From NCBI RefSeq assembly GCF_900116205.1, contig NZ_FOZS01000002.1, positions 1,054,001 through 1,118,000 of the forward strand: DNA of 64,000 nt. The letters are read 5' to 3'. A program made the position numbers and the translations under genes. Source of the DNA: Halostagnicola kamekurae (GTDB lineage Archaea; Halobacteriota; Halobacteria; Halobacteriales; Natrialbaceae). Shown here one piece after another: positions 1 to 64,000 of the stretch; the first letter of the stretch is position 1, and each line of letters opens with the position of its first letter. The notes below the pieces were generated by a model. It made no database searches and was not told the origin of the DNA. It worked only from the letters and a program-made list of their open reading frames with translations.

Positions 1-506
1 CTGATCTCGGGCTCGTTGTCGTCGGTGTCGATGATCAGCTCGAAGTACTCCGCCTCACTCGAGCCCTGCGTGCGACTCGTGATCTTGGCGGGTTTCCCGC
101 TTGTCAGTTGCGAGTAGAGGACGGCCGCGGAGATCCCGATCCCCTGCTGTCCGCGAGACTGTTCGCGAGCGTGAAATCGCGAGCCGTAGAGTAGTTTCCC
201 GAAGACTTTCGGCAGCGATTCCTTCGTTAGCCCCGGCCCGTTGTCCTCGACGATCAGCCGGTAGTAATCGCCCTCCTCCTGAATTTCGACGTAGATATCG
301 GGGAGAATACCGGCTTCCTCGGCGGCGTCGAGCGCGTTGTCGACGGCCTCTTTGACGGCCGTCACGAGGCCTCGAGCACCGCTGTCGAAGCCGAGCATGT
401 GCTTGTTCTTCTCGAAGAACTCGGCGATGGAGATCGCGCGCTGGTTTTCGGCCAGCTCTTCGGCGATCCCCTCCTCCTCGCCGAGCGTCGACTGGAACGA
501 CGTCAT
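1..506 (-). CDS. top6B: DNA topoisomerase VI subunit B, 5' part (cut by window edge)
   Basis: The ATPase subunit of the type IIB topoisomerase, which with Top6A relaxes and decatenates DNA. About 168 N-terminal residues are visible; the gene runs off the left edge. The GHKL ATPase fold is clear: an N-box ([14 protein letters not shown]), a G1 box (VEDNGPGL), then the segment [11 protein letters not shown] followed by [11 protein letters not shown], which is typical of Top6B and binds nucleotide phosphates. The ATG at 504-506 gives a normal start ([13 protein letters not shown]). Any top6A partner would lie outside the window to the left. Identification is secure. Confidence 0.95.
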
Positions 507-530
507 CGTTTCCCCTTATTAGCGGCGGGG

Positions 531-662
531 CTAAAAGCTGTGTGCTACCGCGGTGAAAGTGATTGGTACGCTCGGTCCGGCATCGTGGACCGGAACGAAG
601 CCTCGCTCCCGGCGCTCGAGGACGATCTGCCAGCGAATCGGATCACCAGCCACCGAGGTCAC
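531..662 (-). CDS. possible 43-aa ORF overlapping the uspA stop
   Basis: A GTG at 660-662 overlaps the TGA of the upstream universal stress gene (a GTGA overlap), which would permit coupled translation. The 43-residue product is hydrophobic at its C-terminus (ending VPITFTAVAHSF) and shows no recognised domain. It ends 25 bases before the start of top6B. High GC in this genome makes chance ORFs of this size common, so only the overlap architecture argues for it. Confidence 0.25.
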   Translation of the reverse strand: MTSVAGDPIRWQIVLERRERGFVPVHDAGPSVPITFTAVAHSF

Positions 663-1141
663 TCGACCGTCGCCCTCGGGTCTGCAGGCGCGGACTCCTG
701 ATCGTCCGCGTCGAGGTGGACCGTCAACACGGGGACCGGCGACCGGCGAACGACCCGCTCGGCGACGCTCCCGAGCAGGAGTCGGTCGATTCCGCCTCGG
801 CCGTGGGTCCCCATCACGACGAGATCGCAGTTTTCGGGTGCGGCCTCGTCGACGATGACCCTGCTCGGCGAGCCCTCGAGTACGTTCGTCTCGACGTCGA
901 CGTCGGATGGGGCGAGCTCTTTCACCCGTTCGACCGCCACCTCGCCTTCCTCTCGGAGGGCGCCGGTGATGCCGTCCCACGCCGTCTCCATCGCGAGGCC
1001 ACCGTAACTCGCGGCGTTGATGACGTACACCGCACGGATCGTCGCATCGTGGGTTCGAGCGAGTTCGATCGCGTACTCGAGCGCGTGCTCGCCCTCGGCC
1101 GAACCGTCGGTCGGAACGAGGATTCGATCGTACATTGTCAT
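659..1141 (-). CDS. universal stress protein (UspA family)
   Basis: A 160-aa single-domain Usp fold. It begins MTMYDRILVPTDGS, the usual first strand and loop, and carries the ATP-binding signature G-x2-G-x9-G-S/T as MGTHGRGGIDRLLLGSVAE, followed by the last strand SPVPVLTVH. The C-terminus has a short acidic tail. Cytoplasmic; likely binds nucleotide and acts in stress tolerance, though the exact role of this copy cannot be told. Two ATGs lie in tandem (1139-1141 and 1133-1135), so the start is uncertain by two residues. It diverges from the Dna2-like gene. A TATA-like TTATTACT on the minus strand (about 1163-1170) and an inverted repeat at 1144-1156 lie just upstream. Confidence 0.9.
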   Translation of the reverse strand: MTMYDRILVPTDGSAEGEHALEYAIELARTHDATIRAVYVINAASYGGLAMETAWDGITGALREEGEVAVERVKELAPSDVDVETNVLEGSPSRVIVDEAAPENCDLVVMGTHGRGGIDRLLLGSVAERVVRRSPVPVLTVHLDADDQESAPADPRATVE

Positions 1142-1143
1142 AT

Positions 1144-1156
1144 GTTATCATATAAC
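1144..1156. promoter_or_regulatory. inverted repeat GTTAT-N3-ATAAC upstream of uspA
   Basis: A perfect 5-bp inverted repeat with a 3-base spacer sits directly before the uspA start codon, between a TATA-like element and the ATG. That position suits a repressor operator. Function is inferred from position only. Confidence 0.4.
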
Positions 1157-1329
1157 GCGCAGTAGTAATAACTGTGTTGTTCACCGCCCCGACGGAGTCT
1201 ATCGCACAAACGTGCCGTCGTGGCGTTCTGTCGGGTCTCGAGCGCGGTTGCGGACGATGGCGAGCATCCCCGACGCCCGGGTCGACGGCGACCGATAGCA
1301 TTTTTCGCCGCCGACCCGTTCACGGATCC

Positions 1330-4098
1330 GTGAACGTACGCGGGAGCGTCGCGGGTGAGGTCGACGTGCGAACGGTGACGACAAGCTACGGCGAGAGCGA
1401 CCTCGCGGAAGTTCCGCTGCGGTTCGATCGACACGAAGATTCGACGGCCCCGGCCGACGCGTCCAGTTTCGAGTCCGACGATGGGTCCGGTTCCGGGTCC
1501 GACGGCGCGTCCAATTACGAATCGTCGGGCGCGGTCGACGGACGGGACGCGACGACGGTCACGTTGTGGGGCAAGTGGACCGAATCGGCGGAGCTGCTCG
1601 AGCCGGGGATGGAACTGCTCGTGACGAACGTCGACGAGGACGAGTACCAGGGCGAGACGCAGTACTCCACGACGGGCGAGTCCTACGTCGTCGTCGAGCC
1701 GAGCTTTCTGGTGAACGTGACCGATGTCCGCAACTGGGTCGAGTGTCCGCGCCTGTACTACCTCAACAAGCTCTCGGGGGTGCCGCTGAACTATCCGGTC
1801 CTCAAGGGGACCATCGTCCACGAGGTCTTCGGGGACCTCCTTCGGGGACGGGACCTCGAGGCGGCGATCGACGAGCGAATCGACGAACGGGGCCTCGAAC
1901 TCGGCTTACTGGGCGAGACCCCCGAAGGCGTCGCCGAGGACGTCCGCGACAACGCCGCCGCGATCGAGGGCTGGCTCGAGCAGGGCCGACTCACAGAACA
2001 AGATAGCTGGCGCTCGGAACAGCTACTCATCAGCGAGACGTTCGGCATCCGCGGGCGCGCCGACGCCATTCGACGCGGCGCGCCGGTCGAACTCAAGACC
2101 GGCAAGAACCTGCGGAAGGATCCGCGGTTCAAGGACAAGGTTCAGGCCGCCTGCTACGCGCTCTTGCTCGAGGAACACGGTGGCGACGTCGATATGGGTA
2201 CCTTGCTCTACACGAAAAACTCCGCGCTCGATCGGAACGAGGAGACCGGCGACCTCACGCCGGCCAAGGAGTTCACGATGGGCGAGGGCCTCCTGAAGTT
2301 CGTCGTTCGCGTGCGAAACGAGATCGCGGTGATGGAAGTCGCCGGCGACGTGCCGACGGGGTACGAAGGCGACGCCAAGTGCGAGTACTGCTTCGAACAG
2401 GACACCTGCATGGTCGTCTCCGGACGGCTCGACCAGGAGTCGAAGGCGGGCCAGATCGGCCAGTCGCTTCCGCCGGAGGAGCTCGAGTACTTCGAGCGGC
2501 TCTACCACGCCATCGAGGAAGAACGTCGCGAGATCCACGCAGAGTACGCCAAACTCTGGGAACAGGACGCCGAAGAGCGCGCCGAGGACGACCGGGCGAT
2601 CATCGATCTCGAGTTCGTCGAACGGCGGGAACTCGAGGGCGGCCGCTGGGAGCTTCGGACCCGCCAGCGCGGCGCGTCGACCTCCAAACTGCGCGAAGGG
2701 GACCTCGTGCTGGCCAGCGACGGCCACCCGGTGAGCGGCAACTCGGAACTCGCTCAGATCGAGCGGCTGGACGACGAGATCGTCCTCACGGCCGACGAAC
2801 CCGTCGAGGTCACCCGGCTCGACGTCTACCCGTCCGAACTGACCACCGACCGGTTGCTCGTCGCGCTTCACGACGCCCTGCTCAAAGGGAGTGACCGTCG
2901 CAAGGACGTCCTCTTCGGGCGCGCCGACCCCGAATTCGACGATCCGGGAGAGACGTTCATCGACAACAACGACGCGCAGGACGAGGCCGTTCGAAAGGCG
3001 GTGGGAGCGCAGGATTGCGCATTGATCCACGGCCCGCCCGGGACGGGAAAGACCTACACCATCGCTCGAGCGATCCGCGCGATGGTCGAGCGCGGCGAGC
3101 GCGTCCTCCTGTCGGCGTTTACCAACCGGGCGGTCGACAACGCGCTCGAGGCCTTGCTCGAGCAGGGGATCGACACGACCGACGTGGTCCGGGTCGGCTC
3201 CGAGAGCGGCGTCCGCGAGGACATGCAAGCCCACCGGCTCGACTTCGCGGGCGATCCCGAGGAACGCGTCGCGGAGCTACAGAACGCGAAGGTCGTCGCC
3301 GCGACGACGGCGACCTGCGGCTCGCGGGTCATGAAAGAGCAGGCCTTCGACGCGGTGCTCGTCGACGAAGCCGCGCAGTTGACCGAACCGGGGACTTACG
3401 CGGCGATCAATCTCGCCAGTCGGTTCGTCCTCGTCGGCGACCACGAACAGCTCCCGCCGGTCGTCCAGGCCGAAAACGACCTGACGACGTCGCTGTTCGA
3501 GCGACTCGTCGAGCGACACCCCAACGCAGGGATCATGCTCGACCGACAGTACCGGATGAACCAGCGCATTCAGGCGTTCGCCTCGCGGGAGTTCTACGAC
3601 GGCGAACTCCGCCCCGCGGAGCCGACCGTCGCGACGCGAACGCTCGACGACCTCGAGGGCGTCTCTCGGGACGGCTTGCCTCCCGAACTTCGGGATCCCG
3701 TAAGCTTAGTCCCGGTGGCGGGCGACGACGGCCAGTATACCGACGACGCCGAAGCCGCCCGGATCGCGGAACTGATCGAACGGTACGAAGCCGCGGGCCT
3801 CGAGCGGTCCGATATCGGGGTCATCGCGCCGTTTCGCGCGCAGGTGTCGAATATTTCGAACTACGTTCCCGACGGCGTCGCCGTCGACACCGTCGACCGG
3901 TTCCAGGGTTCGAGTCAGGAGGTCATCATCGTCTCCTTTACCGCGACCGGCACCCTCGAGGGACCGATCTTCGAGGACTACCGGCGGATCAACGTCGCGC
4001 TGACGCGACCGAAACGCGCGCTCGTGCTAGTCGGCGACGCCGACGCGCTCGCGACCGATCCGGTGTACGGCCGGATGCTCGAGTGGGCGCACCAGTAA
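1330..4098 (+). CDS. Dna2-like nuclease-helicase (Cas4/RecB-type nuclease fused to SF1 helicase)
   Basis: 922 aa from a GTG start; the frame extends upstream to 1174, but that segment is basic and non-conserved. A PD-(D/E)XK nuclease comes first: a cysteine in WVECPRLYYL (about residue 139), the His of GTIVHEVF, GRADAI, VELKTGKN as the ExK, QAACY, and then three cysteines in CEYCFEQDTC (about 350-357). This four-Cys arrangement is the Fe-S cluster of Cas4/AddB/Dna2 nucleases. An SF1 helicase follows: Walker A GPPGTGKT (about 568), Walker B VLVDEAAQ, LVGDHEQLPPV, LDRQYRMN, VDRFQGSSQEVI and VALTRPKRAL. It probably processes DNA flaps or ends in replication and repair. Family assignment is strong; an Fe-S cluster is inferred from the cysteines. 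Confidence 0.92.
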   Translation: MNVRGSVAGEVDVRTVTTSYGESDLAEVPLRFDRHEDSTAPADASSFESDDGSGSGSDGASNYESSGAVDGRDATTVTLWGKWTESAELLEPGMELLVTNVDEDEYQGETQYSTTGESYVVVEPSFLVNVTDVRNWVECPRLYYLNKLSGVPLNYPVLKGTIVHEVFGDLLRGRDLEAAIDERIDERGLELGLLGETPEGVAEDVRDNAAAIEGWLEQGRLTEQDSWRSEQLLISETFGIRGRADAIRRGAPVELKTGKNLRKDPRFKDKVQAACYALLLEEHGGDVDMGTLLYTKNSALDRNEETGDLTPAKEFTMGEGLLKFVVRVRNEIAVMEVAGDVPTGYEGDAKCEYCFEQDTCMVVSGRLDQESKAGQIGQSLPPEELEYFERLYHAIEEERREIHAEYAKLWEQDAEERAEDDRAIIDLEFVERRELEGGRWELRTRQRGASTSKLREGDLVLASDGHPVSGNSELAQIERLDDEIVLTADEPVEVTRLDVYPSELTTDRLLVALHDALLKGSDRRKDVLFGRADPEFDDPGETFIDNNDAQDEAVRKAVGAQDCALIHGPPGTGKTYTIARAIRAMVERGERVLLSAFTNRAVDNALEALLEQGIDTTDVVRVGSESGVREDMQAHRLDFAGDPEERVAELQNAKVVAATTATCGSRVMKEQAFDAVLVDEAAQLTEPGTYAAINLASRFVLVGDHEQLPPVVQAENDLTTSLFERLVERHPNAGIMLDRQYRMNQRIQAFASREFYDGELRPAEPTVATRTLDDLEGVSRDGLPPELRDPVSLVPVAGDDGQYTDDAEAARIAELIERYEAAGLERSDIGVIAPFRAQVSNISNYVPDGVAVDTVDRFQGSSQEVIIVSFTATGTLEGPIFEDYRRINVALTRPKRALVLVGDADALATDPVYGRMLEWAHQ

Positions 4099-4334
4099 CG
4101 ACCGCCGTCACCCGTCGCTTCCGGTCGGAGTGAGGCGGTGTCGGTTTTCGAAGGCGAGAAACTCTCGATCGTCGACCGCTGCGGAGAGCAGAACGTGTGA
4201 TTTCAGCGATCCATTTCTACACTCGAAGGAGCATTAAAATTTCTGTAAGGACTGATTCGCCGTAGGAGCGGCGTTCATAGCCGCAGTGGCCGAGAAATAC
4301 AAACGCTAATGTAAGGAGAAACAGATAAGGAGAC

Positions 4335-5588
4335 ATGATTGTTTTCGTGCAGGAGAATCCACTGGCTGGAGCGATTCTCGTTTTGCTCTGGGTCGGCCTG
4401 CTCCTGTACTTGCTGTCGGCGTGCTGGTGGTTGCTCGAGGCGGTTGTTCTGGCTCGCGGGTGGAAGACCGATGCCACCGATATCGAGTGGGGGTTCGACG
4501 ATATACAGATCCGGATCCTCACGATTGACGCCGAGCAAGTCGTCCAGACGACGGTCAACGCGGTTCCAGACGGTATCGAGGATGTCCGCGTAATCGCCGA
4601 AGCAGACCTCGAAATCGACGGTGCGACCGTCCACGTCGTTCCCGACGACTACGACTGTACCGCGACGAACAAGGGACGAGCGGTCGAGTGGGCGCGTCGA
4701 CGCGTCTACTGTGACAAGGAGTACGTGCTGTACTTGGACGAGGATACGCTCATGGCGGGGTTCAACGGGCTGCCGGACGCCGACGTGATTCAGTTCACCG
4801 AGAAACCGATCTACACCGGCTCTCGACTCTCCTATCTCAGCGAGGTGTTCCGAATCGGCTACCAGTTCGAACAGTTCGGATTCCACCGGCTCACCTATCC
4901 CCTCTACGCGTGGGGAGGTGGCATCGCCGTTCGCTCGTCCATCGAAGACGACATCACCTGGGACGTCGCGACGATCACCGAAGACACGAACTTCCTGTGG
5001 CGAGCGGCCGATACTCGGGACCTTTCCTATACGCTACTCAACGCTCGCTTTCGAAATCAGGCGCCGCCGTCTCTCCGTGCGATGATCCACCAGCGCCGTC
5101 GGTGGATCTCCGGAACGATGGCGGACGGTCACATTCTCCCGAGGTGGTACCAGCCCCTCTACTACACTCGGATCATCGCGTGGGCGTTTTCACCGCTCGT
5201 CGTGGTTCTCGCGCTCGTCGCGGCGATGTTCCCGGGTTCGATTCCGACGCTCGAGTGGTACGCCCTGCTCTCGATCGGTCTGGTTGGCATTCTGTTCGTC
5301 TACATGATTGTCGGTCTCATCGGCTATCGAAAGCATCCCGTCATCTGGCCGCTGCTGCTCGCTCTCACGCCGATCGCGGTCGCCGCCCACTCGATCGGTG
5401 CGCTGTGGGGGGCCCTCAGCCCGGTCGAAACGTTCGAGGTGACCGAGAAGGTGGCGCCGGAAACGATCGAAACAGTCCACAGCGAACTCGAGAAAGGTGA
5501 TCTCGCAGAACACGAGGGAACGGACCGACTCGTCAGAGATTCCGAGAACGAGTTCGATATGAACGCGAACATCCTCGACGACGATTGA
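4335..5588 (+). CDS. membrane glycosyltransferase, GT2 family (Egghead-like)
   Basis: 417 aa. N-terminal membrane segment (about residues 10-35), then a GT-A catalytic domain with the metal-binding DxD-type motif in YVLYLDEDT (about 133-141), a TEDTNF acceptor motif, and the processive-type QRRRW motif (HQRRRWISG). Three or more C-terminal membrane helices follow, then an acidic cytoplasmic tail. It likely transfers a sugar from a nucleotide donor to a lipid or glycan at the inner face of the membrane. The start is supported by a Shine-Dalgarno-like GGAG six bases before the ATG. It stands alone between the Dna2-like gene and a signalling block. Donor and acceptor cannot be read from sequence. 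Confidence 0.85.
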   Translation: MIVFVQENPLAGAILVLLWVGLLLYLLSACWWLLEAVVLARGWKTDATDIEWGFDDIQIRILTIDAEQVVQTTVNAVPDGIEDVRVIAEADLEIDGATVHVVPDDYDCTATNKGRAVEWARRRVYCDKEYVLYLDEDTLMAGFNGLPDADVIQFTEKPIYTGSRLSYLSEVFRIGYQFEQFGFHRLTYPLYAWGGGIAVRSSIEDDITWDVATITEDTNFLWRAADTRDLSYTLLNARFRNQAPPSLRAMIHQRRRWISGTMADGHILPRWYQPLYYTRIIAWAFSPLVVVLALVAAMFPGSIPTLEWYALLSIGLVGILFVYMIVGLIGYRKHPVIWPLLLALTPIAVAAHSIGALWGALSPVETFEVTEKVAPETIETVHSELEKGDLAEHEGTDRLVRDSENEFDMNANILDDD

Positions 5589-5651
5589 GCGACTACAACT
5601 CGATTCCACGTCGCAACTCGAGGACCCCTCTAGAACGACGGCACCCGCCGA

Positions 5652-5825
5652 TCAGTCCCACTGTCGGAGGGGAACGACCGCGTCGCACCGGACCGACAGC
5701 CAGGCATCTTCCTCGGCGCTCCCGTCGAGTCGAAATCGAGGAACCGCGTGTCCGTGATCGATCGTCGCACGGACACGGGGTAGCTGTTCCGTATCGGTCG
5801 TTTCTCGAGGCTCGTCTCTGCCCAT
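5652..5825 (-). CDS. small acidic haloarchaeal protein, 57 aa
   Basis: The ATG at 5823-5825 opens a 57-residue acidic ORF beginning MGRDEPRETTDTEQLP and ending DAWLSVRCDAVVPLRQWD. The pattern of a charged start, a beta-rich middle and a terminal DAWLS...W recalls small haloarchaeal DUF7556-like proteins; this is memory, not a search. A TATA-like CTTATGG lies about 27 bases upstream on the minus strand, consistent with a leaderless transcript. It fills the otherwise empty 402-bp gap between the glycosyltransferase and the histidine kinase; the rest of the gap holds only promoters. Function unknown. Confidence 0.55.
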   Translation of the reverse strand: MGRDEPRETTDTEQLPRVRATIDHGHAVPRFRLDGSAEEDAWLSVRCDAVVPLRQWD

Positions 5826-5960
5826 ACTTGTGCAATGGTAGCACAGACCATAAGCGCTCCGCGTGAATGCCTCGAGTCGTCTAAAGACGGGTGATACCAC
5901 GTCGACTCATAACACACATACTTCGAAGATAGTGACGATCCGCTCAAAGTCACACAAAAG

Positions 5961-5968
5961 CCTATAGC
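5961..5968 (+). promoter_or_regulatory. TATA box of the membrane histidine kinase
   Basis: CCTATAGC lies about 22-30 bases before the ATG at 5991, the usual haloarchaeal spacing for a leaderless transcript. It supports the chosen start. Confidence 0.5.
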
Positions 5969-5990
5969 GATCCCTTTCCCAGTAGCGACA

Positions 5991-7187
5991 ATGGGCCTCG
6001 TTCGGCCGCTCGCTTCTCGAGTCAGCGGACGACCGCTTATCACCCTCATTGGAGCGGTATATATCGCGTTAGCGCTCGGATGGACGATCGGACAGTTGGT
6101 CCACGGCGAGCCGCTCGTAAACCTCTTGACCGTGCCGCTGATGGTCGGTACTCCGGGCGTCGTGCTCGTACTCGGGTCGTATCGACTCTCGCAGACGGAC
6201 ATCGATCCGGACTTCTACGGAGTCGTCGGTCGATGGTGTCTCGCGAGTATCGGTGCGATAATCGGCGTCCTCGTCGTCTACCACGTCCAGCCGGCCGACG
6301 ATCTCAGCAATCCGAGACGTGGTATCCTCATTCTCTCGGCTTTGAGCAGTGTCGCCGGCTTCGGCGTCGGCATTCACGACGCGCGAGCGAAGACGCGAGC
6401 GCGCGAAGTGGCAAAACGGAACCGGGAACTGCGGCGCGTGCGGGCCGAACTCGAGCGCTCTAACGAGCGCCTCGAGCAGTTCGCCTACGCCGCCTCTCAC
6501 GACCTCGAAGAGCCGCTCCGGATGGTCACCAGTTATCTCTCCCTGCTCGAGGACCGGTACGCGGACGACCTCGACGAGGACGCCGAGGAGTTCATCGAGT
6601 ACGCGGTCGACGGCGCAGAGCGCATGAAGGCGATGATCGATGCGCTTCTCCAGTACTCCCGAGTCGAGACGCAAGGGGAGCCACTGGAACCGGTCGACCT
6701 GGAAGAAGTGCTCGCGACCGTCAGGAAGAACCTCGAGGTCCAGGTCGAGGAGAGTGATGCGACCATCGAACGTCAGACGTTGCCGCGAGTGCTGGGCGAT
6801 CGGGGACAACTCCAGCACGTCTTTCAGAACCTGTTGAGCAACGCGATCGAGTACAGCGAGGACGAACCGCCTCGCGTCACCATTTCCGCTGACCGCGACG
6901 ACTCGATGTGGACCGTCTCCGTCCGAGATCATGGCATCGGGATACCTCCGGAACACCAGGAGGACGTTTTCGAGGTGTTCGAGCGCCTGCACACACACGA
7001 CGAACACGCCGGCACCGGTATCGGTCTCGCACTCTGCAGGCGGATCGTCGAGCGCCACGGTGGGGACATCTGGGTCGACTCCGAACCCGGCGAGGGTGCG
7101 ACGTTTTCGCTCACGCTTCCCGCGGTAACCCGCGACGCGAACTCGAGCCGAGTCGCGGGGGGAGCTGGCGGGACCCGTTTCACCTGA
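5991..7187 (+). CDS. membrane-bound sensor histidine kinase
   Basis: 398 aa. Four predicted N-terminal membrane helices (about residues 15-130), a short basic coiled linker, a HisKA domain with the phospho-acceptor His in FAYAASHDLEEPLRM (about 170), and an HATPase_c domain with an N-box (FQNLLSNAIEY), G1 (DHGIGIP) and G2 (GTGIGLALCRR). There is no PAS or receiver domain. No response regulator lies nearby, so it is an orphan kinase. The HisKA/HATPase part is closely similar to that of the kinase at the right end of the window (same EQFAYAASHDL, AVDGAERM and YSRVET blocks), so the two share a recent origin or partner. The signal is probably sensed in the membrane. Confidence 0.92.
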   Translation: MGLVRPLASRVSGRPLITLIGAVYIALALGWTIGQLVHGEPLVNLLTVPLMVGTPGVVLVLGSYRLSQTDIDPDFYGVVGRWCLASIGAIIGVLVVYHVQPADDLSNPRRGILILSALSSVAGFGVGIHDARAKTRAREVAKRNRELRRVRAELERSNERLEQFAYAASHDLEEPLRMVTSYLSLLEDRYADDLDEDAEEFIEYAVDGAERMKAMIDALLQYSRVETQGEPLEPVDLEEVLATVRKNLEVQVEESDATIERQTLPRVLGDRGQLQHVFQNLLSNAIEYSEDEPPRVTISADRDDSMWTVSVRDHGIGIPPEHQEDVFEVFERLHTHDEHAGTGIGLALCRRIVERHGGDIWVDSEPGEGATFSLTLPAVTRDANSSRVAGGAGGTRFT

Positions 7188-7246
7188 CCCGGTGACTCGC
7201 TGTTGCAAGCACTAGTTACTCACCGCAGATACGCATCCGTCCACGC

Positions 7247-7585
7247 ATGCGAACCGTCGTACACATTCCCACGGGAGACGAAGCCGAACAGGAGACCGGA
7301 CTCGCCATCGCGCGCAACTTACTCGAGGACGAAACCGACAGTATCGACGAGGTCGCCCTCGTCGCTCAGGGCGGTGGGATTGCGACCGTCAGGGACGACG
7401 GCGACACCGTCGACAAGATCAAGTCGCTTCTCGAGGACGGCGTCGCGGTGAGCGCCTGTTCGAACACGCTCGATATGATGGACCTCGAGGAGTCGGATCT
7501 CGTTTCGGGCGTCGAGACCGTTCCCGAGGGCGCGGTCGAAGTAACCCGACTGCAGGACGAGGGGTACGCGTACCTCCGGCCGTAG
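7247..7585 (+). CDS. DsrE-like protein
   Basis: 112 aa, the size of a single DsrE/DsrF fold. It begins MRTVVHIPTGD, has a glycine-rich loop (VALVAQGGGIATV) and a conserved-position cysteine in VSACSNTLDMM, as in DsrE-type sulfur-relay and peroxiredoxin-like proteins. Cytoplasmic. No Dsr or Tus sulfur-relay partner lies nearby, so the single Cys may act in general thiol or sulfur transfer. The role is inferred from fold and cysteine only. Confidence 0.75.
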   Translation: MRTVVHIPTGDEAEQETGLAIARNLLEDETDSIDEVALVAQGGGIATVRDDGDTVDKIKSLLEDGVAVSACSNTLDMMDLEESDLVSGVETVPEGAVEVTRLQDEGYAYLRP

Positions 7586-7691
7586 CTGTTCGCAGTGGCG
7601 AGTGCGACGGACCGTCTGATCGAGGACGACCCGGATCGAGCCGTCTCGGCGGGCCACGGCAGTTAAGCGACAGCGGTTCGAAGTGTGTGGC

Positions 7692-8141
7692 ATGGGGACT
7701 CGAGTCATGGATGTGATGACCGAAGACGTCGTTACCTGTGGGGCCGATACCGGTCTCGAGGCCGTCGCCGAGCGGATGCTCCGCCACGAAATCGGCAGCG
7801 TCGTCGTTACGACGGAGGGGAACTCATACGGTATCGTCACGGAGACGGATATCGTCTTTGCGACCTACAAAACGGGGGCGTCGCTCGCAGAGATTCCAAC
7901 GCGAAAGGTCGCGAGCCACCCGGTCGTAACTACAGAACCGACACAAACGCTTCGGCTCGCAGCGAAGCGGATGCGTGAGGAGGGAGTCAAAAAGCTCGTC
8001 GTCGTCGACGGACTCGATATCGCGGGTATCCTGACGACGCAGGACCTCATCGATCACTACGGCGAGTTGAACAAAGAGGTCGAGGAGATCCGCCAGTCCA
8101 GTCACCAACAGTCGAAGGAGTGGCCCCGAGAGGACTTCTAA
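7692..8141 (+). CDS. CBS-domain protein
   Basis: 149 aa comprising two CBS motifs (a Bateman module): VMDVMTEDVVTCGADTG with GIVTETDIV, then KVASHPVVTTEPTQTL with GILTTQDLIDHY, and a charged C-terminal tail. Such modules bind adenine nucleotides or similar ligands and regulate a partner; none is fused here. The ATG at 7692 is preferred over the in-frame GTG at 7683 because a TATA-like GTTAAGCG (about 7659) lies the right distance upstream. Its stop codon directly abuts the stop of the convergent surface-protein gene, with no intergenic base. Confidence 0.88.
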   Translation: MGTRVMDVMTEDVVTCGADTGLEAVAERMLRHEIGSVVVTTEGNSYGIVTETDIVFATYKTGASLAEIPTRKVASHPVVTTEPTQTLRLAAKRMREEGVKKLVVVDGLDIAGILTTQDLIDHYGELNKEVEEIRQSSHQQSKEWPREDF

Positions 8142-10787
8142 CTACTGTTCGGTGATACTGATTCCATCCGGCTCGAGTCGGACGCCGACGCCGTTGGGTT
8201 TCGTCTGGAACACCTCCGCGTGGGAGTCGATGTCGTCGACACCGGCTCCCACTTCGAACTCGCCGCTGTCGGGCAAGCACCTGAATTCGCGCTGCTCGCC
8301 GTCGGCCAGAGTGAGGTCCTCGAGGAAGACGACCTCGTCCGAGTTTCGCACTCGGAGTCGAACCGTCGCGTCCCGAGAGAGGCCGTTCTCGACGACGACC
8401 GTGTCACCGCCCCCGATGATCCCCCGTACTGTCTGTTGTGCTCTGGCCACGATAGCCGACGCGCGCGAGTTGAACTCCTCCTGATTGTTTTGGTAGACGA
8501 AAAGTATGCCAACGAGTGCAAGCAGTCCGAGTACGGCTGCGACGAACTGAATCGGCGAGATCCGGTCGAGCAGTCCCTGGCTGGACGATCCCTCGAACGT
8601 GGCGCTGCGTTCGACGGCCGACGAGGCGTTCAACGACTCGTTGTTGGTCGCGATCCCGTAGGTGTACTCGCCGCTCTCTTCGGGCGGTTCGAACTCGGCG
8701 GTGACTGTCTCGGATTCGGACGGCTCGAGCGTGAGTTCCTCTTCGACCATCGTCTCACCGCCGAGTACGAACTGGACGATCTGGGTGTCGGTGAGATCCC
8801 CGACGTTCGTGATGTTTCCGGACATCGATACGTTCGAGGTCGGATTCGACGCACCGGCTAACTCGAGGTCGCTGGCCTCGAACGTCGATCGGTTCGCCGT
8901 CACGTTTTTCGAGACGCGACTCGTGTTCGCGGTGAGTTCGACTCCCGACGACGCGCTGTCTGTTAGCTCGAACGAGAACGTTTCCTCGGTTCGTTCCGAA
9001 GCGTTGAGCAAGAACTCCCGCGTCTGCGTCGCGTCCGAGACGACGTTGTCCGGGTCTGCGACGCTCACGGTGAGATTCTGTAACTCCGGTACCTCTCCCT
9101 CGTTTTCGACACTTACTGTCGCCTCGAAGGGTTCGCTCGAGGAGACCGTCTCGTCGAACTCCTCGAACTCGATATTTATGTCCTGATCGAACTTTACCAC
9201 GTCGTTTCCGCCAGGCGTCTGGATTGAGATGTTCTCGATCGGTACGGTACTCTCGTTGAGTTCTAACGAAAACGTTTCCTCGTACGGTGACTCATCGATA
9301 GTTACATCTCGTTGTTCTGTAACATTGCCGTTGACGAGGAACTCGACTGGAATCTCTATCTCACTATTCAGGAAGTCAGACACCGACGTTTCGTCGCCGT
9401 TGTACTCGAATTCTCCCGTCACCTCGAGTTCTTCGCTGAAATTTCCGATCTCAATGGCATCATCCCTGTCGATATTGACGTTCATGTTCTCTTCGTGAGC
9501 AGCCTGTGAAAGGATGGTTGCCTGGGTCTCCGCTGATTCGTTTATTTCAGGGATTCTAACCGACACATCGAGTTCCGGAACGTCACTGGAACTAGTTTCA
9601 TAGGAAATTTTACCCCCTTGTGTACTGCCGGGATCGATATTGAGGTCATCAGTTTCGACAGTTTCGTTTCCAACGATAAACTCAACGGTCATGTCTTCTA
9701 CCGGAACATCACCTATTCGCTTAAATTCGGCCCCGATTTGTAAGTCATCTCCCACGACCGTGGTCGGAGCCCCGATTGCACTAATGGTGACATCGGCCGC
9801 TTCGATTTCTATGTCCTGACTGTCTTGGCTGTCTCCGAACTCTCTCGAGTTATCGGCATCTAAGCGGATTTTGTCGACCGAGTTATCCCCTTTTTCAGTT
9901 TCGACTTCGAACGATAGCTCTTCTTCTTCGTCAGGGTCGATAACGACGTAATTTTCACTAACGTTACTCCACCCGCCGGAATCTTCATTACGCCACGAGA
10001 GTGTGGGAGTTCCAGTAAAGTACTGGAAGCCATCATTACTAATCGTCGCAGTAACGGTTAGGGTTTCACCCTCGGCAGGATCATTGACGCTGGTTATCTC
10101 AGTCTCGAGAACGGGTTCACCAAAATTCCGGTATGTGATGTTTTCTTCGTTTTGATCGTCAACGATAGGGACTCCCTCCTCTTCCTCCCCTTCTCTGGTC
10201 TGAAGCGTTCCATTATTTGGATTAATCTCGATCTTCGTCGACGAATCTTCTACGACTAAATCCGGGGAGTCACCATCCTTGTATACGACCTTCTTTTCCG
10301 TTCCGTTCACCTTCACAGGCTTACCGTCGTACTGTACAACATCTTGGCCTCTCCAGCCAGAAATTACTAGATTTTCTTCTCCAAAACCAGGAGATTTGTG
10401 CTTCAAGAACGTCGCTTCCGACGTTTCGTTTACCGATTTCCCACTGACGACAAGTCCGTTCTCGAGTTGAACAACTACGACATCGTCTGGATGACTTGAG
10501 GTCGTAGTCGTTCCTGCGAGCGTAACTTCCGTTTCGTTTGATGATCCCAGAACTTCCCGTTCAGTTGACCCGGTCGAGGCGTCGTTAGCGGCAACCGCTG
10601 TACCAGTTCCAATACCACCCCCAAGGACTGCGCCAGTCAGAGTCAGCGTCACGATCAACCCGACGAGGGCGTGTCTCTGACGCTCGGACACACGACACGA
10701 CCGGATCGACCGAGACCAGACGTTCGCGAACATAGTGGTGACTCCGGAGGGACCGGCGGGCGGCTTCGTTGGCGCATTCGCATTCAT
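8142..10787 (-). CDS. large cell-surface protein with Ig/CARDB-like repeats and one C-terminal membrane anchor
   Basis: 881 aa. An unusually long, basic N-region precedes a hydrophobic signal segment (about residues 43-67, ending GTAVAAND); an internal Met at residue 19 is an alternative start. The extracellular body is strongly acidic, rich in Thr/Ser/Asn and N-glycosylation sequons, and contains repeated beta-sandwich modules with phrases such as EGETLTVTATISN and EPFEATVSVENEG, typical of CARDB-like domains. A membrane helix (about 743-765, FVAAVLGLLALVGILFVYQ) is followed by about 110 cytoplasmic residues forming a second beta domain. A TATA-like AAATAAG lies near 10820. The part from roughly 9,480 to 10,560 is visibly AT-richer than the rest, suggesting a mosaic gene. 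Likely surface adhesion or envelope structure; exact role unknown. Confidence 0.75.
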   Translation of the reverse strand: MNANAPTKPPAGPSGVTTMFANVWSRSIRSCRVSERQRHALVGLIVTLTLTGAVLGGGIGTGTAVAANDASTGSTEREVLGSSNETEVTLAGTTTTSSHPDDVVVVQLENGLVVSGKSVNETSEATFLKHKSPGFGEENLVISGWRGQDVVQYDGKPVKVNGTEKKVVYKDGDSPDLVVEDSSTKIEINPNNGTLQTREGEEEEGVPIVDDQNEENITYRNFGEPVLETEITSVNDPAEGETLTVTATISNDGFQYFTGTPTLSWRNEDSGGWSNVSENYVVIDPDEEEELSFEVETEKGDNSVDKIRLDADNSREFGDSQDSQDIEIEAADVTISAIGAPTTVVGDDLQIGAEFKRIGDVPVEDMTVEFIVGNETVETDDLNIDPGSTQGGKISYETSSSDVPELDVSVRIPEINESAETQATILSQAAHEENMNVNIDRDDAIEIGNFSEELEVTGEFEYNGDETSVSDFLNSEIEIPVEFLVNGNVTEQRDVTIDESPYEETFSLELNESTVPIENISIQTPGGNDVVKFDQDINIEFEEFDETVSSSEPFEATVSVENEGEVPELQNLTVSVADPDNVVSDATQTREFLLNASERTEETFSFELTDSASSGVELTANTSRVSKNVTANRSTFEASDLELAGASNPTSNVSMSGNITNVGDLTDTQIVQFVLGGETMVEEELTLEPSESETVTAEFEPPEESGEYTYGIATNNESLNASSAVERSATFEGSSSQGLLDRISPIQFVAAVLGLLALVGILFVYQNNQEEFNSRASAIVARAQQTVRGIIGGGDTVVVENGLSRDATVRLRVRNSDEVVFLEDLTLADGEQREFRCLPDSGEFEVGAGVDDIDSHAEVFQTKPNGVGVRLEPDGISITEQ

Positions 10788-10944
10788 CGAACCGACACCG
10801 ATACTCTGATTCGACTTATTTCGATGGCGTGTTGAAATACTCTCTGGGCGATTATCATAATATATCCTATTTTTTAAGTATTAATATATTATATACTAAA
10901 GTTGGATAGATATATAGAGGGCCATTTGAACGGGTTCGGGACGG

Positions 10945-10970
10945 GAAACTGATCCTGAGCGATCAGTTTC
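10945..10970. repeat. perfect 10-bp inverted repeat, 6-base loop
   Basis: GAAACTGATC and its exact reverse complement GATCAGTTTC flank the six bases CTGAGC, just beyond the AT-rich block upstream of the surface-protein gene. It could be a hairpin in a leader transcript, a protein-binding site or a remnant of a mobile element. Confidence 0.5.
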
Positions 10971-11295
10971 GGTAGCTGTCTCGAGCTACAGGCGACCACT
11001 GAACGAATTCATTTCGGAACAGAGTGATCCAAAGGAACCACGACACTATCACGCACTGTCAGTGGTGTCCGAGAGTCGAGTCCCCATCGTTCACGTCTAC
11101 ATGGCTGTCCGCCGAGAGAGGTAGTTTCGGTCAGTTACGATTCGTTTTCTCGCCGAAATGAGTCCGGTCACTTCGCAACTGCGTCCCGTCAAGCGATCGT
11201 TCGGAAATCGTCCCACGTTGTATCCGATGCGTTCTGTCGCGTATCTCGCGGTGAACTCGATGGTGATAGAATAACGTCATATTGACTCGATCATA

Positions 11296-11313
11296 ACATA
11301 ACAGGTGTTATGT
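11296..11313. promoter_or_regulatory. perfect 18-bp operator-like palindrome before the sugar-transferase operon
   Basis: ACATAACA-GG-TGTTATGT is a perfect 8-bp inverted repeat with a 2-base centre, ending 25 bases before the ATG at 11339. For a leaderless transcript it would cover the TATA element itself (TGTTATGT), an arrangement expected of a dimeric repressor. The binding protein is unknown. Confidence 0.5.
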
Positions 11314-11338
11314 ACGTTCCGTCTGTCCTGACGAACGA

Positions 11339-12811
11339 ATGTTGACCGGATGGCGCTACCGAATCGTCAGCGCGGCCGGAGTGGTCGGAGTGACCACTCT
11401 CTCCGTGCTCGTGGCGAACCATCCGACGGTCCAAAAGCAATTTACCACCTACGTTCCCCTATTCAATCGCCTGGAAGTAGACACACTCTCCGGCGGGATG
11501 CTCCTGTGGGCTATCGCTCTCTGCTCGGTCGTCATGGTCGGCTGCCTGCTTCCGCTGTACAAACCCCGGCCGCGGCGCGTACTTGATACGGTTTTCCTCG
11601 CACAAAAACGCGTGGTAACTGGTGGACTCGCGATCGCGGCGTTCGGTTTTTTCAAGATGTCCCACCGGCTTCCTCGGGCGACGCTCGTGATGGTGGTCGG
11701 CCTGCTGTCGGTCGCGATACCGGCGTGGTTCGTCCGAATGCGACGCCGTCCGGCGAACGATTCGGGCCGGACGCTCCTCGTCGGCGACGATCCGGATCAG
11801 ATCGAACAGATCTCCGCGCAGCTGGCGGGTCCCGTCTTGGGATATCTCTGTCCGACCAGCGCACTTTCTAGCCAGTTCGTCGCGGAGGGGGACTCGACGG
11901 CCATCGAGGCCGTCCCCGACGGCGGTTCCGTATCCGAGGACGGACTCATCCTCGAGTACGACGAATTTACTGACCTCGACCGACTCGGCGGCCTCTCGAG
12001 GATCGAAGACGTGCTAGTCGAGTACGACGTCGACACCGTCGTGTTGGCGTTTCGACGAGCCGACCGCGCCGAGTTCTTCGGTTCGCTCGACGCCTGTTAT
12101 GAACACGGCGTCGACGTGAAAGTTCACCAAGAGTACACTGACTCGGTGCTGATTTCCGACGACCAGATCGGCGAACTGGTGACCGTCGATCTCGAGCCGT
12201 GGGATCCGATAGACCACCTGTTTAAGCGCGGCTTCGATGTCCTGTTCTCGCTGACTGCGCTCGTCGCGCTCGCGCCGGTGATCGCACTGATCGCCGTCGC
12301 GATCAAACTCGATAGCTCCGGTCCCGTCCTGTACAAACAGGAGCGAACGGCCGTGTTCGGCGAGTCGTTTCAGGTGTACAAGTTCCGGAGCATGGTCCAG
12401 AACGCGGAGTCCGAGACCGGAGCGAAGATCAGCGACGAGGACGCAGGCGGCGTCGATCCGCGCGTCACGCGCGTCGGGAAGATCCTCCGAAAGACCCACC
12501 TCGACGAAATTCCGCAGCTGTGGGCGATTCTCGCCAGCGATATGAGCGTCGTCGGCCCGCGGCCGGAGCGTCCGGAACTCGACAGCGAAATCCAGAGCGA
12601 CGGGGTCGACTGGAGCAAACGGTGGTTCGTCAAACCGGGACTAACCGGACTCGCGCAGGTCAACGACATTACGGGCCACGAAGCCGAGAGCAAACTTCGC
12701 TACGATCTCGAGTACGTCCGCCGCCAGTCGTTCAGGTTCGACCTCAAAATCGTCATCCGCCAGATCTGGAAAGTGTTATCCGATATCAGGGAATTCGTCG
12801 CTAGTAGATGA
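11339..12811 (+). CDS. polyprenyl-phosphate sugar-1-phosphate transferase (exopolysaccharide type)
   Basis: 490 aa. It has several N-terminal membrane helices, a central soluble CoA-binding-like domain, then a membrane hairpin and the bacterial sugar-transferase catalytic domain from about residue 295 ([14 protein letters not shown]). Catalytic landmarks are [36 protein letters not shown] and the strongly conserved [11 protein letters not shown] with [10 protein letters not shown]. It attaches the first sugar phosphate to a lipid carrier, starting an extracellular polysaccharide or lipid-linked glycan. Its stop overlaps the next gene (ATGA), so transferase and epimerase are co-translated. The operator-like palindrome at 11296 suggests regulated expression. 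Confidence 0.92.
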
Positions 12812-13743
12812 GTGACGAGTCGCCGGTGGCGATTTCTGGACAGTGCGTTCTGGTGACGGGCGGGGCGGGATTTATTGGAAGCAATATCGTCGAAGCGCTC
12901 GTGCCCGAAAACGACGTTCGCGTGCTCGATAATCTCTCGAGCGGGGCTCGATCTAACGTCCCCCCGAGCGCGACGTTCATCGAGGGCGATATCAGGGACG
13001 ACGCCACGCTACGGGACGCGACGGAAGGCATCGACATCATTTTTCATCAGGCAGGACAGATAAACGTCGAGCGGTCGTTCGAAACGCCGGAGTTGACCCA
13101 CGAGGTAAACGTCGCCGCGACAGTGAAACTCCTCGAGTGCGCTCGACGCGAGTCCGCGCGGTTCGTGTTCGCCTCGAGTGCGGCGGTCTACGGGCATCCC
13201 GAGTCGATTCCGCTATCGGAATCGGCTCCGACCGAGCCGACGTCGCCGTACGGGGCGTCGAAACTCGCAGCGGAGCAGTACGTGCGGTTGTACGACGACC
13301 TCTACGACCTGCAGGCGGTGTCGTTGCGATACTTCAACGTCTACGGAGCCGGGCAAGTCAGCGGCGATTACAGCGCCGTCATTAGCGTCTTCGTCGACCA
13401 AGCGCTGAACGGCGATCCGATTACGGTAGACGGTGACGGGTCCCAGACGCGGGATTTCGTCCACGTCCGAGACGTGGTGCGAGCGAACCTCCTCGCCGGG
13501 GCCGCAGACGACTGTGACGCCGTGTTCAACGTCGGGTCCGGCGAGAGCCACTCGATTCTGGAGCTGGCAAAAATCGTCCGATCCGTTGCCGGATCGGAGT
13601 CGGAGATCGTCCACCGACGCGAGCGGACGGGCGACATTTCCGACAGCGAGGCTGATCTCGCTGCGATCAGGTCCCAGTTAGGATACGAACCGACGATTTC
13701 GATCGAATCGGGAATGGAGGAACTGATCACAGCATTGGGGTGA
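12808..13743 (+). CDS. NAD-dependent sugar epimerase/dehydratase (UDP-glucose 4-epimerase-like)
   Basis: 311 aa extended SDR. Rossmann motif VTGGAGFIGSN near the N-terminus, catalytic Ser in ASSAAVYG and the YxxxK pair in SPYGASKLAAEQY, then the RYFNVYG and TRDFVHVRD substrate-side motifs usual for GalE/WbpP-type enzymes. It probably makes the nucleotide sugar used by the transferase encoded just before it, with which it overlaps by four bases. The exact substrate cannot be set by eye; 4-epimerisation of UDP-glucose or UDP-GlcNAc is most likely. Confidence 0.9.
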   Translation: MSDESPVAISGQCVLVTGGAGFIGSNIVEALVPENDVRVLDNLSSGARSNVPPSATFIEGDIRDDATLRDATEGIDIIFHQAGQINVERSFETPELTHEVNVAATVKLLECARRESARFVFASSAAVYGHPESIPLSESAPTEPTSPYGASKLAAEQYVRLYDDLYDLQAVSLRYFNVYGAGQVSGDYSAVISVFVDQALNGDPITVDGDGSQTRDFVHVRDVVRANLLAGAADDCDAVFNVGSGESHSILELAKIVRSVAGSESEIVHRRERTGDISDSEADLAAIRSQLGYEPTISIESGMEELITALG

Positions 13744-13906
13744 GGTCACATAGCGGATACGACTATCGAGTTTTAGCCTGTCTTACATGTATATCAGACT
13801 TACTTATATGCTGTTCTCACTCTTACGCCTCGAGACGATGTCCTGCGATTTAAGACGGCGCTCGCGGTAGGAAGTATCGATCGCAGTTCCCGCTGCTCGA
13901 GTATCG

Positions 13907-14737
13907 ATGGCTCCCCCGCTCGTCCACTTCCTCGCAGGCGCGACGCTCGCGCTGTTCGTAGCGATGCCGTTCGCGCTCCGCGGTCGGCTTGCGCGGCGAC
14001 ACCTGTGGCTCGTCGTCATCGGCGGCCTCTGGGGAATGGCCCCAGACGGCAACTACGTGACACCCGTCTTCGAATCGCAATTGGCCGCGCTGCACGGCTC
14101 ACAGTGGGCGAACGTCTTCGCCGGCCACCACGCGCTCGACCGGCCCGCGTTCGCGACTCGAGCCCTGACCAGTACCGGCGTCGCCGTCATGGGGTTCGTC
14201 GTCGGCGTCTTCGGGTTTTCCAGCGCCGCGACCGTCGGTGAGCGAGGTCGCCGCGACACTCGCTCGCCGCGAAATCGGTTGCTGACTCGGGCGGTGCTGT
14301 CTGGGTACGCGGCGATCCTCACCGGCGCTCTCGCGGGCGTCTGTTCGGGTCTCGTACTCGCCCACACCGGTCGAATGGAGCCGCTGGCCGCGCTGTGGGG
14401 TCGCGAGAGCGCAACCGCGGGCTGGGTGTTCCTGCTCGCCTGTAGCCTCGGAGCCAGTGGCGTCTTCGCGCTCGTTCTCGAGGTGCTCGATCGCCGATGG
14501 CCGGTTCTGCGCCCAACGTTCGGTGCGGGTATAGGGCTCGCAGGCGCGGTGATCGCCTGGGGAACGGTCGTCGCAGTGGCCGTTCCGATCTGGATGCGCG
14601 TCGCGTTGGATCTCCCGCGTCCGATCCCGTACCTCCACCTAGCGAGCCTGGCCGGACTCGTGGTCTTCGGTCTGGTGGTTGGTCTCGTCTATCCGACCAC
14701 TCGACGCGTGCTCGACTCGTCGGCCCCGCCGCGCTAG
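13907..14737 (+). CDS. multi-pass membrane protein, paralogue of the gene at 22186-22680
   Basis: 276 aa with about seven hydrophobic helices. It begins MAPPLVHFLAGATLALF and has GHHALDRPAFATR between the second and third helices. The C-terminal half (from ILTGALAGVCSGLVLAH, through a GRMEPLAALWG loop, to VVFGLVVGLVYPTTRR) matches the whole of the 164-aa protein at 22186-22680, including the GRM..AALYG loop and the PFLH segment. No known family is recognised. The ATG lies about 100 bases after an AT-rich promoter-like stretch (CTTATATG near 13804), so a longer leader or a different start is possible. Confidence 0.7.
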   Translation: MAPPLVHFLAGATLALFVAMPFALRGRLARRHLWLVVIGGLWGMAPDGNYVTPVFESQLAALHGSQWANVFAGHHALDRPAFATRALTSTGVAVMGFVVGVFGFSSAATVGERGRRDTRSPRNRLLTRAVLSGYAAILTGALAGVCSGLVLAHTGRMEPLAALWGRESATAGWVFLLACSLGASGVFALVLEVLDRRWPVLRPTFGAGIGLAGAVIAWGTVVAVAVPIWMRVALDLPRPIPYLHLASLAGLVVFGLVVGLVYPTTRRVLDSSAPPR

Positions 14738-14839
14738 CGATTTCCGGTCCGACGGGGCAGTTGGTCTCCTCTCGAGCACCTATCGCTTCGGTCGTAAATC
14801 GAAAACAGCGCTGCTCACGCCCCATCACCGGCGTCGGCG

Positions 14840-17287
14840 TCAGGACGCGTCGACGGCGTTGCCCTCGAGCACGTCGGCTTCGTCGACGGTGACCGTTTCC
14901 CCGTCAACGGTGTACTCGCCGCTGTAGGGGACCGTCACCTCGAGGGTGCCGTCTCGTGGCTCGACCTCGCGCTCGTAGGTGATCGACTCGCCGTCGATTC
15001 GCTGTTCGGTCGTGACCGTCACCGGGCCGTCGGCGTCGGTGGTCGTTTCGATAGTGGCACCTGGGACGACCGCGAAGGCGCTCACGTCGTCGCTCGTCGC
15101 GAGGAGCCGGTAGTGTGAGAGTCCGTCGCCGTCCTCGCCGCCGGTACCGAGTTCGTCGTGGAGTTGCGACTGGGTCGCGTTCTCCGGCACCGAGGCCTCG
15201 GTATCGCCGACGACGACGTACCCCACGTCGTCGCTTCGGAACTCCTCGTACCAGCTATCCGGATCGTCGGCCGTCTGGAACTCGTCGTAGTGGGCGTTCG
15301 CGTACGCGAAGCTGTCGGCCTCCCCGTTGACGAGGTAGTTGTACATCCGGTTGTCCGGCCACTCGCTCAGGACGAAATTCTGGGGATACTCCCGATCGAT
15401 CGATTCGGCGTGGTCGTCGATCGCCGTTGCGGCCTCGTACTGACCATCGGTGTGAGCGGTCTGGGCGACCAGCGAGGGGACGAAGATGAGGCTCATACCG
15501 CAGACGATCAATGCGATGATGGTCAGATACGCGACCGTCGAGGCGTCCGTCGGACGAACGATGTTCGGGTCTGACTCGCCGCCGTCGGTATCCGCCCTGC
15601 GAGCCCTGCCCGCGGTGGACGGGCCGGCTCGAGTCGACTCGCTGTCCGTACGGAACGGTACGGGGACGCGTGCCAGATCGACCCAGGCCGTCAGGTGGAC
15701 GAGTCCAAGCCCTCCGAGTATCGAGAGCGGGATCGCCAGCTGTGCGGCGAAACGAACCTGAATCGCGGCCATAGCGACCCAGAAGACGACGTAGACGCTT
15801 AGCAACAACCAGGCGGGCTCGTAGCGTCTGTAGGCCACCCAGCAGGTCCACAGGAGGACGACGAGCGCGACGTAGAACTGGATGCCGAGCTGGGACATCG
15901 GGCCGTGGATCACGGCGAGGTCCGCCGAGAACAACGACGCGGATTCGGTGAGCCCCTCGCGGAGGAAGAGGTCGTCCGCGCGTTCAGTCAGGCGCGCCCA
16001 GTCCGCCGGGCGCAGCTGTCGAAAGAGGAAGATCCCCGCCACAGCGCACACCACCTCGAGACCGACCAGACCCGTCGTCGGCCACTCGAGGCGCACCCAT
16101 CCCTCGGCGAGCGCTGCGATAACGATGGTGGCGACGACGGTGAGGACGGGAACGATGGCGACGAACGAGTTCTGCCAGTCCCACTGAAAGTGAAAGAAGG
16201 CGGTAAGCCCGCTGGCGACGAGCAGGCCGGCGACGATCGGTGCGGCGGCCAGAGCGGGGGAGACGCCGTCTCGAGCGTCCATCGCGACTTTCAGACCGAT
16301 GTAGCCCGCCGCGGGGACGAACATGAGGATCGAACCGCCCCAGGCGAGCGCGGAGAAGCTGAGCCCGACCCCGAGTGCGACGGCCGCGACCCAGGTCCAG
16401 GGCGTTCGAAGGTGCGCGGAAAGCGCTTCCGAGAGCGGTCGATCCGAGTCCGAGTTCGGCTGCTGTAATCGTCGACGGCGGACATCGACGGCGAGCCAGG
16501 CGAACGCGACCAGCGTCACACCGAGCCAGAGGTACTGGTGGAGGAGGTGCTCGAGGAAGCCGACACCGGAGTAGACCGCGTGAACGGGCGTCAGCGCGAG
16601 CAGAACGATCGCGGCGATGCCGACGCGAACGTCGTCGGTGACGATCACGGCGAGCCAGTAGACGAGCACGCCGAGCAGCAGCGTCGCGACGACGGGGAGC
16701 CAGGCGGCAACCGCGTCTGGACCGACGAACTCCGCGAGAAACCAGTTCGTCGCGTGCGTGAGCGGGCGTTTGAGTGCAGCGTCGCCCGGCATGTCCGCGA
16801 GGAGACCGATATCAGTCGGTCCGTTCGATTCGGCGAGAAACCGGTCCATCCAGTAACGAAAGTAGTACGGGTCGTTTCCCGGCGAGAGGATCGTCCCATC
16901 GCGGAACACCGCCGGAGCGTTCAAGAGCCGCATCGCGACGAGAAAGACCAGCGAGGCGAGGACGGCACCTACGGTTGGGCGCTCGAGCGAGACCGGGAGT
17001 TCGAACTCGAAACCGTCGTCTGCGTTCGACGACGACGCGACGGACTCGCCCGTCAGACCCGCCCGGATTCCCTCCCGGCTCGCAACGCGGTACTCGCCGT
17101 CGACTTTCGTCACGAGATCGCGAGAGACGAGTTCGCCGAAGGTGCCCGAATCGACGGGGAGATCGTCGAACGTCCACGTCTCGTGGGCGTCGTCGACCTC
17201 GAGTAGCGTCTCGAGGGTCGCTTTCCCGTCGGCTCGCTCCTCGCGAAAGCGTGCCGCCCGTCGTGCGACCTCAGCAGGATCGGCCAT
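14840..17287 (-). CDS. STT3/AglB-like membrane protein with altered catalytic motif
   Basis: 815 aa. An N-terminal soluble region of about 95 residues (ending in a winged-helix-like segment SRDLVTKVDGEYRVAS) precedes roughly 13 membrane helices and a C-terminal globular domain. STT3 features are GNDPYYFRYWMDRF (residues 137-150, the first acidic motif) and GFLEHLLHQYLW (about 243, second acidic motif). At about 640, where oligosaccharyltransferases carry WWDYG, this protein has EWPDN followed by RMYNYLVNGEADSFAYA. It may therefore act on a different acceptor, or be inactive as an N-glycosyltransferase. It faces the glycan genes convergently from the other side of a membrane-protein gene, and diverges from a DUF4330 gene. 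Confidence 0.78.
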   Translation of the reverse strand: MADPAEVARRAARFREERADGKATLETLLEVDDAHETWTFDDLPVDSGTFGELVSRDLVTKVDGEYRVASREGIRAGLTGESVASSSNADDGFEFELPVSLERPTVGAVLASLVFLVAMRLLNAPAVFRDGTILSPGNDPYYFRYWMDRFLAESNGPTDIGLLADMPGDAALKRPLTHATNWFLAEFVGPDAVAAWLPVVATLLLGVLVYWLAVIVTDDVRVGIAAIVLLALTPVHAVYSGVGFLEHLLHQYLWLGVTLVAFAWLAVDVRRRRLQQPNSDSDRPLSEALSAHLRTPWTWVAAVALGVGLSFSALAWGGSILMFVPAAGYIGLKVAMDARDGVSPALAAAPIVAGLLVASGLTAFFHFQWDWQNSFVAIVPVLTVVATIVIAALAEGWVRLEWPTTGLVGLEVVCAVAGIFLFRQLRPADWARLTERADDLFLREGLTESASLFSADLAVIHGPMSQLGIQFYVALVVLLWTCWVAYRRYEPAWLLLSVYVVFWVAMAAIQVRFAAQLAIPLSILGGLGLVHLTAWVDLARVPVPFRTDSESTRAGPSTAGRARRADTDGGESDPNIVRPTDASTVAYLTIIALIVCGMSLIFVPSLVAQTAHTDGQYEAATAIDDHAESIDREYPQNFVLSEWPDNRMYNYLVNGEADSFAYANAHYDEFQTADDPDSWYEEFRSDDVGYVVVGDTEASVPENATQSQLHDELGTGGEDGDGLSHYRLLATSDDVSAFAVVPGATIETTTDADGPVTVTTEQRIDGESITYEREVEPRDGTLEVTVPYSGEYTVDGETVTVDEADVLEGNAVDAS

Positions 17288-17539
17288 TATCGCGTACGTC
17301 CGAGTGTGGCCTGATTATCCTTTCGCTCTGTTTGACTGTTTGAGAAGGGTGTGCCCCTGGTTCTCGGATTCGATGGCGAGTCTGGCGGCGGACTTGTAAA
17401 CTAAGCCTTGGTCCCCGTTCCTCGTTTCCGCACCTGGTCTCCGTTCCCGTCTTTGGAAGCCAGCAACATCGTGTATCAGGACAAAACACCTATAGTACTG
17501 CAAGAGACGTACCACGAATATGAACTCCCCGGGGAAACT

Positions 17540-18664
17540 ATGGAATTAATCGACGAAAACGGAAACCTCTTCGGCGTCGTGAACGTCATCGACGCGCTCG
17601 CTATCGCCCTCGCGCTCGCGGTCGTCGTCGCCGGAATCGCAGTCGTCGGCGTGCTCGGTATCGGAGGCGGACCCGCTGGGAACGGCGACGACGGAGCGTC
17701 CTCGACCGAGACCAAGTACGCAACACTCTCGCTCGGCACGCTGTCGATCGATACCGCCGAGTCCATCACCGCTGGCGACGAGATGACGGCCGACGACGAG
17801 CGGCTCACGATCACTGACGTGTACGCGACGCCGACCTCGAGCGACACCGCCGACGTCACCGTCCGCGCCGAAGTCGCGGCCACCCAACGCGAGGACGGAA
17901 CGGTCGCGTTCAACGGTGATCAGTTCGCACCCGGCCGGAACGTCTCGATCCAGACCGACGAGTACGACGTGAGCGGCAGTGTCGACGTCGTCGAATCCAG
18001 TACGACGACGCTCTCTACCACCGAAACGGAGGCACTGTTCGAGGATACCGTCGACCAGGAGACCGCCGAACAGATACGTGCCGGAGACGAGTCCGCAGTC
18101 GGCAACGAAACGGTTGGGACGCTCGAGTCGACCTCGGTATATCCGATCGGCGACGATCGATATCGCGTCACCGCCGGGGCGACGCTCACGACGCTCGAGA
18201 CCGAGGACGACGTTCGATACGGACAGCAACCGATCGAATCCGGCGCGACGATTCCGTTCGCGACCGACTCCTACACCATCGAGCCGACGATCCTCGAGAC
18301 TGGCACGACTGACGAACCGGGTGAAGCCACGACGACCACAGTCGAGATCGATCTGGACGAACTTTCAGACCGTGAAGCCGACCTGTTCGAACCCGGACTA
18401 ACCGAGACGACTGGCGGGGAAACCCGGGCAACGATCACGGGCGTTGACCGCGAGCCCGCCACCGTCGTCGTCAAGGCCGAGGACGGGTCGCTCAACGAAC
18501 AGGCCCACCCCACGAAAGACGACGTGACGCTCACCGTCGAACTCGAGACTCGCGAGACGGATCTCGGAACGGAGTTTAAGAGCGAGACATTGCGTACCGG
18601 CGATACTATCTACCTCGACTTCGGCGTCACGACCGTCGAAGAGCGCGCCTGGATCGTCGACTGA
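17540..18664 (+). CDS. DUF4330-family membrane-anchored protein
   Basis: 374 aa from the ATG at 17540; the frame is open further upstream but that part is not protein-like. It opens MELIDENGNLFGVVNVIDA, the hallmark of DUF4330, followed by one membrane helix (about residues 18-40), a glycine/asparagine linker and a long acidic beta-rich extracytoplasmic region made of two or more similar modules (compare TLSIDTAESITAGDEM with QETAEQIRAGDESAV). TATA-like CCTATAGT lies at about 17491. It shares a 252-bp divergent promoter region with the STT3-like gene, hinting at a joint envelope role. Function of the family is unknown. Confidence 0.8.
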   Translation: MELIDENGNLFGVVNVIDALAIALALAVVVAGIAVVGVLGIGGGPAGNGDDGASSTETKYATLSLGTLSIDTAESITAGDEMTADDERLTITDVYATPTSSDTADVTVRAEVAATQREDGTVAFNGDQFAPGRNVSIQTDEYDVSGSVDVVESSTTTLSTTETEALFEDTVDQETAEQIRAGDESAVGNETVGTLESTSVYPIGDDRYRVTAGATLTTLETEDDVRYGQQPIESGATIPFATDSYTIEPTILETGTTDEPGEATTTTVEIDLDELSDREADLFEPGLTETTGGETRATITGVDREPATVVVKAEDGSLNEQAHPTKDDVTLTVELETRETDLGTEFKSETLRTGDTIYLDFGVTTVEERAWIVD

Positions 18665-18989
18665 ACGCGGCGTAGCTCTCTTTTCCGGAAGCCAAACCGA
18701 CCAAAAGCACAGTCCTCGGGCCGACACTACGGATGAGAGTCGAAGCGAGTTGGCAGTTCTCCCGTCCGACACGTTGCGTTCGCAGTTGTGATCCGAGCGG
18801 ACAGGACTCGTTACGATTCGAACAGATACGACTCGAGTACGGATCCCACAGAACTGCCTGTCTCTGTGGGCAGCCTCGGCCTGCTCCGCCTGTAGATCAC
18901 TGGTTAGGAAAACGCCGACACCTGTTGCCGACACAGAAACTACCAATGAAAGCCTATATGATCGGAGGAGAAACACCACATCTGTCATC
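18665..18989. other. 325-bp intergenic region before the AIM24 gene
   Basis: No convincing ORF. It contains a perfect 8-bp inverted repeat, CCCACAGA at 18845-18852 and TCTGTGGG at 18863-18870, and a TATA-like CCTATATG about 35 bases before the AIM24 start. Confidence 0.45.
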
Positions 18990-19658
18990 ATGGAGTTACA
19001 AGAATTCACGCAGTCCAATGCACCAGACGAAGGCGGCGACGGATTTCAAAAGGAGAACAACCGGCTGCTAGATATCCCACTCGACGGAACAGTGATGGTC
19101 AAAGCCGGATCGATGGTCGCCTACACCGGCGACATCACGTTCACGGGTAAATCGTCGGCCGAAGGCGGTCTCACCGGAATGGTAAAGGAAGCCGTAAGCG
19201 GTGAAGGGACGCCCATTATGGAGGCGACAGGAAACGGTCACCTGTATATCGCCGAGCAGAGCAAGAAGGTACAGTTGCTCGATCTCGATGCCGACGAATC
19301 GATCTCAGTCAACGGAAACGACGTTCTCGCGTTCGAAACGAGCGTCGACTACGAGATCAACACCGTCAAGAGCATCTCGGGGATGGCGGCGGGCGGCCTG
19401 ACGAACGTGTACCTCTCGGGTCCGGGGGAAGTCGCGATTTCGACCCATGGCGATCCGCTCGTCATGACGCCGCCGGTCTACACGGATCCGGATGCGACGG
19501 TCGCGTGGAGCGCCAATCTCTCCCCGTCGTTCGAGACGAACAAGCTGTTCGAGATCGGTCAGACCTCCGGTGAATCGGTTCAGATGGAGTTCACTGGATC
19601 GGAAGGGTTCGTCGTCGTCCAGCCGAACGAAGAAGGATCCGTAACACAGGCCCAGTAA
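18990..19658 (+). CDS. AIM24 family protein
   Basis: 222 aa. The double beta-sandwich AIM24 pattern is clear: PLDGTVMVKAGSMVAYTGDITFTG, a glycine-rich loop (EGGLTGMVKEAVSGEGTP), GHLYIAEQSKKVQLLDL and NGNDVLAFETSVDYEI, then GLTNVYLSGPGEVAIST. Archaeal and bacterial members are cytoplasmic beta-proteins of unknown biochemical activity; the yeast namesake acts in mitochondrial inner-membrane organisation, which need not carry over. Expressed alone from its own promoter (CCTATATG upstream). Confidence 0.88.
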   Translation: MELQEFTQSNAPDEGGDGFQKENNRLLDIPLDGTVMVKAGSMVAYTGDITFTGKSSAEGGLTGMVKEAVSGEGTPIMEATGNGHLYIAEQSKKVQLLDLDADESISVNGNDVLAFETSVDYEINTVKSISGMAAGGLTNVYLSGPGEVAISTHGDPLVMTPPVYTDPDATVAWSANLSPSFETNKLFEIGQTSGESVQMEFTGSEGFVVVQPNEEGSVTQAQ

Positions 19659-19876
19659 GAGACGTCAACCGTGCCGTTTCGTTCCGGGTAGCGTCATCGG
19701 CAACTCCGAAACCGGCATGACTGAGATAGTTCGCGGCGAGACATTTCGCCTGAACCGATCGACCACGCTCGAGTTCGCTCGGCCCGTCGAGGGGCGGGTT
19801 ACGGACCTCGGGTGAGCGTTCGGTCAACTCGTTCCGGGTCCACAGCAGGCTCGTTCGACTGAGCCCACGTCGTTAT

Positions 19877-19903
19877 AGATGGTCGACAAGTACTTCACCA
19901 TCT
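19877..19903. promoter_or_regulatory. 7-bp inverted repeat at the promoter of the 152-aa membrane protein
   Basis: AGATGGT and ACCATCT flank 13 bases; the left arm overlaps the TATA-like CGTTATAG (19871-19878). This looks like an operator or a leader hairpin. It also argues for the ATG at 19921 over the one at 19879, which lies upstream of where transcription would begin. Confidence 0.35.
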
Positions 19904-19920
19904 GTTTGCGTAGAGAGATC

Positions 19921-20379
19921 ATGAAAGAGAAACCGGATTTCGTTCTCGTTGGCATCTCTTTTGCATTCGGAGTGGTTGTCACGGCCGGTTGGCTGTACGG
20001 CATGACGACTGCAGCCGTTCCAGAACGTGTCGTGTTGACGCTGTCGGCAGGCTTCCCATTCGCATGGATGGCCCTGATTGCGCTGGGAACACTGTTACTC
20101 GGCGGGTGGGTGAGACTCCCCACGGATGCACTCCTCGGCGGTGAGATCCTCGGCACGCTCGGTGGCTTTTGTGTGTTCGCGATTCAGGATGGCTGGGGTT
20201 TCGGTATATTTACCGTTGCCTCGCTCGCGATCTTGGCGATCGTACTCGGCGCATGGCCCGTCTACGAGTTGAATCGACGACACGGAGTGGTCGAAGAACC
20301 GGTCTACGGAACGTGGCGATACGTCTTCGTCGCGCTAGCTATCATTGCTACCGCAATACCGCTTCTCCTCATTGGCTGA
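19921..20379 (+). CDS. four- or five-helix membrane protein
   Basis: 152 aa starting MKEKPDFVLVGISFAFG. Hydrophobic stretches at about residues 8-25, 37-60, 68-85, 88-108 and 128-148, joined by short loops, with a PVYELNRRHG cytoplasmic turn. No domain recognised. It is convergent with the M48 protease gene (37 bp between stops). Function unknown. Confidence 0.6.
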   Translation: MKEKPDFVLVGISFAFGVVVTAGWLYGMTTAAVPERVVLTLSAGFPFAWMALIALGTLLLGGWVRLPTDALLGGEILGTLGGFCVFAIQDGWGFGIFTVASLAILAIVLGAWPVYELNRRHGVVEEPVYGTWRYVFVALAIIATAIPLLLIG

Positions 20380-20416
20380 CTGTGCGTTCGCTTCTTTCGC
20401 GAAACGTGGGCGGTAA

Positions 20417-21400
20417 TTACCTCGCCTCTACCTCTCGCTGTCGGTCCCGCAACGCGGCGATTCGATCCTCCGTCGACGGGTGGCTACCGAACAGCCAGCG
20501 CTCGAGCCGGTGAAGTCGCCGTCGAAGCTCCCAGTAGGCTGGCTCGGTCTCACCTTCGGGACCGAGCATGACCTTCTCGAGTTCGGCCGGCTCGAGCGGG
20601 AGGATCGACAGCGAAGAGACCCCGGAGACCTCCCGGAGGTCGCGAGCGGGCGTCTCGGATATGTGATGGTCTAACTTCGCCAGCGCATCGGCGAGGGCGG
20701 CCGGCGACCCGGTTACCTCCGCCGCCGCTCGATCGGCGGCGACCTCTCTGGCTCTCGAGAGGTGGGCCGCGATCGTTCTGCCGACGACCCAGATAACGGC
20801 CGACAGCGCCGCAAGCGGGACGATGATGACGATCGTCCATCCGGGCCGCTCGATCGCCGTGATCCGCGATCGAATGCCGTCGGCGAGAACGATCGGGAGG
20901 GAGACGACAGTCATCACCATCGTATCCCTGTTTTTGACGTGTGCGAGTTCGTGGGCGATCACCGCCTCGAGTTCGGCGGGCTCGAGCGATTCGATCGTCC
21001 CGAGCGAGAGGATCAGGTGGACAGAGTCCGGCCGAAAGCCAACGGTCAGGGCCTCCGGCGTCTCCCGCTCTGAGACCGCGATGGTCGGGACGGGAACGTC
21101 GAGCTGGGCGGCGACGCGCGTCGTCGTCTCGTACAAGTCAGGTGCCGTTTCTCGGTCCACGGGGTGTGCGTCCGCGAGCCGTTCTACCGTTCCGATATGC
21201 GTGTACTCGAGATAACCGATCGTCAGTAGCACCCCAGCGGTAACGATGAAGGCGATCTGAGGTGCGAGAGAGCTCTCGGCGACGGCAAAGAGCGCGTAGA
21301 AAACGACCCAGACGCCCGCGAGTAGTCCGACAGTCACGACCAACAACCCGAGTATGGCGGCGACCATCCGAAGGCGGAGACTCGCTGCTCGAGTGGGCAT
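20417..21400 (-). CDS. M48 family membrane zinc metalloprotease (HtpX-like)
   Basis: 327 aa. Two N-terminal membrane helices (about residues 10-65), then the peptidase domain with the zinc motif HELAH in AVIAHELAHVKNRDT (about 147-151), two further hydrophobic segments, and the downstream Glu region SRAREVAADRAAAEVTG that supplies the third ligand. The end has the usual HtpX segment GSHPSTEDRIAALRDRQ. Such proteases degrade misfolded membrane proteins with the active site at the cytoplasmic face. All catalytic residues seem present. Confidence 0.92.
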   Translation of the reverse strand: MPTRAASLRLRMVAAILGLLVVTVGLLAGVWVVFYALFAVAESSLAPQIAFIVTAGVLLTIGYLEYTHIGTVERLADAHPVDRETAPDLYETTTRVAAQLDVPVPTIAVSERETPEALTVGFRPDSVHLILSLGTIESLEPAELEAVIAHELAHVKNRDTMVMTVVSLPIVLADGIRSRITAIERPGWTIVIIVPLAALSAVIWVVGRTIAAHLSRAREVAADRAAAEVTGSPAALADALAKLDHHISETPARDLREVSGVSSLSILPLEPAELEKVMLGPEGETEPAYWELRRRLHRLERWLFGSHPSTEDRIAALRDRQREVEAR

Positions 21401-21555
21401 GGTCGTGTCGTTTCACTGCTAGGATATAGTCTTGTTTGACACGACCGCCATCACGTCGTGTGAGTACTATCGAACTGTCGAATCGGCCGCGATCGATTCC
21501 GATGAGAGAACACTCCTACAGTGTTCATACGAGAGCAGTCCACCGATCAGCGGAA

Positions 21556-22080
21556 CTACTCGCCGACTTCCGACTCGACATCGGCTTCGGAATCGACGGT
21601 TGCCGCCTCGAGAAGGGTCTGCCGATCCTGGAAGTACGCCGGCGCGTCGTGGTCGGCCTCGAACTGGATCACGCGCTCGAGTGCGTCGCGCCACCCCTCG
21701 TCGCCCTGTTGCAGCGTGGTCGCGAGGTCGGTGTAGTCGGCTGCGAGACTCTGAAAGGCGTCCATTCGGGCCTGTTTCGCTTCGACGATGGTCTGTTTCT
21801 GCTCGAGATCCGCTTCGAGTTCCTCGATTTCCTCGAGGTCGACCTCGGATTCGCGACCGCCGGGACCGACGGCCGAGGAGGGGGATTCGGGGCCGGTCAC
21901 CGAGTCCGGGCGCTCCTCGAGGCGCGCTCGGATCGCCGCCATCTCGTCGTCGATCTCGTCCAGTAAGGCGTCGGCTTCCGCACCCATCCGTTCGACGGAT
22001 CCCGAGAGCAAGCCCGCCTGCGTCCGGCAGTACTCGAGGAGTTCGTCGACCGACACCGAATTCGCGTCGTCCTCGCCCAT
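21556..22080 (-). CDS. acidic coiled-coil protein, haloarchaeal hypothetical
   Basis: 174 aa, very acidic, mostly helical. Heptad-like segments run from about residue 25 to 55 (EADALLDEIDDEMAAIRARL) and from 80 to 115 (IEELEADLEQKQTIVEAKQ), separated by a Pro/Gly/Ser linker. The C-terminal third (DGWRDALERVIQFEADHDAP-like) is the most protein-like conserved part. No membrane helix or known domain. It precedes the small membrane-protein gene in coordinate order and shares its strand, with 105 bp between. Function unknown. Confidence 0.6.
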   Translation of the reverse strand: MGEDDANSVSVDELLEYCRTQAGLLSGSVERMGAEADALLDEIDDEMAAIRARLEERPDSVTGPESPSSAVGPGGRESEVDLEEIEELEADLEQKQTIVEAKQARMDAFQSLAADYTDLATTLQQGDEGWRDALERVIQFEADHDAPAYFQDRQTLLEAATVDSEADVESEVGE

Positions 22081-22185
22081 ACCCCACGTTGGGACTCGGG
22101 GTGCAAGTCAGTTGGGTCACTGGTCGGAAAACGAACGTAACAGAGACCGCCGCCGTTCGTCGAGCAACCCGTACCGAAACACCGC

Positions 22186-22680
22186 TCACTGGCGGGTCGA
22201 CAACAGAAAGAAGATTCCGTAGAGCGATCCGAGAAGCCCGCCGAACACCGCGAGGCCGACCAGAGTCGGTCGATGGAGAAACGGGAACGGCCGCTCGAAG
22301 CCGACGATCCTCCCCCACAGCGGCACCAACGTCGCGACGAGCAGTCCCCAGAGGACGATCCCGTACAGGAGTCCGGCGACGGCCGTCGCGACCGGAAAGC
22401 CGATGGGCCGCCCGAGACTCGTCGCGCCGAACGGATCGAGACGCGAAAGCAACACTACGACGGCGAGAAAGACGACCCCCGCGAGGAAGCTGTGGAGGAA
22501 GTGAAACGCCCACGCGACGGCCACGCCGTCCTGCCCGTACAGGGCGGCGACCGCCGTCATTCTCCCGGCTCGGTGCAGCAAGATTCCAAACACTACCCCG
22601 GCGACGAGCGCGCCGATCACGGCGCTGGCGAAGGCTTCGTCTTCGGCCTCGCGAATCCCGACCGATCGTTCGACGGCCAT
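22186..22680 (-). CDS. small multi-pass membrane protein, half-length paralogue of 13907-14737
   Basis: 164 aa with four to five helices. After an acidic N-terminus (MAVERSVGIREAEDEAF) it follows the C-terminal half of the 276-aa protein: a helix, LLHRAGRMTAVAALYGQDG, a helix, RLDPFG, a helix with LWGLLVATLVPLW, then PFPFLHRPTLVGLAVFGGLLG. The shared unit suggests a mobile or duplicated membrane module. Function unknown. Confidence 0.65.
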   Translation of the reverse strand: MAVERSVGIREAEDEAFASAVIGALVAGVVFGILLHRAGRMTAVAALYGQDGVAVAWAFHFLHSFLAGVVFLAVVVLLSRLDPFGATSLGRPIGFPVATAVAGLLYGIVLWGLLVATLVPLWGRIVGFERPFPFLHRPTLVGLAVFGGLLGSLYGIFFLLSTRQ

Positions 22681-23174
22681 TTGTGCAAGTCCCCTCGAGC
22701 GATCGGTCGTTTGTTATGAGTTCGATACGAGCGGCGCGTGACCACTTTCCAGCAAGCGGTTCGACCGGCTGCACTCGAGGGGTTCGAAAGCTACTCTCGA
22801 GCGGTTCGACAGCCGAGGAGAGGAACGAACAAGCTGTGTCGAGACCGTCGGGTGCAACCGAGGCCTATCGCCCAAGCGCTCGAGACGATTGTCCTCCGTA
22901 ACCTGTTCTTACATCCGAATAGCCTCGGTTCCGAACTGTCACGGCCGCTCACACGCTGTCTTAAACGACCGGAGTACCAAAGCCCGCCGGTCAATCAGTT
23001 CGGCGCTGTTCGTTCATCTCACTTCGATCCGCTCCGGGGGACGCTTCTTCGACGACTCCCGCCCCCGATCCGGATCGGATGAGATATTATGATACGATTC
23101 GAGTCCCCCCCAGACCGCGCCAGTAGTACCAGTACGCACCCGGACTCGAACGTCCGTTCTACCGGTGAGAAACT
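22681..23174. other. 494-bp intergenic region upstream of the HTH-10 regulator
   Basis: No ORF with haloarchaeal character on either strand. The only structure seen is the palindrome at 23065-23078 and an AT-rich GATATTATGAT just after it, probably the promoter of the regulator with an untranslated leader of roughly 70 bases. Confidence 0.45.
23065..23078. promoter_or_regulatory. 14-bp perfect palindrome next to the HTH-10 regulator promoter
   Basis: CCGATCCGGATCGG reads identically on both strands and lies just before the TATA-like GATATTATGAT (from 23082). It may be an autoregulatory or other operator. GC-rich short palindromes can occur by chance here. Confidence 0.3.
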
Positions 23175-23849
23175 ATGACGACGATCGCGGAGATAACGGT
23201 CACCGCCGCCGATTTCGCGCTCGCGGACACCTGCCAGTCCACCTCCGATCTCGAGCTTCGAGTCGAGAGCATCGCCGGGGAAGGATCCCAACCGATGCCG
23301 CTCATCTGGTTCTCGAACGTCGACCGAGAGACGATAGAGTCTGCGCTCGCCGACGATCCGACGGTGCGCGAATTTCGGCAACTGCTCACCAGTTCCGACG
23401 GCACGGAGCGGCTCTATCGCCTCGAGTACGACTCGAGTGTCGTCGACGTGTGCGATTGCGTCTTCGATTACGAGGGCTCGATACTCGAGGCGAGCGTCTC
23501 GAACGGCCAGTGGACGCTCAGACTACTTTTCCCGCGTCGGGAGAGCCTCTCGAGCGCGATGGGAGCTATCGAGGGCCACGAGGTCACCGTCGACGTCCGA
23601 CGGATGGTCGAGGCGGGCCGGAACGCCGATCTCGAATCGAGCGCGGCGCTGACCGAACCCCAGCGCGAAGCGATCGCGGAAGCCTACCGACAGGGCTACT
23701 ACGACGTTCCGCGAGAGATTTCGCTCGAGGAGCTCGCGCGGGAACTGAACATCTCGCATCAGGCGCTCTCCGAACGGCTCCGTCGAGCGAATCGCGTGCT
23801 CGCCGGCGAACAACTGAACCAGCCGCGAGGCGAAATCGTCCGGAACTAA
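23175..23849 (+). CDS. bacterio-opsin activator-type (HTH-10) transcriptional regulator
   Basis: 224 aa. The N-terminal two thirds form the sensor-like region typical of the Bat family (WFSNVDRETIESALADD, LYRLEYDSSVVDVCDCV, LRLLFPRRESLSSAM). The last 60 residues are the HTH-10 domain: LTEPQREAIAEAYRQGYYDVPREISLEELARELN, then ISHQALSERLRRANRVL as the recognition helix region. It has no PAS or GAF domain, so the input is unknown. Transcribed alone; what it controls cannot be inferred from neighbours. Confidence 0.9.
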   Translation: MTTIAEITVTAADFALADTCQSTSDLELRVESIAGEGSQPMPLIWFSNVDRETIESALADDPTVREFRQLLTSSDGTERLYRLEYDSSVVDVCDCVFDYEGSILEASVSNGQWTLRLLFPRRESLSSAMGAIEGHEVTVDVRRMVEAGRNADLESSAALTEPQREAIAEAYRQGYYDVPREISLEELARELNISHQALSERLRRANRVLAGEQLNQPRGEIVRN

Positions 23850-23916
23850 GCGAACGGACCCGCCGTGTGCGAACCGACCGGCGGAACGTGTCAATACCCG
23901 CGCTAGTCTCGGAGTA

Positions 23917-24160
23917 GTGACGGTTCGGTCACCATACAGACGGCGTAGTGGCTCCCCCACGACGGTTCGACGCCGCCTGTCGCGGCGACAGCCTGCGGTT
24001 AGCTACGTAGGGGGGCGTGGTACCAGTAGCGCGTGGGCACCTCGTCCCCGGGTCGCCCACACCTCCGCGAGAACTGTCCGAAAGCGACCGTGGCTGGCGA
24101 CGGCATCGGTCGCTTGCCCTGTGAGCGCCGACCCCGTCAAACGGGGTCGTTCGGCGTTTT
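23917..24160 (+). ncRNA. candidate structured RNA: six consecutive perfect hairpins then a T-run
   Basis: This gene-less interval packs hairpins in a row: GTGAC/GTCAC (23917-23932); CGGCGT/ACGCCG (23941-23975) enclosing GTGG/CCAC; CTGTCG/CGACAG (23977-23991); GTGGGC/GCCCAC (24033-24060); AGCGACCG/CGGTCGCT (24083-24114); and GACCCCGT/ACGGGGTC (24130-24148), closed further by CGCC/GGCG (24126-24156) and followed by TTTT (24157-24160), a plausible terminator. Strand is chosen from that T-run. I do not find SRP RNA or RNase P RNA signature sequences, nor a convincing TATA box. Stem density is the only evidence; high GC raises the chance background. Confidence 0.4.
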
Positions 24161-24193
24161 CGAGACGAATACGAGCGAGATGCCTCGCTCAGT

Positions 24194-25255
24194 TCAGAAG
24201 TATGCCTGCGTCTCGACGGTTCCCGTGACGGTCACCGATCGGCCGTCTTCCTCGACCGAGTAATCCTCGAGCGTCGCGAATTCGTCGTAGATGTCGCGAT
24301 TGCGCTCGACGTACGTCTCGACCTCGTCCGCGACCGCGTTTCGTTCCGATTCGTACAGGAAGACGACGGAAATCTCCGCTGACTCGCCGTCGATCGAACT
24401 CGCTCTCGAGCGGCCGATGAGTCCCGTTTCCCACCCGGCTTCCTCGCTTCCAGTTCCGAACCGTTCTTCGGGGTTTTCGGTTAGCACCCCTCTGTTGATG
24501 TGGCCCTGATCGAACTGTGACAACAGTTCGTTGGCGTCGTCATCGTCGGTCAGGCGCGGAGAGCCGTCGACGTTCGCGTCAATCGTGATCTCGAGTGCCG
24601 TGATGTGATCGATGTTACTCTGGTCGGACGTGATCCGAATAATCGCTTCCTCACCGACGCCGATCGCGGCGTTTCCGGTATCGTAGAAATCGTACCCCTC
24701 GTACTCCCCTTCGCTCGAGAGGCTGTCGCCGGCCCAGTTCTCGAGGGTGTCTTCGACGTCGCCGGCTTCGAACGCGCCCCCGAGGATGTCGATGGTGACG
24801 GTAGAGCGTTGCTGTGCCGTGGTCGTCCGACCATACTGCGTCTGTCGAGTGTTCTCCCACTCCCACGAGAGACTCTGTGTTAGCTGCCAGTCGAGGTCGG
24901 AGGCGGGAACGCCGACGCGATCCCGGAACTCGGCCGCCGAACCGCCTTGGAGTTGCTGGTAGCCATCGAGTTCGTCCGCGTACTCGAATATCGGTTCGGG
25001 GAGTACGTACTCGAACTCCGCGTCGGTTCGCGTACTTTCCGAAATCTCGAAGTCCTGGCCTCCCGACGTATCCAGTAGCTCCTCGAACGCTGGATCGGCG
25101 AGCCAGTTACCCATAGGCACACCACCGTACTCGTCGCCCCCGACGAACGGGATACTTCCCGTACAGCCGGCGAGACTCGCGATACCCACTGCTGCAACAC
25201 CTGTACTTCCGCGCCGGATGAGACTCCGACGTGATAGGTCTTCCCCCATACTCAT
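24194..25255 (-). CDS. secreted lipoprotein, haloarchaeal hypothetical
   Basis: 353 aa. The N-terminus has a Tat-type signal (SRRSLIRRGSTGVAAVG) ending in the lipobox LAGC, so it is exported folded and lipid-anchored outside the membrane. The mature protein is strongly acidic and beta/alpha mixed, with ATLEDYSVEEDGRSVTVTGTV near the end and DYGVPMGNWL-like sequence after the anchor. No enzyme motif. It is expressed alone. Function unknown; the class includes many solute-binding and envelope proteins. Confidence 0.75.
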   Translation of the reverse strand: MSMGEDLSRRSLIRRGSTGVAAVGIASLAGCTGSIPFVGGDEYGGVPMGNWLADPAFEELLDTSGGQDFEISESTRTDAEFEYVLPEPIFEYADELDGYQQLQGGSAAEFRDRVGVPASDLDWQLTQSLSWEWENTRQTQYGRTTTAQQRSTVTIDILGGAFEAGDVEDTLENWAGDSLSSEGEYEGYDFYDTGNAAIGVGEEAIIRITSDQSNIDHITALEITIDANVDGSPRLTDDDDANELLSQFDQGHINRGVLTENPEERFGTGSEEAGWETGLIGRSRASSIDGESAEISVVFLYESERNAVADEVETYVERNRDIYDEFATLEDYSVEEDGRSVTVTGTVETQAYF

Positions 25256-25438
25256 AAAACTGATATCAATGGGAGATAACTGTTCTGGCCCAGACTGATC
25301 AGCTAGCTTAACCCTTGCACGGCAAGTTCCAGGCGCTACTACTAATGGAGCGGATCGTTCATAACTCTGACTATTTTGTCTCAGTTCCTCGCCCAGTACG
25401 CTCGAGGTCAGTCCGTCTCGGCGGCAGTAACGGAGCCG

Positions 25439-26356
25439 CTATGCCAGCCGCTCGAGCGTGTCCTCGTTGGCCTCGATCAGTTGGATCAGGACGGATGCGA
25501 ACAGCGATTCGACGCTCCAGATCGCGGTCTCGCTGCCGTCGTCGTCGACGACGCTCAGGAGCACGCTGTCGTCGTCGACGACGGCGATCCGCCCGGATCG
25601 TTCGTCTTCCGTTCGCGGTTCGCACGGTTCGTGAACGCGGACGTTCTCACAGTCCGCGAGTCGATCGCGAACCGACGGTGCGGTGCTGATGGCGGTGACC
25701 GAGACGCCGTCTGCCGCGCGGTCCTCGAGAACGCGCCCTATCTCGGAGTCAAACAGCGCCGGCAATCGGACGGCGAAGACGATCCGCTCGTCGGCGTTCG
25801 AGAGCAGGTCGACGACGCGGTCGTCGACGCGCCCGCGTCCCCGGACCGTCCATATCTCTTCGGTGGTCTCCTCGGTCGGCGTTTCCGCCTGCACGCGCTC
25901 GACGTACTCGAGGGCCCGGTCCTGTTCGCGTTCGAACCGCGAGCGAAGCGTCTCTCTGGCTTCTTCGACCCGGACCGGCCGGTACCGAATCGGACTGGCG
26001 TGGTTGACCTCGAGCAGGCCGCGTCGCTCGAGGTTCTCGGCGACGCTGTAGACCTGCGAGCGGGGAACGTCGGTGATCTCGGCGACGTCGCGCGCGGTTC
26101 CCGACCCCAGGCGGTGAAGCGCGATGAAGACCTTCGCCTCGTAGCCGGTGAGCCCGAGGCGCTCGAACGCCTCGACCGCGCTCCCTTCGTCGTCGGTGTC
26201 AGGAGCGTCGTCGCCTCCGGCGTTATCAGTGCCCGAAGCATCGTCGGAACGCGGATCGGAATCCGATTTCGGACGGTCACCGGGCCGTCCCGAGCCGTCC
26301 GCTTCGGACCGGCGTTCCGACTCGCTCGCTCCGGATTCGTCGTCATCTGCGGTCAC
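25439..26356 (-). CDS. TrmB-family transcriptional regulator
   Basis: 305 aa from a GTG start. A disordered acidic N-terminus of about 60 residues precedes the TrmB winged helix: AFERLGLTGYEAKVFIALHRLGSG, ARDVAEITDVPRSQVYSVAENLERRGLLEV. The C-terminal part is a PLD-like effector region (RIVFAVRLPALFDSEIGRVL). TrmB proteins usually respond to sugars, but some control exporters. It lies 78 bp downstream of the RND exporter on the same strand, so it may be co-transcribed with and regulate that exporter. Confidence 0.88.
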   Translation of the reverse strand: MTADDDESGASESERRSEADGSGRPGDRPKSDSDPRSDDASGTDNAGGDDAPDTDDEGSAVEAFERLGLTGYEAKVFIALHRLGSGTARDVAEITDVPRSQVYSVAENLERRGLLEVNHASPIRYRPVRVEEARETLRSRFEREQDRALEYVERVQAETPTEETTEEIWTVRGRGRVDDRVVDLLSNADERIVFAVRLPALFDSEIGRVLEDRAADGVSVTAISTAPSVRDRLADCENVRVHEPCEPRTEDERSGRIAVVDDDSVLLSVVDDDGSETAIWSVESLFASVLIQLIEANEDTLERLA

Positions 26357-26434
26357 GCGTCATCACCTCGTCTACGGTCGCGGGCCGCCGTCTCGAGTCG
26401 CTTCTCCACCGCGAATCACGGGGCCGAATCGGTG

Positions 26435-29400
26435 TCATCGCTCGTCACCGTCCGAATCCGCGGACTCGGCTTCCTCAGACTGGGGTTCGGGGCGGCCGCC
26501 GTCGCTCGCCGCGGTCGCGGACGCCGGTCGGCTCGAGGGATCGAAGGAGACGTCCGGCCCGAAATAGCGCGTCCAGAGGACGAGCAGCGTCGGCAAGACG
26601 ACGACGCTGGCGAGGAACGCGTACGTGATCGTCAGCGCGGTGATGATCCCGAACTGCCTGAGCACGGGCAGGATCGCGAACGCGAGCGTCCCGAAACCGC
26701 CGACCGTCGTCGCCGCGCTCCCGAGCAGCGCGCCGCCGGTTCCGGTGACGGTGGTGTACATCGCGTGCCAGACGTTGCCCTGGCGCTCGAGTTCGAGGGT
26801 GTAGCGGGCGCTGACGTGGATGCTGTAGGCCACGCCGAGCCCGATGGTCAGGCTCGTGATCATCCCCGTCAGGACGTTAAACGGCATCCCGATGAGATAC
26901 ATCGTCCCGAGGATCCAGCTCACCGAGAACGCGACCGGGAGCAACGTTACGGCGCCCAGCGTCGCGCTGTTGCCGGTCAGTCGGTAGGCCACGGAGAGGA
27001 AGACGAAGACGGATACGAGCGTGATCGCGAGACTCTGCAGGACCGTCTCGAGCAGGTCCTGTTCGACGACGTAGCTGACGATCGGGTCGCCCGTCGCGAT
27101 CGCGCTCCAGCGGCCGTCGGGCTCGGTGACGAACTGCTCGCCGCCCCCGCCGCTGTCGCCGATGCCCGCGGCGATCGCTCGCATCTCCTCGGTCGTCTCG
27201 TCGAAGCCGGCGTCCCCGTCGACAGCGACGACCATGCGAACGGACTCGTACTCGCCGCCGTCAGTTCGGTGGATGACCTGGGTTGCGCCCTCCTCGTTGA
27301 CCTCGAAGAGTTCGTCGTACAGCGCGGAGACGTTCTCGTCGGGCACGTCGTCGCCGTTCGTGTCCGCGGCGGCGTACGACTCGTTGAACGATTCGTTCTG
27401 TGCGGCGGTCTCTTCCATCACCGAGAGCGGGCTCTGCACCTCGGCCTCCCCGTTCGCGAGCGTGTAGGCGACGTCGCTCTCGGCCGCCTCCGCTTCTGCC
27501 TCCGCTATTCGCTCGAGCGTCTCGTTGTCGGCAACCGCCCCGTGCGTGAGTATTTCGGCTTGCGAGTCAGCGCGCTGGAAGTTCTCGTTGACGTAATCGA
27601 GGTCGTCGGTGGCCCGATACTCGCCGGGGCTCATCGGTCCGGGCAGGTTCTCAGTCCACCCGGGCGGGCTCTCCGCGAGGAAGTCCTCCTGATTGAAACT
27701 GGTGTCGACCTGCGTCGCACCGTAGACGCCGCCGGCGGTCAGCAACAGGACGGCGACGATGAGGATCAGCGGGGCCTTCCGTGCTGCGGTCGATCCCACG
27801 GCGAGGACGTCACTGAACCGGCCTTCGCCGGTCCCGAAGGCCCGCTTTCGTCGGTCGTAGCCGCGGGCCTCGAGGAACGAATCGATCTCGATTTTGGCCG
27901 CGGGGATGAGGCCGCCGAAGACGATCAACGCGGCGATGATCCCGACGGAGCTCACGATACCGAACTCCTGAATCGGGCCGATGGGACTCACGAGGTTCGC
28001 GAGGAACCCGATGGCGGTCGTCGCGGTGACCCAGACGAGCGCGATGCCGACGCCCGCGAGAGCGATCCGCATCGATCCGCGTACGTCGTCCGGCTCCTGT
28101 CGCCCACCGGTCGCCTCGGCTCCCGACTCCGCGGTCGACTCGCCTTCCACCCCGCGTTGCTCGCGGTGGCGCATGAAGACGTGAATCGCGTAGTCGATGG
28201 AGAGCCCGATGAGCAAGACCGGGACGGCGACGAACATCTGGTTGAACGCGATTCCGGCCCACCCCATGAACCCGAACGTCCAGAGCAGGACGGCCCCGAT
28301 GCCGACCACTCCGAGGACGATATCGATCGGATCGCGGTAGGCGACCGCGAGCGCAGCGACGACGAACAAGAGCGCGAGGGGGCCGACGATGGCCAGACTG
28401 TCCGCCATGGAGCCGTCGATCTCGTCGGTGAGGATACCGCCGCCGAAGACGATGTAGCCGCCCGCGAGCCCGTCGTCGTAGTCGGTCGCGAGTTCACGGA
28501 GGTCGAGTTGGCTCTCGACGATTCGGTCGCTGACCGCGCCCATTCCGGTTCCGCCGCTTCCGCCGTCCGAACCGGACTGCGTGATCAGGGTCATCCGCGC
28601 GTCGGCCTCGGTCGATCCGGGTTCGTACGACGAGGGCATCAGTCCGAGCGCCGTGTCCCCGCCCGATGCGTCGTCGCTCAAGGTCCGCTCGACGGCGTTT
28701 TCGAACTCCTCATCGTCGAGGCCCTCGAGCGCCTCGATCTGTTCTTCGAGCGAGGGCCGTTCGCTATCTTGGCCGCTCTCCTCGAGCGCCGCTTGCTCTT
28801 CCTCGAGTTGCTCGGATTCGGACTCGAGGGCCGCGTACTCGTCCTCGAGGACGCCCATCGTCGCGGCGGTGTAGACCTCCTCCATCTGCGCCGTCAGTTC
28901 GCTGTAGGCCTCCTGCTCCTGGGCCTGCTCGCCGTACTCCGCTTCGAGCGCGACGAGTTGGGACTCGATCGAGCGGGCGTTCTCGACCGCGTCTTCGTAG
29001 GCGGCGGTCTGTTCCTCGTCGAGTCCCGCGGTCGCCTCGGAGACGGTTTCGTCGATCTGCGCCTCGTATGCTTCAGCCTGTGCCTCGTACTCCGGAGTCC
29101 CGGGCTCGGCCGTCGCGTTCAACTCCTCGTAGGCGCGCTGGCTTTCCCGAACGTCGTCGATACCCGCGCTGAGTCGCTCGCTGGTCGCGTTGAGTTCGGC
29201 GCTTCGGTTCTCGAGTTCGCTCCCCCGCTGTTCGAGTTCGGCGACCCGTTCGTCGGCGATCGCGGTGTAGGCCACGAGGTTTTCGACGCCGACGATCGGA
29301 TTCTCGTCGGCGAGGGTTTCGTTGATCGACTCGTTGTCCCGTAGCTGCTGTTGGAACTCGAGGGAAGCGAGCAACGACTCCCGGGAGAGGGCGTTCTCGC

Positions 29401-29686
29401 TCGAGGCGTCGACGGACGACGCGTCACCACCGTCGACGGCGTCGCTGTCGGTCGTATAGATCAACTGGACGCTCGTCGTGTTCGCCGCCTCCTCGGAAGT
29501 GAAATTCTCGTTGATGTAGGCCTGTGCCTCACCTTCCGGCGAGTCGCTCTCGAACTGGTCGAGCGAGGAATCGTCGTCGACCATCGTCGCCCCCGCTCCC
29601 ACGAGCGCGGTCAGTACCAGGAGGACGACGAGGACCGTTTTGGTCCGCGACGTCACCAGGTCAGCGATACGCTCGGGGACGCTCAT
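26435..29686 (-). CDS. RND/MMPL superfamily exporter
   Basis: 1083 aa with the classic two-fold RND plan: helix 1 (about residues 17-38), a large extracytoplasmic loop, a cluster of six helices near 420-580, a second helix, loop, and a final cluster near 880-1050. The first loop is exceptional in holding long Glu/Ala/Gln coiled-coil segments (RVAELEQRGSELENRSAELN; QLEEEQAALEESGQDSE). Sterol-sensing-like helices include GLSIDYAIHVFMRHREQRG and GLGVAYSIHVSARY. It probably exports a hydrophobic molecule by proton drive. The downstream TrmB gene is in the same orientation. A TATA-like element lies about 75 bases upstream. Confidence 0.9.
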   Translation of the reverse strand: MSVPERIADLVTSRTKTVLVVLLVLTALVGAGATMVDDDSSLDQFESDSPEGEAQAYINENFTSEEAANTTSVQLIYTTDSDAVDGGDASSVDASSENALSRESLLASLEFQQQLRDNESINETLADENPIVGVENLVAYTAIADERVAELEQRGSELENRSAELNATSERLSAGIDDVRESQRAYEELNATAEPGTPEYEAQAEAYEAQIDETVSEATAGLDEEQTAAYEDAVENARSIESQLVALEAEYGEQAQEQEAYSELTAQMEEVYTAATMGVLEDEYAALESESEQLEEEQAALEESGQDSERPSLEEQIEALEGLDDEEFENAVERTLSDDASGGDTALGLMPSSYEPGSTEADARMTLITQSGSDGGSGGTGMGAVSDRIVESQLDLRELATDYDDGLAGGYIVFGGGILTDEIDGSMADSLAIVGPLALLFVVAALAVAYRDPIDIVLGVVGIGAVLLWTFGFMGWAGIAFNQMFVAVPVLLIGLSIDYAIHVFMRHREQRGVEGESTAESGAEATGGRQEPDDVRGSMRIALAGVGIALVWVTATTAIGFLANLVSPIGPIQEFGIVSSVGIIAALIVFGGLIPAAKIEIDSFLEARGYDRRKRAFGTGEGRFSDVLAVGSTAARKAPLILIVAVLLLTAGGVYGATQVDTSFNQEDFLAESPPGWTENLPGPMSPGEYRATDDLDYVNENFQRADSQAEILTHGAVADNETLERIAEAEAEAAESDVAYTLANGEAEVQSPLSVMEETAAQNESFNESYAAADTNGDDVPDENVSALYDELFEVNEEGATQVIHRTDGGEYESVRMVVAVDGDAGFDETTEEMRAIAAGIGDSGGGGEQFVTEPDGRWSAIATGDPIVSYVVEQDLLETVLQSLAITLVSVFVFLSVAYRLTGNSATLGAVTLLPVAFSVSWILGTMYLIGMPFNVLTGMITSLTIGLGVAYSIHVSARYTLELERQGNVWHAMYTTVTGTGGALLGSAATTVGGFGTLAFAILPVLRQFGIITALTITYAFLASVVVLPTLLVLWTRYFGPDVSFDPSSRPASATAASDGGRPEPQSEEAESADSDGDER

Positions 29687-29790
29687 CGATGCGGCCCTCC
29701 GAAGGGGACTGCAAGGTTGGCGGAAACCATTCTGTTGTTACGATCCTACAAAACGCTCGGCCAAGTACTTATTGGGAAATTAACATAATC

Positions 29791-29913
29791 GTGAAAGTCG
29801 CAACTGTTGATGAATACGGGAGAGATCGGTGGAAGGCCCTAATTCAATCGTATCCGAGTGTTTCCTCGAGAGAACATTATCTTGTTTTGATGTATTCGGC
29901 ACCGAGTGGGTGA
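29791..29913 (+). pseudogene. possible 40-aa gene or gene remnant
   Basis: A GTG-initiated ORF (KVATVDEYGRDRWKALIQSY, then SVSSREHYLVLM) with codon use visibly AT-richer than its surroundings, preceded at about 25 bases by a TATA-like TACTTATT. It looks like the N-terminus of a longer protein that has been cut off, but no family is recognised. The rest of the 296-bp gap between the exporter and the MBL gene is empty. Confidence 0.3.
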
Positions 29914-29982
29914 GCGACCACAATGGGAGTTCGAAGACGAAACCGGAATGCATCGCTCGTCACGAGCGCCGGCCGCATCGGC

Positions 29983-30717
29983 TCACTTGATCGACACGGT
30001 CTGTAAGTCCTCGGCGAACCGAACGTCGCCGTCGTAGCGACTCGAGATGGACTCGAGCATCTCCTCGTGACGACCGTCGGTGTGCGGGTAGAGGTGAGTC
30101 AGATAGACGCGGCCGATGTCCGATCCCTCGAGCGCCGCGCCGAGTTTCTCGGGGGTCGGGTGGTTCGAGACATCGACGTCGTCGGGGAACGAGCAGTCGT
30201 GGACCAAAATCGCACACTCGTCGGCGAAGTTCGCCAGTCCGGTGAACGCCTCGCTGTCGCCGCTGTAAGCGAACCGATCGTCGAACCGGTAGGCGAGACA
30301 GGGCATCGAGTGGCGGGTCTCGTACGCCGACACGTCGAATCCCGCCACGTCGAACTCGCCGGGGACGACCTCCCTGACCTGCACCTCGAGTTTGCCCTGC
30401 ATGTACTCGTGGACCTCGAGAAGCCCGTCGACCATCGCTTTGGTTCCCTGCGGGCCGACGACCTCGAAGGTTTCCTCGCCCGCGAGCCAGCGGGCTTTCA
30501 TCAGCGGGAGCAAGTCGGCGACGTGGTCGAGGTGGTGGTGAGTCAGCAGGACGCTCGCGATCGACTCGTAGCCGATCCCCGATTGCTGGAGCCGGTGGAG
30601 GACGCCCGATCCGCAGTCGATCAGGAGGGTGTGTTCGGCTTCCTGAACGACGATTCCCGTCTGGAACCGCTCGCCGGTGGGCATCGCGCTGCCGGTTCCG
30701 AGAAAGGTGACTCGCAT
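29983..30717 (-). CDS. MBL-fold metallohydrolase, RNase Z/phosphodiesterase-like
   Basis: 244 aa starting MRVTFLGTGSAMPTGERFQ, the standard opening of RNase Z-type MBL proteins; the frame runs further upstream but that stretch is not conserved. Metal ligands: THHHLDH (HxHxDH) near residue 60, DRFAYSGDSEAF with its Asp, and a C-terminal His in VYLTHLYPH. Residues for two zinc ions therefore appear intact. It could be a tRNA 3'-processing enzyme or a cyclic-nucleotide phosphodiesterase of this subgroup; the absence of the RNase Z exosite arm favours a general hydrolase. Confidence 0.85.
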   Translation of the reverse strand: MRVTFLGTGSAMPTGERFQTGIVVQEAEHTLLIDCGSGVLHRLQQSGIGYESIASVLLTHHHLDHVADLLPLMKARWLAGEETFEVVGPQGTKAMVDGLLEVHEYMQGKLEVQVREVVPGEFDVAGFDVSAYETRHSMPCLAYRFDDRFAYSGDSEAFTGLANFADECAILVHDCSFPDDVDVSNHPTPEKLGAALEGSDIGRVYLTHLYPHTDGRHEEMLESISSRYDGDVRFAEDLQTVSIK

Positions 30718-30894
30718 GCTCGAGTCGACACCGCCCGCACCGATAAACGTGGCTCTCCACCCGTGGCGATGAGCAACATCAATCGGCAACCCCGCTGGTC
30801 GGTACTCCGCTGTACCCGCTGAGATCAAAGCGTGTTTCCAGCGCTTTCGTGTCGATTCCGATGGATATTTCCGGCGATTAGTGTAATTCGAATC

Positions 30895-31245
30895 ATGAAT
30901 CGCGTCATCCGCTACATCGTCTCGATCGTAGTCGGACTGAGCGTTACCGCACTCACACTGCAGGTCGCAGGAACCGAGGATTGGCTATTTTTGGCGGTGT
31001 TTCCGCTTTACGCGACGACGACCGCGTTCGTCCTGAGCCACACGTCCGAGTGGTCCCGGAGCCTTCGAATGACGGATCAGGATATTTCCTCCCGAATCCG
31101 TGGCGCTACTATCGGAGGGGTCAGCGCGTTCTCGATCTCGTTACTGGTGGACGTTTCTGTTGCCGTCGGCATAACGGCGATCGGCCTCATGCTGTTTTCA
31201 CTCTCAATCGGCGTCATGGAATCCGCAATCCAACGCGAGCGGTAG
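30895..31245 (+). CDS. small membrane protein, 116 aa
   Basis: Starts MNRVIRYIVSIVVGLSV at the ATG at 30895. Four hydrophobic segments: residues 5-25, 30-50, 70-90 and 93-112, with a short charged cytoplasmic loop SEWSRSLRMTDQDISSRIRG between the middle pair. No known domain. It diverges from the MBL gene and marks the left border of an AT-richer islet of small genes. Function unknown. Confidence 0.55.
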   Translation: MNRVIRYIVSIVVGLSVTALTLQVAGTEDWLFLAVFPLYATTTAFVLSHTSEWSRSLRMTDQDISSRIRGATIGGVSAFSISLLVDVSVAVGITAIGLMLFSLSIGVMESAIQRER

Positions 31246-31592
31246 CAATCGAGACCGCACCGGTTTCCGTCACGACATTATTCCCGTCCAAAAACAGTAG
31301 TTATATGACACTACAGGTCGTTGGATCAAACGGAAGCCACACACTCCACGGCAAGGGGGCGTTTTGTATTGAAATGCCCCGGGTGATTGGAGCACCCGAG
31401 ACGTGGCTTCCGACCGCACATTGGATCGGTTGCCATGATTGGATATCTTCTCCGCGGGCTTAAACATCCCGTCCGACAGACGAATCGAACCCAATTACCG
31501 CCAGCCGCCGCGCACGCACCGCCAGCGACGGTAACGGCGACAGCGACCGCACCGCCGAGCGGGGCACACGCACTCGAGGGTGAGCGCGAGCC
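31246..31592. other. 347-bp gap with one doubtful small ORF
   Basis: The only notable ORF is an ATG at 31305 running to 31463 (52 aa, MTLQVVGSNGSHTLHGKGAF...), just after TTATATGA, which could be its promoter or may overlap its start. It has four cysteine/histidine-rich spots but no zinc pattern. Two small hairpins (GGGGC/GCCCC and GGGTG/CACCC) lie inside. I regard it as unproven. Confidence 0.25.
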
Positions 31593-31931
31593 ATGACCAC
31601 GTCGACGAACAGTCTGGTCCTCGAGATCGTCCGCACGCTCGAGAAGGAGGGCGTTCCTCGAGACACCTACCAGCTCGGTCGAGAAATCGATCCCGAGGCG
31701 CTCGCCCGACTGCTCGAGTCAGCCGACAGTGCGATCGAAGTGCGTCTCGAGGTACAGGGCGTCTCGCTCGCCGTGACGAACAGCGGCGTCTGGGTGACCG
31801 ACGACCCGCCGTCGTCCCCGCCCGAGTGCCCGCGATGTGGACGTGACGTGACGGCAGTCATCCAACTCGTTCCGACCCACCGCACCGCCTACCCATGTGG
31901 CTGTCCGGTCGAGGGGGAGTCACTCGAGTAG
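31593..31931 (+). CDS. HalOD1-type output domain protein with C-terminal zinc-ribbon-like cysteines
   Basis: 112 aa. The first 70 residues (SLVLEIVRTLEKEGVPRDTYQLG, DPEALARLLES, VRLEVQGVSLAVTNSGVWV) match the pattern of the haloarchaeal output domain HalOD1. After a proline-rich link comes CPRCG followed 22 residues later by CGC, a possible but incomplete metal site. HalOD1 proteins are thought to act in haloarchaeal signal output; here it stands alone. Function is not known. Confidence 0.6.
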   Translation: MTTSTNSLVLEIVRTLEKEGVPRDTYQLGREIDPEALARLLESADSAIEVRLEVQGVSLAVTNSGVWVTDDPPSSPPECPRCGRDVTAVIQLVPTHRTAYPCGCPVEGESLE

Positions 31932-32005
31932 GGGTATCGCTCGAGACGGAACCGGTTGCGTATTTCACGGCCACATCTATTCGCAGGCGGACTGCGGTCA
32001 GTACG

Positions 32006-32227
32006 CTATTGGCTATCCGCGATGCGCTCGACTGCCAGCACGAGCCGGTAGAGCAGATAGGTGATCGCAGTATAGAATCCGATCGAGAGCAATCCACCCC
32101 AGAAAGCCATAAACAGGAGTGGTGATACTCTCGAGATGACGGTGAAAACTAGGCTCACAACGAAAAGGACGGTGATCCCGAGCGGAACGGCTCGGGGGAT
32201 CTCGTCCGGGAGGGACCTCGTACTCAT
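32006..32227 (-). CDS. small two-helix membrane protein, 73 aa
   Basis: MSTRSLPDEIPRAVPLGITV opens into two hydrophobic helices (about residues 15-35 and 38-62) and ends LVLAVERIADSQ. Typical of small haloarchaeal membrane proteins with no assigned role. TATA-like CTTTACTA lies about 20-25 bases upstream on its strand, supporting the start. Function unknown. Confidence 0.5.
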   Translation of the reverse strand: MSTRSLPDEIPRAVPLGITVLFVVSLVFTVISRVSPLLFMAFWGGLLSIGFYTAITYLLYRLVLAVERIADSQ

Positions 32228-32293
32228 ATCTTCGCTGTCAGACCCTCAATAGTAAAGGCTTTGTGACATTCAACACAGCGACCGTATTTGAAT

Positions 32294-32313
32294 AACCCGT
32301 TCGGAAACGGGTT
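32294..32313. terminator. 8-bp perfect hairpin between two minus-strand small genes
   Basis: AACCCGTT and AACGGGTT enclose the four bases CGGA. It lies 74 bases past the stop of the 66-aa gene on the minus strand and before the promoter of the 73-aa gene, so it could end the former's transcript; a role as operator is equally possible. Confidence 0.35.
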
Positions 32314-32387
32314 TACGGCCCCGGTAACGGCATTTATCGGCGATTAGGTCAAGTACGACCCTCGAGTACCGTCAATTACTCACTCGC

Positions 32388-32588
32388 TCACTGTGTGTCG
32401 ATGTGATGAACCGCATCGGGAGACAACAACCGATCCGTCGGGAGTTCGACCCAGCCGTTTGCGAGGATTCGAACGGGCCCTTCGTGAAGGACAGTCTCGC
32501 CGTCGATATCGCCGTACACAATGGCGTCGTCGTACGCTCGCTCGAGGAGATCGGCAGGATCGACAGCGGGTTCGCTCGAGATGACCAT
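32388..32588 (-). CDS. small acidic protein, 66 aa
   Basis: The ATG at 32586-32588 (MVISSEPAVDPADLLERAYD) is preferred over an upstream start whose added 32 residues are cysteine- and aromatic-rich and unlike haloarchaeal proteins. The product is acidic and predicted beta-rich (GDIDGETVLHEGPVRILANG) with no domain recognised. It belongs to the AT-richer islet. Function unknown. Confidence 0.5.
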   Translation of the reverse strand: MVISSEPAVDPADLLERAYDDAIVYGDIDGETVLHEGPVRILANGWVELPTDRLLSPDAVHHIDTQ

Positions 32589-32711
32589 AAGATACCATTC
32601 GATTGTCCTGTGAAAAATGTAATGCGAGCGATTGCAGAAACAGAGATAGATTCCGCCTAGCTTGGAGCTATAAGGCGAAATCAACTATACAGCGGGCTCT
32701 AAACCGCCTCT

Positions 32712-33032
32712 CTACTTCTGCTTGAGATTGGAGAGTCGCTGATCAGATTGAGACGGTTGGAGAGAATTACCCCCTGAAGACGAACCGCTGTTTGCCGCAT
32801 TGATTCCCTTTTCGACCCCATCAGCGATCACTTTGTAGCCCATACCGAGAAATCCTGCAAGGATAGCAACGATTCCGATGAGCGCGAGCAATCCACCGAT
32901 GATTTCTGAACCACTGTCAATCATCCCGACACCGATAAATGACAGAAGAGCCCCAATAAGGTAAACTACCACTATATATCCCATCAGTCTAAACCCGTAC
33001 CTGATCCCCTCAATTGCATTGACGTTTGCCAT
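32712..33032 (-). CDS. two- to three-helix membrane protein with Ser/Asn-rich tail, AT-rich
   Basis: 106 aa. Two long hydrophobic stretches (about residues 15-38 and 44-68, with GLLALIGIVAILAGFLGMGY), then a charged segment (VIADGVEKGINAANS) and a polar low-complexity tail (GSSSGGNSLQPSQSDQR). Codon use is markedly AT-richer than flanking core genes, suggesting acquisition by transfer. No known domain. The short gap to the next gene (101 bp) is also AT-rich. Confidence 0.55.
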   Translation of the reverse strand: MANVNAIEGIRYGFRLMGYIVVVYLIGALLSFIGVGMIDSGSEIIGGLLALIGIVAILAGFLGMGYKVIADGVEKGINAANSGSSSGGNSLQPSQSDQRLSNLKQK

Positions 33033-33133
33033 AATACATGACAGTTATTACATCTGTATAAAGTTAATCAAATAGTTCTAGATATTGACTGCGTAACGAA
33101 GATCACAATTGCAACGATATTCTCTGAAACCGT

Positions 33134-33814
33134 TCACCGACGGTCGGAAACCGACCGTTGGCGGCCTTTCGGAACCACCGACTGCAGTTCGCCGTGGACG
33201 TAGAGCCCGACGCCCAGCGGCTCGAGTGTCGCCCCCTCGACGGCGTCGCCGTCTCGCTCTGGTCGGCCCTCCGTCCCGACCCCGATTTCGTGGGCCGCAA
33301 TCAGATACCCCCAGTCGCCGTCCCACTCGAGGTCCTGATCCTGACCGTCGATGAACGCTCGAGCCTCCTCGCGGGAGAGTTCGATGACGCAGTCGGTCGC
33401 GCGGCGGCCGAAGCGCTGGACGAAGTCGGTCGTCGGCTTCCAGTGTTCCTGGCGGGTCCGTAGACAAGTCATCCCGATCGCTTCGATTTCGATCGGCGAG
33501 GGGGCCTCGCCCGCGTAGATCCAGATCTTGCCCGCGCCCTTCTCCCAGAAAGTGTACTCCTCGAAGGTTTCGGCGGGGATGCCGAATCGATCCGCGAAGT
33601 AGTCGACGACCTCCTCGCGGGTCGCTCGGCCCTCGACTCGACGCTCGGCCGCGGTTGACGGCAGTCGGTCGAACCGCTGGCCGACGTTTTCCTCGAGCGC
33701 TTCGCCGTCGGGTTCGACTACCGTCTCATCGTCAGATTCGATCGTCGGCTCGCCGTCGGCTTCGACCGCCGATTCGCCGTCGGCTTCGGCCGTCGGCTCG
33801 TCGTCTCCCGCCAT
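33134..33814 (-). CDS. PUA-like RNA-binding protein, detached C-terminal domain of the adjacent methyltransferase
   Basis: 226 aa. An acidic, repetitive N-terminus (AVEADGEPTIESDDETVV) is followed by a folded region with FADRFGIPAETFEEYTFWEKG, CVIELSREEARAFIDGQ and the terminal GVGLYVHGELQSVVPKGRQR. That last stretch matches the conserved end of the PUA-like domain of RsmF/NSUN RNA methyltransferases (pattern G-x-G-x(n)-G-x-L-x-(N/S)-x-x-PKGR). The preceding gene encodes the catalytic domain without such a tail, and the two overlap by three bases (TGA within ATGA). It thus probably supplies RNA binding in trans. Annotators may know it as a DUF7122-type protein (unchecked). Confidence 0.75.
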   Translation of the reverse strand: MAGDDEPTAEADGESAVEADGEPTIESDDETVVEPDGEALEENVGQRFDRLPSTAAERRVEGRATREEVVDYFADRFGIPAETFEEYTFWEKGAGKIWIYAGEAPSPIEIEAIGMTCLRTRQEHWKPTTDFVQRFGRRATDCVIELSREEARAFIDGQDQDLEWDGDWGYLIAAHEIGVGTEGRPERDGDAVEGATLEPLGVGLYVHGELQSVVPKGRQRSVSDRR

Positions 33815-34722
33815 CAGGCGGTCACCTCGAGTTTCGCGACGAAGAATCCGCCGGTGTCGTTCTGGTGGGGGTAGATGCGGGCAGTCTGCTCGAGCGACGA
33901 GTCGAAGTCCTCGCCGTCCCAGGCCGTAACGCCCGGCGAGTGCTCCAGACCGAGATCGAAGTCGACGACCTCGCAGGGCTCGTTCTCGAGGGCGTGCTGG
34001 ACGACGGCCTCGTTCTCCTCGGGTGCGAACGTACACGTCGAGTAGACGACGGTGCCGCCCTCGCGGGTCGTCTGGATCGCCCGCCGGAGGATCCCCTTCT
34101 GGATGCCGGCGACCGAGTGGAGGTGGTCCTCGGACCAGTCCTCGAGCGCGTCGGGGTTCTTCCGGATCGTCCCCTCGCAGGAACACGGGGCGTCGACCAG
34201 CGCCCGATCGAAGCGGTCGAACTCGAAGGGCTTCATCGAGAAGTTTCTGGCATCTTGGTTCGTTACCGCCAGGTTTGTCGCGCCGAGTCGCTCGGCGTTG
34301 AACCGCAGCGCCGACAGGCGACCGAGGTTGTTGTCGTTCGCGACGACGGTTCCGCGGTCGTCCATCAGCGCCGCGATCTGGGTGGTCTTCCCGCCCGGTG
34401 CGCCGCAGGCGTCCCAGACCCGCTCGCCCGGTTGGGGGTCGAGGACGCCCGCCGGCACCGCCGAGACCTCCTCCTGCCCGTAGGTGAATCCGTGAAACGA
34501 GGTCCACGTCGACCCCGGCGAATCGGTCTCGAGGCGCAACACGCGCGGGTTCCAATCGACCCGTTCGTACGCGGTGCCCGTCTCCTCGAGCACCGCGATC
34601 GCTCGTTCGACCGACGCCTTGATCGTGTTCACCCGGACGGCGGTCCCGAGCGGCCGCCGGCAGGCCTCGAGAAACGCCTCGAAATCGTCGATAATGGGTC
34701 GGTACCGCTCGAGTGGCTCCAT
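33814..34722 (-). CDS. RsmB/NOP-family (NSUN) RNA m5C methyltransferase
   Basis: 302 aa from MEPLERYRPIIDDF; the open frame upstream is not conserved. It has the SAM motif DACGAPGGKTTQIAAL, the conserved Asp in NDNNLGRL, and both catalytic cysteines of m5C methyltransferases, the TCTFAPEENE Cys and the PCSCEGTIRKNP Cys of motif IV. It methylates cytosine C5 in tRNA or rRNA in the cytoplasm. It lacks a C-terminal PUA-like part, which is supplied by the overlapping next gene. Its start diverges from the PAC2 gene across about 190 bp. Confidence 0.92.
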   Translation of the reverse strand: MEPLERYRPIIDDFEAFLEACRRPLGTAVRVNTIKASVERAIAVLEETGTAYERVDWNPRVLRLETDSPGSTWTSFHGFTYGQEEVSAVPAGVLDPQPGERVWDACGAPGGKTTQIAALMDDRGTVVANDNNLGRLSALRFNAERLGATNLAVTNQDARNFSMKPFEFDRFDRALVDAPCSCEGTIRKNPDALEDWSEDHLHSVAGIQKGILRRAIQTTREGGTVVYSTCTFAPEENEAVVQHALENEPCEVVDFDLGLEHSPGVTAWDGEDFDSSLEQTARIYPHQNDTGGFFVAKLEVTA

Positions 34723-34911
34723 TGGCCCCACCTTCGGCCGCACCTCGTTTGTGGGTTTCGAAGCGCGCGTCGCCGTTCGGGGTTCGAATCCACCCGCAGT
34801 CGACCAGCTGTCGGGACCGGGGCAGTCGCCGTCGGCTCCGTAGCCGTTCTCGTGGATTCGGGATGGTCGGTCGCCCGATAGTTTATGGGTCCTCCGAAAC
34901 ATCGATCAGGT

Positions 34912-35652
34912 ATGCCACGCATCCGCATCCAGGGGCCGGAGGCCGACCTCGAGAACGCGACGCTCGTCGAGGGGTTCCCGGGCATCGGGCTGGTCGGCAA
35001 GATCGCCACTGACCACCTCATCGAGGAGCTGGACATGCGCTACTACGCCAGCGTCCACTGCGACGGGCTCCCGCGGGTCGGGATCTACCGCGAAGGCGAT
35101 CGCACCGTTCGCCCGCCGGTTCGCCTCTACGTCAGCGAAGACGAGGGGCTCCTCGCGCTCCAGAGCGATACGCCGATCAGCGCCGATGCCGCCGAGACCG
35201 TCGCGTCCTGTCTCACCGGCTGGCTCGTCGACGAGGGCGTGCGCCCGATCTACCTGAGTGGGCGGCCGGCCGACGAGGACGGGGCACACGCCCTCGCGGG
35301 CGTCGCGACGGGGGACGGAGGAGACGCCCTGGACGCGATCGACGTCGAACTACCGTCCGAAGACGGCATTATCAGCGGCCCCACCGGTGCGTTGCTCAAT
35401 CGAGCCGCACAGTCAGATCTCGACGCCATCGGGCTGGTCGTCGAGTGCAGCCCGAACTTCCCGGACCCGGAAGCCGCGAGCGAACTCATCGAACGGGCGA
35501 TTGCGCCGCTGGCCGACCTCTCGATCGACGTCGAGCGACTGCGAGAGCGAGACGAGGAGATTCAGCAACACCGCGAGGAGTTCGCCCAACGGATGCAAGA
35601 GATGGGACAGGACGAGAGCACCCAGGCGCGGCCGCTACGGATGTATCAGTAG
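34912..35652 (+). CDS. PAC2-family protein (proteasome-assembly-chaperone-like)
   Basis: 246 aa. Start at the ATG at 34912 is fixed by the TATA-like TAGTTTATGG some 30 bases before it. The PAC2 fold is seen in ATLVEGFPGIGLVGKIATDHLIEEL, LPRVGIYREGDRTVRPPVRLYV and DGIISGPTGALLNRA, and it ends in a short coiled segment (ERDEEIQQHREEFAQRMQEM). Archaeal PAC2 proteins are related to the eukaryotic 20S proteasome assembly chaperone PAC2, so proteasome assembly is a reasonable role; this is inferred. Confidence 0.85.
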   Translation: MPRIRIQGPEADLENATLVEGFPGIGLVGKIATDHLIEELDMRYYASVHCDGLPRVGIYREGDRTVRPPVRLYVSEDEGLLALQSDTPISADAAETVASCLTGWLVDEGVRPIYLSGRPADEDGAHALAGVATGDGGDALDAIDVELPSEDGIISGPTGALLNRAAQSDLDAIGLVVECSPNFPDPEAASELIERAIAPLADLSIDVERLRERDEEIQQHREEFAQRMQEMGQDESTQARPLRMYQ

Positions 35653-35764
35653 CCGGTCGACGCTCGAGTCGAGACGGCAACGACTGTCTCGTTCCTGTTG
35701 GTTTGTTTCCATCAGAAAGGTTCCACGTATTTTTTAGTGCGGCGGCCTTTCAGAAGCGATAGAG

Positions 35765-37135
35765 ATGACTACCGAATCCCACGACGTAGTGGTCGTCGGC
35801 GGCGGGACGGCCGGCTGTTTCGCCTCGGCGACCGCCGCTCGAGAGGGCCTCGACGTCGTGCTTCTCGAGCGGAAAACCGAGGACGAAGGCGGGAAGATCG
35901 CGTGTGGAGACGGGTTGAAAGGCAAGAGTTCGCTGCCGGACGTGATCGACAGGGACCGGCTCAAATCGGAGTCGTTCACCAATCGAAATATCAACCGGGC
36001 GATCTTCCAGAACCCCCGGACGGGCGAGGAAGTCGACATCCCCTTCAACGAAACCGGGGCCGTCATCGACCGCTGGAAGTACGGCCAGATCCTCCTCGAC
36101 GAAGCGGACAGAGCCGGGGTCGACCTCCACTACAATACGGTCGTATCGGACGTTATCCAGCCGGAAGACCGCGTCGAAGGCGTCAGAGCAGTCCGCGACG
36201 GCGACCCGGTCGAGTACGAGGCCGAGGTCGTCATCGACGGTGCCGGCGCGCTCTCGCTGCTGCAAGACAAGGCCGATTTCTCCGCGTCTACCTTCGACAC
36301 TCGCGTCGACTACTCGCAGTTTTGCTCAGCCTACCGCGAGGTCCTCGAGGTCCCCGAACCGGTCGAGTGGGACGACGCGCTCGTATTCAAGCCGACCGAG
36401 GAACTCGGGTACCTCTGGTACTTCCCGCGTTCCTCGACCGAGATCAACGCCGGCCTCGGTTTCCAGATGAACAAGCCGTCGATGAAGCTCGTCGACGTCC
36501 TCAAAGACGACCTCGAGGCCCATCCCGAGTTTCAGGGCGCGACGGTCAAGAACAAACTCGGCGCCGCGCTCCCGACGCGACGGCCCTACGATTCGGCGGT
36601 GCATCCGGGCTACGTCGCCGTCGGCGACTCGGCGGGCCACGTCAACCCCTGTACCGGCGGCGGGATTCCGGGCGCCGCGAAGGCCGGCCACTGGGCGGCC
36701 AAGGTCGCGACCGAGGCCATCAGCGATGGCGACGTGAGCGAGGCGGGCCTCTGGGAGTACAACCGCCGCGTCCAGACCGATTTCGGCAAGCGCTTCGCCG
36801 CGATGGACCTGTACAACATCTTCGGCGGGGCACACGACATCGACGATCTGATCGGCGTCATCACCGCCCTGCCGGGCCAGCAACTCGTCGACGCACTGGG
36901 CAAGAAAGGCACCGCCGAGATGACTCTCGGGCTGAAGCTCAAAACCCTCCTCAAGACGGTCGGCCACTGGGACGTCCTCTACAAGCTCTACAAACTCCAG
37001 CAGGAGGCGAACTCGCTCAAGGAGATCTACGATAGCTACCCCTCGAGTCCGAAATACTTCGACGCCTGGCGGCGGGACCGAGACGGCGTGATGGACTCCG
37101 TCTACGATCTCACCGGCGCAGAACCCAAGTACTGA
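35765..37135 (+). CDS. geranylgeranyl reductase family flavoprotein
   Basis: 456 aa. N-terminal FAD-binding GxGxxG (DVVVVGGGTAGCFASATAA), a conserved CGDGLKG segment, the substrate-site YLWYFPRSSTEINAGLGF, and the second FAD motif VAVGDSAGHVNPCTGGGIPGA. These are typical of the family that saturates geranylgeranyl chains of archaeal lipids or related isoprenoids. The subgroup (GGGPS-lipid reductase or another isoprenoid substrate) cannot be set. A T-rich run just upstream (TATTTTTTAGT near 35728) may end the preceding transcript and/or act as promoter. Confidence 0.85.
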   Translation: MTTESHDVVVVGGGTAGCFASATAAREGLDVVLLERKTEDEGGKIACGDGLKGKSSLPDVIDRDRLKSESFTNRNINRAIFQNPRTGEEVDIPFNETGAVIDRWKYGQILLDEADRAGVDLHYNTVVSDVIQPEDRVEGVRAVRDGDPVEYEAEVVIDGAGALSLLQDKADFSASTFDTRVDYSQFCSAYREVLEVPEPVEWDDALVFKPTEELGYLWYFPRSSTEINAGLGFQMNKPSMKLVDVLKDDLEAHPEFQGATVKNKLGAALPTRRPYDSAVHPGYVAVGDSAGHVNPCTGGGIPGAAKAGHWAAKVATEAISDGDVSEAGLWEYNRRVQTDFGKRFAAMDLYNIFGGAHDIDDLIGVITALPGQQLVDALGKKGTAEMTLGLKLKTLLKTVGHWDVLYKLYKLQQEANSLKEIYDSYPSSPKYFDAWRRDRDGVMDSVYDLTGAEPKY

Positions 37136-37236
37136 CCACCGCGGGTTACCCGCCCGGAGGAGGGGCTGGCCGGTCCACCCCACCTTCGCTTCCGCTTTCA
37201 CAATCCCCTTTTTCGTTCGTCGCCCAACACTCGCAC

Positions 37237-38067
37237 ATGGCAGACGAAATCGCACCCGGTACGTGTCCGACGACGAGTGGCATGCCGATGCTCGGGCTCG
37301 GAACGTGGCAAAACACCGATCCGGAGCAGTGCGCCGAAAGCGTTCGCACCGCCCTCGAGACGGGGTATCGGCACATCGATACCGCCCAGATGTACGAGAA
37401 CGAGTCGGCCGTCGGCGACGGCATCGCTCGAGCCGACGTCGACCGGGAGGATATCTTCCTCGCGACCAAACTCCGCCCGGAAAATCTCGGCCGCGAAGAC
37501 GTCCTCGAGACGACTCGCGAGAGCCTCGAGCGCCTCGGCGTCGACTCGGTCGACCTGCTGTACATCCACTGGCCGACCGAGGCCTACGACCCCGAGGAGA
37601 CCCTCGGTGCCCTCTCGGAACTGTACGACGACGGGCTGATCGACAACGTCGGCGTGAGCAACTTCGAACCCGAACAGCTCGAGGTCGCCGTCGACGTCTG
37701 CGACGCGCCGATCTTCGCCAACCAGGTCGAGTTGCATCCGCTGCTTCCCCAGGAGCACATCCGCGAGACCTGCGAGAACCTCGACGTCGAAGTCGTCGCC
37801 TACTCCCCGCTGGCCCGCGGCGGCGTCTTCGACCAGCCGGTCCTGGGAGAAATCGCGGCCAAACACGACACGAACGAAGTGCAGGTCAGCCTCGCGTGGC
37901 TCCGCGAACGCGGCGTCACCGCGATTCCGAAAGCGACCGGCGAAGCCCACATCCAGGACAACTGGGAGTCGCTGACGCTCGAGCTCGACCGGGAGGACCT
38001 CGAGGCGATCGACGCGATCGAGGAGACCCACCGGGAGGTCGACCCGGCGTTCGGCCCCTGGAACTGA
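37237..38067 (+). CDS. aldo/keto reductase
   Basis: 276 aa TIM-barrel enzyme. MPMLGLGTWQN near the start; catalytic tetrad Asp and Tyr in TGYRHIDTAQMYENE, Lys in FLATKLRPEN, and His in LLYIHWPTEAYD; NADPH-binding end with VTAIPKATGEAHIQDN and GVSNFEPEQLE before it. Reduces aldehydes or ketones with NADPH in the cytoplasm; substrate unknown. All four catalytic residues are present. Transcribed alone, with a T-rich stretch 30 bases upstream. Confidence 0.9.
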   Translation: MADEIAPGTCPTTSGMPMLGLGTWQNTDPEQCAESVRTALETGYRHIDTAQMYENESAVGDGIARADVDREDIFLATKLRPENLGREDVLETTRESLERLGVDSVDLLYIHWPTEAYDPEETLGALSELYDDGLIDNVGVSNFEPEQLEVAVDVCDAPIFANQVELHPLLPQEHIRETCENLDVEVVAYSPLARGGVFDQPVLGEIAAKHDTNEVQVSLAWLRERGVTAIPKATGEAHIQDNWESLTLELDREDLEAIDAIEETHREVDPAFGPWN

Positions 38068-38384
38068 GAGTCGACGGAATCGCGGAGTAATCGATCGTTC
38101 ACTCGCGACATGCCCGTTTCTATCCTGCAAGCGACACTGCTTGAGCACACTGAGCGGCGGCCGATCGGAGTGGTGTGGTTGACCGACGAGCACGCGCACA
38201 CCTATCAGAGAAGGTGACCGTTTCAGCAAGTGAGGGACTCACTTACGCGGAAACGATAACAGCGGTATCACGCCGATAGAGGCGGCTAAACCGGCGAAAC
38301 GATCGCCTCGAGCCATAGCCGTCTCATAACAATATACGGCCGACGTGTAGCCCGACGTGTAATGAATGCACGAGGTGTACCTGA
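38068..38384. other. 317-bp intergenic region with promoter repeats
   Basis: No ORF. It holds a perfect 7-bp hairpin, AAGTGAG-GGA-CTCACTT (38228-38244), and two 10-bp direct repeats at the promoter of the next gene (38340-38361), listed separately. Confidence 0.4.
38340..38361. promoter_or_regulatory. tandem 10-bp repeats CCGACGTGTA at the promoter of the DUF354 gene
   Basis: Two exact copies, 12 bases apart start to start, sit just downstream of the TATA-like CAATATACGG and 24 bases before the ATG. Repeats at near one helical turn suggest cooperative binding by a regulator. Confidence 0.35.
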
Positions 38385-39464
38385 ATGAACTGTCTCTTTT
38401 TTACGAACACGCCGGCACACGTTCATCTCTATAAACACACCATCGATCGCCTCGAGGAGCTGGGCCACGACGTACTCGTGTTCGCCAGAAGCGACGAGTG
38501 TACGGAGGCCCTGCTGCGGGCCCACGAACTCCCGTACGTGATCTACGGGGGCCGGGGGGAGGAGAAACACTCGCTGCTGTGGGAACTGCCCGTTCAACTC
38601 GGCCGTATCGTCCGGCGAGCCCGGAAGTTCGGCCCTGACGTGATCTTCGGAATCGGACCCTACGCCGCCTATACCGGCCTCGTAACGAGGTCGCCCGCGA
38701 TCGCGGTCCTCGACTCGGAGCCCTCACTGGACCACGTCGTCGCCCGACCGTTCGTCCGCGCGTTCCTCACGCCGGAGGCCTTCCAGAAAGATCTGGGCGA
38801 GAACCACTACCGGTTCCGGGGATTCAAAGAGTCCGCCTACCTCCACCCGGATATCTTCGAACCCGATCCCAGTATTCGCGACGCGCTCGGCGTCGATCCC
38901 GACGAGTCGTTCGCGATCGTCCGTCTCAACTCCTTCAACGGCCACCACGACGTCGGACGGAAGGGGTTCTCGCTCGAGCAGCGACGCCGATTGCTCGGGG
39001 AACTAGCGACCGAGACGACCGTCTTCGTCTCGGACGAAGGGAGCAATCTCGATCTCGAGCACCTGGACGCTCGCCCGTTCGACCTCCACCCGGCGAAACT
39101 CCACGACGCGCTTTCGGAAGCCGATCTGCTGGTCGCGGATACCCAGACGATGGTGACCGAAGCCGCCTTACTCGGGACCCCCGCGATCAGGTCGAACTCT
39201 TTCGTCGGCGAGTCGGATATGGGCAACTTCCTCGAACTCGAAGACGAGGAGCTCATCTACAACCTCTCGTCGTTCGATGCTGTCCTCGACCGATCGCGGA
39301 CGCTGCTGGCCGACGAGTCGGTGCCCGAACAGTGGGAACGACGCCGCGACGAGTACGTTTCCGAGATGGTGAACCTCACGGAGCTGCTGTGTACCGTCGC
39401 GCTGACATTCACCGAGTCGGCCCGCGGAACGACCCTCGGCGACGTCGCGGAGGTGAGCGGATGA
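38385..39464 (+). CDS. DUF354 protein, GT-B-like glycan enzyme
   Basis: 359 aa. It opens MNCLFFTNTPAHVHLYKHTI, with the DUF354 landmarks VIFGIGPYAAYTGLV, SIRDALGVDPDESFAIVRLN, LLVADTQTMVTEAALLGTPAI and FVGESDMGNFLEL. The fold resembles the GT-B UDP-GlcNAc 2-epimerase family. Its stop overlaps the start of the WecB-like gene by four bases (ATGA), so the two are co-translated and probably make or use the same sugar in surface-glycan synthesis. The specific reaction of DUF354 is not known. Confidence 0.85.
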   Translation: MNCLFFTNTPAHVHLYKHTIDRLEELGHDVLVFARSDECTEALLRAHELPYVIYGGRGEEKHSLLWELPVQLGRIVRRARKFGPDVIFGIGPYAAYTGLVTRSPAIAVLDSEPSLDHVVARPFVRAFLTPEAFQKDLGENHYRFRGFKESAYLHPDIFEPDPSIRDALGVDPDESFAIVRLNSFNGHHDVGRKGFSLEQRRRLLGELATETTVFVSDEGSNLDLEHLDARPFDLHPAKLHDALSEADLLVADTQTMVTEAALLGTPAIRSNSFVGESDMGNFLELEDEELIYNLSSFDAVLDRSRTLLADESVPEQWERRRDEYVSEMVNLTELLCTVALTFTESARGTTLGDVAEVSG

Positions 39465-40576
39465 AGGTCTGTTCGGTCGTCGGTGCCAGACCGCAGTTCG
39501 TCAAGGCCGCGGTCGTCTCGAGAGAGCTGCGAGCGGTCGGCGAGGAAGTCCTCGTCCACACCGGCCAACACTACGACGAGGAGCTCTCGGACGTCTTCTT
39601 CGACGAACTCGAGATTCCGGAACCGGACTACAACCTCGGCGTCGAGTCGGACACGCATGGACGCCAGACGGCGGCGATGATCGCCGGCCTCGAGCCGGTG
39701 CTCGAGGAGACCGATCCCGATGTCCTCCTGTTGTACGGCGATACGAACTCGACGCTCGCCGGGGCGGTCGTCGGGTCCAAGCGCGACGTTTCCGTCGCGC
39801 ACGTCGAGGCAGGACTGCGAAGTTACAACCGCGACATGCCCGAGGAGACGAACCGCGTCCTCACGGACCACGTCTCGGATCTGTGTTTCGCGCCGAGCGA
39901 GGCGGCCGTCGAGAACCTCGCTGCGGAGGGAATCGACGACGGCGTCCACTGGACCGGCGATGTGATGTACGACACGATTCTCGAGGCGCGCACTCGCGCG
40001 CACGACCGGTCGACGATCCTCGAGGACCTCGATCTCGCGCCCGACGAGTTCGTGCTCGCGACGGTCCACCGCGCGAGCAACACGGACGACCGGTCGAACC
40101 TCGAGTCGATCCTCGACGGCCTCGCGTCGTCGCCGCTGCCGGTCGTCTTTCCCGCCCACCCGCGGACGATCGCCCGACTCGAGGAGTACGACCTTCGCGA
40201 CAGGGCCGAAGACGACCTTCGACTGATCGACTCGCAGGGCTATCTCGACTTCATTCTACTTCTCGACGCCGCAGAGCGGGTCGTGACCGATTCGGGCGGC
40301 GTCCAGAAGGAGGCGTTCTTCCTCGAGACGCCCTGCGTGACCCTCCGTCGCGAAACGGAGTGGACCGAGACGGTCGAGGCCGGGTGGAACGAACTCGTCG
40401 GTCCGGACGCGGACCAAATTCGCGAGGCGATAGCGTGCGAACGAGACGCCCACTCGAGGTCGCAACCGTACGGCGACGGGGTTGCAAGTCGCCGGATCGT
40501 GGGACTCCTTCAGCAGGCCGTCGACGAGGATGCGAGTCCGGCCGTCGAACCGTTACCGAACGGGCTCGCGGATTGA
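39461..40576 (+). CDS. wecB: UDP-N-acetylglucosamine 2-epimerase, non-hydrolysing
   Basis: 371 aa starting MKVCSVVGARPQFVKAA. Family motifs include VHTGQHYDEELSDVFF, LLYGDTNSTLAGAVV, HVEAGLRSYNRDMPEETNR, RVLTDHVSDL and the C-terminal VTDSGGVQKEAFFLETPCVTLR. It interconverts UDP-GlcNAc and UDP-ManNAc. The catalytic Asp/Glu/His residues appear intact. It is coupled to the DUF354 gene, but no UDP-ManNAc dehydrogenase or glycosyltransferase lies alongside, so the downstream step is elsewhere. Confidence 0.92.
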   Translation: MKVCSVVGARPQFVKAAVVSRELRAVGEEVLVHTGQHYDEELSDVFFDELEIPEPDYNLGVESDTHGRQTAAMIAGLEPVLEETDPDVLLLYGDTNSTLAGAVVGSKRDVSVAHVEAGLRSYNRDMPEETNRVLTDHVSDLCFAPSEAAVENLAAEGIDDGVHWTGDVMYDTILEARTRAHDRSTILEDLDLAPDEFVLATVHRASNTDDRSNLESILDGLASSPLPVVFPAHPRTIARLEEYDLRDRAEDDLRLIDSQGYLDFILLLDAAERVVTDSGGVQKEAFFLETPCVTLRRETEWTETVEAGWNELVGPDADQIREAIACERDAHSRSQPYGDGVASRRIVGLLQQAVDEDASPAVEPLPNGLAD

Positions 40577-40759
40577 ATCACTAAAGTCCAAACCAGATCG
40601 ATCAACGGCGGACCATAAAGATGACAAGCGAGCGCGTCGCGACTCGATATGCTCAATCGTCGGAGCGGCAATTCCGTGCGAATACGCCGCATACGAGAGC
40701 GTGTCCGGCGATCCGAAATTCCGACAGACGTTTCCGCTCCCACAAACGGTTTAAGCGAA

Positions 40760-40777
40760 GTAATTATATCTAATTAC
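40760..40777. promoter_or_regulatory. operator-like inverted repeat between TATA box and start codon of the CysD-like gene
   Basis: GTAATT-ATATCT-AATTAC is a perfect 6-bp inverted repeat five bases before the ATG at 40783; a TATA-like GTTTAAGC lies 10 bases further up. Protein bound here would block a leaderless transcript. Confidence 0.45.
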
Positions 40778-40782
40778 AGACG

Positions 40783-41754
40783 ATGACCGAGAACTTCCCC
40801 GACTACGTCGACGTCGACTACGACGACGGCGAGGGTCAGACGCCCGAGGAGTATCCACACATACACGACAAAATCGAGAAGGCGATCGAGGTGACTCGAG
40901 AGGGCCTCGAGCAGTACGAGAACCCCGCGGTCATGTGGACCGGCGGCAAGGACTCGACGCTCGTGCTCTACTTCGTCAAGGAGGTCGCGGATCGGTTCGA
41001 TCTCGAGGTTCCGCCGGCGATCTTCATCGATCACTACCAGCACTTCGACGAGATCCACGACTTCGTCGACCACTGGGCCGACGAGTGGGATCTGGAGGTC
41101 GTCTACGCGCGCAACGAGGACATCGGCAGCTACGTCGAGGAAAACGACCTCGAGCCGGGCGACGAGATCGATATCTCCGAGCTTTCGGAGCACAACCGCC
41201 ACCACGTCGACAACATCCTCGAGTACGAGGAGGACACCTTCCCGTTCCTGCTCGATACCTACGCGGGCAACCACCTCCTCAAGACGGTCGCGCTCAACGA
41301 CGCGCTCGAGGAGTACGACATCGACGGCATCCTCTCGGGCGTCCGCTGGGACGAACAGGAGGCACGCGCCGACGAGACGTTCTTCTCACCGCGACACGAT
41401 CCGGACATCTACCCGCCTCACGACCGCATCCAGCCCATCCTCCAGTTCGACGAGGCCGCCGTCTGGGAGGCGTTCTGGAACTTCGCGGTGCCGGACACCG
41501 TCCCCGAGTTCCCCGACGACGGCTACGTCCCACAGAGCGACGACGACCTGCCGAACGACCTCACGCAGGAGGACATTCCGGTCTCGCCGAAGTACTTCGC
41601 CGGCTTCCGCTCGCTCGGCAGCGAAGTATCGACCGAGAAGGCAGACACCGAACCCGCGTGGCTGCAGAACCTAGAGGAGACGACCGAACGCGCGGGCCGC
41701 GCCCAGGACAAAGAGGACCTGATGGAGCGCCTGCGCGATCTGGGCTACATGTAG
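40783..41754 (+). CDS. PP-loop ATPase, CysD/PAPS-reductase-like, without cysteines
   Basis: 323 aa. PP-loop MWTGGKDSTLVLYFVK near residue 52, FIDHYQHFDEIHDFVDHW as the second conserved block, RWDEQEARADETFF and the C-terminal ERAGRAQDKEDLMERLRDLGYM, which parallels the C-terminus of the sulfate adenylyltransferase subunit CysD. PAPS/APS reductases carry a catalytic Cys near the end; this protein has no cysteine at all, so sulfonucleotide reduction is unlikely and an adenylating role is favoured. No CysN or other sulfate-assimilation gene is visible. Own promoter with an operator-like repeat. Confidence 0.82.
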   Translation: MTENFPDYVDVDYDDGEGQTPEEYPHIHDKIEKAIEVTREGLEQYENPAVMWTGGKDSTLVLYFVKEVADRFDLEVPPAIFIDHYQHFDEIHDFVDHWADEWDLEVVYARNEDIGSYVEENDLEPGDEIDISELSEHNRHHVDNILEYEEDTFPFLLDTYAGNHLLKTVALNDALEEYDIDGILSGVRWDEQEARADETFFSPRHDPDIYPPHDRIQPILQFDEAAVWEAFWNFAVPDTVPEFPDDGYVPQSDDDLPNDLTQEDIPVSPKYFAGFRSLGSEVSTEKADTEPAWLQNLEETTERAGRAQDKEDLMERLRDLGYM

Positions 41755-41898
41755 GCCAAATCGGACGAGAATCGGGACGTGAACGATCATCGTTTTCGAC
41801 CGTTGGTTCCCTCTTGAGAGCGTGCCGAACCACCTGTGGTTCGATCCCGAAACGCTCTGTGCGTGTCGTGATGAACGCGATACTGAGAAGGAACGTCG

Positions 41899-42108
41899 TC
41901 AGTTCGTCGCTCGATACTCGCCGTGTTTGACGCCGATCGCGAGCATGATCGCGCCGAACAGCGCCATCGACGGCAGCACCATCATCATGATCGTGTCCAT
42001 CCCCATCGGCGTCATCGGCGTGATTTCGGGGAGGACGACCAGTCCGCCGATTCCGACGAGCAGTACGAGGACGAACGCGCCGACCGTCTTCGGTACATCG
42101 AGTCCCAT
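41899..42108 (-). CDS. small two-helix membrane protein, 69 aa
   Basis: Starts MGLDVPKTVGAFVLVLLVGI; an upstream ATG adds a basic segment unlike the family. Two membrane helices (about residues 8-25 and 40-58) flank a methionine-rich loop (TPMTPMGMDTIMMMVLPSM). Similar small proteins recur in haloarchaea (recalled as DUF7333-like, unchecked). Function unknown. Confidence 0.55.
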   Translation of the reverse strand: MGLDVPKTVGAFVLVLLVGIGGLVVLPEITPMTPMGMDTIMMMVLPSMALFGAIMLAIGVKHGEYRATN

Positions 42109-42202
42109 ACCCGTACTGAGGAGTCGGTTCTTGTAAGCTGAACGGAACCAGAAACGCCGTCGCGAACGCGGGCCGAACCGACGAATCACGAGCGCGACCG
42201 GC

Positions 42203-42952
42203 CTATCCGGACGGGCGAACGAGGTTCGCGAGCGCGATCAGAACGCCGAAGAACCAGCCCAGCGGGAAGGAGATCCCGAGCCACATCCCGGCGTAGGCCG
42301 GACCCTCGAGCTGGAAGTTCTCGCGAAGGAGGTCGTTGATCCCGCCGACGAACAGGACGTTGTCGAGGATCCAGACCGCGAAGTCGTAGCTCGGCTCGAG
42401 GACCGCCCCCTCGAGCGAGGGCATGACCAGCGCGGCGACGACGGGGGGCAGAAAGATCGCCGTCATCGCGAACGGGTAGGCGAGCACCACCGAGACGAGC
42501 CGTCCGCCGACCTTCGAGAACGTGGCGGCAAGCGCGGTCGAGACGACGGCGACGGCGCTCGCGGCCGCGATCGGAATCACAGTCTCGGTCGGTAACTGTA
42601 AGTGAGCGACGACGGTCACCGCACCCCAGAAGACCAGCGCGATCGCGGTCACGCCGACGACGCCGAGCCGCGTCCGGGTCGAATCCAGCTTCGAGGCGTA
42701 AAACCGCATCGCGAATCCGACGACGGTCATCGGGTACAGTGCGAGCAACCCGACCAGTCCGAGAATGCTCCAGACGCGGTAGCCGATCTGCTGGGGAAGC
42801 GTTTCGGGCTCCCACTTACCCATGACCGAGTGGCCGCGACCGCGCTGGCGAGGGAAGATCAGTTCCATCCAGGCGCCGTGCAACCGCTGTAAATCGACTC
42901 TCACCGCACCCACGATACCACCGCCGCCACCAGAGCGAGATCGAGTAGACAT
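42203..42952 (-). CDS. multi-pass membrane protein, haloarchaeal hypothetical
   Basis: 249 aa. A glycine-rich basic N-terminus, then an amphipathic region (LQRLHGAWMELIFPRQRG), followed by about six hydrophobic helices starting near residue 60 (YRVWSILGLVGLLALYPMTVVGF). The last loop holds LRENFQLEGPAYAGMWLG before the final helix. No known domain. It sits next to, but not overlapping, the sugar-enzyme pair on the same strand. Function unknown. Confidence 0.6.
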   Translation of the reverse strand: MSTRSRSGGGGGIVGAVRVDLQRLHGAWMELIFPRQRGRGHSVMGKWEPETLPQQIGYRVWSILGLVGLLALYPMTVVGFAMRFYASKLDSTRTRLGVVGVTAIALVFWGAVTVVAHLQLPTETVIPIAAASAVAVVSTALAATFSKVGGRLVSVVLAYPFAMTAIFLPPVVAALVMPSLEGAVLEPSYDFAVWILDNVLFVGGINDLLRENFQLEGPAYAGMWLGISFPLGWFFGVLIALANLVRPSG

Positions 42953-43006
42953 ACGGGATTCAATCTACCGATACACCGTAAGTTTTCCTGCTACGTTTCG
43001 AGGGAG

Positions 43007-44005
43007 TCAGTATTCGACGTCGACCGCCGCTCCGATATCGACCGCAGCGCCGCTCGCAGCGCTCTGGGAGATCGCGTCCAGCACGGCCATGTTCGCGATC
43101 GCTTCCGACCCATCCGTTCGCGGCGTCGCGCCGTTCTCGACGCAGTCCGCGAAGTGTTCGACCTCGAGGCGGTACTGATCGACCGGCTCGAACGTCTCGA
43201 GGGCGTGACGGCCGTCGACCTCGTACTCGAGTTCCAGCGGTTCCCCGCCCGGAACGTCGAAGGCGTCTCTGACCTCGAGCCAGCCGTTTTCGGCCTCGAC
43301 GCGGTAGTACTGCACTTTCTGGGTGTCGAACCCGGAGGCGATGCGGGCCGACGCGCCGCTGGCGTACTCGAGAATGGCGGCCAGTTCGGTGTCGACGCCG
43401 GAATCGCGCGAGTCGTCGGCGTGGGCGTAGACGCGGGCGGGTTCGCCGAGGAACTGGCGAGCCACCGAAACCGGGTAGCAGCCGACGTCCATGAGGCTGC
43501 CGCCGTCTAAGTCGGGAGAGAGGCGGATGTCGTCCGGCCGGCCGGTCAACGAGAACTTGAACGACGCCGTGACCGAGCGAATCGTCCCGAAGTGGTCGTC
43601 CGCGATCTCGAGCGCGCGGCGGGTCCGGGGATGGTAGAGGTACATGAACCCCTCCATCAGCGTCACGTCGCGTTGCTCGCAGTAGTCGACGACGTCCCGC
43701 GCTTCGACCGTGTCGACCGCCAGGGGCTTCTCGCAGAGTACGTCGATACCCGCGTCCGCCGCGGCCTTCGTCCACTCGGCGTGCAGGGCGTTCGGCAGCG
43801 GAATGTACACGGCGTCGATCGGCGCGTCCTCGAGCAGGCGATCGTACCCCTCGTAGACGTGCTCGATGCCGTACTCCGCCGCGACGGCGTCGGCTCGACC
43901 TTCACTTCGGGACGCGATCGCGACCGTCTGGTGGTCGCTCGCATCGACGGCCGGGAGGAACGCTTTCTGGGCGATTCCCGCCGTGCTGAGTACACCGAAA
44001 TCCAT
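43007..44005 (-). CDS. Gfo/Idh/MocA-family NAD(P)-dependent oxidoreductase
   Basis: 332 aa. N-terminal Rossmann domain with FGVLSTAGIAQKAFLPAV and the family signature CEKPLAVDT. C-terminal catalytic domain with the conserved DVGCYPVSVARQFLG (a lysine/aspartate/histidine active-site area) and EHFADCVENGATPRTDG near the end. Acts on a sugar or inositol-like substrate; a D-xylose or glucose dehydrogenase is possible. The PfkB kinase gene lies 100 bp upstream on the same strand, so the two may serve one sugar pathway. Confidence 0.88.
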   Translation of the reverse strand: MDFGVLSTAGIAQKAFLPAVDASDHQTVAIASRSEGRADAVAAEYGIEHVYEGYDRLLEDAPIDAVYIPLPNALHAEWTKAAADAGIDVLCEKPLAVDTVEARDVVDYCEQRDVTLMEGFMYLYHPRTRRALEIADDHFGTIRSVTASFKFSLTGRPDDIRLSPDLDGGSLMDVGCYPVSVARQFLGEPARVYAHADDSRDSGVDTELAAILEYASGASARIASGFDTQKVQYYRVEAENGWLEVRDAFDVPGGEPLELEYEVDGRHALETFEPVDQYRLEVEHFADCVENGATPRTDGSEAIANMAVLDAISQSAASGAAVDIGAAVDVEY

Positions 44006-44105
44006 GCACGAACAGAAGACCGATTGCTATTAAAACCTGTATGTATTCGGAATGGATTCGGTTCGGCGGGACAGCGCGTCGTCGTCGCGACGCGACGGGC
44101 CGCTG

Positions 44106-45053
44106 TTACTGGCGCGGGGCCGTCGGTTCGAGAGCCATCACTTCCTCGAGCGTCGGGATCGACCCCTGTGCGCCTTCCGTTTCGGTCGAAATCGAGGCCG
44201 CTGCCGTCGCGAGGTCGGCCGCCGCGTCGATCGATCGGCCGGCCGCCAATTGCGCGCCGAGGTAGCCACAGAAGACGTCGCCGGCACCGGTTGTGTCCAC
44301 CGGGTCGACCGACGGCGGCGTAACTCGATACTCGCTCTCGCCCGAAACGATCACGTCGTCGGCCCCGCGCGTACGGACGACGGTTCCGGCGAACGCCTCG
44401 AGGTGGCCCTCGAGCGCGTCGTACTCGGTCTCGTTGACGACGACGACGTCGACGGTGGGTTCCGCGAGGAGCGGGTCAACGCCGTCAGTTGGTACGGGAT
44501 TGAGGACGACTGTCGGTCCCGCCGCCTCCTCGCTTAGTCTCTCGAGCAACGATCGCATCGTCGAAACGGGAATCTCGTTCTGCAGGAGACACACGTCCGC
44601 GTTCCGAATCCGGTCGTAGTGGCGGTCGACGTAGCGAGCGTCGACCGCCTCGTTCGCGCCGCCGAGGATCGCGATCCAGGACTCGCCGTCGCCGTCGACG
44701 AAGATGTAGGCCTTGCCGGTCTCGCGCTCGGCCACCGCGACCGAGTCGACCGTTACGCCGCGATCCGCGAGCGTCGATAGAACGTCGTAGGTTCGCTCGT
44801 CTTCGCCGACGGTGCCGAGAAACGTGGACTCGGCCCCGCCGCAGGCTGCCGCGACCGCCTGGTTCGACCCTTTGCCGCCGATTCCGTCTCGAAACTCCTC
44901 GTCGGCGATCGCCGTCAGAACGTGTTCCGTTCGGACGGTCTCGCCCGGTGCCGGGAACCACTCGTAGGACGACTCGAGCGTCCGGATCTCGGCCCGGGAG
45001 CGGAACGTTGTCCTGTCGACGTTGACGCTGCCAACCGTAACGACGTTCGACAT
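44106..45053 (-). CDS. PfkB-family sugar kinase (ribokinase-like)
   Basis: 315 aa. First PfkB signature GGKGSNQAVAAACGG and second signature DTTGAGDVFCGYLGAQLA, with the catalytic Asp of TGAGD intact. It opens MSNVVTVGSVNVDRTTF and has the substrate-lid segment FRDGIGGKGSNQ. It phosphorylates a sugar, probably ribose or a similar pentose/nucleoside, with ATP. Followed on the same strand by the oxidoreductase gene. Exact sugar unknown. Confidence 0.88.
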   Translation of the reverse strand: MSNVVTVGSVNVDRTTFRSRAEIRTLESSYEWFPAPGETVRTEHVLTAIADEEFRDGIGGKGSNQAVAAACGGAESTFLGTVGEDERTYDVLSTLADRGVTVDSVAVAERETGKAYIFVDGDGESWIAILGGANEAVDARYVDRHYDRIRNADVCLLQNEIPVSTMRSLLERLSEEAAGPTVVLNPVPTDGVDPLLAEPTVDVVVVNETEYDALEGHLEAFAGTVVRTRGADDVIVSGESEYRVTPPSVDPVDTTGAGDVFCGYLGAQLAAGRSIDAAADLATAAASISTETEGAQGSIPTLEEVMALEPTAPRQ

Positions 45054-45200
45054 TCGTACTCGAGGTACCGGTTCGCGGTATATCGTCGTTCTGATCCGCT
45101 CGAGTTCGTTCGGCCGAATTATATATTACTCGCGGACTGTCTGTCGGCGACGAATGCCGCGATCAGGCGTCATTTATAGCCGGACTGCAGAGTGCCGCCA

Positions 45201-46598
45201 ATGGAACGTCGGACGGTCCTCGCGGGCGTCAAGTCGCCGCCGGTCGCGTTTTTTCTCGCCGTGGCGGTCGGGCTCGCGACGTGGCTCGCCATCGCCGACA
45301 CGGGATCGATGGCGACGATGCTCTCGATCACGCTCTTCTGTATCGTACTCTGGGTTCTCACGCCGGTCCCACCGTCTTTTACGGGCGTCCTCGGCATCGG
45401 CCTCATCGCGGTCGCGTTCTCGACTGAGCTGGCGCTCAGTGGCTTTCAGAAACCGGCGACCTGGCTCATCGGATTCGGGCTGCTCATGGGCGAGGCGACG
45501 CGGCGCAGCGGTCTCGCGAACTGGGCCGGCGACTGGATGACGAGCCGGAGCGTTTCGCCCGCGGTGAGTTCGAGTCCGGTTCAGGCCTATCGGCGACTGC
45601 TCCTCGCGCTTTCGCTCGGTGCCCACGCGCTCGCGCTGCTCGTTCCGTCCTCGCTCGTGCGCATTCTCGTACTCGCACCGATTCTCAAGGAGACCGGCTC
45701 GCTGTTCGAATCGCGAGAGGCCCGCGTCGGCATCTACCTGGGACCGCTGTTCGCCACGTTTTACGGCTCCGCCGGCATCCTGACCGCCGATCTGCCTAAC
45801 ATCATCCTCAGCGGATTCGCACAGTCGATCGCCGGCCAACAGATCACCTGGACTGAGTGGGCGATCAACATGTACCCCGTGATGGGGCTCTTGCGGGTGT
45901 TGCTTGTCGTCGGGATTGTCTACTACCTGTTCCGGCCGGCACCGGAGTCGGCGTTCGAGCTTCCAAATACCGACGGCGGGACCGTCGGAGACGCCGAAAA
46001 GCGAATGTTACTCATCTTGCTCGTCGGCGCGGCCGTCTGGGCGACCGACTTCGTCCACAGCTTTCACCCCGTCGTCGGCGCGCTCGTCGTCGTCGTCCTC
46101 GCGTTCCTCCCGAACGTCGGCGTCGTGGACTTCCGGACGGTCGTCGAAGAGACGGACTTTTCGATCCTGTTTTTCATCGCGGCCGTTTTCGCCATCGGCG
46201 ACGGTCTCTCCCAGACCGGGTTCTCCGACGGCGCGTCCACGTATCTGCTCGAGTTGATCCCGACCGACGCGCCCCTCGCGATCATCTTCGCGTGTGTCTT
46301 TTTCATCACGTTCGCGCTGACCTTCGTGATGGAGGGGCTGGCCGTCGCGAGCGTTCTCACCCCGATTTTGATCCCCTACGCCGAAGCTGCGGGACTGCCG
46401 CTGACGCCCGTCTTGATGTCCGAAGTGGTGGCGCTGAGTTCGTACTTCTTCCCGTACCAGTCCGCGGTGCTGATCGTGATGCTCGCGGAAGGCGACGTCG
46501 AGACGAGGGAGTTGATCACCACGACGATCGCGTGTTCGCTCGCGACTATCGTGGTCTTGCTTCCGATTCAGTTCGGGGTGTTCACGCTGCTTTACTGA
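45201..46598 (+). CDS. SLC13/DASS-family anion transporter
   Basis: 465 aa, about 11-12 membrane helices. DASS features: a re-entrant loop region VPSSLVRILVLAPI, ADLPNIILSGFAQSI (in the position of the SNT/SNP substrate motifs), and a second repeat with MEGLAVASVLTPILIPYAEAAG. It probably imports dicarboxylates, sulfate or phosphate with Na+ coupling; substrate not resolved. The ATG at 45201 is chosen over GTG 45192 since a TTTATAGCC element (45172-45180) sits about 25 bases upstream. Confidence 0.85.
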   Translation: MERRTVLAGVKSPPVAFFLAVAVGLATWLAIADTGSMATMLSITLFCIVLWVLTPVPPSFTGVLGIGLIAVAFSTELALSGFQKPATWLIGFGLLMGEATRRSGLANWAGDWMTSRSVSPAVSSSPVQAYRRLLLALSLGAHALALLVPSSLVRILVLAPILKETGSLFESREARVGIYLGPLFATFYGSAGILTADLPNIILSGFAQSIAGQQITWTEWAINMYPVMGLLRVLLVVGIVYYLFRPAPESAFELPNTDGGTVGDAEKRMLLILLVGAAVWATDFVHSFHPVVGALVVVVLAFLPNVGVVDFRTVVEETDFSILFFIAAVFAIGDGLSQTGFSDGASTYLLELIPTDAPLAIIFACVFFITFALTFVMEGLAVASVLTPILIPYAEAAGLPLTPVLMSEVVALSSYFFPYQSAVLIVMLAEGDVETRELITTTIACSLATIVVLLPIQFGVFTLLY

Positions 46599-46627
46599 CC
46601 GCACGCTCGCGCTCGTCGCCGAATTCG

Positions 46628-46644
46628 CCTCCCTCGAGGGGAGG
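46628..46644. terminator. hairpin between convergent genes
   Basis: CCTCCC and GGGAGG enclose five bases, 30 bases past the transporter stop. It may mark the end of one or both convergent transcripts; there is no T-run. Confidence 0.25.
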
Positions 46645-46760
46645 TGGCGGCTGCTCGAGGAGAAGAGACCTGAGAGAATTCGGGAGTCAGAGAGCGATCG
46701 CTCGCCGAACGTCGGATCGGCCACAGAGCAGTGCCGTCAGCAACGAGTCGGCCCGAAAAG

Positions 46761-47342
46761 TCAGTCGCTGATGAACTTGTTGTCGCGCCAGTTGACGCCC
46801 GTCTGGGCGGCCTTGCGGTCGCCCGGTCCCTCGACGACTTCGACGTCCGCCGGTCGGGGTTCGCCGTCGACGATCCGGGTCGCCTCGAGGTCGCCGTCGT
46901 GTTCGGAGATCGCCGTCAGCGTTCCCTTCTCGGCGGCCTGTGCGATGTCACAGAGCACGAGGAACATCTCGTACTGCAACAGGGAGTTCTGGAGAACCGT
47001 CTCCCGGTCGCCTTTGAACGCGGCGAACTCGACGAGTTCGGACTCGATCTCCTCTTCGTCCTCTTCGTCCCAGCGGAAGGAGTTTCGCCGCTCCTCGGGG
47101 TCTTCCTCGTAGACCCTGTTCTCCGTTACGCTCGCTTTGAGCTGTGCCGCGGGCGTGTACTTGCTGACCGATTCGTCTTCGGAGACGGCCTTGAGTATGA
47201 GCGTGTTGTTCCGACGCGTGAGTTCGACATCGGTCACGCCATCCGGGTAGGTGGCCTCGTCCAGATGGTCGCGAAGGTCTTCGAGTGGCAATTCGAGCGT
47301 CGAGTGGAGCCGATATACGTGTCTTGAATCCTCTGTTGACAT
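46761..47342 (-). CDS. acidic haloarchaeal protein, 193 aa
   Basis: Strongly acidic and soluble. MSTEDSRHVYRLHSTLELPLED starts an alpha/beta segment with LTRRNNTLILKAVSEDESVS, then an acidic linker (WDEEDEEEIESELVEFAAF) and a helical end (VLQNSLLQYEMFLVLCDIAQ). Ends GVNWRDNKFISD. It seems a conserved haloarchaeal hypothetical (recalled as DUF7110-like, unchecked). Function unknown. Confidence 0.6.
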   Translation of the reverse strand: MSTEDSRHVYRLHSTLELPLEDLRDHLDEATYPDGVTDVELTRRNNTLILKAVSEDESVSKYTPAAQLKASVTENRVYEEDPEERRNSFRWDEEDEEEIESELVEFAAFKGDRETVLQNSLLQYEMFLVLCDIAQAAEKGTLTAISEHDGDLEATRIVDGEPRPADVEVVEGPGDRKAAQTGVNWRDNKFISD

Positions 47343-47465
47343 GGTGGGAAGGTGTGCCGGCGACAGTCGTTGGTTGTAATACGGGAGCGTGCCATATATG
47401 ACCTGCTGTTATATACGGACACGTCGAGCCCGTACCAATCTCGGTTCGATCGGATCGAAACGCGC

Positions 47466-47810
47466 TCAGGCCGCGTTGAGCGTCTCGGCGAGTTCGCCTC
47501 GCTCCTCGAGTTCCGAGAGGATGTCCGAGCCGCCGACGAACTCGCCGTCAACGTACGTCTGCGGGATCGTCTCCCAGCCGCTGTGTTCTTCGAGCGCCGC
47601 GCGATACTCCGCGAGCGAGTCGAGCACGTCCACGGTTTCGAACTCCTCGCGGTGCTCGCTGATCAGACCCAGCGCGTTCCGGGAGTACCCACACTGGGGC
47701 ATCAGTTCGGTTCCCTTCATGAACAAGACGACCTCGTTCGCTTCGAGGGTTTCTTCGACGTGTTCGTCGACTTCGTCCTGATCGAGGCCCTGGTTCGGTG
47801 GGAAGTCCAT
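47466..47810 (-). CDS. monothiol glutaredoxin (CGYS type)
   Basis: 114 aa. FMKGTELMPQCGYSRNAL (Cys at about residue 40) has the monothiol CGxS active site, as in Grx4/Grx5, which carry Fe-S clusters. IPQTYVDGEFVGGSDI is the glutathione-binding TVP/GG region. Haloarchaea have gamma-glutamylcysteine rather than glutathione, and a gamma-glutamylcysteine ligase gene lies at 57184. It may hold an Fe-S cluster for transfer or act in thiol redox reactions. Confidence 0.9.
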   Translation of the reverse strand: MDFPPNQGLDQDEVDEHVEETLEANEVVLFMKGTELMPQCGYSRNALGLISEHREEFETVDVLDSLAEYRAALEEHSGWETIPQTYVDGEFVGGSDILSELEERGELAETLNAA

Positions 47811-47958
47811 GTCTACCCATACGGGAGTGTGTCAGATAGGCCTTGCGTCATTCTCCTGCATTCACTGGCCCGATATCTGTCGGAAAATACGATTTCCACT
47901 GAAGCGATACAGTCTTCGTCGAAGCGAATCTACACATGCAAAGTCGATTCGGCGGCGG

Positions 47959-48675
47959 TTAGACCACAGTGAGTAACTTCTCGACGAGCGTTTCCGGGGC
48001 CGAGAAAAAGGGCGAGTGGCTCGTATCGAGTGCATAGACTTCATCACAGGGGAGCTCCTCAAGCATCTTCCGTTGGGCCCCGGGCGTGATCGCCCGATCC
48101 TGTTTGCAGCGCAGGTAGACCCGCGGGACACTCCCGAACTCGTCCGGGGTAGTTTCCACCGGGGTGACCATTCCCGCCAAGGGTTCGGGCCGAAGCAGTG
48201 ATTGAGCGAGTTCCACGTCGGCTTCCGAGCAGTCGCCGTAGAATGCCTCTCGAGTTGCATCGTCTGGGACACGAGTCTCCCCGGCGTCCTCGTCGATGAC
48301 GAGGTTCTGCGTCACTACCGATTCCTCGTCCGATTTCGAGTAATCGATGAGCGAGTTGCCGCGTTCGGGAAGGAACGCTGTGAGGTAGACGAGCGTATCA
48401 ATCTTGTCGGCGTAGTACTCGGCCGTTTGCGTAATTATCACGCCCGCCATACTGTGTCCGACCAGAATCGACGGGTTATCTTGGGCTTCGAGCACCTCTC
48501 CGACGCGTTCGACGTGGCTCTCGAGAGTGACTTCCTCGACCGGAGTCGTGTCGGTTCCGTGTGCAGGAAGATCGATCGTGACGACATCGTGACCGGCTTC
48601 CTCGAGTTTCGGTACGACCTTGTACCAGGCCCAAGCGCCGTGCCATGCTCCGTGAACTAGAACGAACGTACTCAT
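47959..48675 (-). CDS. alpha/beta hydrolase (esterase/hydroxynitrile-lyase-like)
   Basis: 238 aa. VLVHGAWHGAWAWYKVVPKL is the first strand and oxyanion loop; VGHSMAG holds the catalytic Ser at about residue 80; the catalytic His lies in DTSHSPFFSAPE near the end. The overall plan is like MeSA esterases and hydroxynitrile lyases, which are close in this fold. Likely a carboxylesterase on a small ester; substrate unknown. Cytoplasmic. Confidence 0.85.
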   Translation of the reverse strand: MSTFVLVHGAWHGAWAWYKVVPKLEEAGHDVVTIDLPAHGTDTTPVEEVTLESHVERVGEVLEAQDNPSILVGHSMAGVIITQTAEYYADKIDTLVYLTAFLPERGNSLIDYSKSDEESVVTQNLVIDEDAGETRVPDDATREAFYGDCSEADVELAQSLLRPEPLAGMVTPVETTPDEFGSVPRVYLRCKQDRAITPGAQRKMLEELPCDEVYALDTSHSPFFSAPETLVEKLLTVV

Positions 48676-48844
48676 AACCGATCACCGGAAACAGCTGGCA
48701 TTACGTTCTCCATACGGGGAAATCCAACAGGTGTATCAAAAGTATTACCATGATAGAAAATTCCGACGGGAGAGACGTTATCCCAGAACAAGTTGTATCA
48801 GAATTAGATATAGAACGTGCGCAATTGTCGTTCGAAGAATCATT
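48676..48844. other. AT-rich 169-bp gap with a truncated-gene-like start
   Basis: An ATG at 48750 on the plus strand opens MIENSDGRDVIPEQVVSELD, IERAQLSFEESF, acidic and protein-like with AT-rich codons, but the frame then enters the antisense of the sugar dehydrogenase and loses all protein character. It looks like a leftover N-terminus. No family recognised. Confidence 0.3.
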
Positions 48845-50158
48845 TCACGACTGCTCGAGGCGGACGATCCGGTCGTCGGCCGCTCGCGGGAACTCGCCAC
48901 CCGCTCGACCGTCCCGGTTCGACGTGAGGAGGTACAACGCACCGTCGGGTCCCTGTTCGATGTGTCGGAGACGGCCGTACTCTCCCTCGAAGAGGGGGTG
49001 TGCGATCGCAGTCAGCCGATCGTCGAGCCAGGACTGGTCGTACACGATCCCGTCACCGCCGTCGCCAGCGCTCGAGGATTCGCGGGACACGGTGAGGGTG
49101 ACCGCGTACAGCGTTTGCGAAGCGAGGCCGCAGGCGAACAGCCGATTCTGCCAGTTCGGGATCGCGTCTCCGTCGGCGAACGTGATCCCCGAGGGTGCCC
49201 AGGTCGTTTCGGGACCCGTGTTGAGGAGGGGCGGCGTAACCCGGTCGTACTCGCCGTAAGCGCCGTACTCCGGATCGTCCGGGCCGCCGCGAACGACGTC
49301 CCACCCGTAGTTCCCGCCGGGATCGACGATAGAAACCTCGTCCCGGCTGGTCGGTCCGTGTTCGGCCGCGAACGCCGTTCCGTCGGGTCCGAAATCGATT
49401 CCCTGCGGGTTTCGATGACCGAGCGAGTACGTCCGGGGATCGCTTCCGTCACCGAAGTCGGGATTCCCCGGCGCGGCGTCGCCGTTGGGCGTAACGCGAA
49501 GGATCGCCCCCGCGAGCGATTCCGAATCCTGCGTCTGCGACGGCGTTTCCGCGTCGCCCGTCGTCACCCAGAGATTGCCGTCGGGACCGAACTCGATGCG
49601 TCCGCCGTTGTGAATCGCCGCTCCCGGAATTTCCTCGACGACCGGCGAGAGGTCCTCTCGCTCGAGGTCGTACCGGACGACGCGGTTCTCGATCTCGCCG
49701 GCGTCGACGGTGTAGTAGACGAACAACGACGGCTCGTCGGGATAGGAAGGATGGGCCGCGACGCCGAGCGTTCCGCCTTCGCCCGGGGCCGATCGATCCG
49801 GCAGGTCCTCGGCCGCGAGGATCGTCTCGCCAACCGACGGCTCGAGTTCCGTCTCCTCGCGCATCGCAGCGCCATCGAAGCGCCGGACGCCGCCGTCTCG
49901 TTCGGTGAGGAACGCGTCGGCTCCGGCGAACGTGAGATCCCACGGGATCTCGAGGCCGGAAACGACCGTCGTCGGTTCGACGTCGGCTTCTGCGGGGACG
50001 CCCCCGGCGGGCTCCCAGTCCGGTTCGGACCACTCGTAGCCGGGCGCGTCTCCCGGTTCAGCGAGCTCCGTCTGGGTCCTCCCTCGAAGACACCCTGCGG
50101 CCAGAATCGAGACCGTACCGGCCGTCTGCAGGACGCGTCGTCGTGACGGACGATCCAT
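48845..50158 (-). CDS. PQQ-type soluble aldose dehydrogenase-like lipoprotein
   Basis: 437 aa. Tat/lipoprotein signal (PSRRRVLQTAGTVSILAAGC) places it outside the membrane. The six-bladed GSDH beta-propeller is seen in VSGLEIPWDLTFAGADAFL, VAAHPSYPDEPSLFVYYT, HNGGRIEFGPDGNLWVTTGD, GHRNPQGIDFGPDG, SRDEVSIVDPGGNYGWD and IEQGPDGALYLLTSN. It oxidises an aldose sugar at the cell surface using PQQ; whether this organism makes PQQ is not visible here. Transcribed alone after a short gap. Confidence 0.88.
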   Translation of the reverse strand: MDRPSRRRVLQTAGTVSILAAGCLRGRTQTELAEPGDAPGYEWSEPDWEPAGGVPAEADVEPTTVVSGLEIPWDLTFAGADAFLTERDGGVRRFDGAAMREETELEPSVGETILAAEDLPDRSAPGEGGTLGVAAHPSYPDEPSLFVYYTVDAGEIENRVVRYDLEREDLSPVVEEIPGAAIHNGGRIEFGPDGNLWVTTGDAETPSQTQDSESLAGAILRVTPNGDAAPGNPDFGDGSDPRTYSLGHRNPQGIDFGPDGTAFAAEHGPTSRDEVSIVDPGGNYGWDVVRGGPDDPEYGAYGEYDRVTPPLLNTGPETTWAPSGITFADGDAIPNWQNRLFACGLASQTLYAVTLTVSRESSSAGDGGDGIVYDQSWLDDRLTAIAHPLFEGEYGRLRHIEQGPDGALYLLTSNRDGRAGGEFPRAADDRIVRLEQS

Positions 50159-50252
50159 ACGAACGAGAACGACGCGGAGACACGACTGTGCTTTGGTCGG
50201 CGGTGAGCCGGCTCGGTCTACTAACGAGAGAAATCGAGACGGTTCGACCGCG

Positions 50253-51050
50253 TCAGTCCGCGGTCGCGGACGAGGAGAGCACGTCGAGTTTCTCCGCGGT
50301 GTACCCGAACACGTCGCGGTAGCCGTTGGCCGACATCAACACGGGATAGAACGGCTCGTCTGCAACCTGCTCGTCGCCGTCCGCGGCGGCGAAGGAATCG
50401 CCTTTCTCGACTCGAGTGAAGTTGTCGACGAACACCTCGTAAGTGTCGGCCTGGTCCTTCCAGATGCAGTCGACGAGCCGGTAGATGGGCAGCTCGCGGC
50501 TCACCGTATCCCCCGGCAGCGCGCCGGTCGCGGTCAGAAACGCCCGCGTGAGACTGTAGGCGTTTTCTGCGGCCGTTTCGCTCCCCTGCAGTCCGCACTC
50601 GACTTCGATCGTGTCGATCTCGGTGAACAGTCGCCCCTCCGAGAAGTTCCCCGTCTCCACCATCGCCGCCACGGGAAGTTGCGGACAGAGCTTTCTCGCA
50701 GTGTCGGTTACGGCCTTGACGATGGCGAACGGTTCGCTGTGGCTCTGGGTCGAGTGCATCGAGAAGGTGAGACACCCCTCGAGTTCATCCGTGAGTTTCG
50801 CCGCTAACTGCCCTTCGTGCGTCTCGGCGTTCGGGTCGCCGGGAAACGCGCGGTTGAGGTCCTCGTCGACGTACCGAACCTGTTTCTCTAGGGCTCGCTC
50901 GTTCGCGACGACGAGTTTGACGGGCCGCTCGACGGACGGCCGCTGTTCGAGCAACCGCTCGACGGCTCGAACGCCGCAGGGCTCGTCGCCGTGAACGCCG
51001 GCGAGAATCGCTATCTCCGGCGTTCCTGACCCAATCTGTGCAACTCTCAT
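50253..51050 (-). CDS. succinylglutamate desuccinylase/aspartoacylase-family zinc carboxypeptidase-like protein
   Basis: 265 aa. Zinc motif HGDEPCG (H-x2-E) in ILAGVHGDEPCGVRAVERL, second zinc His in CLTFSMHSTQSHSEPF, and a downstream IEVECGLQGSETA with the catalytic Glu. The size and pattern fit AstE/ASPA. It hydrolyses an N-acyl amino acid. Which acyl amino acid is unknown; no arginine-catabolism gene is near. Two AT-poor gaps surround it. Confidence 0.82.
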   Translation of the reverse strand: MRVAQIGSGTPEIAILAGVHGDEPCGVRAVERLLEQRPSVERPVKLVVANERALEKQVRYVDEDLNRAFPGDPNAETHEGQLAAKLTDELEGCLTFSMHSTQSHSEPFAIVKAVTDTARKLCPQLPVAAMVETGNFSEGRLFTEIDTIEVECGLQGSETAAENAYSLTRAFLTATGALPGDTVSRELPIYRLVDCIWKDQADTYEVFVDNFTRVEKGDSFAAADGDEQVADEPFYPVLMSANGYRDVFGYTAEKLDVLSSSATAD

Positions 51051-51184
51051 TACCAGCTATAGGTTCGTCAGCCTCAAAGGCAGTTCGATTACGAACGACT
51101 TCGGGGCGGGGTGCCATGGAGAAACGCGCGTCCATCCAGCGTCGTTTCGCGCCGTCGAACACGAACGAGCGAGCCCCGACTCGA

Positions 51185-51667
51185 TCACTCGAGGCCGTCC
51201 GCGTACGCGCGGTCGATCTCTCGAGCCGTCGGGTACTCGCCGTCGAGGCGAATCCGCCAGCCGTCGATCCGGTCGGGCGACTCGAGCGCGTTCGTCAGGG
51301 CGGTCCGAACGTCGAGGACGTCGACGCCGTAGTAATCGCCGGGGACGCCGCGAAGGTACTCGAGGGCCGTTCGAAACAGCGATCGCATGCCGCCGTCGTC
51401 CCGAAAGTCGACGCGTTTGTAGGCTCCGGCGGCGACCTGGACCATCCCGTGGAGGAACGCACTCTCGGTGCGCCCGCGGCCGTAGTTGTACCACTCGTCC
51501 TCGAAGCAATCGTGACTGCGGTGGTACTCGCCTGCGTTGAACAATCGAACGCCGTGGACCGTGGCTCGACGGAGCGTGGCGTGTTCCCAGCGCTCGCGGT
51601 CGGCGAGCCAGCCCGCGGGATCTCCATCGGGCGGGTCGACGGTCGGATCGTTCGTGTGCTCGTCCAT
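51185..51667 (-). CDS. DUF309 protein
   Basis: 160 aa. The DUF309 signature [20 protein letters not shown], then [15 protein letters not shown], matches the family (pattern H-[DE]-x2-E-x2-W). All-helical, cytoplasmic. It ends [16 protein letters not shown]. Unknown function; the conserved His/Glu/Trp suggest a binding site. Confidence 0.88.
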
Positions 51668-51822
51668 GGAGATACCAGCCCGGCCAGCGGAATATCGGTT
51701 CGGGTCGCCGCCGAATCGGCTCGTTCAGTTCGAACACAGCCGGACCCAGACTCTCGAGCGCTCGGATCCGAATTCGAAAACGGCCAGAGTCTTTATCCGT
51801 GATCCTTCGAAAGTTTCAGCTA

Positions 51823-51978
51823 ATGAAACAGCCGTACGGACGGTGCGAGGACTGTGGTGAGCGTCTCTACGAACATATCGACGGCGGGTACAGGTGCGGG
51901 AACTGCGGCGCGCGCTACGACGAGTCGGTTTTCGACGGCGATTCCCGGTCCGCGGAGGCCGCCGTTTCGACGAACTGA
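51823..51978 (+). CDS. 51-aa zinc-ribbon protein
   Basis: ATG at 51823, stop at 51976-51978. Two CxxC knuckles, RCEDCGERLYEH and RCGNCGARYDES, separated by about 13 residues form a zinc ribbon; the rest is a short polar tail. Such single-ribbon proteins are common in haloarchaea, acting as RNA/DNA/protein adaptors. Promoter: TCTTTATCC about 30 bases before the ATG. Function unknown. Confidence 0.75.
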   Translation: MKQPYGRCEDCGERLYEHIDGGYRCGNCGARYDESVFDGDSRSAEAAVSTN

Positions 51979-52101
51979 CCGTCCGGACGTATCGCTTGTT
52001 TCTCGGCAATTTTCGGCGGGTAGGAGTGCGTTCACTCGAGAACACCCTCGAGAGAGAAATCGGGACGTTTTAACCGCCCCGGAGCGAACGCCTGCGTGTG
52101 T

Positions 52102-52184
52102 GCGAGGGTAGCCAAGCGGTCAACGGCGACGGACTCAAGATCCGTTCGTGTAGACGTTCGTGGGTTCAATTCCCTCCCCTCGCA
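52102..52184 (+). tRNA. tRNA-Leu (anticodon CAA)
   Basis: A complete cloverleaf: acceptor GCGAGGG/CCCTCGC, D-arm with the AGCCAAGCGGTCAACGGC region, anticodon stem ACGGA/TCCGT with loop CTCAAGA (anticodon CAA at 52136-52138), a long class II variable arm, T-arm around GGGTTCAATTCCC, and discriminator A at 52184. There is no intron. TATA-like GTTTTAAC lies about 30 bases upstream. CCA is not encoded. Confidence 0.95.
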
Positions 52185-52233
52185 TCACAGCACGGCGCTT
52201 TCGCTCACACGCGATAGCGACCGGCCACGATGC

Positions 52234-52259
52234 GGAAGATCAACACGAAGCGATCTTCC
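52234..52259. repeat. 8-bp inverted repeat 50 bases past tRNA-Leu
   Basis: GGAAGATC and GATCTTCC enclose 10 bases. It could be a processing or termination hairpin for the tRNA transcript or a relic of an integration; no integrase is present. Confidence 0.35.
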
Positions 52260-52353
52260 CTCGCAACTTACTCCTGAAACCAAACTCGAGCGAGCGACGG
52301 CTCCACCTCCGCCGGATCGTCCTGTCGCCACTCGAGGACCGTCGAGACGTCTC

Positions 52354-53121
52354 TCAGCGCGCGGTCCAGCCGCCGTCGGCCGCCAGACACTCGCCGGTCA
52401 CGTAGCTGGCGGCGTCGCTCGCCAGAAAGACGACCGGGCCCGCGATCTCCTCCGGCGCGGCAAAGCGCTCGAGCGGCGTCCGATCGAGTATCGACTGTCG
52501 GAGCCGTTCGTTCGCCTCGAGGTCCTCGGTCAGCTCTGTCGAGACGTAGCCCGGCGCGACGGCGTTGACCCTGACCTCGGGTGCCCAGTCGAGCGCGATG
52601 CTCTTGGTGAGCCCGACGAGGCCGTGTTTCGAGGCGACGTAGGGATGCTGGCGGGGGAGCCCGACGAGACCGCCGACGCTCGCGACGTTGATCACCGCGC
52701 CACCGTTGCTCTCAAGCAGCGACTGCGCCGCGGCGGTCGTCACCTCGAAGGCCCCCTCGAGGTTGACCGCGAGGACGTTTTCGAGGCTCTCGGTCGACAC
52801 CTCTTCCGGTCGTCCGAGCGCGTCGTCCGGGTTGAATCCGGCGTTGTTGACGACGATATCGATCCCGCCGAACTCGGCCTCCGCGCGCTCTATCACCGCC
52901 GCGACCGCATCGCCGTCGGTCACGTCGGCCACGCCGGCTTCCGCCGTCCCACCGTCGTCTTCGATTTCCGCGGCGACCGCCTCGACCTCCTCGCTCGTTC
53001 GCGCCGTCGGGACGACCGCCGCGCCGGCCGCCGCCAACTCGAGTGCGATCGCTCGCCCGATACCGCGTCCACCGCCCGTTACGACTGCGACTCGGCCCTC
53101 GAGATCGAACGCGTCTGTCAT
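52354..53121 (-). CDS. short-chain dehydrogenase/reductase (FabG-like)
   Basis: 255 aa. Rossmann motif VVTGGGRGIGRAIA, NNAG at about residue 90, catalytic Ser in INVASVGGL and the Tyr/Lys pair in YVASKHGLVGLT, ending VTGECLAADGGWTAR. All catalytic residues are intact. It is likely an NADPH- or NADH-dependent 3-oxoacyl/alcohol reductase; substrate unknown. Divergent from the inositol-phosphatase gene across 130 bp. Confidence 0.9.
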   Translation of the reverse strand: MTDAFDLEGRVAVVTGGGRGIGRAIALELAAAGAAVVPTARTSEEVEAVAAEIEDDGGTAEAGVADVTDGDAVAAVIERAEAEFGGIDIVVNNAGFNPDDALGRPEEVSTESLENVLAVNLEGAFEVTTAAAQSLLESNGGAVINVASVGGLVGLPRQHPYVASKHGLVGLTKSIALDWAPEVRVNAVAPGYVSTELTEDLEANERLRQSILDRTPLERFAAPEEIAGPVVFLASDAASYVTGECLAADGGWTAR

Positions 53122-53252
53122 GGCTAGTTTCGACCGTTCTCACGTACTCGATCGGGCATCTTGATTGCTGCGAGCCGATTTCCTCGCGGAATTGGGCTTC
53201 TCGGGTCGTCGAACCACCACACCTTTTCGCTTCGGCGTCCGAGATTCGTCCG

Positions 53253-54056
53253 ATGGACGAACTCGAGCGAGCCGACGAGCGGGCGGCGTGTGCGCTTCGC
53301 GCGGCGAGAGCAGGCGCTTCGGTCGCCGAGGAGTCGTTTCGCACGACGCTCGACGTCGAGACCAAAGGCGAGAAGACCGACGTCGTCACGCAGGCGGACC
53401 GCGACGCACAGGACGCCGTCATCGAAGCGATTCGAGGGGAGTTCCCAGACGATCCGATCGTCGGCGAGGAGGAAGGCGCGCTCAAGGAGGTCCCCGAATC
53501 GGGGCCGGCCTGGATCGTCGATCCGATCGACGGGACGAGCAACTACGTTCGCGGCCTGCGGATCTTCGGCACCGCAGTCGCGGCGGTGATCGACGGCGAA
53601 CCGGTCGCCGGGGCGATCGACCTTCCCGCACTGGGGGATACCTACCGGGCCGGGCCGTCGGGGGTCTACCGGAACGACCGCGGGATCTCGGTCAGCGAGA
53701 CCGCGGATCCCGAAGCTGCGACCGTCTCCCCGACGTTCTGGTGGGGGTTCGACCAGCGCGATCAGTACGCCGCCGCTACCCGCGAAGTCGTCGAGCGGTT
53801 CGGCGACATGCGACGCTTCGGCAGCGCCCAGGCCACCCTCGCGACGGTCGCCTGCGGCGGTCTCGACGGCACGGTGACGAATCTCCCGACTAATTCCTGG
53901 GACACCGTCGCCGGCGTCGCGATGATCCGGGAGGCCGGCGGCACCGTCACGGACCTCGATGGCGAGCGCTGGCGCCACGACAGCGTCGGGTTGGTGGCCT
54001 CGAACGGCGCAATCCACGAAGAACTGCTCGAGGCCGCGCAGGCGATCGACGACTGA
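53253..54056 (+). CDS. inositol monophosphatase / fructose-1,6-bisphosphatase family enzyme
   Basis: 267 aa from the ATG at 53253; the longer frame upstream is not conserved. IMPase motifs: TQADRDAQDAVIEAIR, VGEEEG, the metal-binding WIVDPIDGTSNYVRG and the late TNSWDTVAGVAMIREAGGTV. It hydrolyses inositol phosphate or a related sugar phosphate with Mg2+; in archaea many are dual IMPase/FBPase. A T-rich CCTTTTCG lies about 30 bases before the start. Confidence 0.92.
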   Translation: MDELERADERAACALRAARAGASVAEESFRTTLDVETKGEKTDVVTQADRDAQDAVIEAIRGEFPDDPIVGEEEGALKEVPESGPAWIVDPIDGTSNYVRGLRIFGTAVAAVIDGEPVAGAIDLPALGDTYRAGPSGVYRNDRGISVSETADPEAATVSPTFWWGFDQRDQYAAATREVVERFGDMRRFGSAQATLATVACGGLDGTVTNLPTNSWDTVAGVAMIREAGGTVTDLDGERWRHDSVGLVASNGAIHEELLEAAQAIDD

Positions 54057-54252
54057 GAGTCGACCCGACCGTCGGTGGTCGGGCCGACTCGAGCGATCGG
54101 CGGTCCCCCTTCGATCAAGTAATTGACGGCTAAAATTCGACAGAAGCGACCGAGGACGGGACTTCGTGGCGAGAGCCCGGGCACGAGTTGCCCGGCTTCT
54201 ATCCGTCCACGAAACCGGAAACTGTAAGCGGTCCCCGCAACGGATATCGGTC

Positions 54253-55380
54253 ATGGACGACCTCATCGAACGGTACGGTCCGGTACGGGTCTGGGCCGCG
54301 ACCGTCGCACTCCTCGCGTCAGCGATCACGCTTGGGGCGATCCTCTTTCCGCAGCGAGTGTACGTCGATATCATCTGGCAGTACTTCTGGGGACCGGTGG
54401 TCGCCGACGCCCACGGCTGGGACTGCGTTACGTGGGCCGGTGGGAATCCGGTCGAGTGTGCGACCGCGCCGAACGCCGCCGGGCCGACCGCTTCGCCGGG
54501 GTACACCTTCCAGTCGTACGCGGGCTACATCCCGACGCTCGTCATCCTGTTAGTCGGGATCATCTTCATCGTCGACTGGCTTGACATCGACCGGTACCGC
54601 GCGGGCTTTTACGGCCTGTTCCCGTTCTTCCTGTTCGGCGGCGTGCTTCGAGTCGTCGAGGACGCGAACGTCGCGGCCTACACCGCGACCGGTGAGCTCC
54701 CCATCCAGATGCCCTGGAACGGCATCCTGATCAGCCCGCTCATCTACTTCACCGTCTTTTTCTTCACGCTCTTCGCCGTCGTCGTCTCGGTCTGGCTCGA
54801 GCGCAACGACTACGTCTCGGGCTACGAGTACCCGCTCGCGGGAATCGGAACGCTCGCGCTCGCGTCCTCGCTCGGCTATCTGGGCTACCTCGCGGTGACG
54901 GAGTCGTACGTGGAGTTCTACCCCGGCCTGTTGGTCGCTACCCTTGGCGGCGCGACGATCGCGACGGCGATAACGTGGCTGTTGATACAGCGGTTCGCAC
55001 CCGGTATTAACCGCGGAACGGAGTACATGGGAATCGTCGTCATCTGGGCCCACGCCGTCGACGGCGTCGCGAACGTCATCGGCCTCGACTGGGCGACCGT
55101 CTTCGGTCACGATTACAATCTCATCCCGAAACATCCGATAAACCGATGGATCGTCAATACGACCGGCTCCGTCCTCCCCGAAAACATCCTCGCGGTGACG
55201 GGCGACGCGTGGCCGTTCTTGCTCGTGAAACTCGCCGCCGCCGTCTTCGTCATCTGGATCTTCGACGAGACGGTGTTCGAAGACAGCCCGCGCTACGCGA
55301 TACTGCTCATGATCACCGTCGTCGCGGTCGGGCTCGGTCCCGGAACGCGAGACATGATCAGAGCGACGTTCGGCGTCTGA
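54253..55380 (+). CDS. DUF63-family membrane protein
   Basis: 375 aa. About eight membrane helices: after [20 protein letters not shown] comes a lumen-side loop with two cysteines ([20 protein letters not shown]), then helices around [18 protein letters not shown]. Contains the family segment [18 protein letters not shown]. No known function. The start at 54253 is favoured over the longer frame because upstream residues are basic and non-conserved. Transcribed just before the Nop5 gene but separated by 171 bp. Confidence 0.78.
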
Positions 55381-55551
55381 ACTCTGGCACTGTTCTCTCG
55401 CCCCCGTCCTCGTTTGCCGATCGTCGTTTGAATCGACTCGAGCGCCGTTCTCATTCCGTTCGCCGAACGACGAACGGCCGTGTGAACCGACGGCGAGCGG
55501 CACGACCGACCGAGCGGGGCCTTTAATCGCGCGCGGCGGAAACGGACGAGC

Positions 55552-56460
55552 ATGACTGAATCATCGGGATGGTTCGCCGCCCTCGCGGCCGACCCCGACG
55601 CGGACGACGACGCGCTCGTCGCCGCGATACGCGACGGCAGCGCCGACGAACCGGACTCCTGGCCCGATAGCGCCGTCGACGAAGGCGTGGTCGAAGACGA
55701 AGACGCCTACTACGACCGTCTCCACCGGGCAACGATGACCGCGACTCGAGCGGCCGTCACCGAGCGCGAGCGGGCCGACGACAGCCAGTTGATCCACGCG
55801 ATCCGAGCGATGGACGACTGCCAGCGGACCGCGAACGAACTCGCAGAGCGGGTCGCGGAGTGGGGCGGCACGCTCGATCCCGACGCCGGCTCGGGGATCG
55901 AGTACGCGCGAGACCTCGCGGCCACCGAGCCCGAGCCGGGCGAGACCGCCGTCGTCTCGCTGGCCGAACAGGTAGTCGACCTCGAGGCGGAAGCCGAGCG
56001 GCTGCGTGCGTACGTCGAGCAGACGATGCCGACCGTCGCGCCGAATCTGGCCGCGCTGGCCGGGCCCGTACTCGGGGCGAGGCTCGTCTCGCTTGCCGGC
56101 GGCCTCGAGTCGCTGGCGAAGAAACCGAGCGGGACCGTGCAGGTGCTGGGTGCCGAAGACGCGCTGTTCGCGCACCTCCGCGGGCACGCTCCCTCGCCGA
56201 AACACGGGATCATCTACATGCACGACGGCGTTCGCGGAACGGCCCCGGAGAATCGCGGCTCCGCGGCGCGCGCCCTGGCGGGGAAGCTCTCCATCGCCGC
56301 GCGCGTCGATCACTACTCGGGCGAGTACCGGCCCGACCTCGAGGCCGAACTGACCGAGCGACTCGAGACGATTCGCGCTCGCACCGGCGACGAGTACGAC
56401 GGTGGGAACGGCGATAGCGATGCAGTCGAGGGAACGAACGGAGGGGAGATGGATGAGTAA
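55552..56460 (+). CDS. nop5: Nop5 (Nop56/58 homologue) of the box C/D RNP
   Basis: 302 aa. A haloarchaeal N-terminal region (SGWFAALAADPDADDDALVA), a central coiled-coil, then the Nop domain with GPVLGARLVSLAGGLESLAKKPSGT and the GAEDALFAHLRG (equivalent of GAEKALF) signature, and HGIIYMHDGVRG. An acidic tail replaces the eukaryotic Lys-rich one. It assembles box C/D guide RNAs with fibrillarin and L7Ae for 2'-O-methylation of rRNA and tRNA. Overlaps the fibrillarin gene by 8 bp. TATA-like CCTTTAATC lies about 30 bases upstream. Confidence 0.93.
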   Translation: MTESSGWFAALAADPDADDDALVAAIRDGSADEPDSWPDSAVDEGVVEDEDAYYDRLHRATMTATRAAVTERERADDSQLIHAIRAMDDCQRTANELAERVAEWGGTLDPDAGSGIEYARDLAATEPEPGETAVVSLAEQVVDLEAEAERLRAYVEQTMPTVAPNLAALAGPVLGARLVSLAGGLESLAKKPSGTVQVLGAEDALFAHLRGHAPSPKHGIIYMHDGVRGTAPENRGSAARALAGKLSIAARVDHYSGEYRPDLEAELTERLETIRARTGDEYDGGNGDSDAVEGTNGGEMDE

Positions 56461-57094
56461 ACTCCCAAACGGCATCCAGCGACGGCAGATCGACGGCGAG
56501 GACCGACTCACCACTCGAGGGTCGCCGGTCTACGGGGAACCGACCGACGGCGAGTGGCGCGCGTGGGACCCCCATCGGTCGAAACTCGGCGCGATGATCG
56601 AACTCGGGATGGACCACGGCCTCGAGGGCGGCGAGACGGTGTTGTATCTCGGCGCGGCGAGTGGAACGACGGTGAGCCACGTCGCCGACTTCGCGGGGCC
56701 GACCTACGCGGTGGAGTTCGCTCCCCGACCCGCCCGCGAACTCCTCTCGGCCGCCGAGTCGCGACCGAACCTGTTTCCGCTGTTGAAAGACGCTCGCAAG
56801 CCGGACACGTACGCCCACGTCGTCGAGTCCGGCGTCGACGCGATCGTACAGGACGTCGCAACTCGCGGGCAAGCACGCGTCGCGCTCGAAAATCGAAGAT
56901 TTCTGGCCGACGACGGCCGCCTGTTGCTCGCGATCAAAGCGCGAAGCGAAGACGTGACGCGGGAGCCGGCGAACGTCTTCGCGAACGCTCGAGACGAACT
57001 GACGGAAGACGAGATGGGGTACGAACTCATCGAGAGCCAGCGGGTAGACGATTATCACACCGACCACCTCGCAGTCGTCGCACGGCCGAAGTGA
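56453..57094 (+). CDS. flpA: fibrillarin (box C/D RNA-guided 2'-O-methyltransferase)
   Basis: 213 aa. SAM-dependent methyltransferase with [18 protein letters not shown] as motif [18 protein letters not shown] and [19 protein letters not shown] in later motifs. The catalytic subunit paired with Nop5 encoded just upstream; the 8-bp overlap implies co-translation of the two in fixed ratio. The ATG at 56453 gives the expected start ([11 protein letters not shown]). Confidence 0.94.
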
Positions 57095-57183
57095 CCGCGT
57101 TCGAAAGCTATCTCCCACCGTCCTGCCGACCGATGCGGTCGAGTCCAAACCGTATTTACCGCCGCGGAGTAAACCCACAGACG

Positions 57184-58266
57184 ATGGAACGCGGGTCCTC
57201 GGAATCGTTCACACGGATGGGCACACTGGGCATCGAAGAGGAATGTTTCGTCGTCGACGCCGACGGACGGCCCACGAGCGGGACGGACGAACTCGTCTAC
57301 GAACACGACCCGCCCGAAGTGCTCGAGGGGCGACTCGATCACGAACTGTTCAAGTTCGTCATCGAAACCCAGACGCCGCTGATCGAGCGCCCCGAAGACG
57401 CGCGAGAGGCGCTCCTCGAGATCCGGCGGGCGCTGGTCGAGCACGCCGAGGCCCACGGCTACCGGATCGCCGCCGCGGGGCTGCACCCGCTCGCGAAGTG
57501 GCGCGAACTCGAGCACGCCGAGAAGCCGCGGTACCAGTCCCAGCTCGACCGGATCCAGTACCCACAGCACCGCAACACAACTGCGGGCGTCCACGTACAC
57601 GTCGGCGTCGACGACGCCGACAAGGCGGTCTGGATCGCGAACGAACTCCGGTGGTACGTCCCGATCATGCTCGCGCTCTCTGCGAACTCGCCGTACTGGT
57701 GCGGGTTCGACACTGGCCTCGAGTCGGCTCGGGCGAAGATTTTCGAAGCCCTGCCGAACACGGGGATGCCGACCCACTTCGAGGACTACGAGGCCTTCGA
57801 CACCTTCGAGCGGCGGATGCTCGAGACGGACTCGATCCGCGACCGGGGCGAACTCTGGTACGACGTCCGCCCGCACACCGAACACGGGACCGTCGAGATC
57901 CGAACGCCCGACGGGCAGGCCGATCCGAACGTCGTCCTCGCGTTCGTCGAGTACGCCCACGCACTGGTCGAAGCGCTCGCCGAGGAGTACGAGGACGGAA
58001 CGCCGGGCCGAAGACACCGACGCGAACTCTTAGACGAGAACAAGTGGCGGGCGATCCGCTACGGCCACGACGCGACGTTCATCGACCGCGACCTCGAGGG
58101 AACGATCGGACTGGGAGAAGTCGTCGACCGCGAGTGCGAACGGCTCGGAATCGACGGAATCAAAGCCGTCTACGAGGCCCCGAGCGGCGCCGAGTCCCAG
58201 CGACGGCTGCGACAGACTCGCGGCGAGGACGCGCTCTGTGACTCGTTGTTCCTCGAGGCAGCGTAA
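57184..58266 (+). CDS. gshA: glutamate--cysteine ligase (gamma-glutamylcysteine synthetase)
   Basis: 360 aa GCS2-type enzyme. [17 protein letters not shown] is the first catalytic block (Glu cluster); [15 protein letters not shown], the metal/substrate loop [10 protein letters not shown], then [23 protein letters not shown], and [18 protein letters not shown]. It joins Glu and Cys to give gamma-glutamylcysteine, the main low-molecular-weight thiol of haloarchaea, which lack glutathione. TATA-like CCGTATTTACC sits about 30 bases upstream, so a leaderless transcript starts near 57184. Confidence 0.93.
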
Positions 58267-58355
58267 CGGAATCGAGTGGAATCGCGCGCGTTCACCGTTC
58301 AGGCGGCCGTCAGCAAACCTTTAACAGTACGGATGACTTAACTCAACGGAGAGAC

Positions 58356-58934
58356 ATGGCTTCGGACGAGATCGACGGCCACCAGCCAGACGATTCGGAC
58401 GATCGCAGCGAGGGGGCGACGGGCCCCGGCGGGTCTGGCGACCGGCCGCGCGAAACGGCTGCTGACGAGGTCGACCAGCGGATCGTCGATCTCCTCTCGT
58501 GGATCCTCGATACGGAGACGCGGGCGAAGATCTACGTTTACTTGCTGGCCAACGCCGGGAGCACGTCCGAGGAGGTCGCGAAGGGGACCGGCCTCTACCC
58601 GAGCACCGTCCGCGAGGCGCTCGCGGAACTGCACGAGGAAGACCGCGTCATCCGTGAAAAACGCGCCAGCGAGGGCGCGGGAAACAACCCATACGAGTAC
58701 ACGGCGATTCAGCCGAGCGAACTCGTCGGCGGCGTCGTCGATCAGGTCCAACAGGAGCTAAACACCATCTTCACGCTCGACAGACTGCTCGATCGAGACC
58801 GGGCGACGGAACTCGAGGGCGACGGAGACGTCGATCCGGTCACGATCACGGTCGACGACGAGAGTTCCGAGGGGGAATCCGACGACGAGACAGAACCCGA
58901 CGACGATTCAGCGTCGCGTTCGAGTAGCGACTGA
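58356..58934 (+). CDS. winged-helix transcriptional regulator
   Basis: 192 aa. A disordered acidic N-terminus, then a winged helix: DLLSWILDTETRAKIYVYLLANAGS, EEVAKGTGLYPSTVREALAELHEEDRVI, REKRASEGAGNNPYEYTAI, ending in a short helix and an acidic tail (ESSEGESDDETEPDDDS). Pattern like ArsR-type and haloarchaeal HTH proteins without metal cysteines. TATA-like CCTTTAACA is about 39 bases upstream, with GGAGA five bases from the ATG. Target genes unknown. Confidence 0.8.
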   Translation: MASDEIDGHQPDDSDDRSEGATGPGGSGDRPRETAADEVDQRIVDLLSWILDTETRAKIYVYLLANAGSTSEEVAKGTGLYPSTVREALAELHEEDRVIREKRASEGAGNNPYEYTAIQPSELVGGVVDQVQQELNTIFTLDRLLDRDRATELEGDGDVDPVTITVDDESSEGESDDETEPDDDSASRSSSD

Positions 58935-59044
58935 CTGCTCGTTCTCAAAGTAGCAGGCTGAACTCGAGCGAGACCACCGCTCAACGTTCTTTCGCCAGAT
59001 GGAGTGTCGTAGGTATCAGCGTTCGCGATCGGCTGTCGCCCCTC

Positions 59045-60190
59045 TCAGTCGTGGATTCCGAGAATCCCCGGACGCTCGAGTTCGAGGTCTCGGTCGACCG
59101 CTCGAGCGGTCACCGTCGGCCACTGGCCGGTGGTCGTCAGCGGTTCGAACCCGTCGTCTGTGACGAGGACAGTCCCCTCGCTCTTTGCCCCCTGAACCGT
59201 CGGATTCCAGGCGTATGCCATCGGCGTCCGGACGGCCGCCTCGAGGTCCGGCGTGGCGATCCACTCCCGGCCAGCGAATCCGGCCGCACCGCCCTGATGG
59301 TGGTTCTGCCACTCGCCGTCCCAGCCGACCGCGTCGTAGGCGTGCTGAATTGCTTCGAAGACGTCGCCAGCGGCACCTGCTGCGGCTGAGGTTTTCGTCT
59401 CGCTCGAGTCTGTTTCCACCGAATACACGCTCGAGGTGGCACACTCCCGCGTGGCCGCGAGGGCCGTTGTCTCGACGCGAGTCGCGGCCTCGTGGCGCCC
59501 CTCGAGCCACTCGGGCGGATCGAACGCGACGGTTCGGGTACAACTCGCGTGCAGTCCGTCTCGCTCCGCGGTCACCGAGACGAGCGCGTAGTCGCCCAGT
59601 TGCTCGCGTTTGGGCGTGTAGTGGCGATACGTCGGGGCACGCTCGGAGCCGCCGACGAGCACCACTGGGGCTTCGATCTCTCGAGCCGAGAGCGCGACTC
59701 GCAGCGCCGAGGCGACCTCGTGTTCGGTGTCCTCGCTCTGTAGTTCGTGACACACCGATTCGACGGCGGCGGCGGTTTCCGCGCCGAGGTCGCGGTATCG
59801 CTCTCGGTCCTGCTCGGTAAGGGGTTGGCGAAGCGCGCTCGAGTCGACGCGTTCGAACCACGGGAGGTCGATATCGGCTGCGGCGTTTTCGCCGGCGTAT
59901 TCGGCGAGTGCGTCCGCGAGGTCCGTTTCGTACCACGGGAACCGCTCGATTTCGGGTGTTTGTTCGAGATCGGGACACTCCTCGGTAAGGATCCGGTCGG
60001 CTTCGATGTTGTCGGCGAGCAGCGTCAGTTCGTCGCCGTCGTAGCCGATCGCCGCGACGCCGGCGTCGGCCGATCGATCGACGACGTTCGAACCGCCCGT
60101 GAGCCAGGCGAAGGAGTTCGGCCGGGCGAACCAGATCGAGTCGAGGTCGCGATCCTCGAGATAGTCCTCGAGTCGCTCGAGTTTTTCCAT
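59045..60190 (-). CDS. M24-type creatinase/aminopeptidase-fold protein lacking metal ligands
   Basis: 381 aa from MEKLERLEDYLEDRD; upstream residues to 60295 are basic and non-conserved. N-terminal creatinase-like domain (DLDSIWFARPNSFAWLTGGS), then the pita-bread domain. Where active enzymes have D-x-G...D-x-T-R it reads ALVSVTAERDGLHASCTRTV, so both Asp ligands are replaced (Ser, Ser). The His region HHQGGAAGF and the last Glu of KSEGTVLVTDDG remain, but the middle Glu (E-P) reads NP. It is probably not a dinuclear metallopeptidase; a regulatory or binding role is likely. Motif alignment was by eye. Confidence 0.8.
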   Translation of the reverse strand: MEKLERLEDYLEDRDLDSIWFARPNSFAWLTGGSNVVDRSADAGVAAIGYDGDELTLLADNIEADRILTEECPDLEQTPEIERFPWYETDLADALAEYAGENAAADIDLPWFERVDSSALRQPLTEQDRERYRDLGAETAAAVESVCHELQSEDTEHEVASALRVALSAREIEAPVVLVGGSERAPTYRHYTPKREQLGDYALVSVTAERDGLHASCTRTVAFDPPEWLEGRHEAATRVETTALAATRECATSSVYSVETDSSETKTSAAAGAAGDVFEAIQHAYDAVGWDGEWQNHHQGGAAGFAGREWIATPDLEAAVRTPMAYAWNPTVQGAKSEGTVLVTDDGFEPLTTTGQWPTVTARAVDRDLELERPGILGIHD

Positions 60191-60594
60191 GCCGGGTGCT
60201 TGCGTGGCTGGCTCTTGAATGCGACGAAGCCGCTTCTTTTTCCGGTCTCGAGAATAGGGCTCGATGGAGGGGATTAATTTTGCTAAGAACGCCATGGCTT
60301 TCGCGTGTCTGACTCAGGATGACAATATCTGACTTATGCTGGCAACACTGATTTCCACACCGCTCACGGGTCACTACGTTCCCCGTTCACATTTCGAGAT
60401 CCTCACTACGTTCGGATCCCGCACTCCCCAACCGATTCGGTCACTCGCATGCTCGTTCCCTCATCCCTCGCACGGCTTCCGATCGCGGTTCCGAACCGCG
60501 ATCGGGCGCGCGCCACCGTGGATGGATATCTCGGTCTGGAGTTCGCGAAAATCAGTCCCGGTCCACTGCAACTAGTCGTCCGTCCCGAACATCC
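60191..60594. other. 404-bp intergenic region with a long hairpin
   Basis: No coding pattern on either strand. Contains the 12-bp hairpin at 60479-60505 and an AT-rich GATTAATTTTGC near 60271. The plus strand is repetitive in TCACT/ACTACG motifs often seen in noncoding haloarchaeal DNA. Confidence 0.45.
60479..60505. repeat. 12-bp perfect inverted repeat, 3-base loop
   Basis: CCGATCGCGGTT-CCG-AACCGCGATCGG is the longest perfect hairpin found in the window, 90 bases past the tyrS stop. It may be a transcription end or processing signal for tyrS, or a larger element's end. Confidence 0.5.
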
Positions 60595-61575
60595 TCAGGA
60601 GCGAATCTCCCGAAGCTTCTGGCGGCCCGGTTCGATCAGCTCGTCGAGGTAGCTCGCGAGGGTCCCCTTCGCGTCCGCGGGGTGGAGTTCGCCCGACTCG
60701 AGGTCTGCCTCGAGCGCCTCGTACCGTTCGTAGCTGATGTTCCCCCCGTACTCGTCGGGGCGCTCGACGACGATTTCGCTAAAGCGCGGGAAGACGTGGT
60801 ACTCGAACAGTTCGAGGACCGGGTTCTCGAGGTCGCCCTCGGGATCCGCGGTCGGCGGACAGAACGCGGAATTTACCTTCTCCTCGAGTTCCTCGGTCGA
60901 GTCCTCCATCGAGATGGTGACGCCGTCGCTCGAGGACATCTTCCCCTCGCCGGTCGTGAGGTCGGCGACGATCGGCGTGTGCAACGCGGGGCGAACGTCG
61001 TATCCCAGTTCGGGCAGCTCCTCGCGCGCGAGCATGTGGACCTTGCGCTGGTCGATCCCGCCCACAGCGAGGTCCAGATCGAGGTACTCGATGTCCAGGG
61101 TCTGCATCAGCGGGTAGACGACGTGGCTCACCTTCGCGGTGTCGCCGCCCTGAATTTCGGCCATCGCGCGCTGGGCGCGGTTCAGCGTCGTCTCGAGTTC
61201 GAGTGTATGGAGATCGAGCGTGTACTCCTCGTCGAGTTGGAACTCGGAGCCGTAGACGAACTCCGCCGAGTCCTCGTCGAGCCCATAGGCGATGAACTGG
61301 GCTTTCATCTGCTCTGCGGTCTCGCGGATCTCCTCGAAGGTCCCCTTGCCGTTCAGGTAGGCGTGGACGTCCGCGAGCAAGACGACGACCTCGAGGCCGG
61401 CATCCTGCAAATCGATCAGCTTGTTCGCGGTTAGAAGATGCCCGAGATGCAAGACTCCCGAGGGTTCGTAGCCGACGTAGGCGCGCTTGCCCGCCGGATC
61501 GGCGGCGAGTTCCCGTACCTCCTCGTCGGTGACGACCTCCTCGGCGTTTCGCATAATCAGCTCATACGCGTCCAT
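60595..61575 (-). CDS. tyrS: tyrosyl-tRNA synthetase
   Basis: 326 aa class I aminoacyl-tRNA synthetase of archaeal type. HIGH-type motif HLGH at residues 43-46 (VLHLGHLLTANKL), tyrosine-binding residues in EYTLDLHTLE and YPLMQTLDIEYL, the KMSSS loop at 212-216 (GEGKMSSSDGV), and a short C-terminal region (DELIEPGRQKLREIRS) without the bacterial S4 domain. TATA-like ATAAATC lies about 28 bases before the ATG. All catalytic motifs are intact. Confidence 0.96.
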   Translation of the reverse strand: MDAYELIMRNAEEVVTDEEVRELAADPAGKRAYVGYEPSGVLHLGHLLTANKLIDLQDAGLEVVVLLADVHAYLNGKGTFEEIRETAEQMKAQFIAYGLDEDSAEFVYGSEFQLDEEYTLDLHTLELETTLNRAQRAMAEIQGGDTAKVSHVVYPLMQTLDIEYLDLDLAVGGIDQRKVHMLAREELPELGYDVRPALHTPIVADLTTGEGKMSSSDGVTISMEDSTEELEEKVNSAFCPPTADPEGDLENPVLELFEYHVFPRFSEIVVERPDEYGGNISYERYEALEADLESGELHPADAKGTLASYLDELIEPGRQKLREIRS

Positions 61576-61885
61576 AGGTGGACCAACCGCGGCAGGGATT
61601 TATGCGTTCTTGAACGGTGCCACCGATTCTGGGGGTCTTCCCAGGCGCAAAGCGCCCCGGTACATCCTGGGCGTGTCACTGGGCAGAACTCGCACAACTC
61701 ACCCCGGACTTTTAGGTATTCGTCCGTTGACTTCGTAGTATACGATTTCCCCTTCGGGGACCAGACCGAATCCGTCGCCCACTGCTGAGTCGTTGCGACC
61801 CGCCGTCCCGTCGCTCTCGCTGATCTCGTTGTGACCACCTGATACGTACTCCGGAGATTCCCCGAGGCAGGACACGATAGTGATC
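61576..61885. other. 310-bp divergent region between tyrS and a kinase, with alternative stems
   Basis: No secure ORF. On the minus strand, CCTAAAAG (around 61711-61718) could be a second, more distal promoter. Between it and tyrS the stretch 61629-61671 contains CTGGG (629-633), CCCAGG (640-645) with inner GCGC-AAA-GCGC, and CCTGGG (666-671), so CCCAG can pair with either neighbour. Confidence 0.35.
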
Positions 61886-64000
61886 ATGAGCAAAACCAAA
61901 CACAACACGAAGTCAGACGAGTCGGGAGCCCATCGCGGCGTCGAATCTCTTCAGACGAGCCCCGACTTTCGAGGCCCGGTCGAATCCTCGAGACATCACG
62001 AGTCGAACGATCACCTCGCGCTCGTCTACGACTCGAGGGACGAACAGCTCCAGACCGCGATCCCGTTCGTTCGACAGGGGCTCGAACGGGGCGAGCGGTG
62101 TCTGTACATCGTGGACGAACACGACAGGGCGGAGATCAAATCGGTGATGGAACGTGCAGGAATCGACACGGAAGCGGCCCTCGAGTCCGGCGCGTTGACG
62201 ATCGATACGGTCGAGAATACGTACCTCCGAAACGGCGACTTCGACCCCGACCAAATGCTATCGCGGCTTTCGACGGAGATAGCCGATGCCGCCGACGCGT
62301 ACGAGGGCTTTCGAGTAACCGGGGAGATGACGTGGATGCTCGACGCTGCGGTCGGTCTCGAAGATCTCATCGAGTACGAAACCAAGCTCGATCAGTTGAC
62401 TCCCTGCGCAGACGCTATCGCGCTCTGTCAGTACGACCGCGAGCGGCTCTCGGCGGAACTGATTCAGGATATCATCGAGACGCATCCGTACGTCGTTCAG
62501 AACCAGACCATCTGCCAGAATTTCTACTACACGCCGCCCGAGGAGTTCTTCGGCGCGGAGAGTACGGAAAACACCGTCGATCGGATGCTGGAGACGCTCC
62601 ACGACCGATCGACGACGAAAAACGAACTGAAAGAGCGCCGCCGGTCCCTGCAGCGACAAAACGAGATTATGGCCGACGGGAGCCAGAGCTTCGAGGAAAA
62701 GCTCCAGTCGGTGTTCGAACTCGGCTGCGAGCGGTTCGATCTCGATTTCGGCGGGTTGGCTCGCGTCGACCCGGACGAGAACTCGTTCGAACTAGAGCAC
62801 ACGAACGCTCCTTGCGAGACGTTCGAACCGGGTCTCGAGCTCCCGCTTTCGGAGACGTTCTGTCCCGCGGTGATCGACGGCCCCGACGTCGCGACCGTCA
62901 CCGAGCCATCGGTCGCCGACATCGGCGAGACGACGGCCCATCAGGAATGTGAGCTCTCGACGTACATCGGAACCCATCTGCCGTTCGAAGCCGCGAGTGA
63001 TCGGACGTTCTTTTTCGCCGCCAGCGACTCGAGGCCGGAGGGATTTACCGACGACGAGCGAGCGTTCCATCGACTGCTGAGCCAGTGGGTCAGATACGAA
63101 CTTCAGCAAGAAGAACGCGAGCGACACCAGCGGACGTTGTACGAGATTGCCGCCGACACCGATCGCACGTTCGAGGAGAAACTGGACGCGATTTTCGCGC
63201 TCGGCTGTGAGCGCTTCGACCTCGAGGCCGGTTGCATCGCGCGGATCGACGAATCCAGCAACGAACTCGAGATCGAACTGACGAGCGACCCCGCCGAGAC
63301 CGTTCTCACCGATCGAACGGTCCCGCTTTCGGAAGCCTACTGTCAGACAATCGCCAGCGGTCGGGAAACTGTCAGTATCACCGATCCGGCCGGTGACGGA
63401 TTCGAAGGGATAGCGGCCTACGAGGAGTACGGTATCGAGACCTACCTCGGGACGCGAATCGAACTCGAGGAGTGTCAGAACCGCACGTTCTTTTTCGTCT
63501 CGAGCGAGGAACGCTCGCGCGAGTTTTCCCCGGCGGAACGGACGTTCCACCACCTGATGGGCCAGTGGGTCAAGTACGAACTACAACAGAAACACCGCGA
63601 AGAGGCTCTGAGAGAATCGAACGAACGACTCGAGCAGTTCGCGTACGCGGCCTCACACGACCTGCAGGAACCGCTGCGCATGATCTCGAGTTACCTCGAA
63701 CTCATCGACAGTCAGTACGGCGACGAACTCGACGACACCGGACGAGAGTTCCTCGAGTTCGCCGTCGACGGCGCAGAGCGCATGCGGAAGATGATCGAGG
63801 CGTTGCTCACCTACTCCCGCGTCGAGACCCACGGGAACAACTTCGAACCGGTCGAGTTAGACGACGTCGTCGCGGACGTTCGCGAGAGTATCAGTATCCG
63901 TATCGACGAGCAGGACGCGGAGATCACCGTCGATGCGCTCCCCTGCGTCATCGGAGATCAGAGCCAGTTGCGACAGGTCCTGCAGAACCTGTTCACCAAT
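61886..64000 (+). CDS. MEDS-GAF-GAF histidine kinase, 3' end beyond window
   Basis: 705 residues visible. ATG at 61886 (a GTG two codons upstream is possible). Order: an N-terminal MEDS sensory domain (HLALVYDSRDEQLQTAIPFV, about residues 40-200); two GAF domains that are clear duplicates (FEEKLQSVFELGCERFDLDF and FEEKLDAIFALGCERFDLEA, near 270 and 430); then HisKA with the His in FAYAASHDLQEPLRM (about 590) and the start of HATPase_c. No membrane helix, so soluble. HisKA matches the kinase at 5991. Likely senses a cofactor or small ligand; partner regulator not visible. Confidence 0.9.
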   Translation, partial: MSKTKHNTKSDESGAHRGVESLQTSPDFRGPVESSRHHESNDHLALVYDSRDEQLQTAIPFVRQGLERGERCLYIVDEHDRAEIKSVMERAGIDTEAALESGALTIDTVENTYLRNGDFDPDQMLSRLSTEIADAADAYEGFRVTGEMTWMLDAAVGLEDLIEYETKLDQLTPCADAIALCQYDRERLSAELIQDIIETHPYVVQNQTICQNFYYTPPEEFFGAESTENTVDRMLETLHDRSTTKNELKERRRSLQRQNEIMADGSQSFEEKLQSVFELGCERFDLDFGGLARVDPDENSFELEHTNAPCETFEPGLELPLSETFCPAVIDGPDVATVTEPSVADIGETTAHQECELSTYIGTHLPFEAASDRTFFFAASDSRPEGFTDDERAFHRLLSQWVRYELQQEERERHQRTLYEIAADTDRTFEEKLDAIFALGCERFDLEAGCIARIDESSNELEIELTSDPAETVLTDRTVPLSEAYCQTIASGRETVSITDPAGDGFEGIAAYEEYGIETYLGTRIELEECQNRTFFFVSSEERSREFSPAERTFHHLMGQWVKYELQQKHREEALRESNERLEQFAYAASHDLQEPLRMISSYLELIDSQYGDELDDTGREFLEFAVDGAERMRKMIEALLTYSRVETHGNNFEPVELDDVVADVRESISIRIDEQDAEITVDALPCVIGDQSQLRQVLQNLFTN

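Follow-up and report, generated by a model that had tools for sequence, protein, structure and literature searches.

A haloarchaeal STT3-like protein family without the acceptor motif of AglB: a candidate second oligosaccharyltransferase

The window, by which we mean the whole 64,000-nucleotide stretch of Halostagnicola kamekurae DNA analysed here, carries a gene for an STT3-like protein whose open reading frame has exactly the limits given in Table 1. A DUF4330 gene diverges from it, and on its other side lie a gene without a recognised family and, beyond that, genes for a sugar epimerase and a WcaJ-type initiating transferase. An earlier note on this DNA had placed the STT3-like gene beside the last two; both are indeed near, but neither is its immediate neighbour, as the gene without a recognised family intervenes. 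Near the initiating transferase there is also a gene for an 881-aa protein (8142-10787, minus strand) which by eye looks like a secreted protein, anchored in the membrane at its C-terminus and rich in N-X-S/T sites, and which gave no significant family match. The sole tRNA gene found in the window is a tRNA-Leu (CAA) at 52101-52186.

Table 1. Features of the STT3-like locus in window coordinates, with residue numbers of the STT3-like protein.
Feature	Position	Strand	Basis
STT3-like oligosaccharyltransferase paralogue (P0001), 815 aa	14840..17287	-	ORF, fold, TIGR04154 122.6 bits
N-terminal cytoplasmic-side domain, residues 1-95: helices, beta hairpin, helix; tentatively winged-helix-like	17003..17287	-	conservation, profile matches
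Asp139 of GNDPYY, equivalent to AfAglB Asp47 (first DXD)	16871..16873	-	HMM alignment; 135/135 relatives
Glu246-His247-Leu248, equivalent to AfAglB Asp161-His162-His163 (second DXD)	16544..16552	-	HMM alignment; counts in relatives
Glu448, equivalent to AfAglB Glu360 of TIXE	15944..15946	-	HMM alignment; 133/135 relatives
Arg512, equivalent to AfAglB Arg426, near lipid phosphate	15752..15754	-	HMM alignment; 135/135 relatives; role from a passage of PMC8342417
Ser641-Asn650, S-EWPDN-RMYN in place of S-WWDYG	15338..15367 (EWPDN 15350-15364)	-	multiple alignment
AglB_L1-like peripheral domain, residues 743-792	14912..15061	-	PF18079 21.6 bits, cut-off 23.6
WcaJ-type polyprenyl-phosphate sugar-1-phosphate transferase	11339..12811	+	PF02397 204.8 bits; such genes at 65/133 loci
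NAD-dependent sugar epimerase/dehydratase (GalE-like)	12808..13743	+	such genes at 56/133 loci
276-aa protein without Pfam or NCBIfam match	13907..14737	+	recurrent neighbour, 17/133 loci
DUF4330 protein, divergent from the STT3-like gene	17408..18664	+	recurrent neighbour, 26/133 loci

The AlphaFold2 model of the protein, computed with 68 relatives as input, has a mean pLDDT of 87.8, and its top Foldseek match is Archaeoglobus fulgidus AglB (AfAglB; 7e9s) at E 2.3e-20. VIA-align superposes the two with a Z score of 33.1 over 636 residues (rmsd 4.2), which establishes the fold of STT3, AglB and PglB, 13 transmembrane segments followed by a C-terminal domain, and bears out the topology proposed in the earlier note. 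The NCBIfam model TIGR04154 (archaeo_STT3), by which we recognise AglB, matches the protein at E 1.8e-35 but, at 122.6 bits, far below its cut-off of 450, and the Pfam scan returned AglB_L1 near the C-terminus only, just under its cut-off. A single-sequence search of the PDB gave chance matches only, a profile being needed for alignment to AfAglB. The same genome also encodes an ordinary AglB of 1000 aa, which contains SWWDYG and scores 806.6 bits with TIGR04154. The window protein is a member of the STT3 fold family and, by the motifs that define AglB, is not AglB.

Residues 1-95 form a soluble domain that the earlier note had regarded as an addition to the STT3 architecture. This domain is real: it is conserved across the relatives, and 62 of 73 have an ATG exactly at the start column of the query. 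Searched against 1,946 proteins, a profile of the domain picks up the N-terminal parts of four from Halobacterium (E 1.3e-12 to 5.7e-11), unrelated sequences beginning at 0.17. A scan of one of these four showed it to be EMC3/TMCO1-like (PF01956, 154 bits), and the other three look alike by eye. A domain common to an oligosaccharyltransferase-like enzyme and an insertase suggests, from sequence likeness, a possible link with the insertion or export of proteins. The loci of these Halobacterium EMC3-like proteins that share an N-terminus with the STT3-like family are L216, L217, L219 and L220, and an adenylate kinase-like open reading frame was noticed by eye near the gene in L216 and L219. Stand-alone open reading frames matching the domain also occur (L053:17068-17385, 106 aa, E 1.8e-9; L089:6988-7266, 93 aa, E 2.5e-13). 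Foldseek found no match for the domain at E 0.001, and its best VIA match, to ORC winged-helix domains over 74 residues, has a Z score of 7.0, a level the tool itself calls common, so that our description of it as winged-helix-like is tentative.

Catalytic residues were mapped by HMM profile alignment to AfAglB and their conservation counted in 135 relatives, leaving out one with a broken reading frame (L105); another with three stops (L087) gave no open reading frame. The AfAglB equivalents bind the metal directly or via water, or sit near the lipid phosphate, according to passages of PMC8342417. Asp139, His247 and Arg512 do not vary at all, and 133 of the 135 have Glu448; since the window protein reads GLTE, it is the Glu alone, rather than the whole TIXE motif, that is retained. 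The claim that both acidic motifs are kept therefore stands for the first, an intact GND-P, and only in part for the second, which reads E-H-L against the D-H-H of AfAglB. Position 246 is Asp in 85 relatives, Glu in 49 and His in one, while position 248 is His in 57, Arg in 49, Gln in 26, Asn in two and Leu in one, the window protein. The 57 members with DHH, among them that of Halobacterium salinarum, have the same metal triad as AfAglB, GND/DHH, whose ligands are given in part of PMC8342417. Loss of His248 is a single change on the tree, defining a group of 78 of the 135 rows that includes the window protein and in which His250 is conserved in 66 of 78 and Gln251 in all 78. One part of the family thus has the whole catalytic set, while the part to which the window protein belongs has a changed one.

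This alteration bears on the suggestion in the earlier note of a regulatory paralogue. An inactive, regulatory or scaffolding protein would account for the loss of the third metal ligand in the 78 rows and for the extra N-terminal domain, yet it sits badly with three invariant catalytic residues, with Glu448 in 133 relatives, with the full DHH set in 57 and with the linkage to donor-making genes described below. Since constrained catalytic residues and linked donor genes fit an enzyme rather than a regulator, the suggestion is not supported, although the metal-ligand loss in the window's clade keeps a small probability for it.

In the textbook view, N-glycosylation needs the sequon N-X-S/T, which is read by WWDYG. 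Passages of PMC3703281 and PMC8342417 describe WWDYG and the DK motif as together forming the Ser/Thr(+2) pocket, and the former gives a variant DK motif rule, E<>KXXX(M/I/P); applying the KXXX(M/I/P) part, we read the DK lysine of the H. kamekurae AglB as KFDPI. At the WWDYG position the AglB of the same genome reads VMSWWDYGHLI and the window protein VLSEWPDNRMY, so that EWPDN occupies residues 642-646, lying in the model between a strand (638-640) and a helix (643-654). The profile-profile alignment to the genome's own AglB spans residues 127-526 only, short of the WWDYG region, and the PDB profile match to AfAglB also skips that region; the equivalence of EWPDN and WWDYG, as the earlier note had proposed it, accordingly comes from the multiple alignment and from the place of EWPDN in the model, where a helix follows a strand. 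No WWD or WWE was found anywhere in 133 family proteins (L105 included), which also disposes of a true WWDYG elsewhere in the chain.

Across the family the motif at this position is x-W-G-x-N followed by R-x-Y-N, with Trp643 in 132 of 135 relatives, Gly644 in 106, Asn646 in 124, Arg647 in 134 and Asn650 in all 135. EWPDN itself is exact in three relatives and EWPDS occurs in one more, these four rows forming one group that belongs to the window's genus, and Pro644 arose three times on the family tree. The phylogenetic check proposed in the earlier note therefore went against EWPDN as the key feature: it is a local, genus-level variant of a widespread motif, and we dropped it as a defining trait.

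A tryptophan at 642 occurs in 0 of 135 relatives, so that the WW pair is wholly missing, Asp occurs at 644 in eight, and the segment aligned with the DK lysine is absent in 132. Judging by these alignments, the family has lost the two elements that make up the Ser/Thr(+2) pocket. The reading as an ordinary N-oligosaccharyltransferase, still dependent on N-X-S/T and recognising it through a diverged pocket, could point to Trp643 and to an Asp or Glu often found near it at 645; the missing Trp642, the scarcity of Asp644 and the absent DK lysine segment argue against it, and we hold it to be highly doubtful. The proposal of a different acceptor gains indirect support: the relatives hardly vary in the catalytic Asp, Glu and Arg, yet they lack WWD and the DK lysine and share another conserved motif instead. 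Of the readings weighed here, the likeliest for the window protein is a second oligosaccharyltransferase whose acceptor is not the sequon.

When 125 genomes of the same family-level group were searched at tblastn level, 68 proved to have relatives. At E 1e-50, a profile built from 68 of these relatives picked out 155 of the 293 genomes of the order, spread over 54 of 87 genera. In a sample of the phylum 44 of 392 genomes matched at E 1e-30, every one of the matches listed lying inside the order; as two candidates per genome were scored, this pattern falls short of proof that the family is absent elsewhere. Named relatives include proteins of Halostagnicola sp. A56 and of Natrinema and Natrialba species; where NCBI gives a label, it is 'STT3 domain-containing protein', 'hypothetical protein' or, in two records, an unrelated LamG name. 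The alignments comprised 68 of 73 proteins (A1) and 90 rows (A2, the window protein and 89 of 131). The FastTree tree came with a warning of long branches, AglB joining another long row, and we do not trust its rooting. The evolution of AglB is said to have been treated by Nikolayev et al. in 2020. Two intact, diverged family copies occur in each of G021 (L042 and L043, 26 kb apart), G107, G109 and G069, and second copies that look broken were seen in G081 (L087, three in-frame stops) and G080 (L105, a frame break).

The oligosaccharyltransferase of the Haloferax volcanii Agl15 pathway was considered as a role for the family and is not supported: 0 of 15 genomes of the genus taken for Haloferax matched at E 1e-30, so the family does not explain the AglB-independent N-glycan of Haloferax. 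That genus was chosen with an H. volcanii DHFR query, which matched seven genomes at 90-93% and none at 100%; a different genus (g47) was dropped as Haloferax after the DHFR search gave nothing there. Searches of the open-licence PMC literature, together with passages of the papers cited here and of PMC8241124, PMC13308652, PMC11980604, PMC9943897 and PMC10384203, yielded no description of the STT3-like family.

The gene neighbourhood was compared at 133 loci, most of them 17-20 kb and some truncated, with L105 kept among them. A WcaJ-type initiating transferase (PHPT) occurs at 65, within 3 kb at 50, and is missing from 68. Other recurrent clusters, each named from one sample protein, are a nucleotidyltransferase (59 loci; AglF/GlmU-like, the sample scoring as AglF), an epimerase (56), a GT4-type protein (44), a UDP-sugar dehydrogenase and the DUF4330 protein (26 each), GlmS and a Wzx-type flippase (21 each), PAP2 (19) and UppP/BacA (18). 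At least one of six donor gene clusters (PHPT, nucleotidyltransferase, epimerase, UDP-sugar dehydrogenase, GlmS and UppP) is present at 110 of the 133 loci and none at 23, counts that are not independent because the loci are related by descent. A protein of about 200 aa without a Pfam match (cluster c12, sample L060:5951-6553; 22 of 133 loci) recurs with the DUF4330 protein, and UDP-sulfoquinovose synthase-like genes (cluster c27 and L167:11027-12202; NF041015 339 bits, below cut-off) occur at 10 of 133.

WcaJ-type initiating transferases make polyprenyl-pyrophosphate sugars, and UppP removes a phosphate from polyprenyl pyrophosphate. With both as neighbours, a dolichyl-pyrophosphate (Dol-PP) donor is suggested, unlike the Dol-P donors used by the haloarchaeal AglB proteins studied so far, according to part of PMC8674786. 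The gene neighbours thus suggest that the family's donor is a Dol-PP-linked glycan. The same neighbours, with the Wzx-type flippase and the GT4-type protein among them, would also suit a surface-polysaccharide transferase or polymerase passing Dol-PP repeat units to a growing chain, a lipid or another non-protein anchor: the name of the WcaJ-type transferases refers to exopolysaccharide synthesis (TIGR03025), and the peptide-reading pocket is lost. However, the TIXE Glu, part of a motif that in AfAglB pairs with the peptide backbone (in a passage of PMC8342417), persists in 133 of 135 relatives, and many DHH members read I-A-E like AfAglB. The closest folds are moreover those of oligosaccharyltransferases, although fold does not show function. 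We consider such a polysaccharide enzyme unlikely, if still to be taken seriously.

When the family is set beside AglB (A. fulgidus AglB-L and the haloarchaeal TIGR04154 proteins), the two share the fold, GND, the His of the second motif, the TIXE Glu, the phosphate Arg and, weakly, AglB_L1, whereas the family lacks WWDYG and the DK lysine segment, has an extra N-terminal domain and keeps other gene neighbours. Eukaryotic STT3 (8pn9, VIA Z 29.2) and bacterial PglB (3rce, Z 22.5) also share the fold, but the window family is without the pocket motif; PglB uses pyrophosphate-linked donors. DPY19 C-mannosyltransferase (7zlg, Z 22.8) shares the GT-C fold by structural comparison and is an STT3-fold enzyme with a non-sequon acceptor; it differs in its Dol-P-mannose donor.

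The family is present in four of 13 Halobacterium genomes (G182, G209, G255 and G262). We take G182 to be H. salinarum, as it alone of the 13 has a bacteriorhodopsin match of 100% over 247 residues. Its member of the family is a protein of 773 aa with YVFSRWSRNRLYNW, to which the window protein is 30% identical; it has the full GND/GDHH/IVE set, and its gene adjoins glmS. PF02397 has one match each in G182, G255 and G262, at 5.2, 5.2 and 4.0 kb from the STT3-like gene respectively, and none in the other 10 genomes, among them G209, whose family member belongs to another branch. In G255 (L207) the gene order is STT3-like, GlmS, two GlmU-like and the PHPT initiating transferase.

Sections of PMC2952790 and PMC4335974 credit H. 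salinarum with one oligosaccharyltransferase gene and a single aglB, respectively. The repeat-unit glycan at Asn-2 of its S-layer protein is described, in passages of PMC2952790 and PMC8674786, as Dol-PP-borne, GalNAc-linked and bacitracin-sensitive, and the former states that replacing Ser-4 by Val, Leu or Asn does not prevent its formation. According to that review, this sequon-independent glycosylation had received no suitable explanation, and part of PMC6591318 calls the handling of a Dol-PP glycan by AglB unclear. The Asn-2 enzyme, known by its activity, would match the family in its Dol-PP donor and its freedom from Ser at +2, a link that we put forward as a proposal from the account in PMC2952790. 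Four things would make the H. salinarum member fit: it has no Ser/Thr pocket, a Dol-PP-type initiator lies nearby, so do HexNAc-making genes, and it occurs in the right species.

It is plausible that the WcaJ-type transferase places a sugar-1-phosphate, often of a HexNAc, on dolichyl phosphate, and that the glycan would then be built on this carrier, as repeats in some species, and flipped. Outside the cell, the STT3-like enzyme would take the glycan off dolichyl pyrophosphate and attach it to protein, the carrier then being recycled by a UppP-like phosphatase. In this model W-G-x-N-R-x-Y-N may form a different acceptor site and, with WWD and the DK lysine gone, Ser/Thr at +2 would not be needed, which makes the H. 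salinarum member a candidate transferase of the Dol-PP-linked repeat-unit glycan at Asn-2. An O-oligosaccharyltransferase using the same donor on Ser/Thr hydroxyls would also have no use for the Asn-sequon reader, and the S-layer of H. salinarum bears O-linked disaccharides as well (in a section of PMC2952790). The equivalents of Asp47 and Glu360, which act on the Asn amide in AfAglB, are however both kept, and the haloarchaeal O-glycans known from the source passages are disaccharides, apparently not Dol-PP-borne chains; we find this alternative distinctly improbable.

The best explanation for the fold, the kept Asp, Glu and Arg, the lost pocket, the gene linkage and the presence in H. salinarum, all of them observed, is in our view a second haloarchaeal oligosaccharyltransferase, distinct from AglB, that may use Dol-PP-linked, HexNAc-started glycans without reading Ser/Thr and is a candidate for Asn-2, a possibility to which we give a little less than even weight. 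From these observations we infer the activity, donor and acceptor of the window protein, and the likeness of its working to that of the H. salinarum member. The fuller proposal, a haloarchaea-wide N-oligosaccharyltransferase that transfers Dol-PP repeat-unit glycans to Asn without a sequon, is tied to insertion or export by its EMC3-type domain and is the Asn-2 enzyme, is more speculative and on balance somewhat unlikely. If true, it would mean an oligosaccharyltransferase that is not bound to the sequon, and haloarchaeal glycosylation would split into a Dol-P/AglB branch and a Dol-PP branch served by a second oligosaccharyltransferase. The family would thereby provide an enzyme candidate for an old, mutation-proven exception to the rules of N-glycosylation, one that may now be tested by a single-gene deletion.

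Follow-up and report, generated by a model that had tools for sequence, protein, structure and literature searches.

Does the hairpin-rich DNA between two convergent genes of Halostagnicola kamekurae encode a structured RNA and, if so, of what kind? A preliminary description, made from the letters of the sequence, had singled out positions 23917-24160 as a gene-less locus packed with six stems and had proposed a new structured RNA. We analysed this stretch, its neighbours and its homologues; the window referred to below is the whole stretch of DNA under analysis, 64,000 nucleotides long, and positions are numbered from its first letter.

A conserved non-coding element between convergent genes

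The flagged stretch is intergenic, lying between the stop codons at 23849(+) and 24194(-) of a convergent gene pair. Comparison with homologous loci placed it within a slightly longer conserved element of 282 bp, which reaches beyond it on both sides. The genes and the conserved parts are as follows.

23175-23849, + strand: HTH_10/BAT-domain regulator gene (Pfam PF04967, E 3e-19; PF15915, E 1e-8; synteny)
23884-24165, + strand: the conserved non-coding element in full, a candidate for an RNA gene or a 3'-UTR element (homologues; covariance-model matches)
23884-23893, + strand: conserved left edge GAACGTGTCA (GAACGTRTYA), in all four homologues
23894-24021, + strand: 5' block, conserved in sequence and with no excess folding (hand alignment; per-segment fold z-scores)
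24069-24078, + strand: GAGAACTGTC motif, with one A to G change in one species
24116-24128, + strand: invariant GCCCTGTGAGCGC, the longest unchanged run of the element (13 bases; four-species comparison)
24194-25255, - strand: convergent lipoprotein-like gene, with no Pfam match and not beside the element in genome G018

Homologues were located in two ways. A search with the neighbouring regulator gene gave 28 related loci, and in A56 and A-GB9-2 related sequence follows the gene; BLAST over 125 genomes of the family returned both again, together with a third homologue in G018. The element is present in four of the five Halostagnicola genomes (the window copy, A56, A-GB9-2 and G018), at a constant position and on a constant strand, with identities to the window copy of 0.86 in A56, 0.66 in A-GB9-2 and 0.63 in G018. 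The fifth genome, G020, yielded no copy by BLAST or covariance model. A covariance model of the four Halostagnicola copies scored the carriers at 271-313 bits, values that are high by construction as the model was made from the same four sequences, and gave nothing above about 21 bits outside them in 125 family and 116 class genomes. These weak matches, the best of which fell mostly on the terminator-like 3' part, were judged to be chance. BLAST with two different homologues as queries over 391 genomes of the class found no element outside Halostagnicola; matches in G048 and G348 were short, lay inside or edging predicted ORFs of their own loci, and were also judged to be chance. Since neither BLAST nor the covariance model gave a copy elsewhere, the element is, as far as searched, confined to Halostagnicola. 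A viral or plasmid origin was rejected, the matches being short and by chance. An invariant 14-mer was likewise dismissed as a viral link: it matches many viral contigs and is too short, and no viral contig matched a longer composite motif.

Conservation begins abruptly at the left edge, and the DNA to its left is unrelated in both length and sequence in the distant species. The first 138 alignment columns contain no indel among the four species. Identity between distant species is 0.62-0.66 in the element, higher than the 0.50-0.60 of fourfold-degenerate sites in the regulator gene; together with the ungapped columns this points to selection on the element, though of a moderate kind. Other convergent intergenic regions nearby (from a rough gene call) are less conserved than the element; the other nearby intergenic regions, which mostly contain promoters, are conserved equally or more.

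The element is more than the tail of the lipoprotein gene, because in the two outgroups checked, Halopiger goleimassiliensis and Natronorubrum texcoconense, the convergent HTH/lipoprotein pair occurs without the element, and G018 presents the reverse, with the element in front of a TrmB gene and no lipoprotein gene beside the regulator. The lipoprotein-like gene itself adjoins the HTH_10 gene in several genera, is present in two copies in N. texcoconense (locus L017), and was not found within the 80 kb examined around the G018 locus (L032).

Folding of the window copy and its homologues

The stems that had been described in the window copy are present, as inverted repeats I4, I5, I8, I12 and I16 and the GTGAC/GTCAC stem, and so is the T run that follows them.

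23917-23932: GTGAC/GTCAC stem, 5 bp
23971-23976/23982-23987, + strand: inverted repeat I8, CGCCGC/GCGGCG stem, partly kept in relatives (two both-side changes, several broken pairs)
24033-24038/24055-24060, + strand: inverted repeat I12, apical hairpin GTGGGC...GCCCAC, one pair of which varies among the four species (G-C twice, A-U once, G-U once)
24082-24090/24107-24115, + strand: inverted repeat I4, middle hairpin AAGCGACCG...CGGTCGCTT, interior remodelled, pairing in three of the four species
24126-24131/24151-24156, + strand: inverted repeat I16, terminal hairpin outer stem CGCCGA...TCGGCG
24129-24137/24141-24149: inverted repeat I5
24126-24160, + strand: terminal hairpin with inner GACCCCGT/ACGGGGTC, then TTTT at 24157-24160, together a probable RNA 3' end

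An alternative long helix, ACAGACGGCGT/ACGCCGCCTGT (23936-23946/23970-23980, 10 of 11 positions paired), competes with the local hairpins in the window copy; by eye it is not kept in G018.

Folding of 23917-24160 gave a minimum free energy of -119.6 kcal/mol, with z -2.04 on the + strand (200 shuffles, 9 of which fold as well) and z -0.99 on the - strand. When the window was scanned in 640 segments of 244 nt with 20 shuffles each, the flagged segment had z -1.27 and ranked 137th, and the best-folding segments reached z -4.8. The earlier statement that nothing else in the window matches its stem density was not confirmed, because its z lies only mildly below shuffles and its rank is no higher than this. 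The lowest values in the same scan belonged to 20401-20644(+) at -4.8, 3401-3644(+) at -4.7 and 31201-31444(-) at -4.2, and the first two of these segments mainly overlap predicted genes.

Comparison across species divides the element. In none of the four species does the 5' half outperform shuffled sequence in folding (+ strand z -0.7 to +1.6). In the 3' half three hairpins, apical, middle and terminal, recur in independent lineages despite sequence change. Segment z-scores in A-GB9-2 and G018 respectively were -1.7 and -2.4 for the apical hairpin, -4.3 and +0.5 for the middle one, and -2.1 and -0.1 for the terminal one. The variable pair of the apical stem (GTGGRC/GYCCAC) is compensatory, the middle hairpin still forms in the window copy, A56 and A-GB9-2 although most of its interior has been rewritten, and in the terminal outer stem an A-U pair has become G-C, by changes on both sides, between close relatives; a T-rich run comes after this stem in all four species. 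The GAGAACTGTC motif is probably single-stranded or paired over a long range. The GTGAC/GTCAC stem is lost in both A-GB9-2 and G018, and a GTGG/CCAC stem is reduced to 3 bp in A-GB9-2 and lost in G018, which rules out six conserved stems. What survives of the proposed six-hairpin RNA is its 3' part, three hairpins with some compensatory changes; the remainder comprises the two stems lost or shortened in distant species and a 5' half that does not outfold its shuffles.

Tests on the element as a whole were less favourable. RNAalifold on the four-sequence alignment gave z -0.9 on the + strand and -1.5 on the - strand, not above column shuffles, and on three lineages the - strand (z -2.1) was as good as or better than the + strand. 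An unbiased helix-covariation scan of the whole element returned top helices at the null level. The RNAalifold and helix tests have little power, because the structure tests rest on about three independent lineages. The alignment and covariation check in relatives proposed earlier thus yielded a conserved element and a few compensatory changes, and whole-element scores that do not exceed column shuffles. We consider the structure of the 3' half plausible on this comparative evidence.

These results bear on the possibility that the element is functionless intergenic DNA, decaying or drifting, such as the remnant of an insertion in a Halostagnicola ancestor, with hairpins that arose by chance in GC-rich sequence. 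A fold energy ordinary for the window, an identity modestly above that of fourfold sites and non-significant covariation tests all speak for such DNA; against it stand 138 columns free of indels, an invariant run of 13 bases, conservation with sharp bounds beside unrelated flanks, and hairpins whose remodelled interiors still pair. We therefore regard drift as very improbable.

The strand was also considered. Counts of G-U versus A-C pairs were nearly balanced by eye on a first seven-helix structure, and the hand-picked 3' stems contain six G-U and no A-C pairs, a count made on stems preselected for pairing on the + strand. These G-U pairs, the T run at the 3' end and the orientation shared with the regulator gene favour the + strand, weakly, because the stems had been chosen as + strand pairing. 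On the - strand the 3' hairpins score almost as well, as would suit a bidirectional terminator combined with a protein-binding region, acting as DNA between the convergent genes and giving rise to no free RNA. The site between convergent genes and the terminal hairpin with its T run in all four species are also in keeping with this explanation, yet about 280 nt with an ungapped 5' block of 138 columns is long for a terminator, and G018 has kept the element despite a change of the convergent partner gene. A role purely at the DNA level is, in our view, distinctly unlikely.

Coding capacity and known RNA families

The substitutions among the four species have no period-3 bias, which rules out a protein-coding origin, and no ORF in any of the six frames is common to all four; the region is indeed without a gene of the coding type, as had been stated. 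An Rfam search with the window copy and two homologues, at gathering and permissive thresholds, returned nothing credible. The absence of SRP RNA and RNase P RNA signatures noted earlier agrees with the covariance models, neither of which matches the element, and the genome has real copies of both elsewhere, so the element was rejected as either RNA.

C2:211049-211484: RNase P RNA (RF00373), the genome's own copy, 143.8 bits
C2:805351-805662: SRP RNA (RF01857), the genome's own copy, 175.1 bits

The element would resemble archaeal RNase P RNA and SRP RNA as a long, GC-rich, structured haloarchaeal RNA of similar length, but matches neither. Its other attributes are those of the haloarchaeal intergenic small RNAs (igRNA/itsRNA): it is intergenic, non-coding and, at about 280 nt, within their range of about 50-500 nt. 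Conserved intergenic sRNAs of 50-500 nt that belong to no Rfam family and have no assigned function have been described from halite communities (PMC7002113). The element is like these in being conserved, haloarchaeal, intergenic, of such a length and outside Rfam; they were found as transcripts, whereas the element is inferred from comparative sequence.

A candidate genus-specific small RNA

Comparison of the four copies shows a real conserved non-coding element that has sharp edges, keeps the same position and orientation, and retains hairpins in its 3' half. That it is RNA in nature is likely. The explanation that we prefer, to which we give an even chance, is that the element is a Halostagnicola-specific small non-coding RNA gene of about 250-280 nt on the + strand. 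The candidate RNA would start near 23884-23917, end at the T run (24157-24160) and be transcribed separately, as its own RNA. The 3' hairpins and T run would provide RNA stability and the end of transcription, and the ungapped 5' block, with GAGAACTGTC and GCCCTGTGAGCGC, may form the working surface for pairing with a target mRNA or for binding a protein such as Lsm, a proposal modelled on the trans-acting haloarchaeal intergenic sRNAs. Part of the haloarchaeal intergenic sRNAs have their own basal promoter, with BRE/TATA elements centred near -38 and -29 (PMC5892119). Inspection by eye found no clear BRE/TATA box here; the conserved left edge may possibly be a weak promoter element of this type.

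A direct precedent, by analogy, for a syntenic haloarchaeal intergenic sRNA restricted to one genus is sRNA132 of Haloferax, an intergenic sRNA confined to that genus and conserved in location (PMC6560208). It is 138 nt long with mapped ends and a deletion phenotype, and its proposed target is the mRNA of a phosphate ABC transporter operon (PMC6560208). The element shares with it, as described, an intergenic and non-coding nature, restriction to one genus, a conserved location, and predicted hairpins beside an unpaired stretch; in contrast, it is about twice as long and was recognised from comparative sequence.

The HTH_10/BAT regulator gene is the upstream, same-strand neighbour of the element in all four carriers and the sole neighbour common to them, and for this reason the main rival to a separate RNA gene is an element acting in cis in the 3' UTR of the HTH_10/BAT mRNA, which would control the stability, ending or translation of that mRNA and might be processed into a 3'-UTR sRNA. 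The proximity of the gene, 34-194 nt upstream, accords with this. However, the DNA from the stop codon to the element (34, 34, 194 and 80 nt across the four carriers) is unrelated between distant species, G018 has a strong palindrome right after the stop codon, and the element is missing beside the orthologous regulators of other genera. The unrelated spacer DNA and the palindrome suggest that regulator gene and element are separate units, and we hold a 3'-UTR element to be rather unlikely.

A further reading can be formulated: a gene for a structured RNA, about 280 nt long, born in this lineage, matching no described family and acting with the HTH_10/BAT regulator, in a two-part design of a conserved 5' block without a preferred fold and a 3' hairpin domain. 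We consider this reading improbable. If the element is transcribed, it would join, as a long, genus-restricted intergenic candidate, the small number of haloarchaeal sRNAs that have support from comparison; synteny would date its origin to within the Natrialbaceae, and its 282 bp would offer a defined interval for deletion. Otherwise, the locus would illustrate that the hairpin-rich look of GC-rich haloarchaeal DNA is weak evidence until homologues are compared.

Two further features were observed around the regulator gene. The palindrome of G018, CCGCGGGCACGAACGTTCGTGCTCGCGG, is near-perfect, 28 nt long and directly after the HTH_10 stop codon (L032 1679-1706, - strand), and might serve as a terminator or as a binding site. 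The other feature is a further piece of conserved non-coding DNA, at 22951-23153 of the window, which separates divergent genes on the upstream side of the HTH_10 gene. Its matches are 78% identical in G018 (208 nt) and 69% identical in G021 (218 nt), and it is probably promoter or leader DNA.
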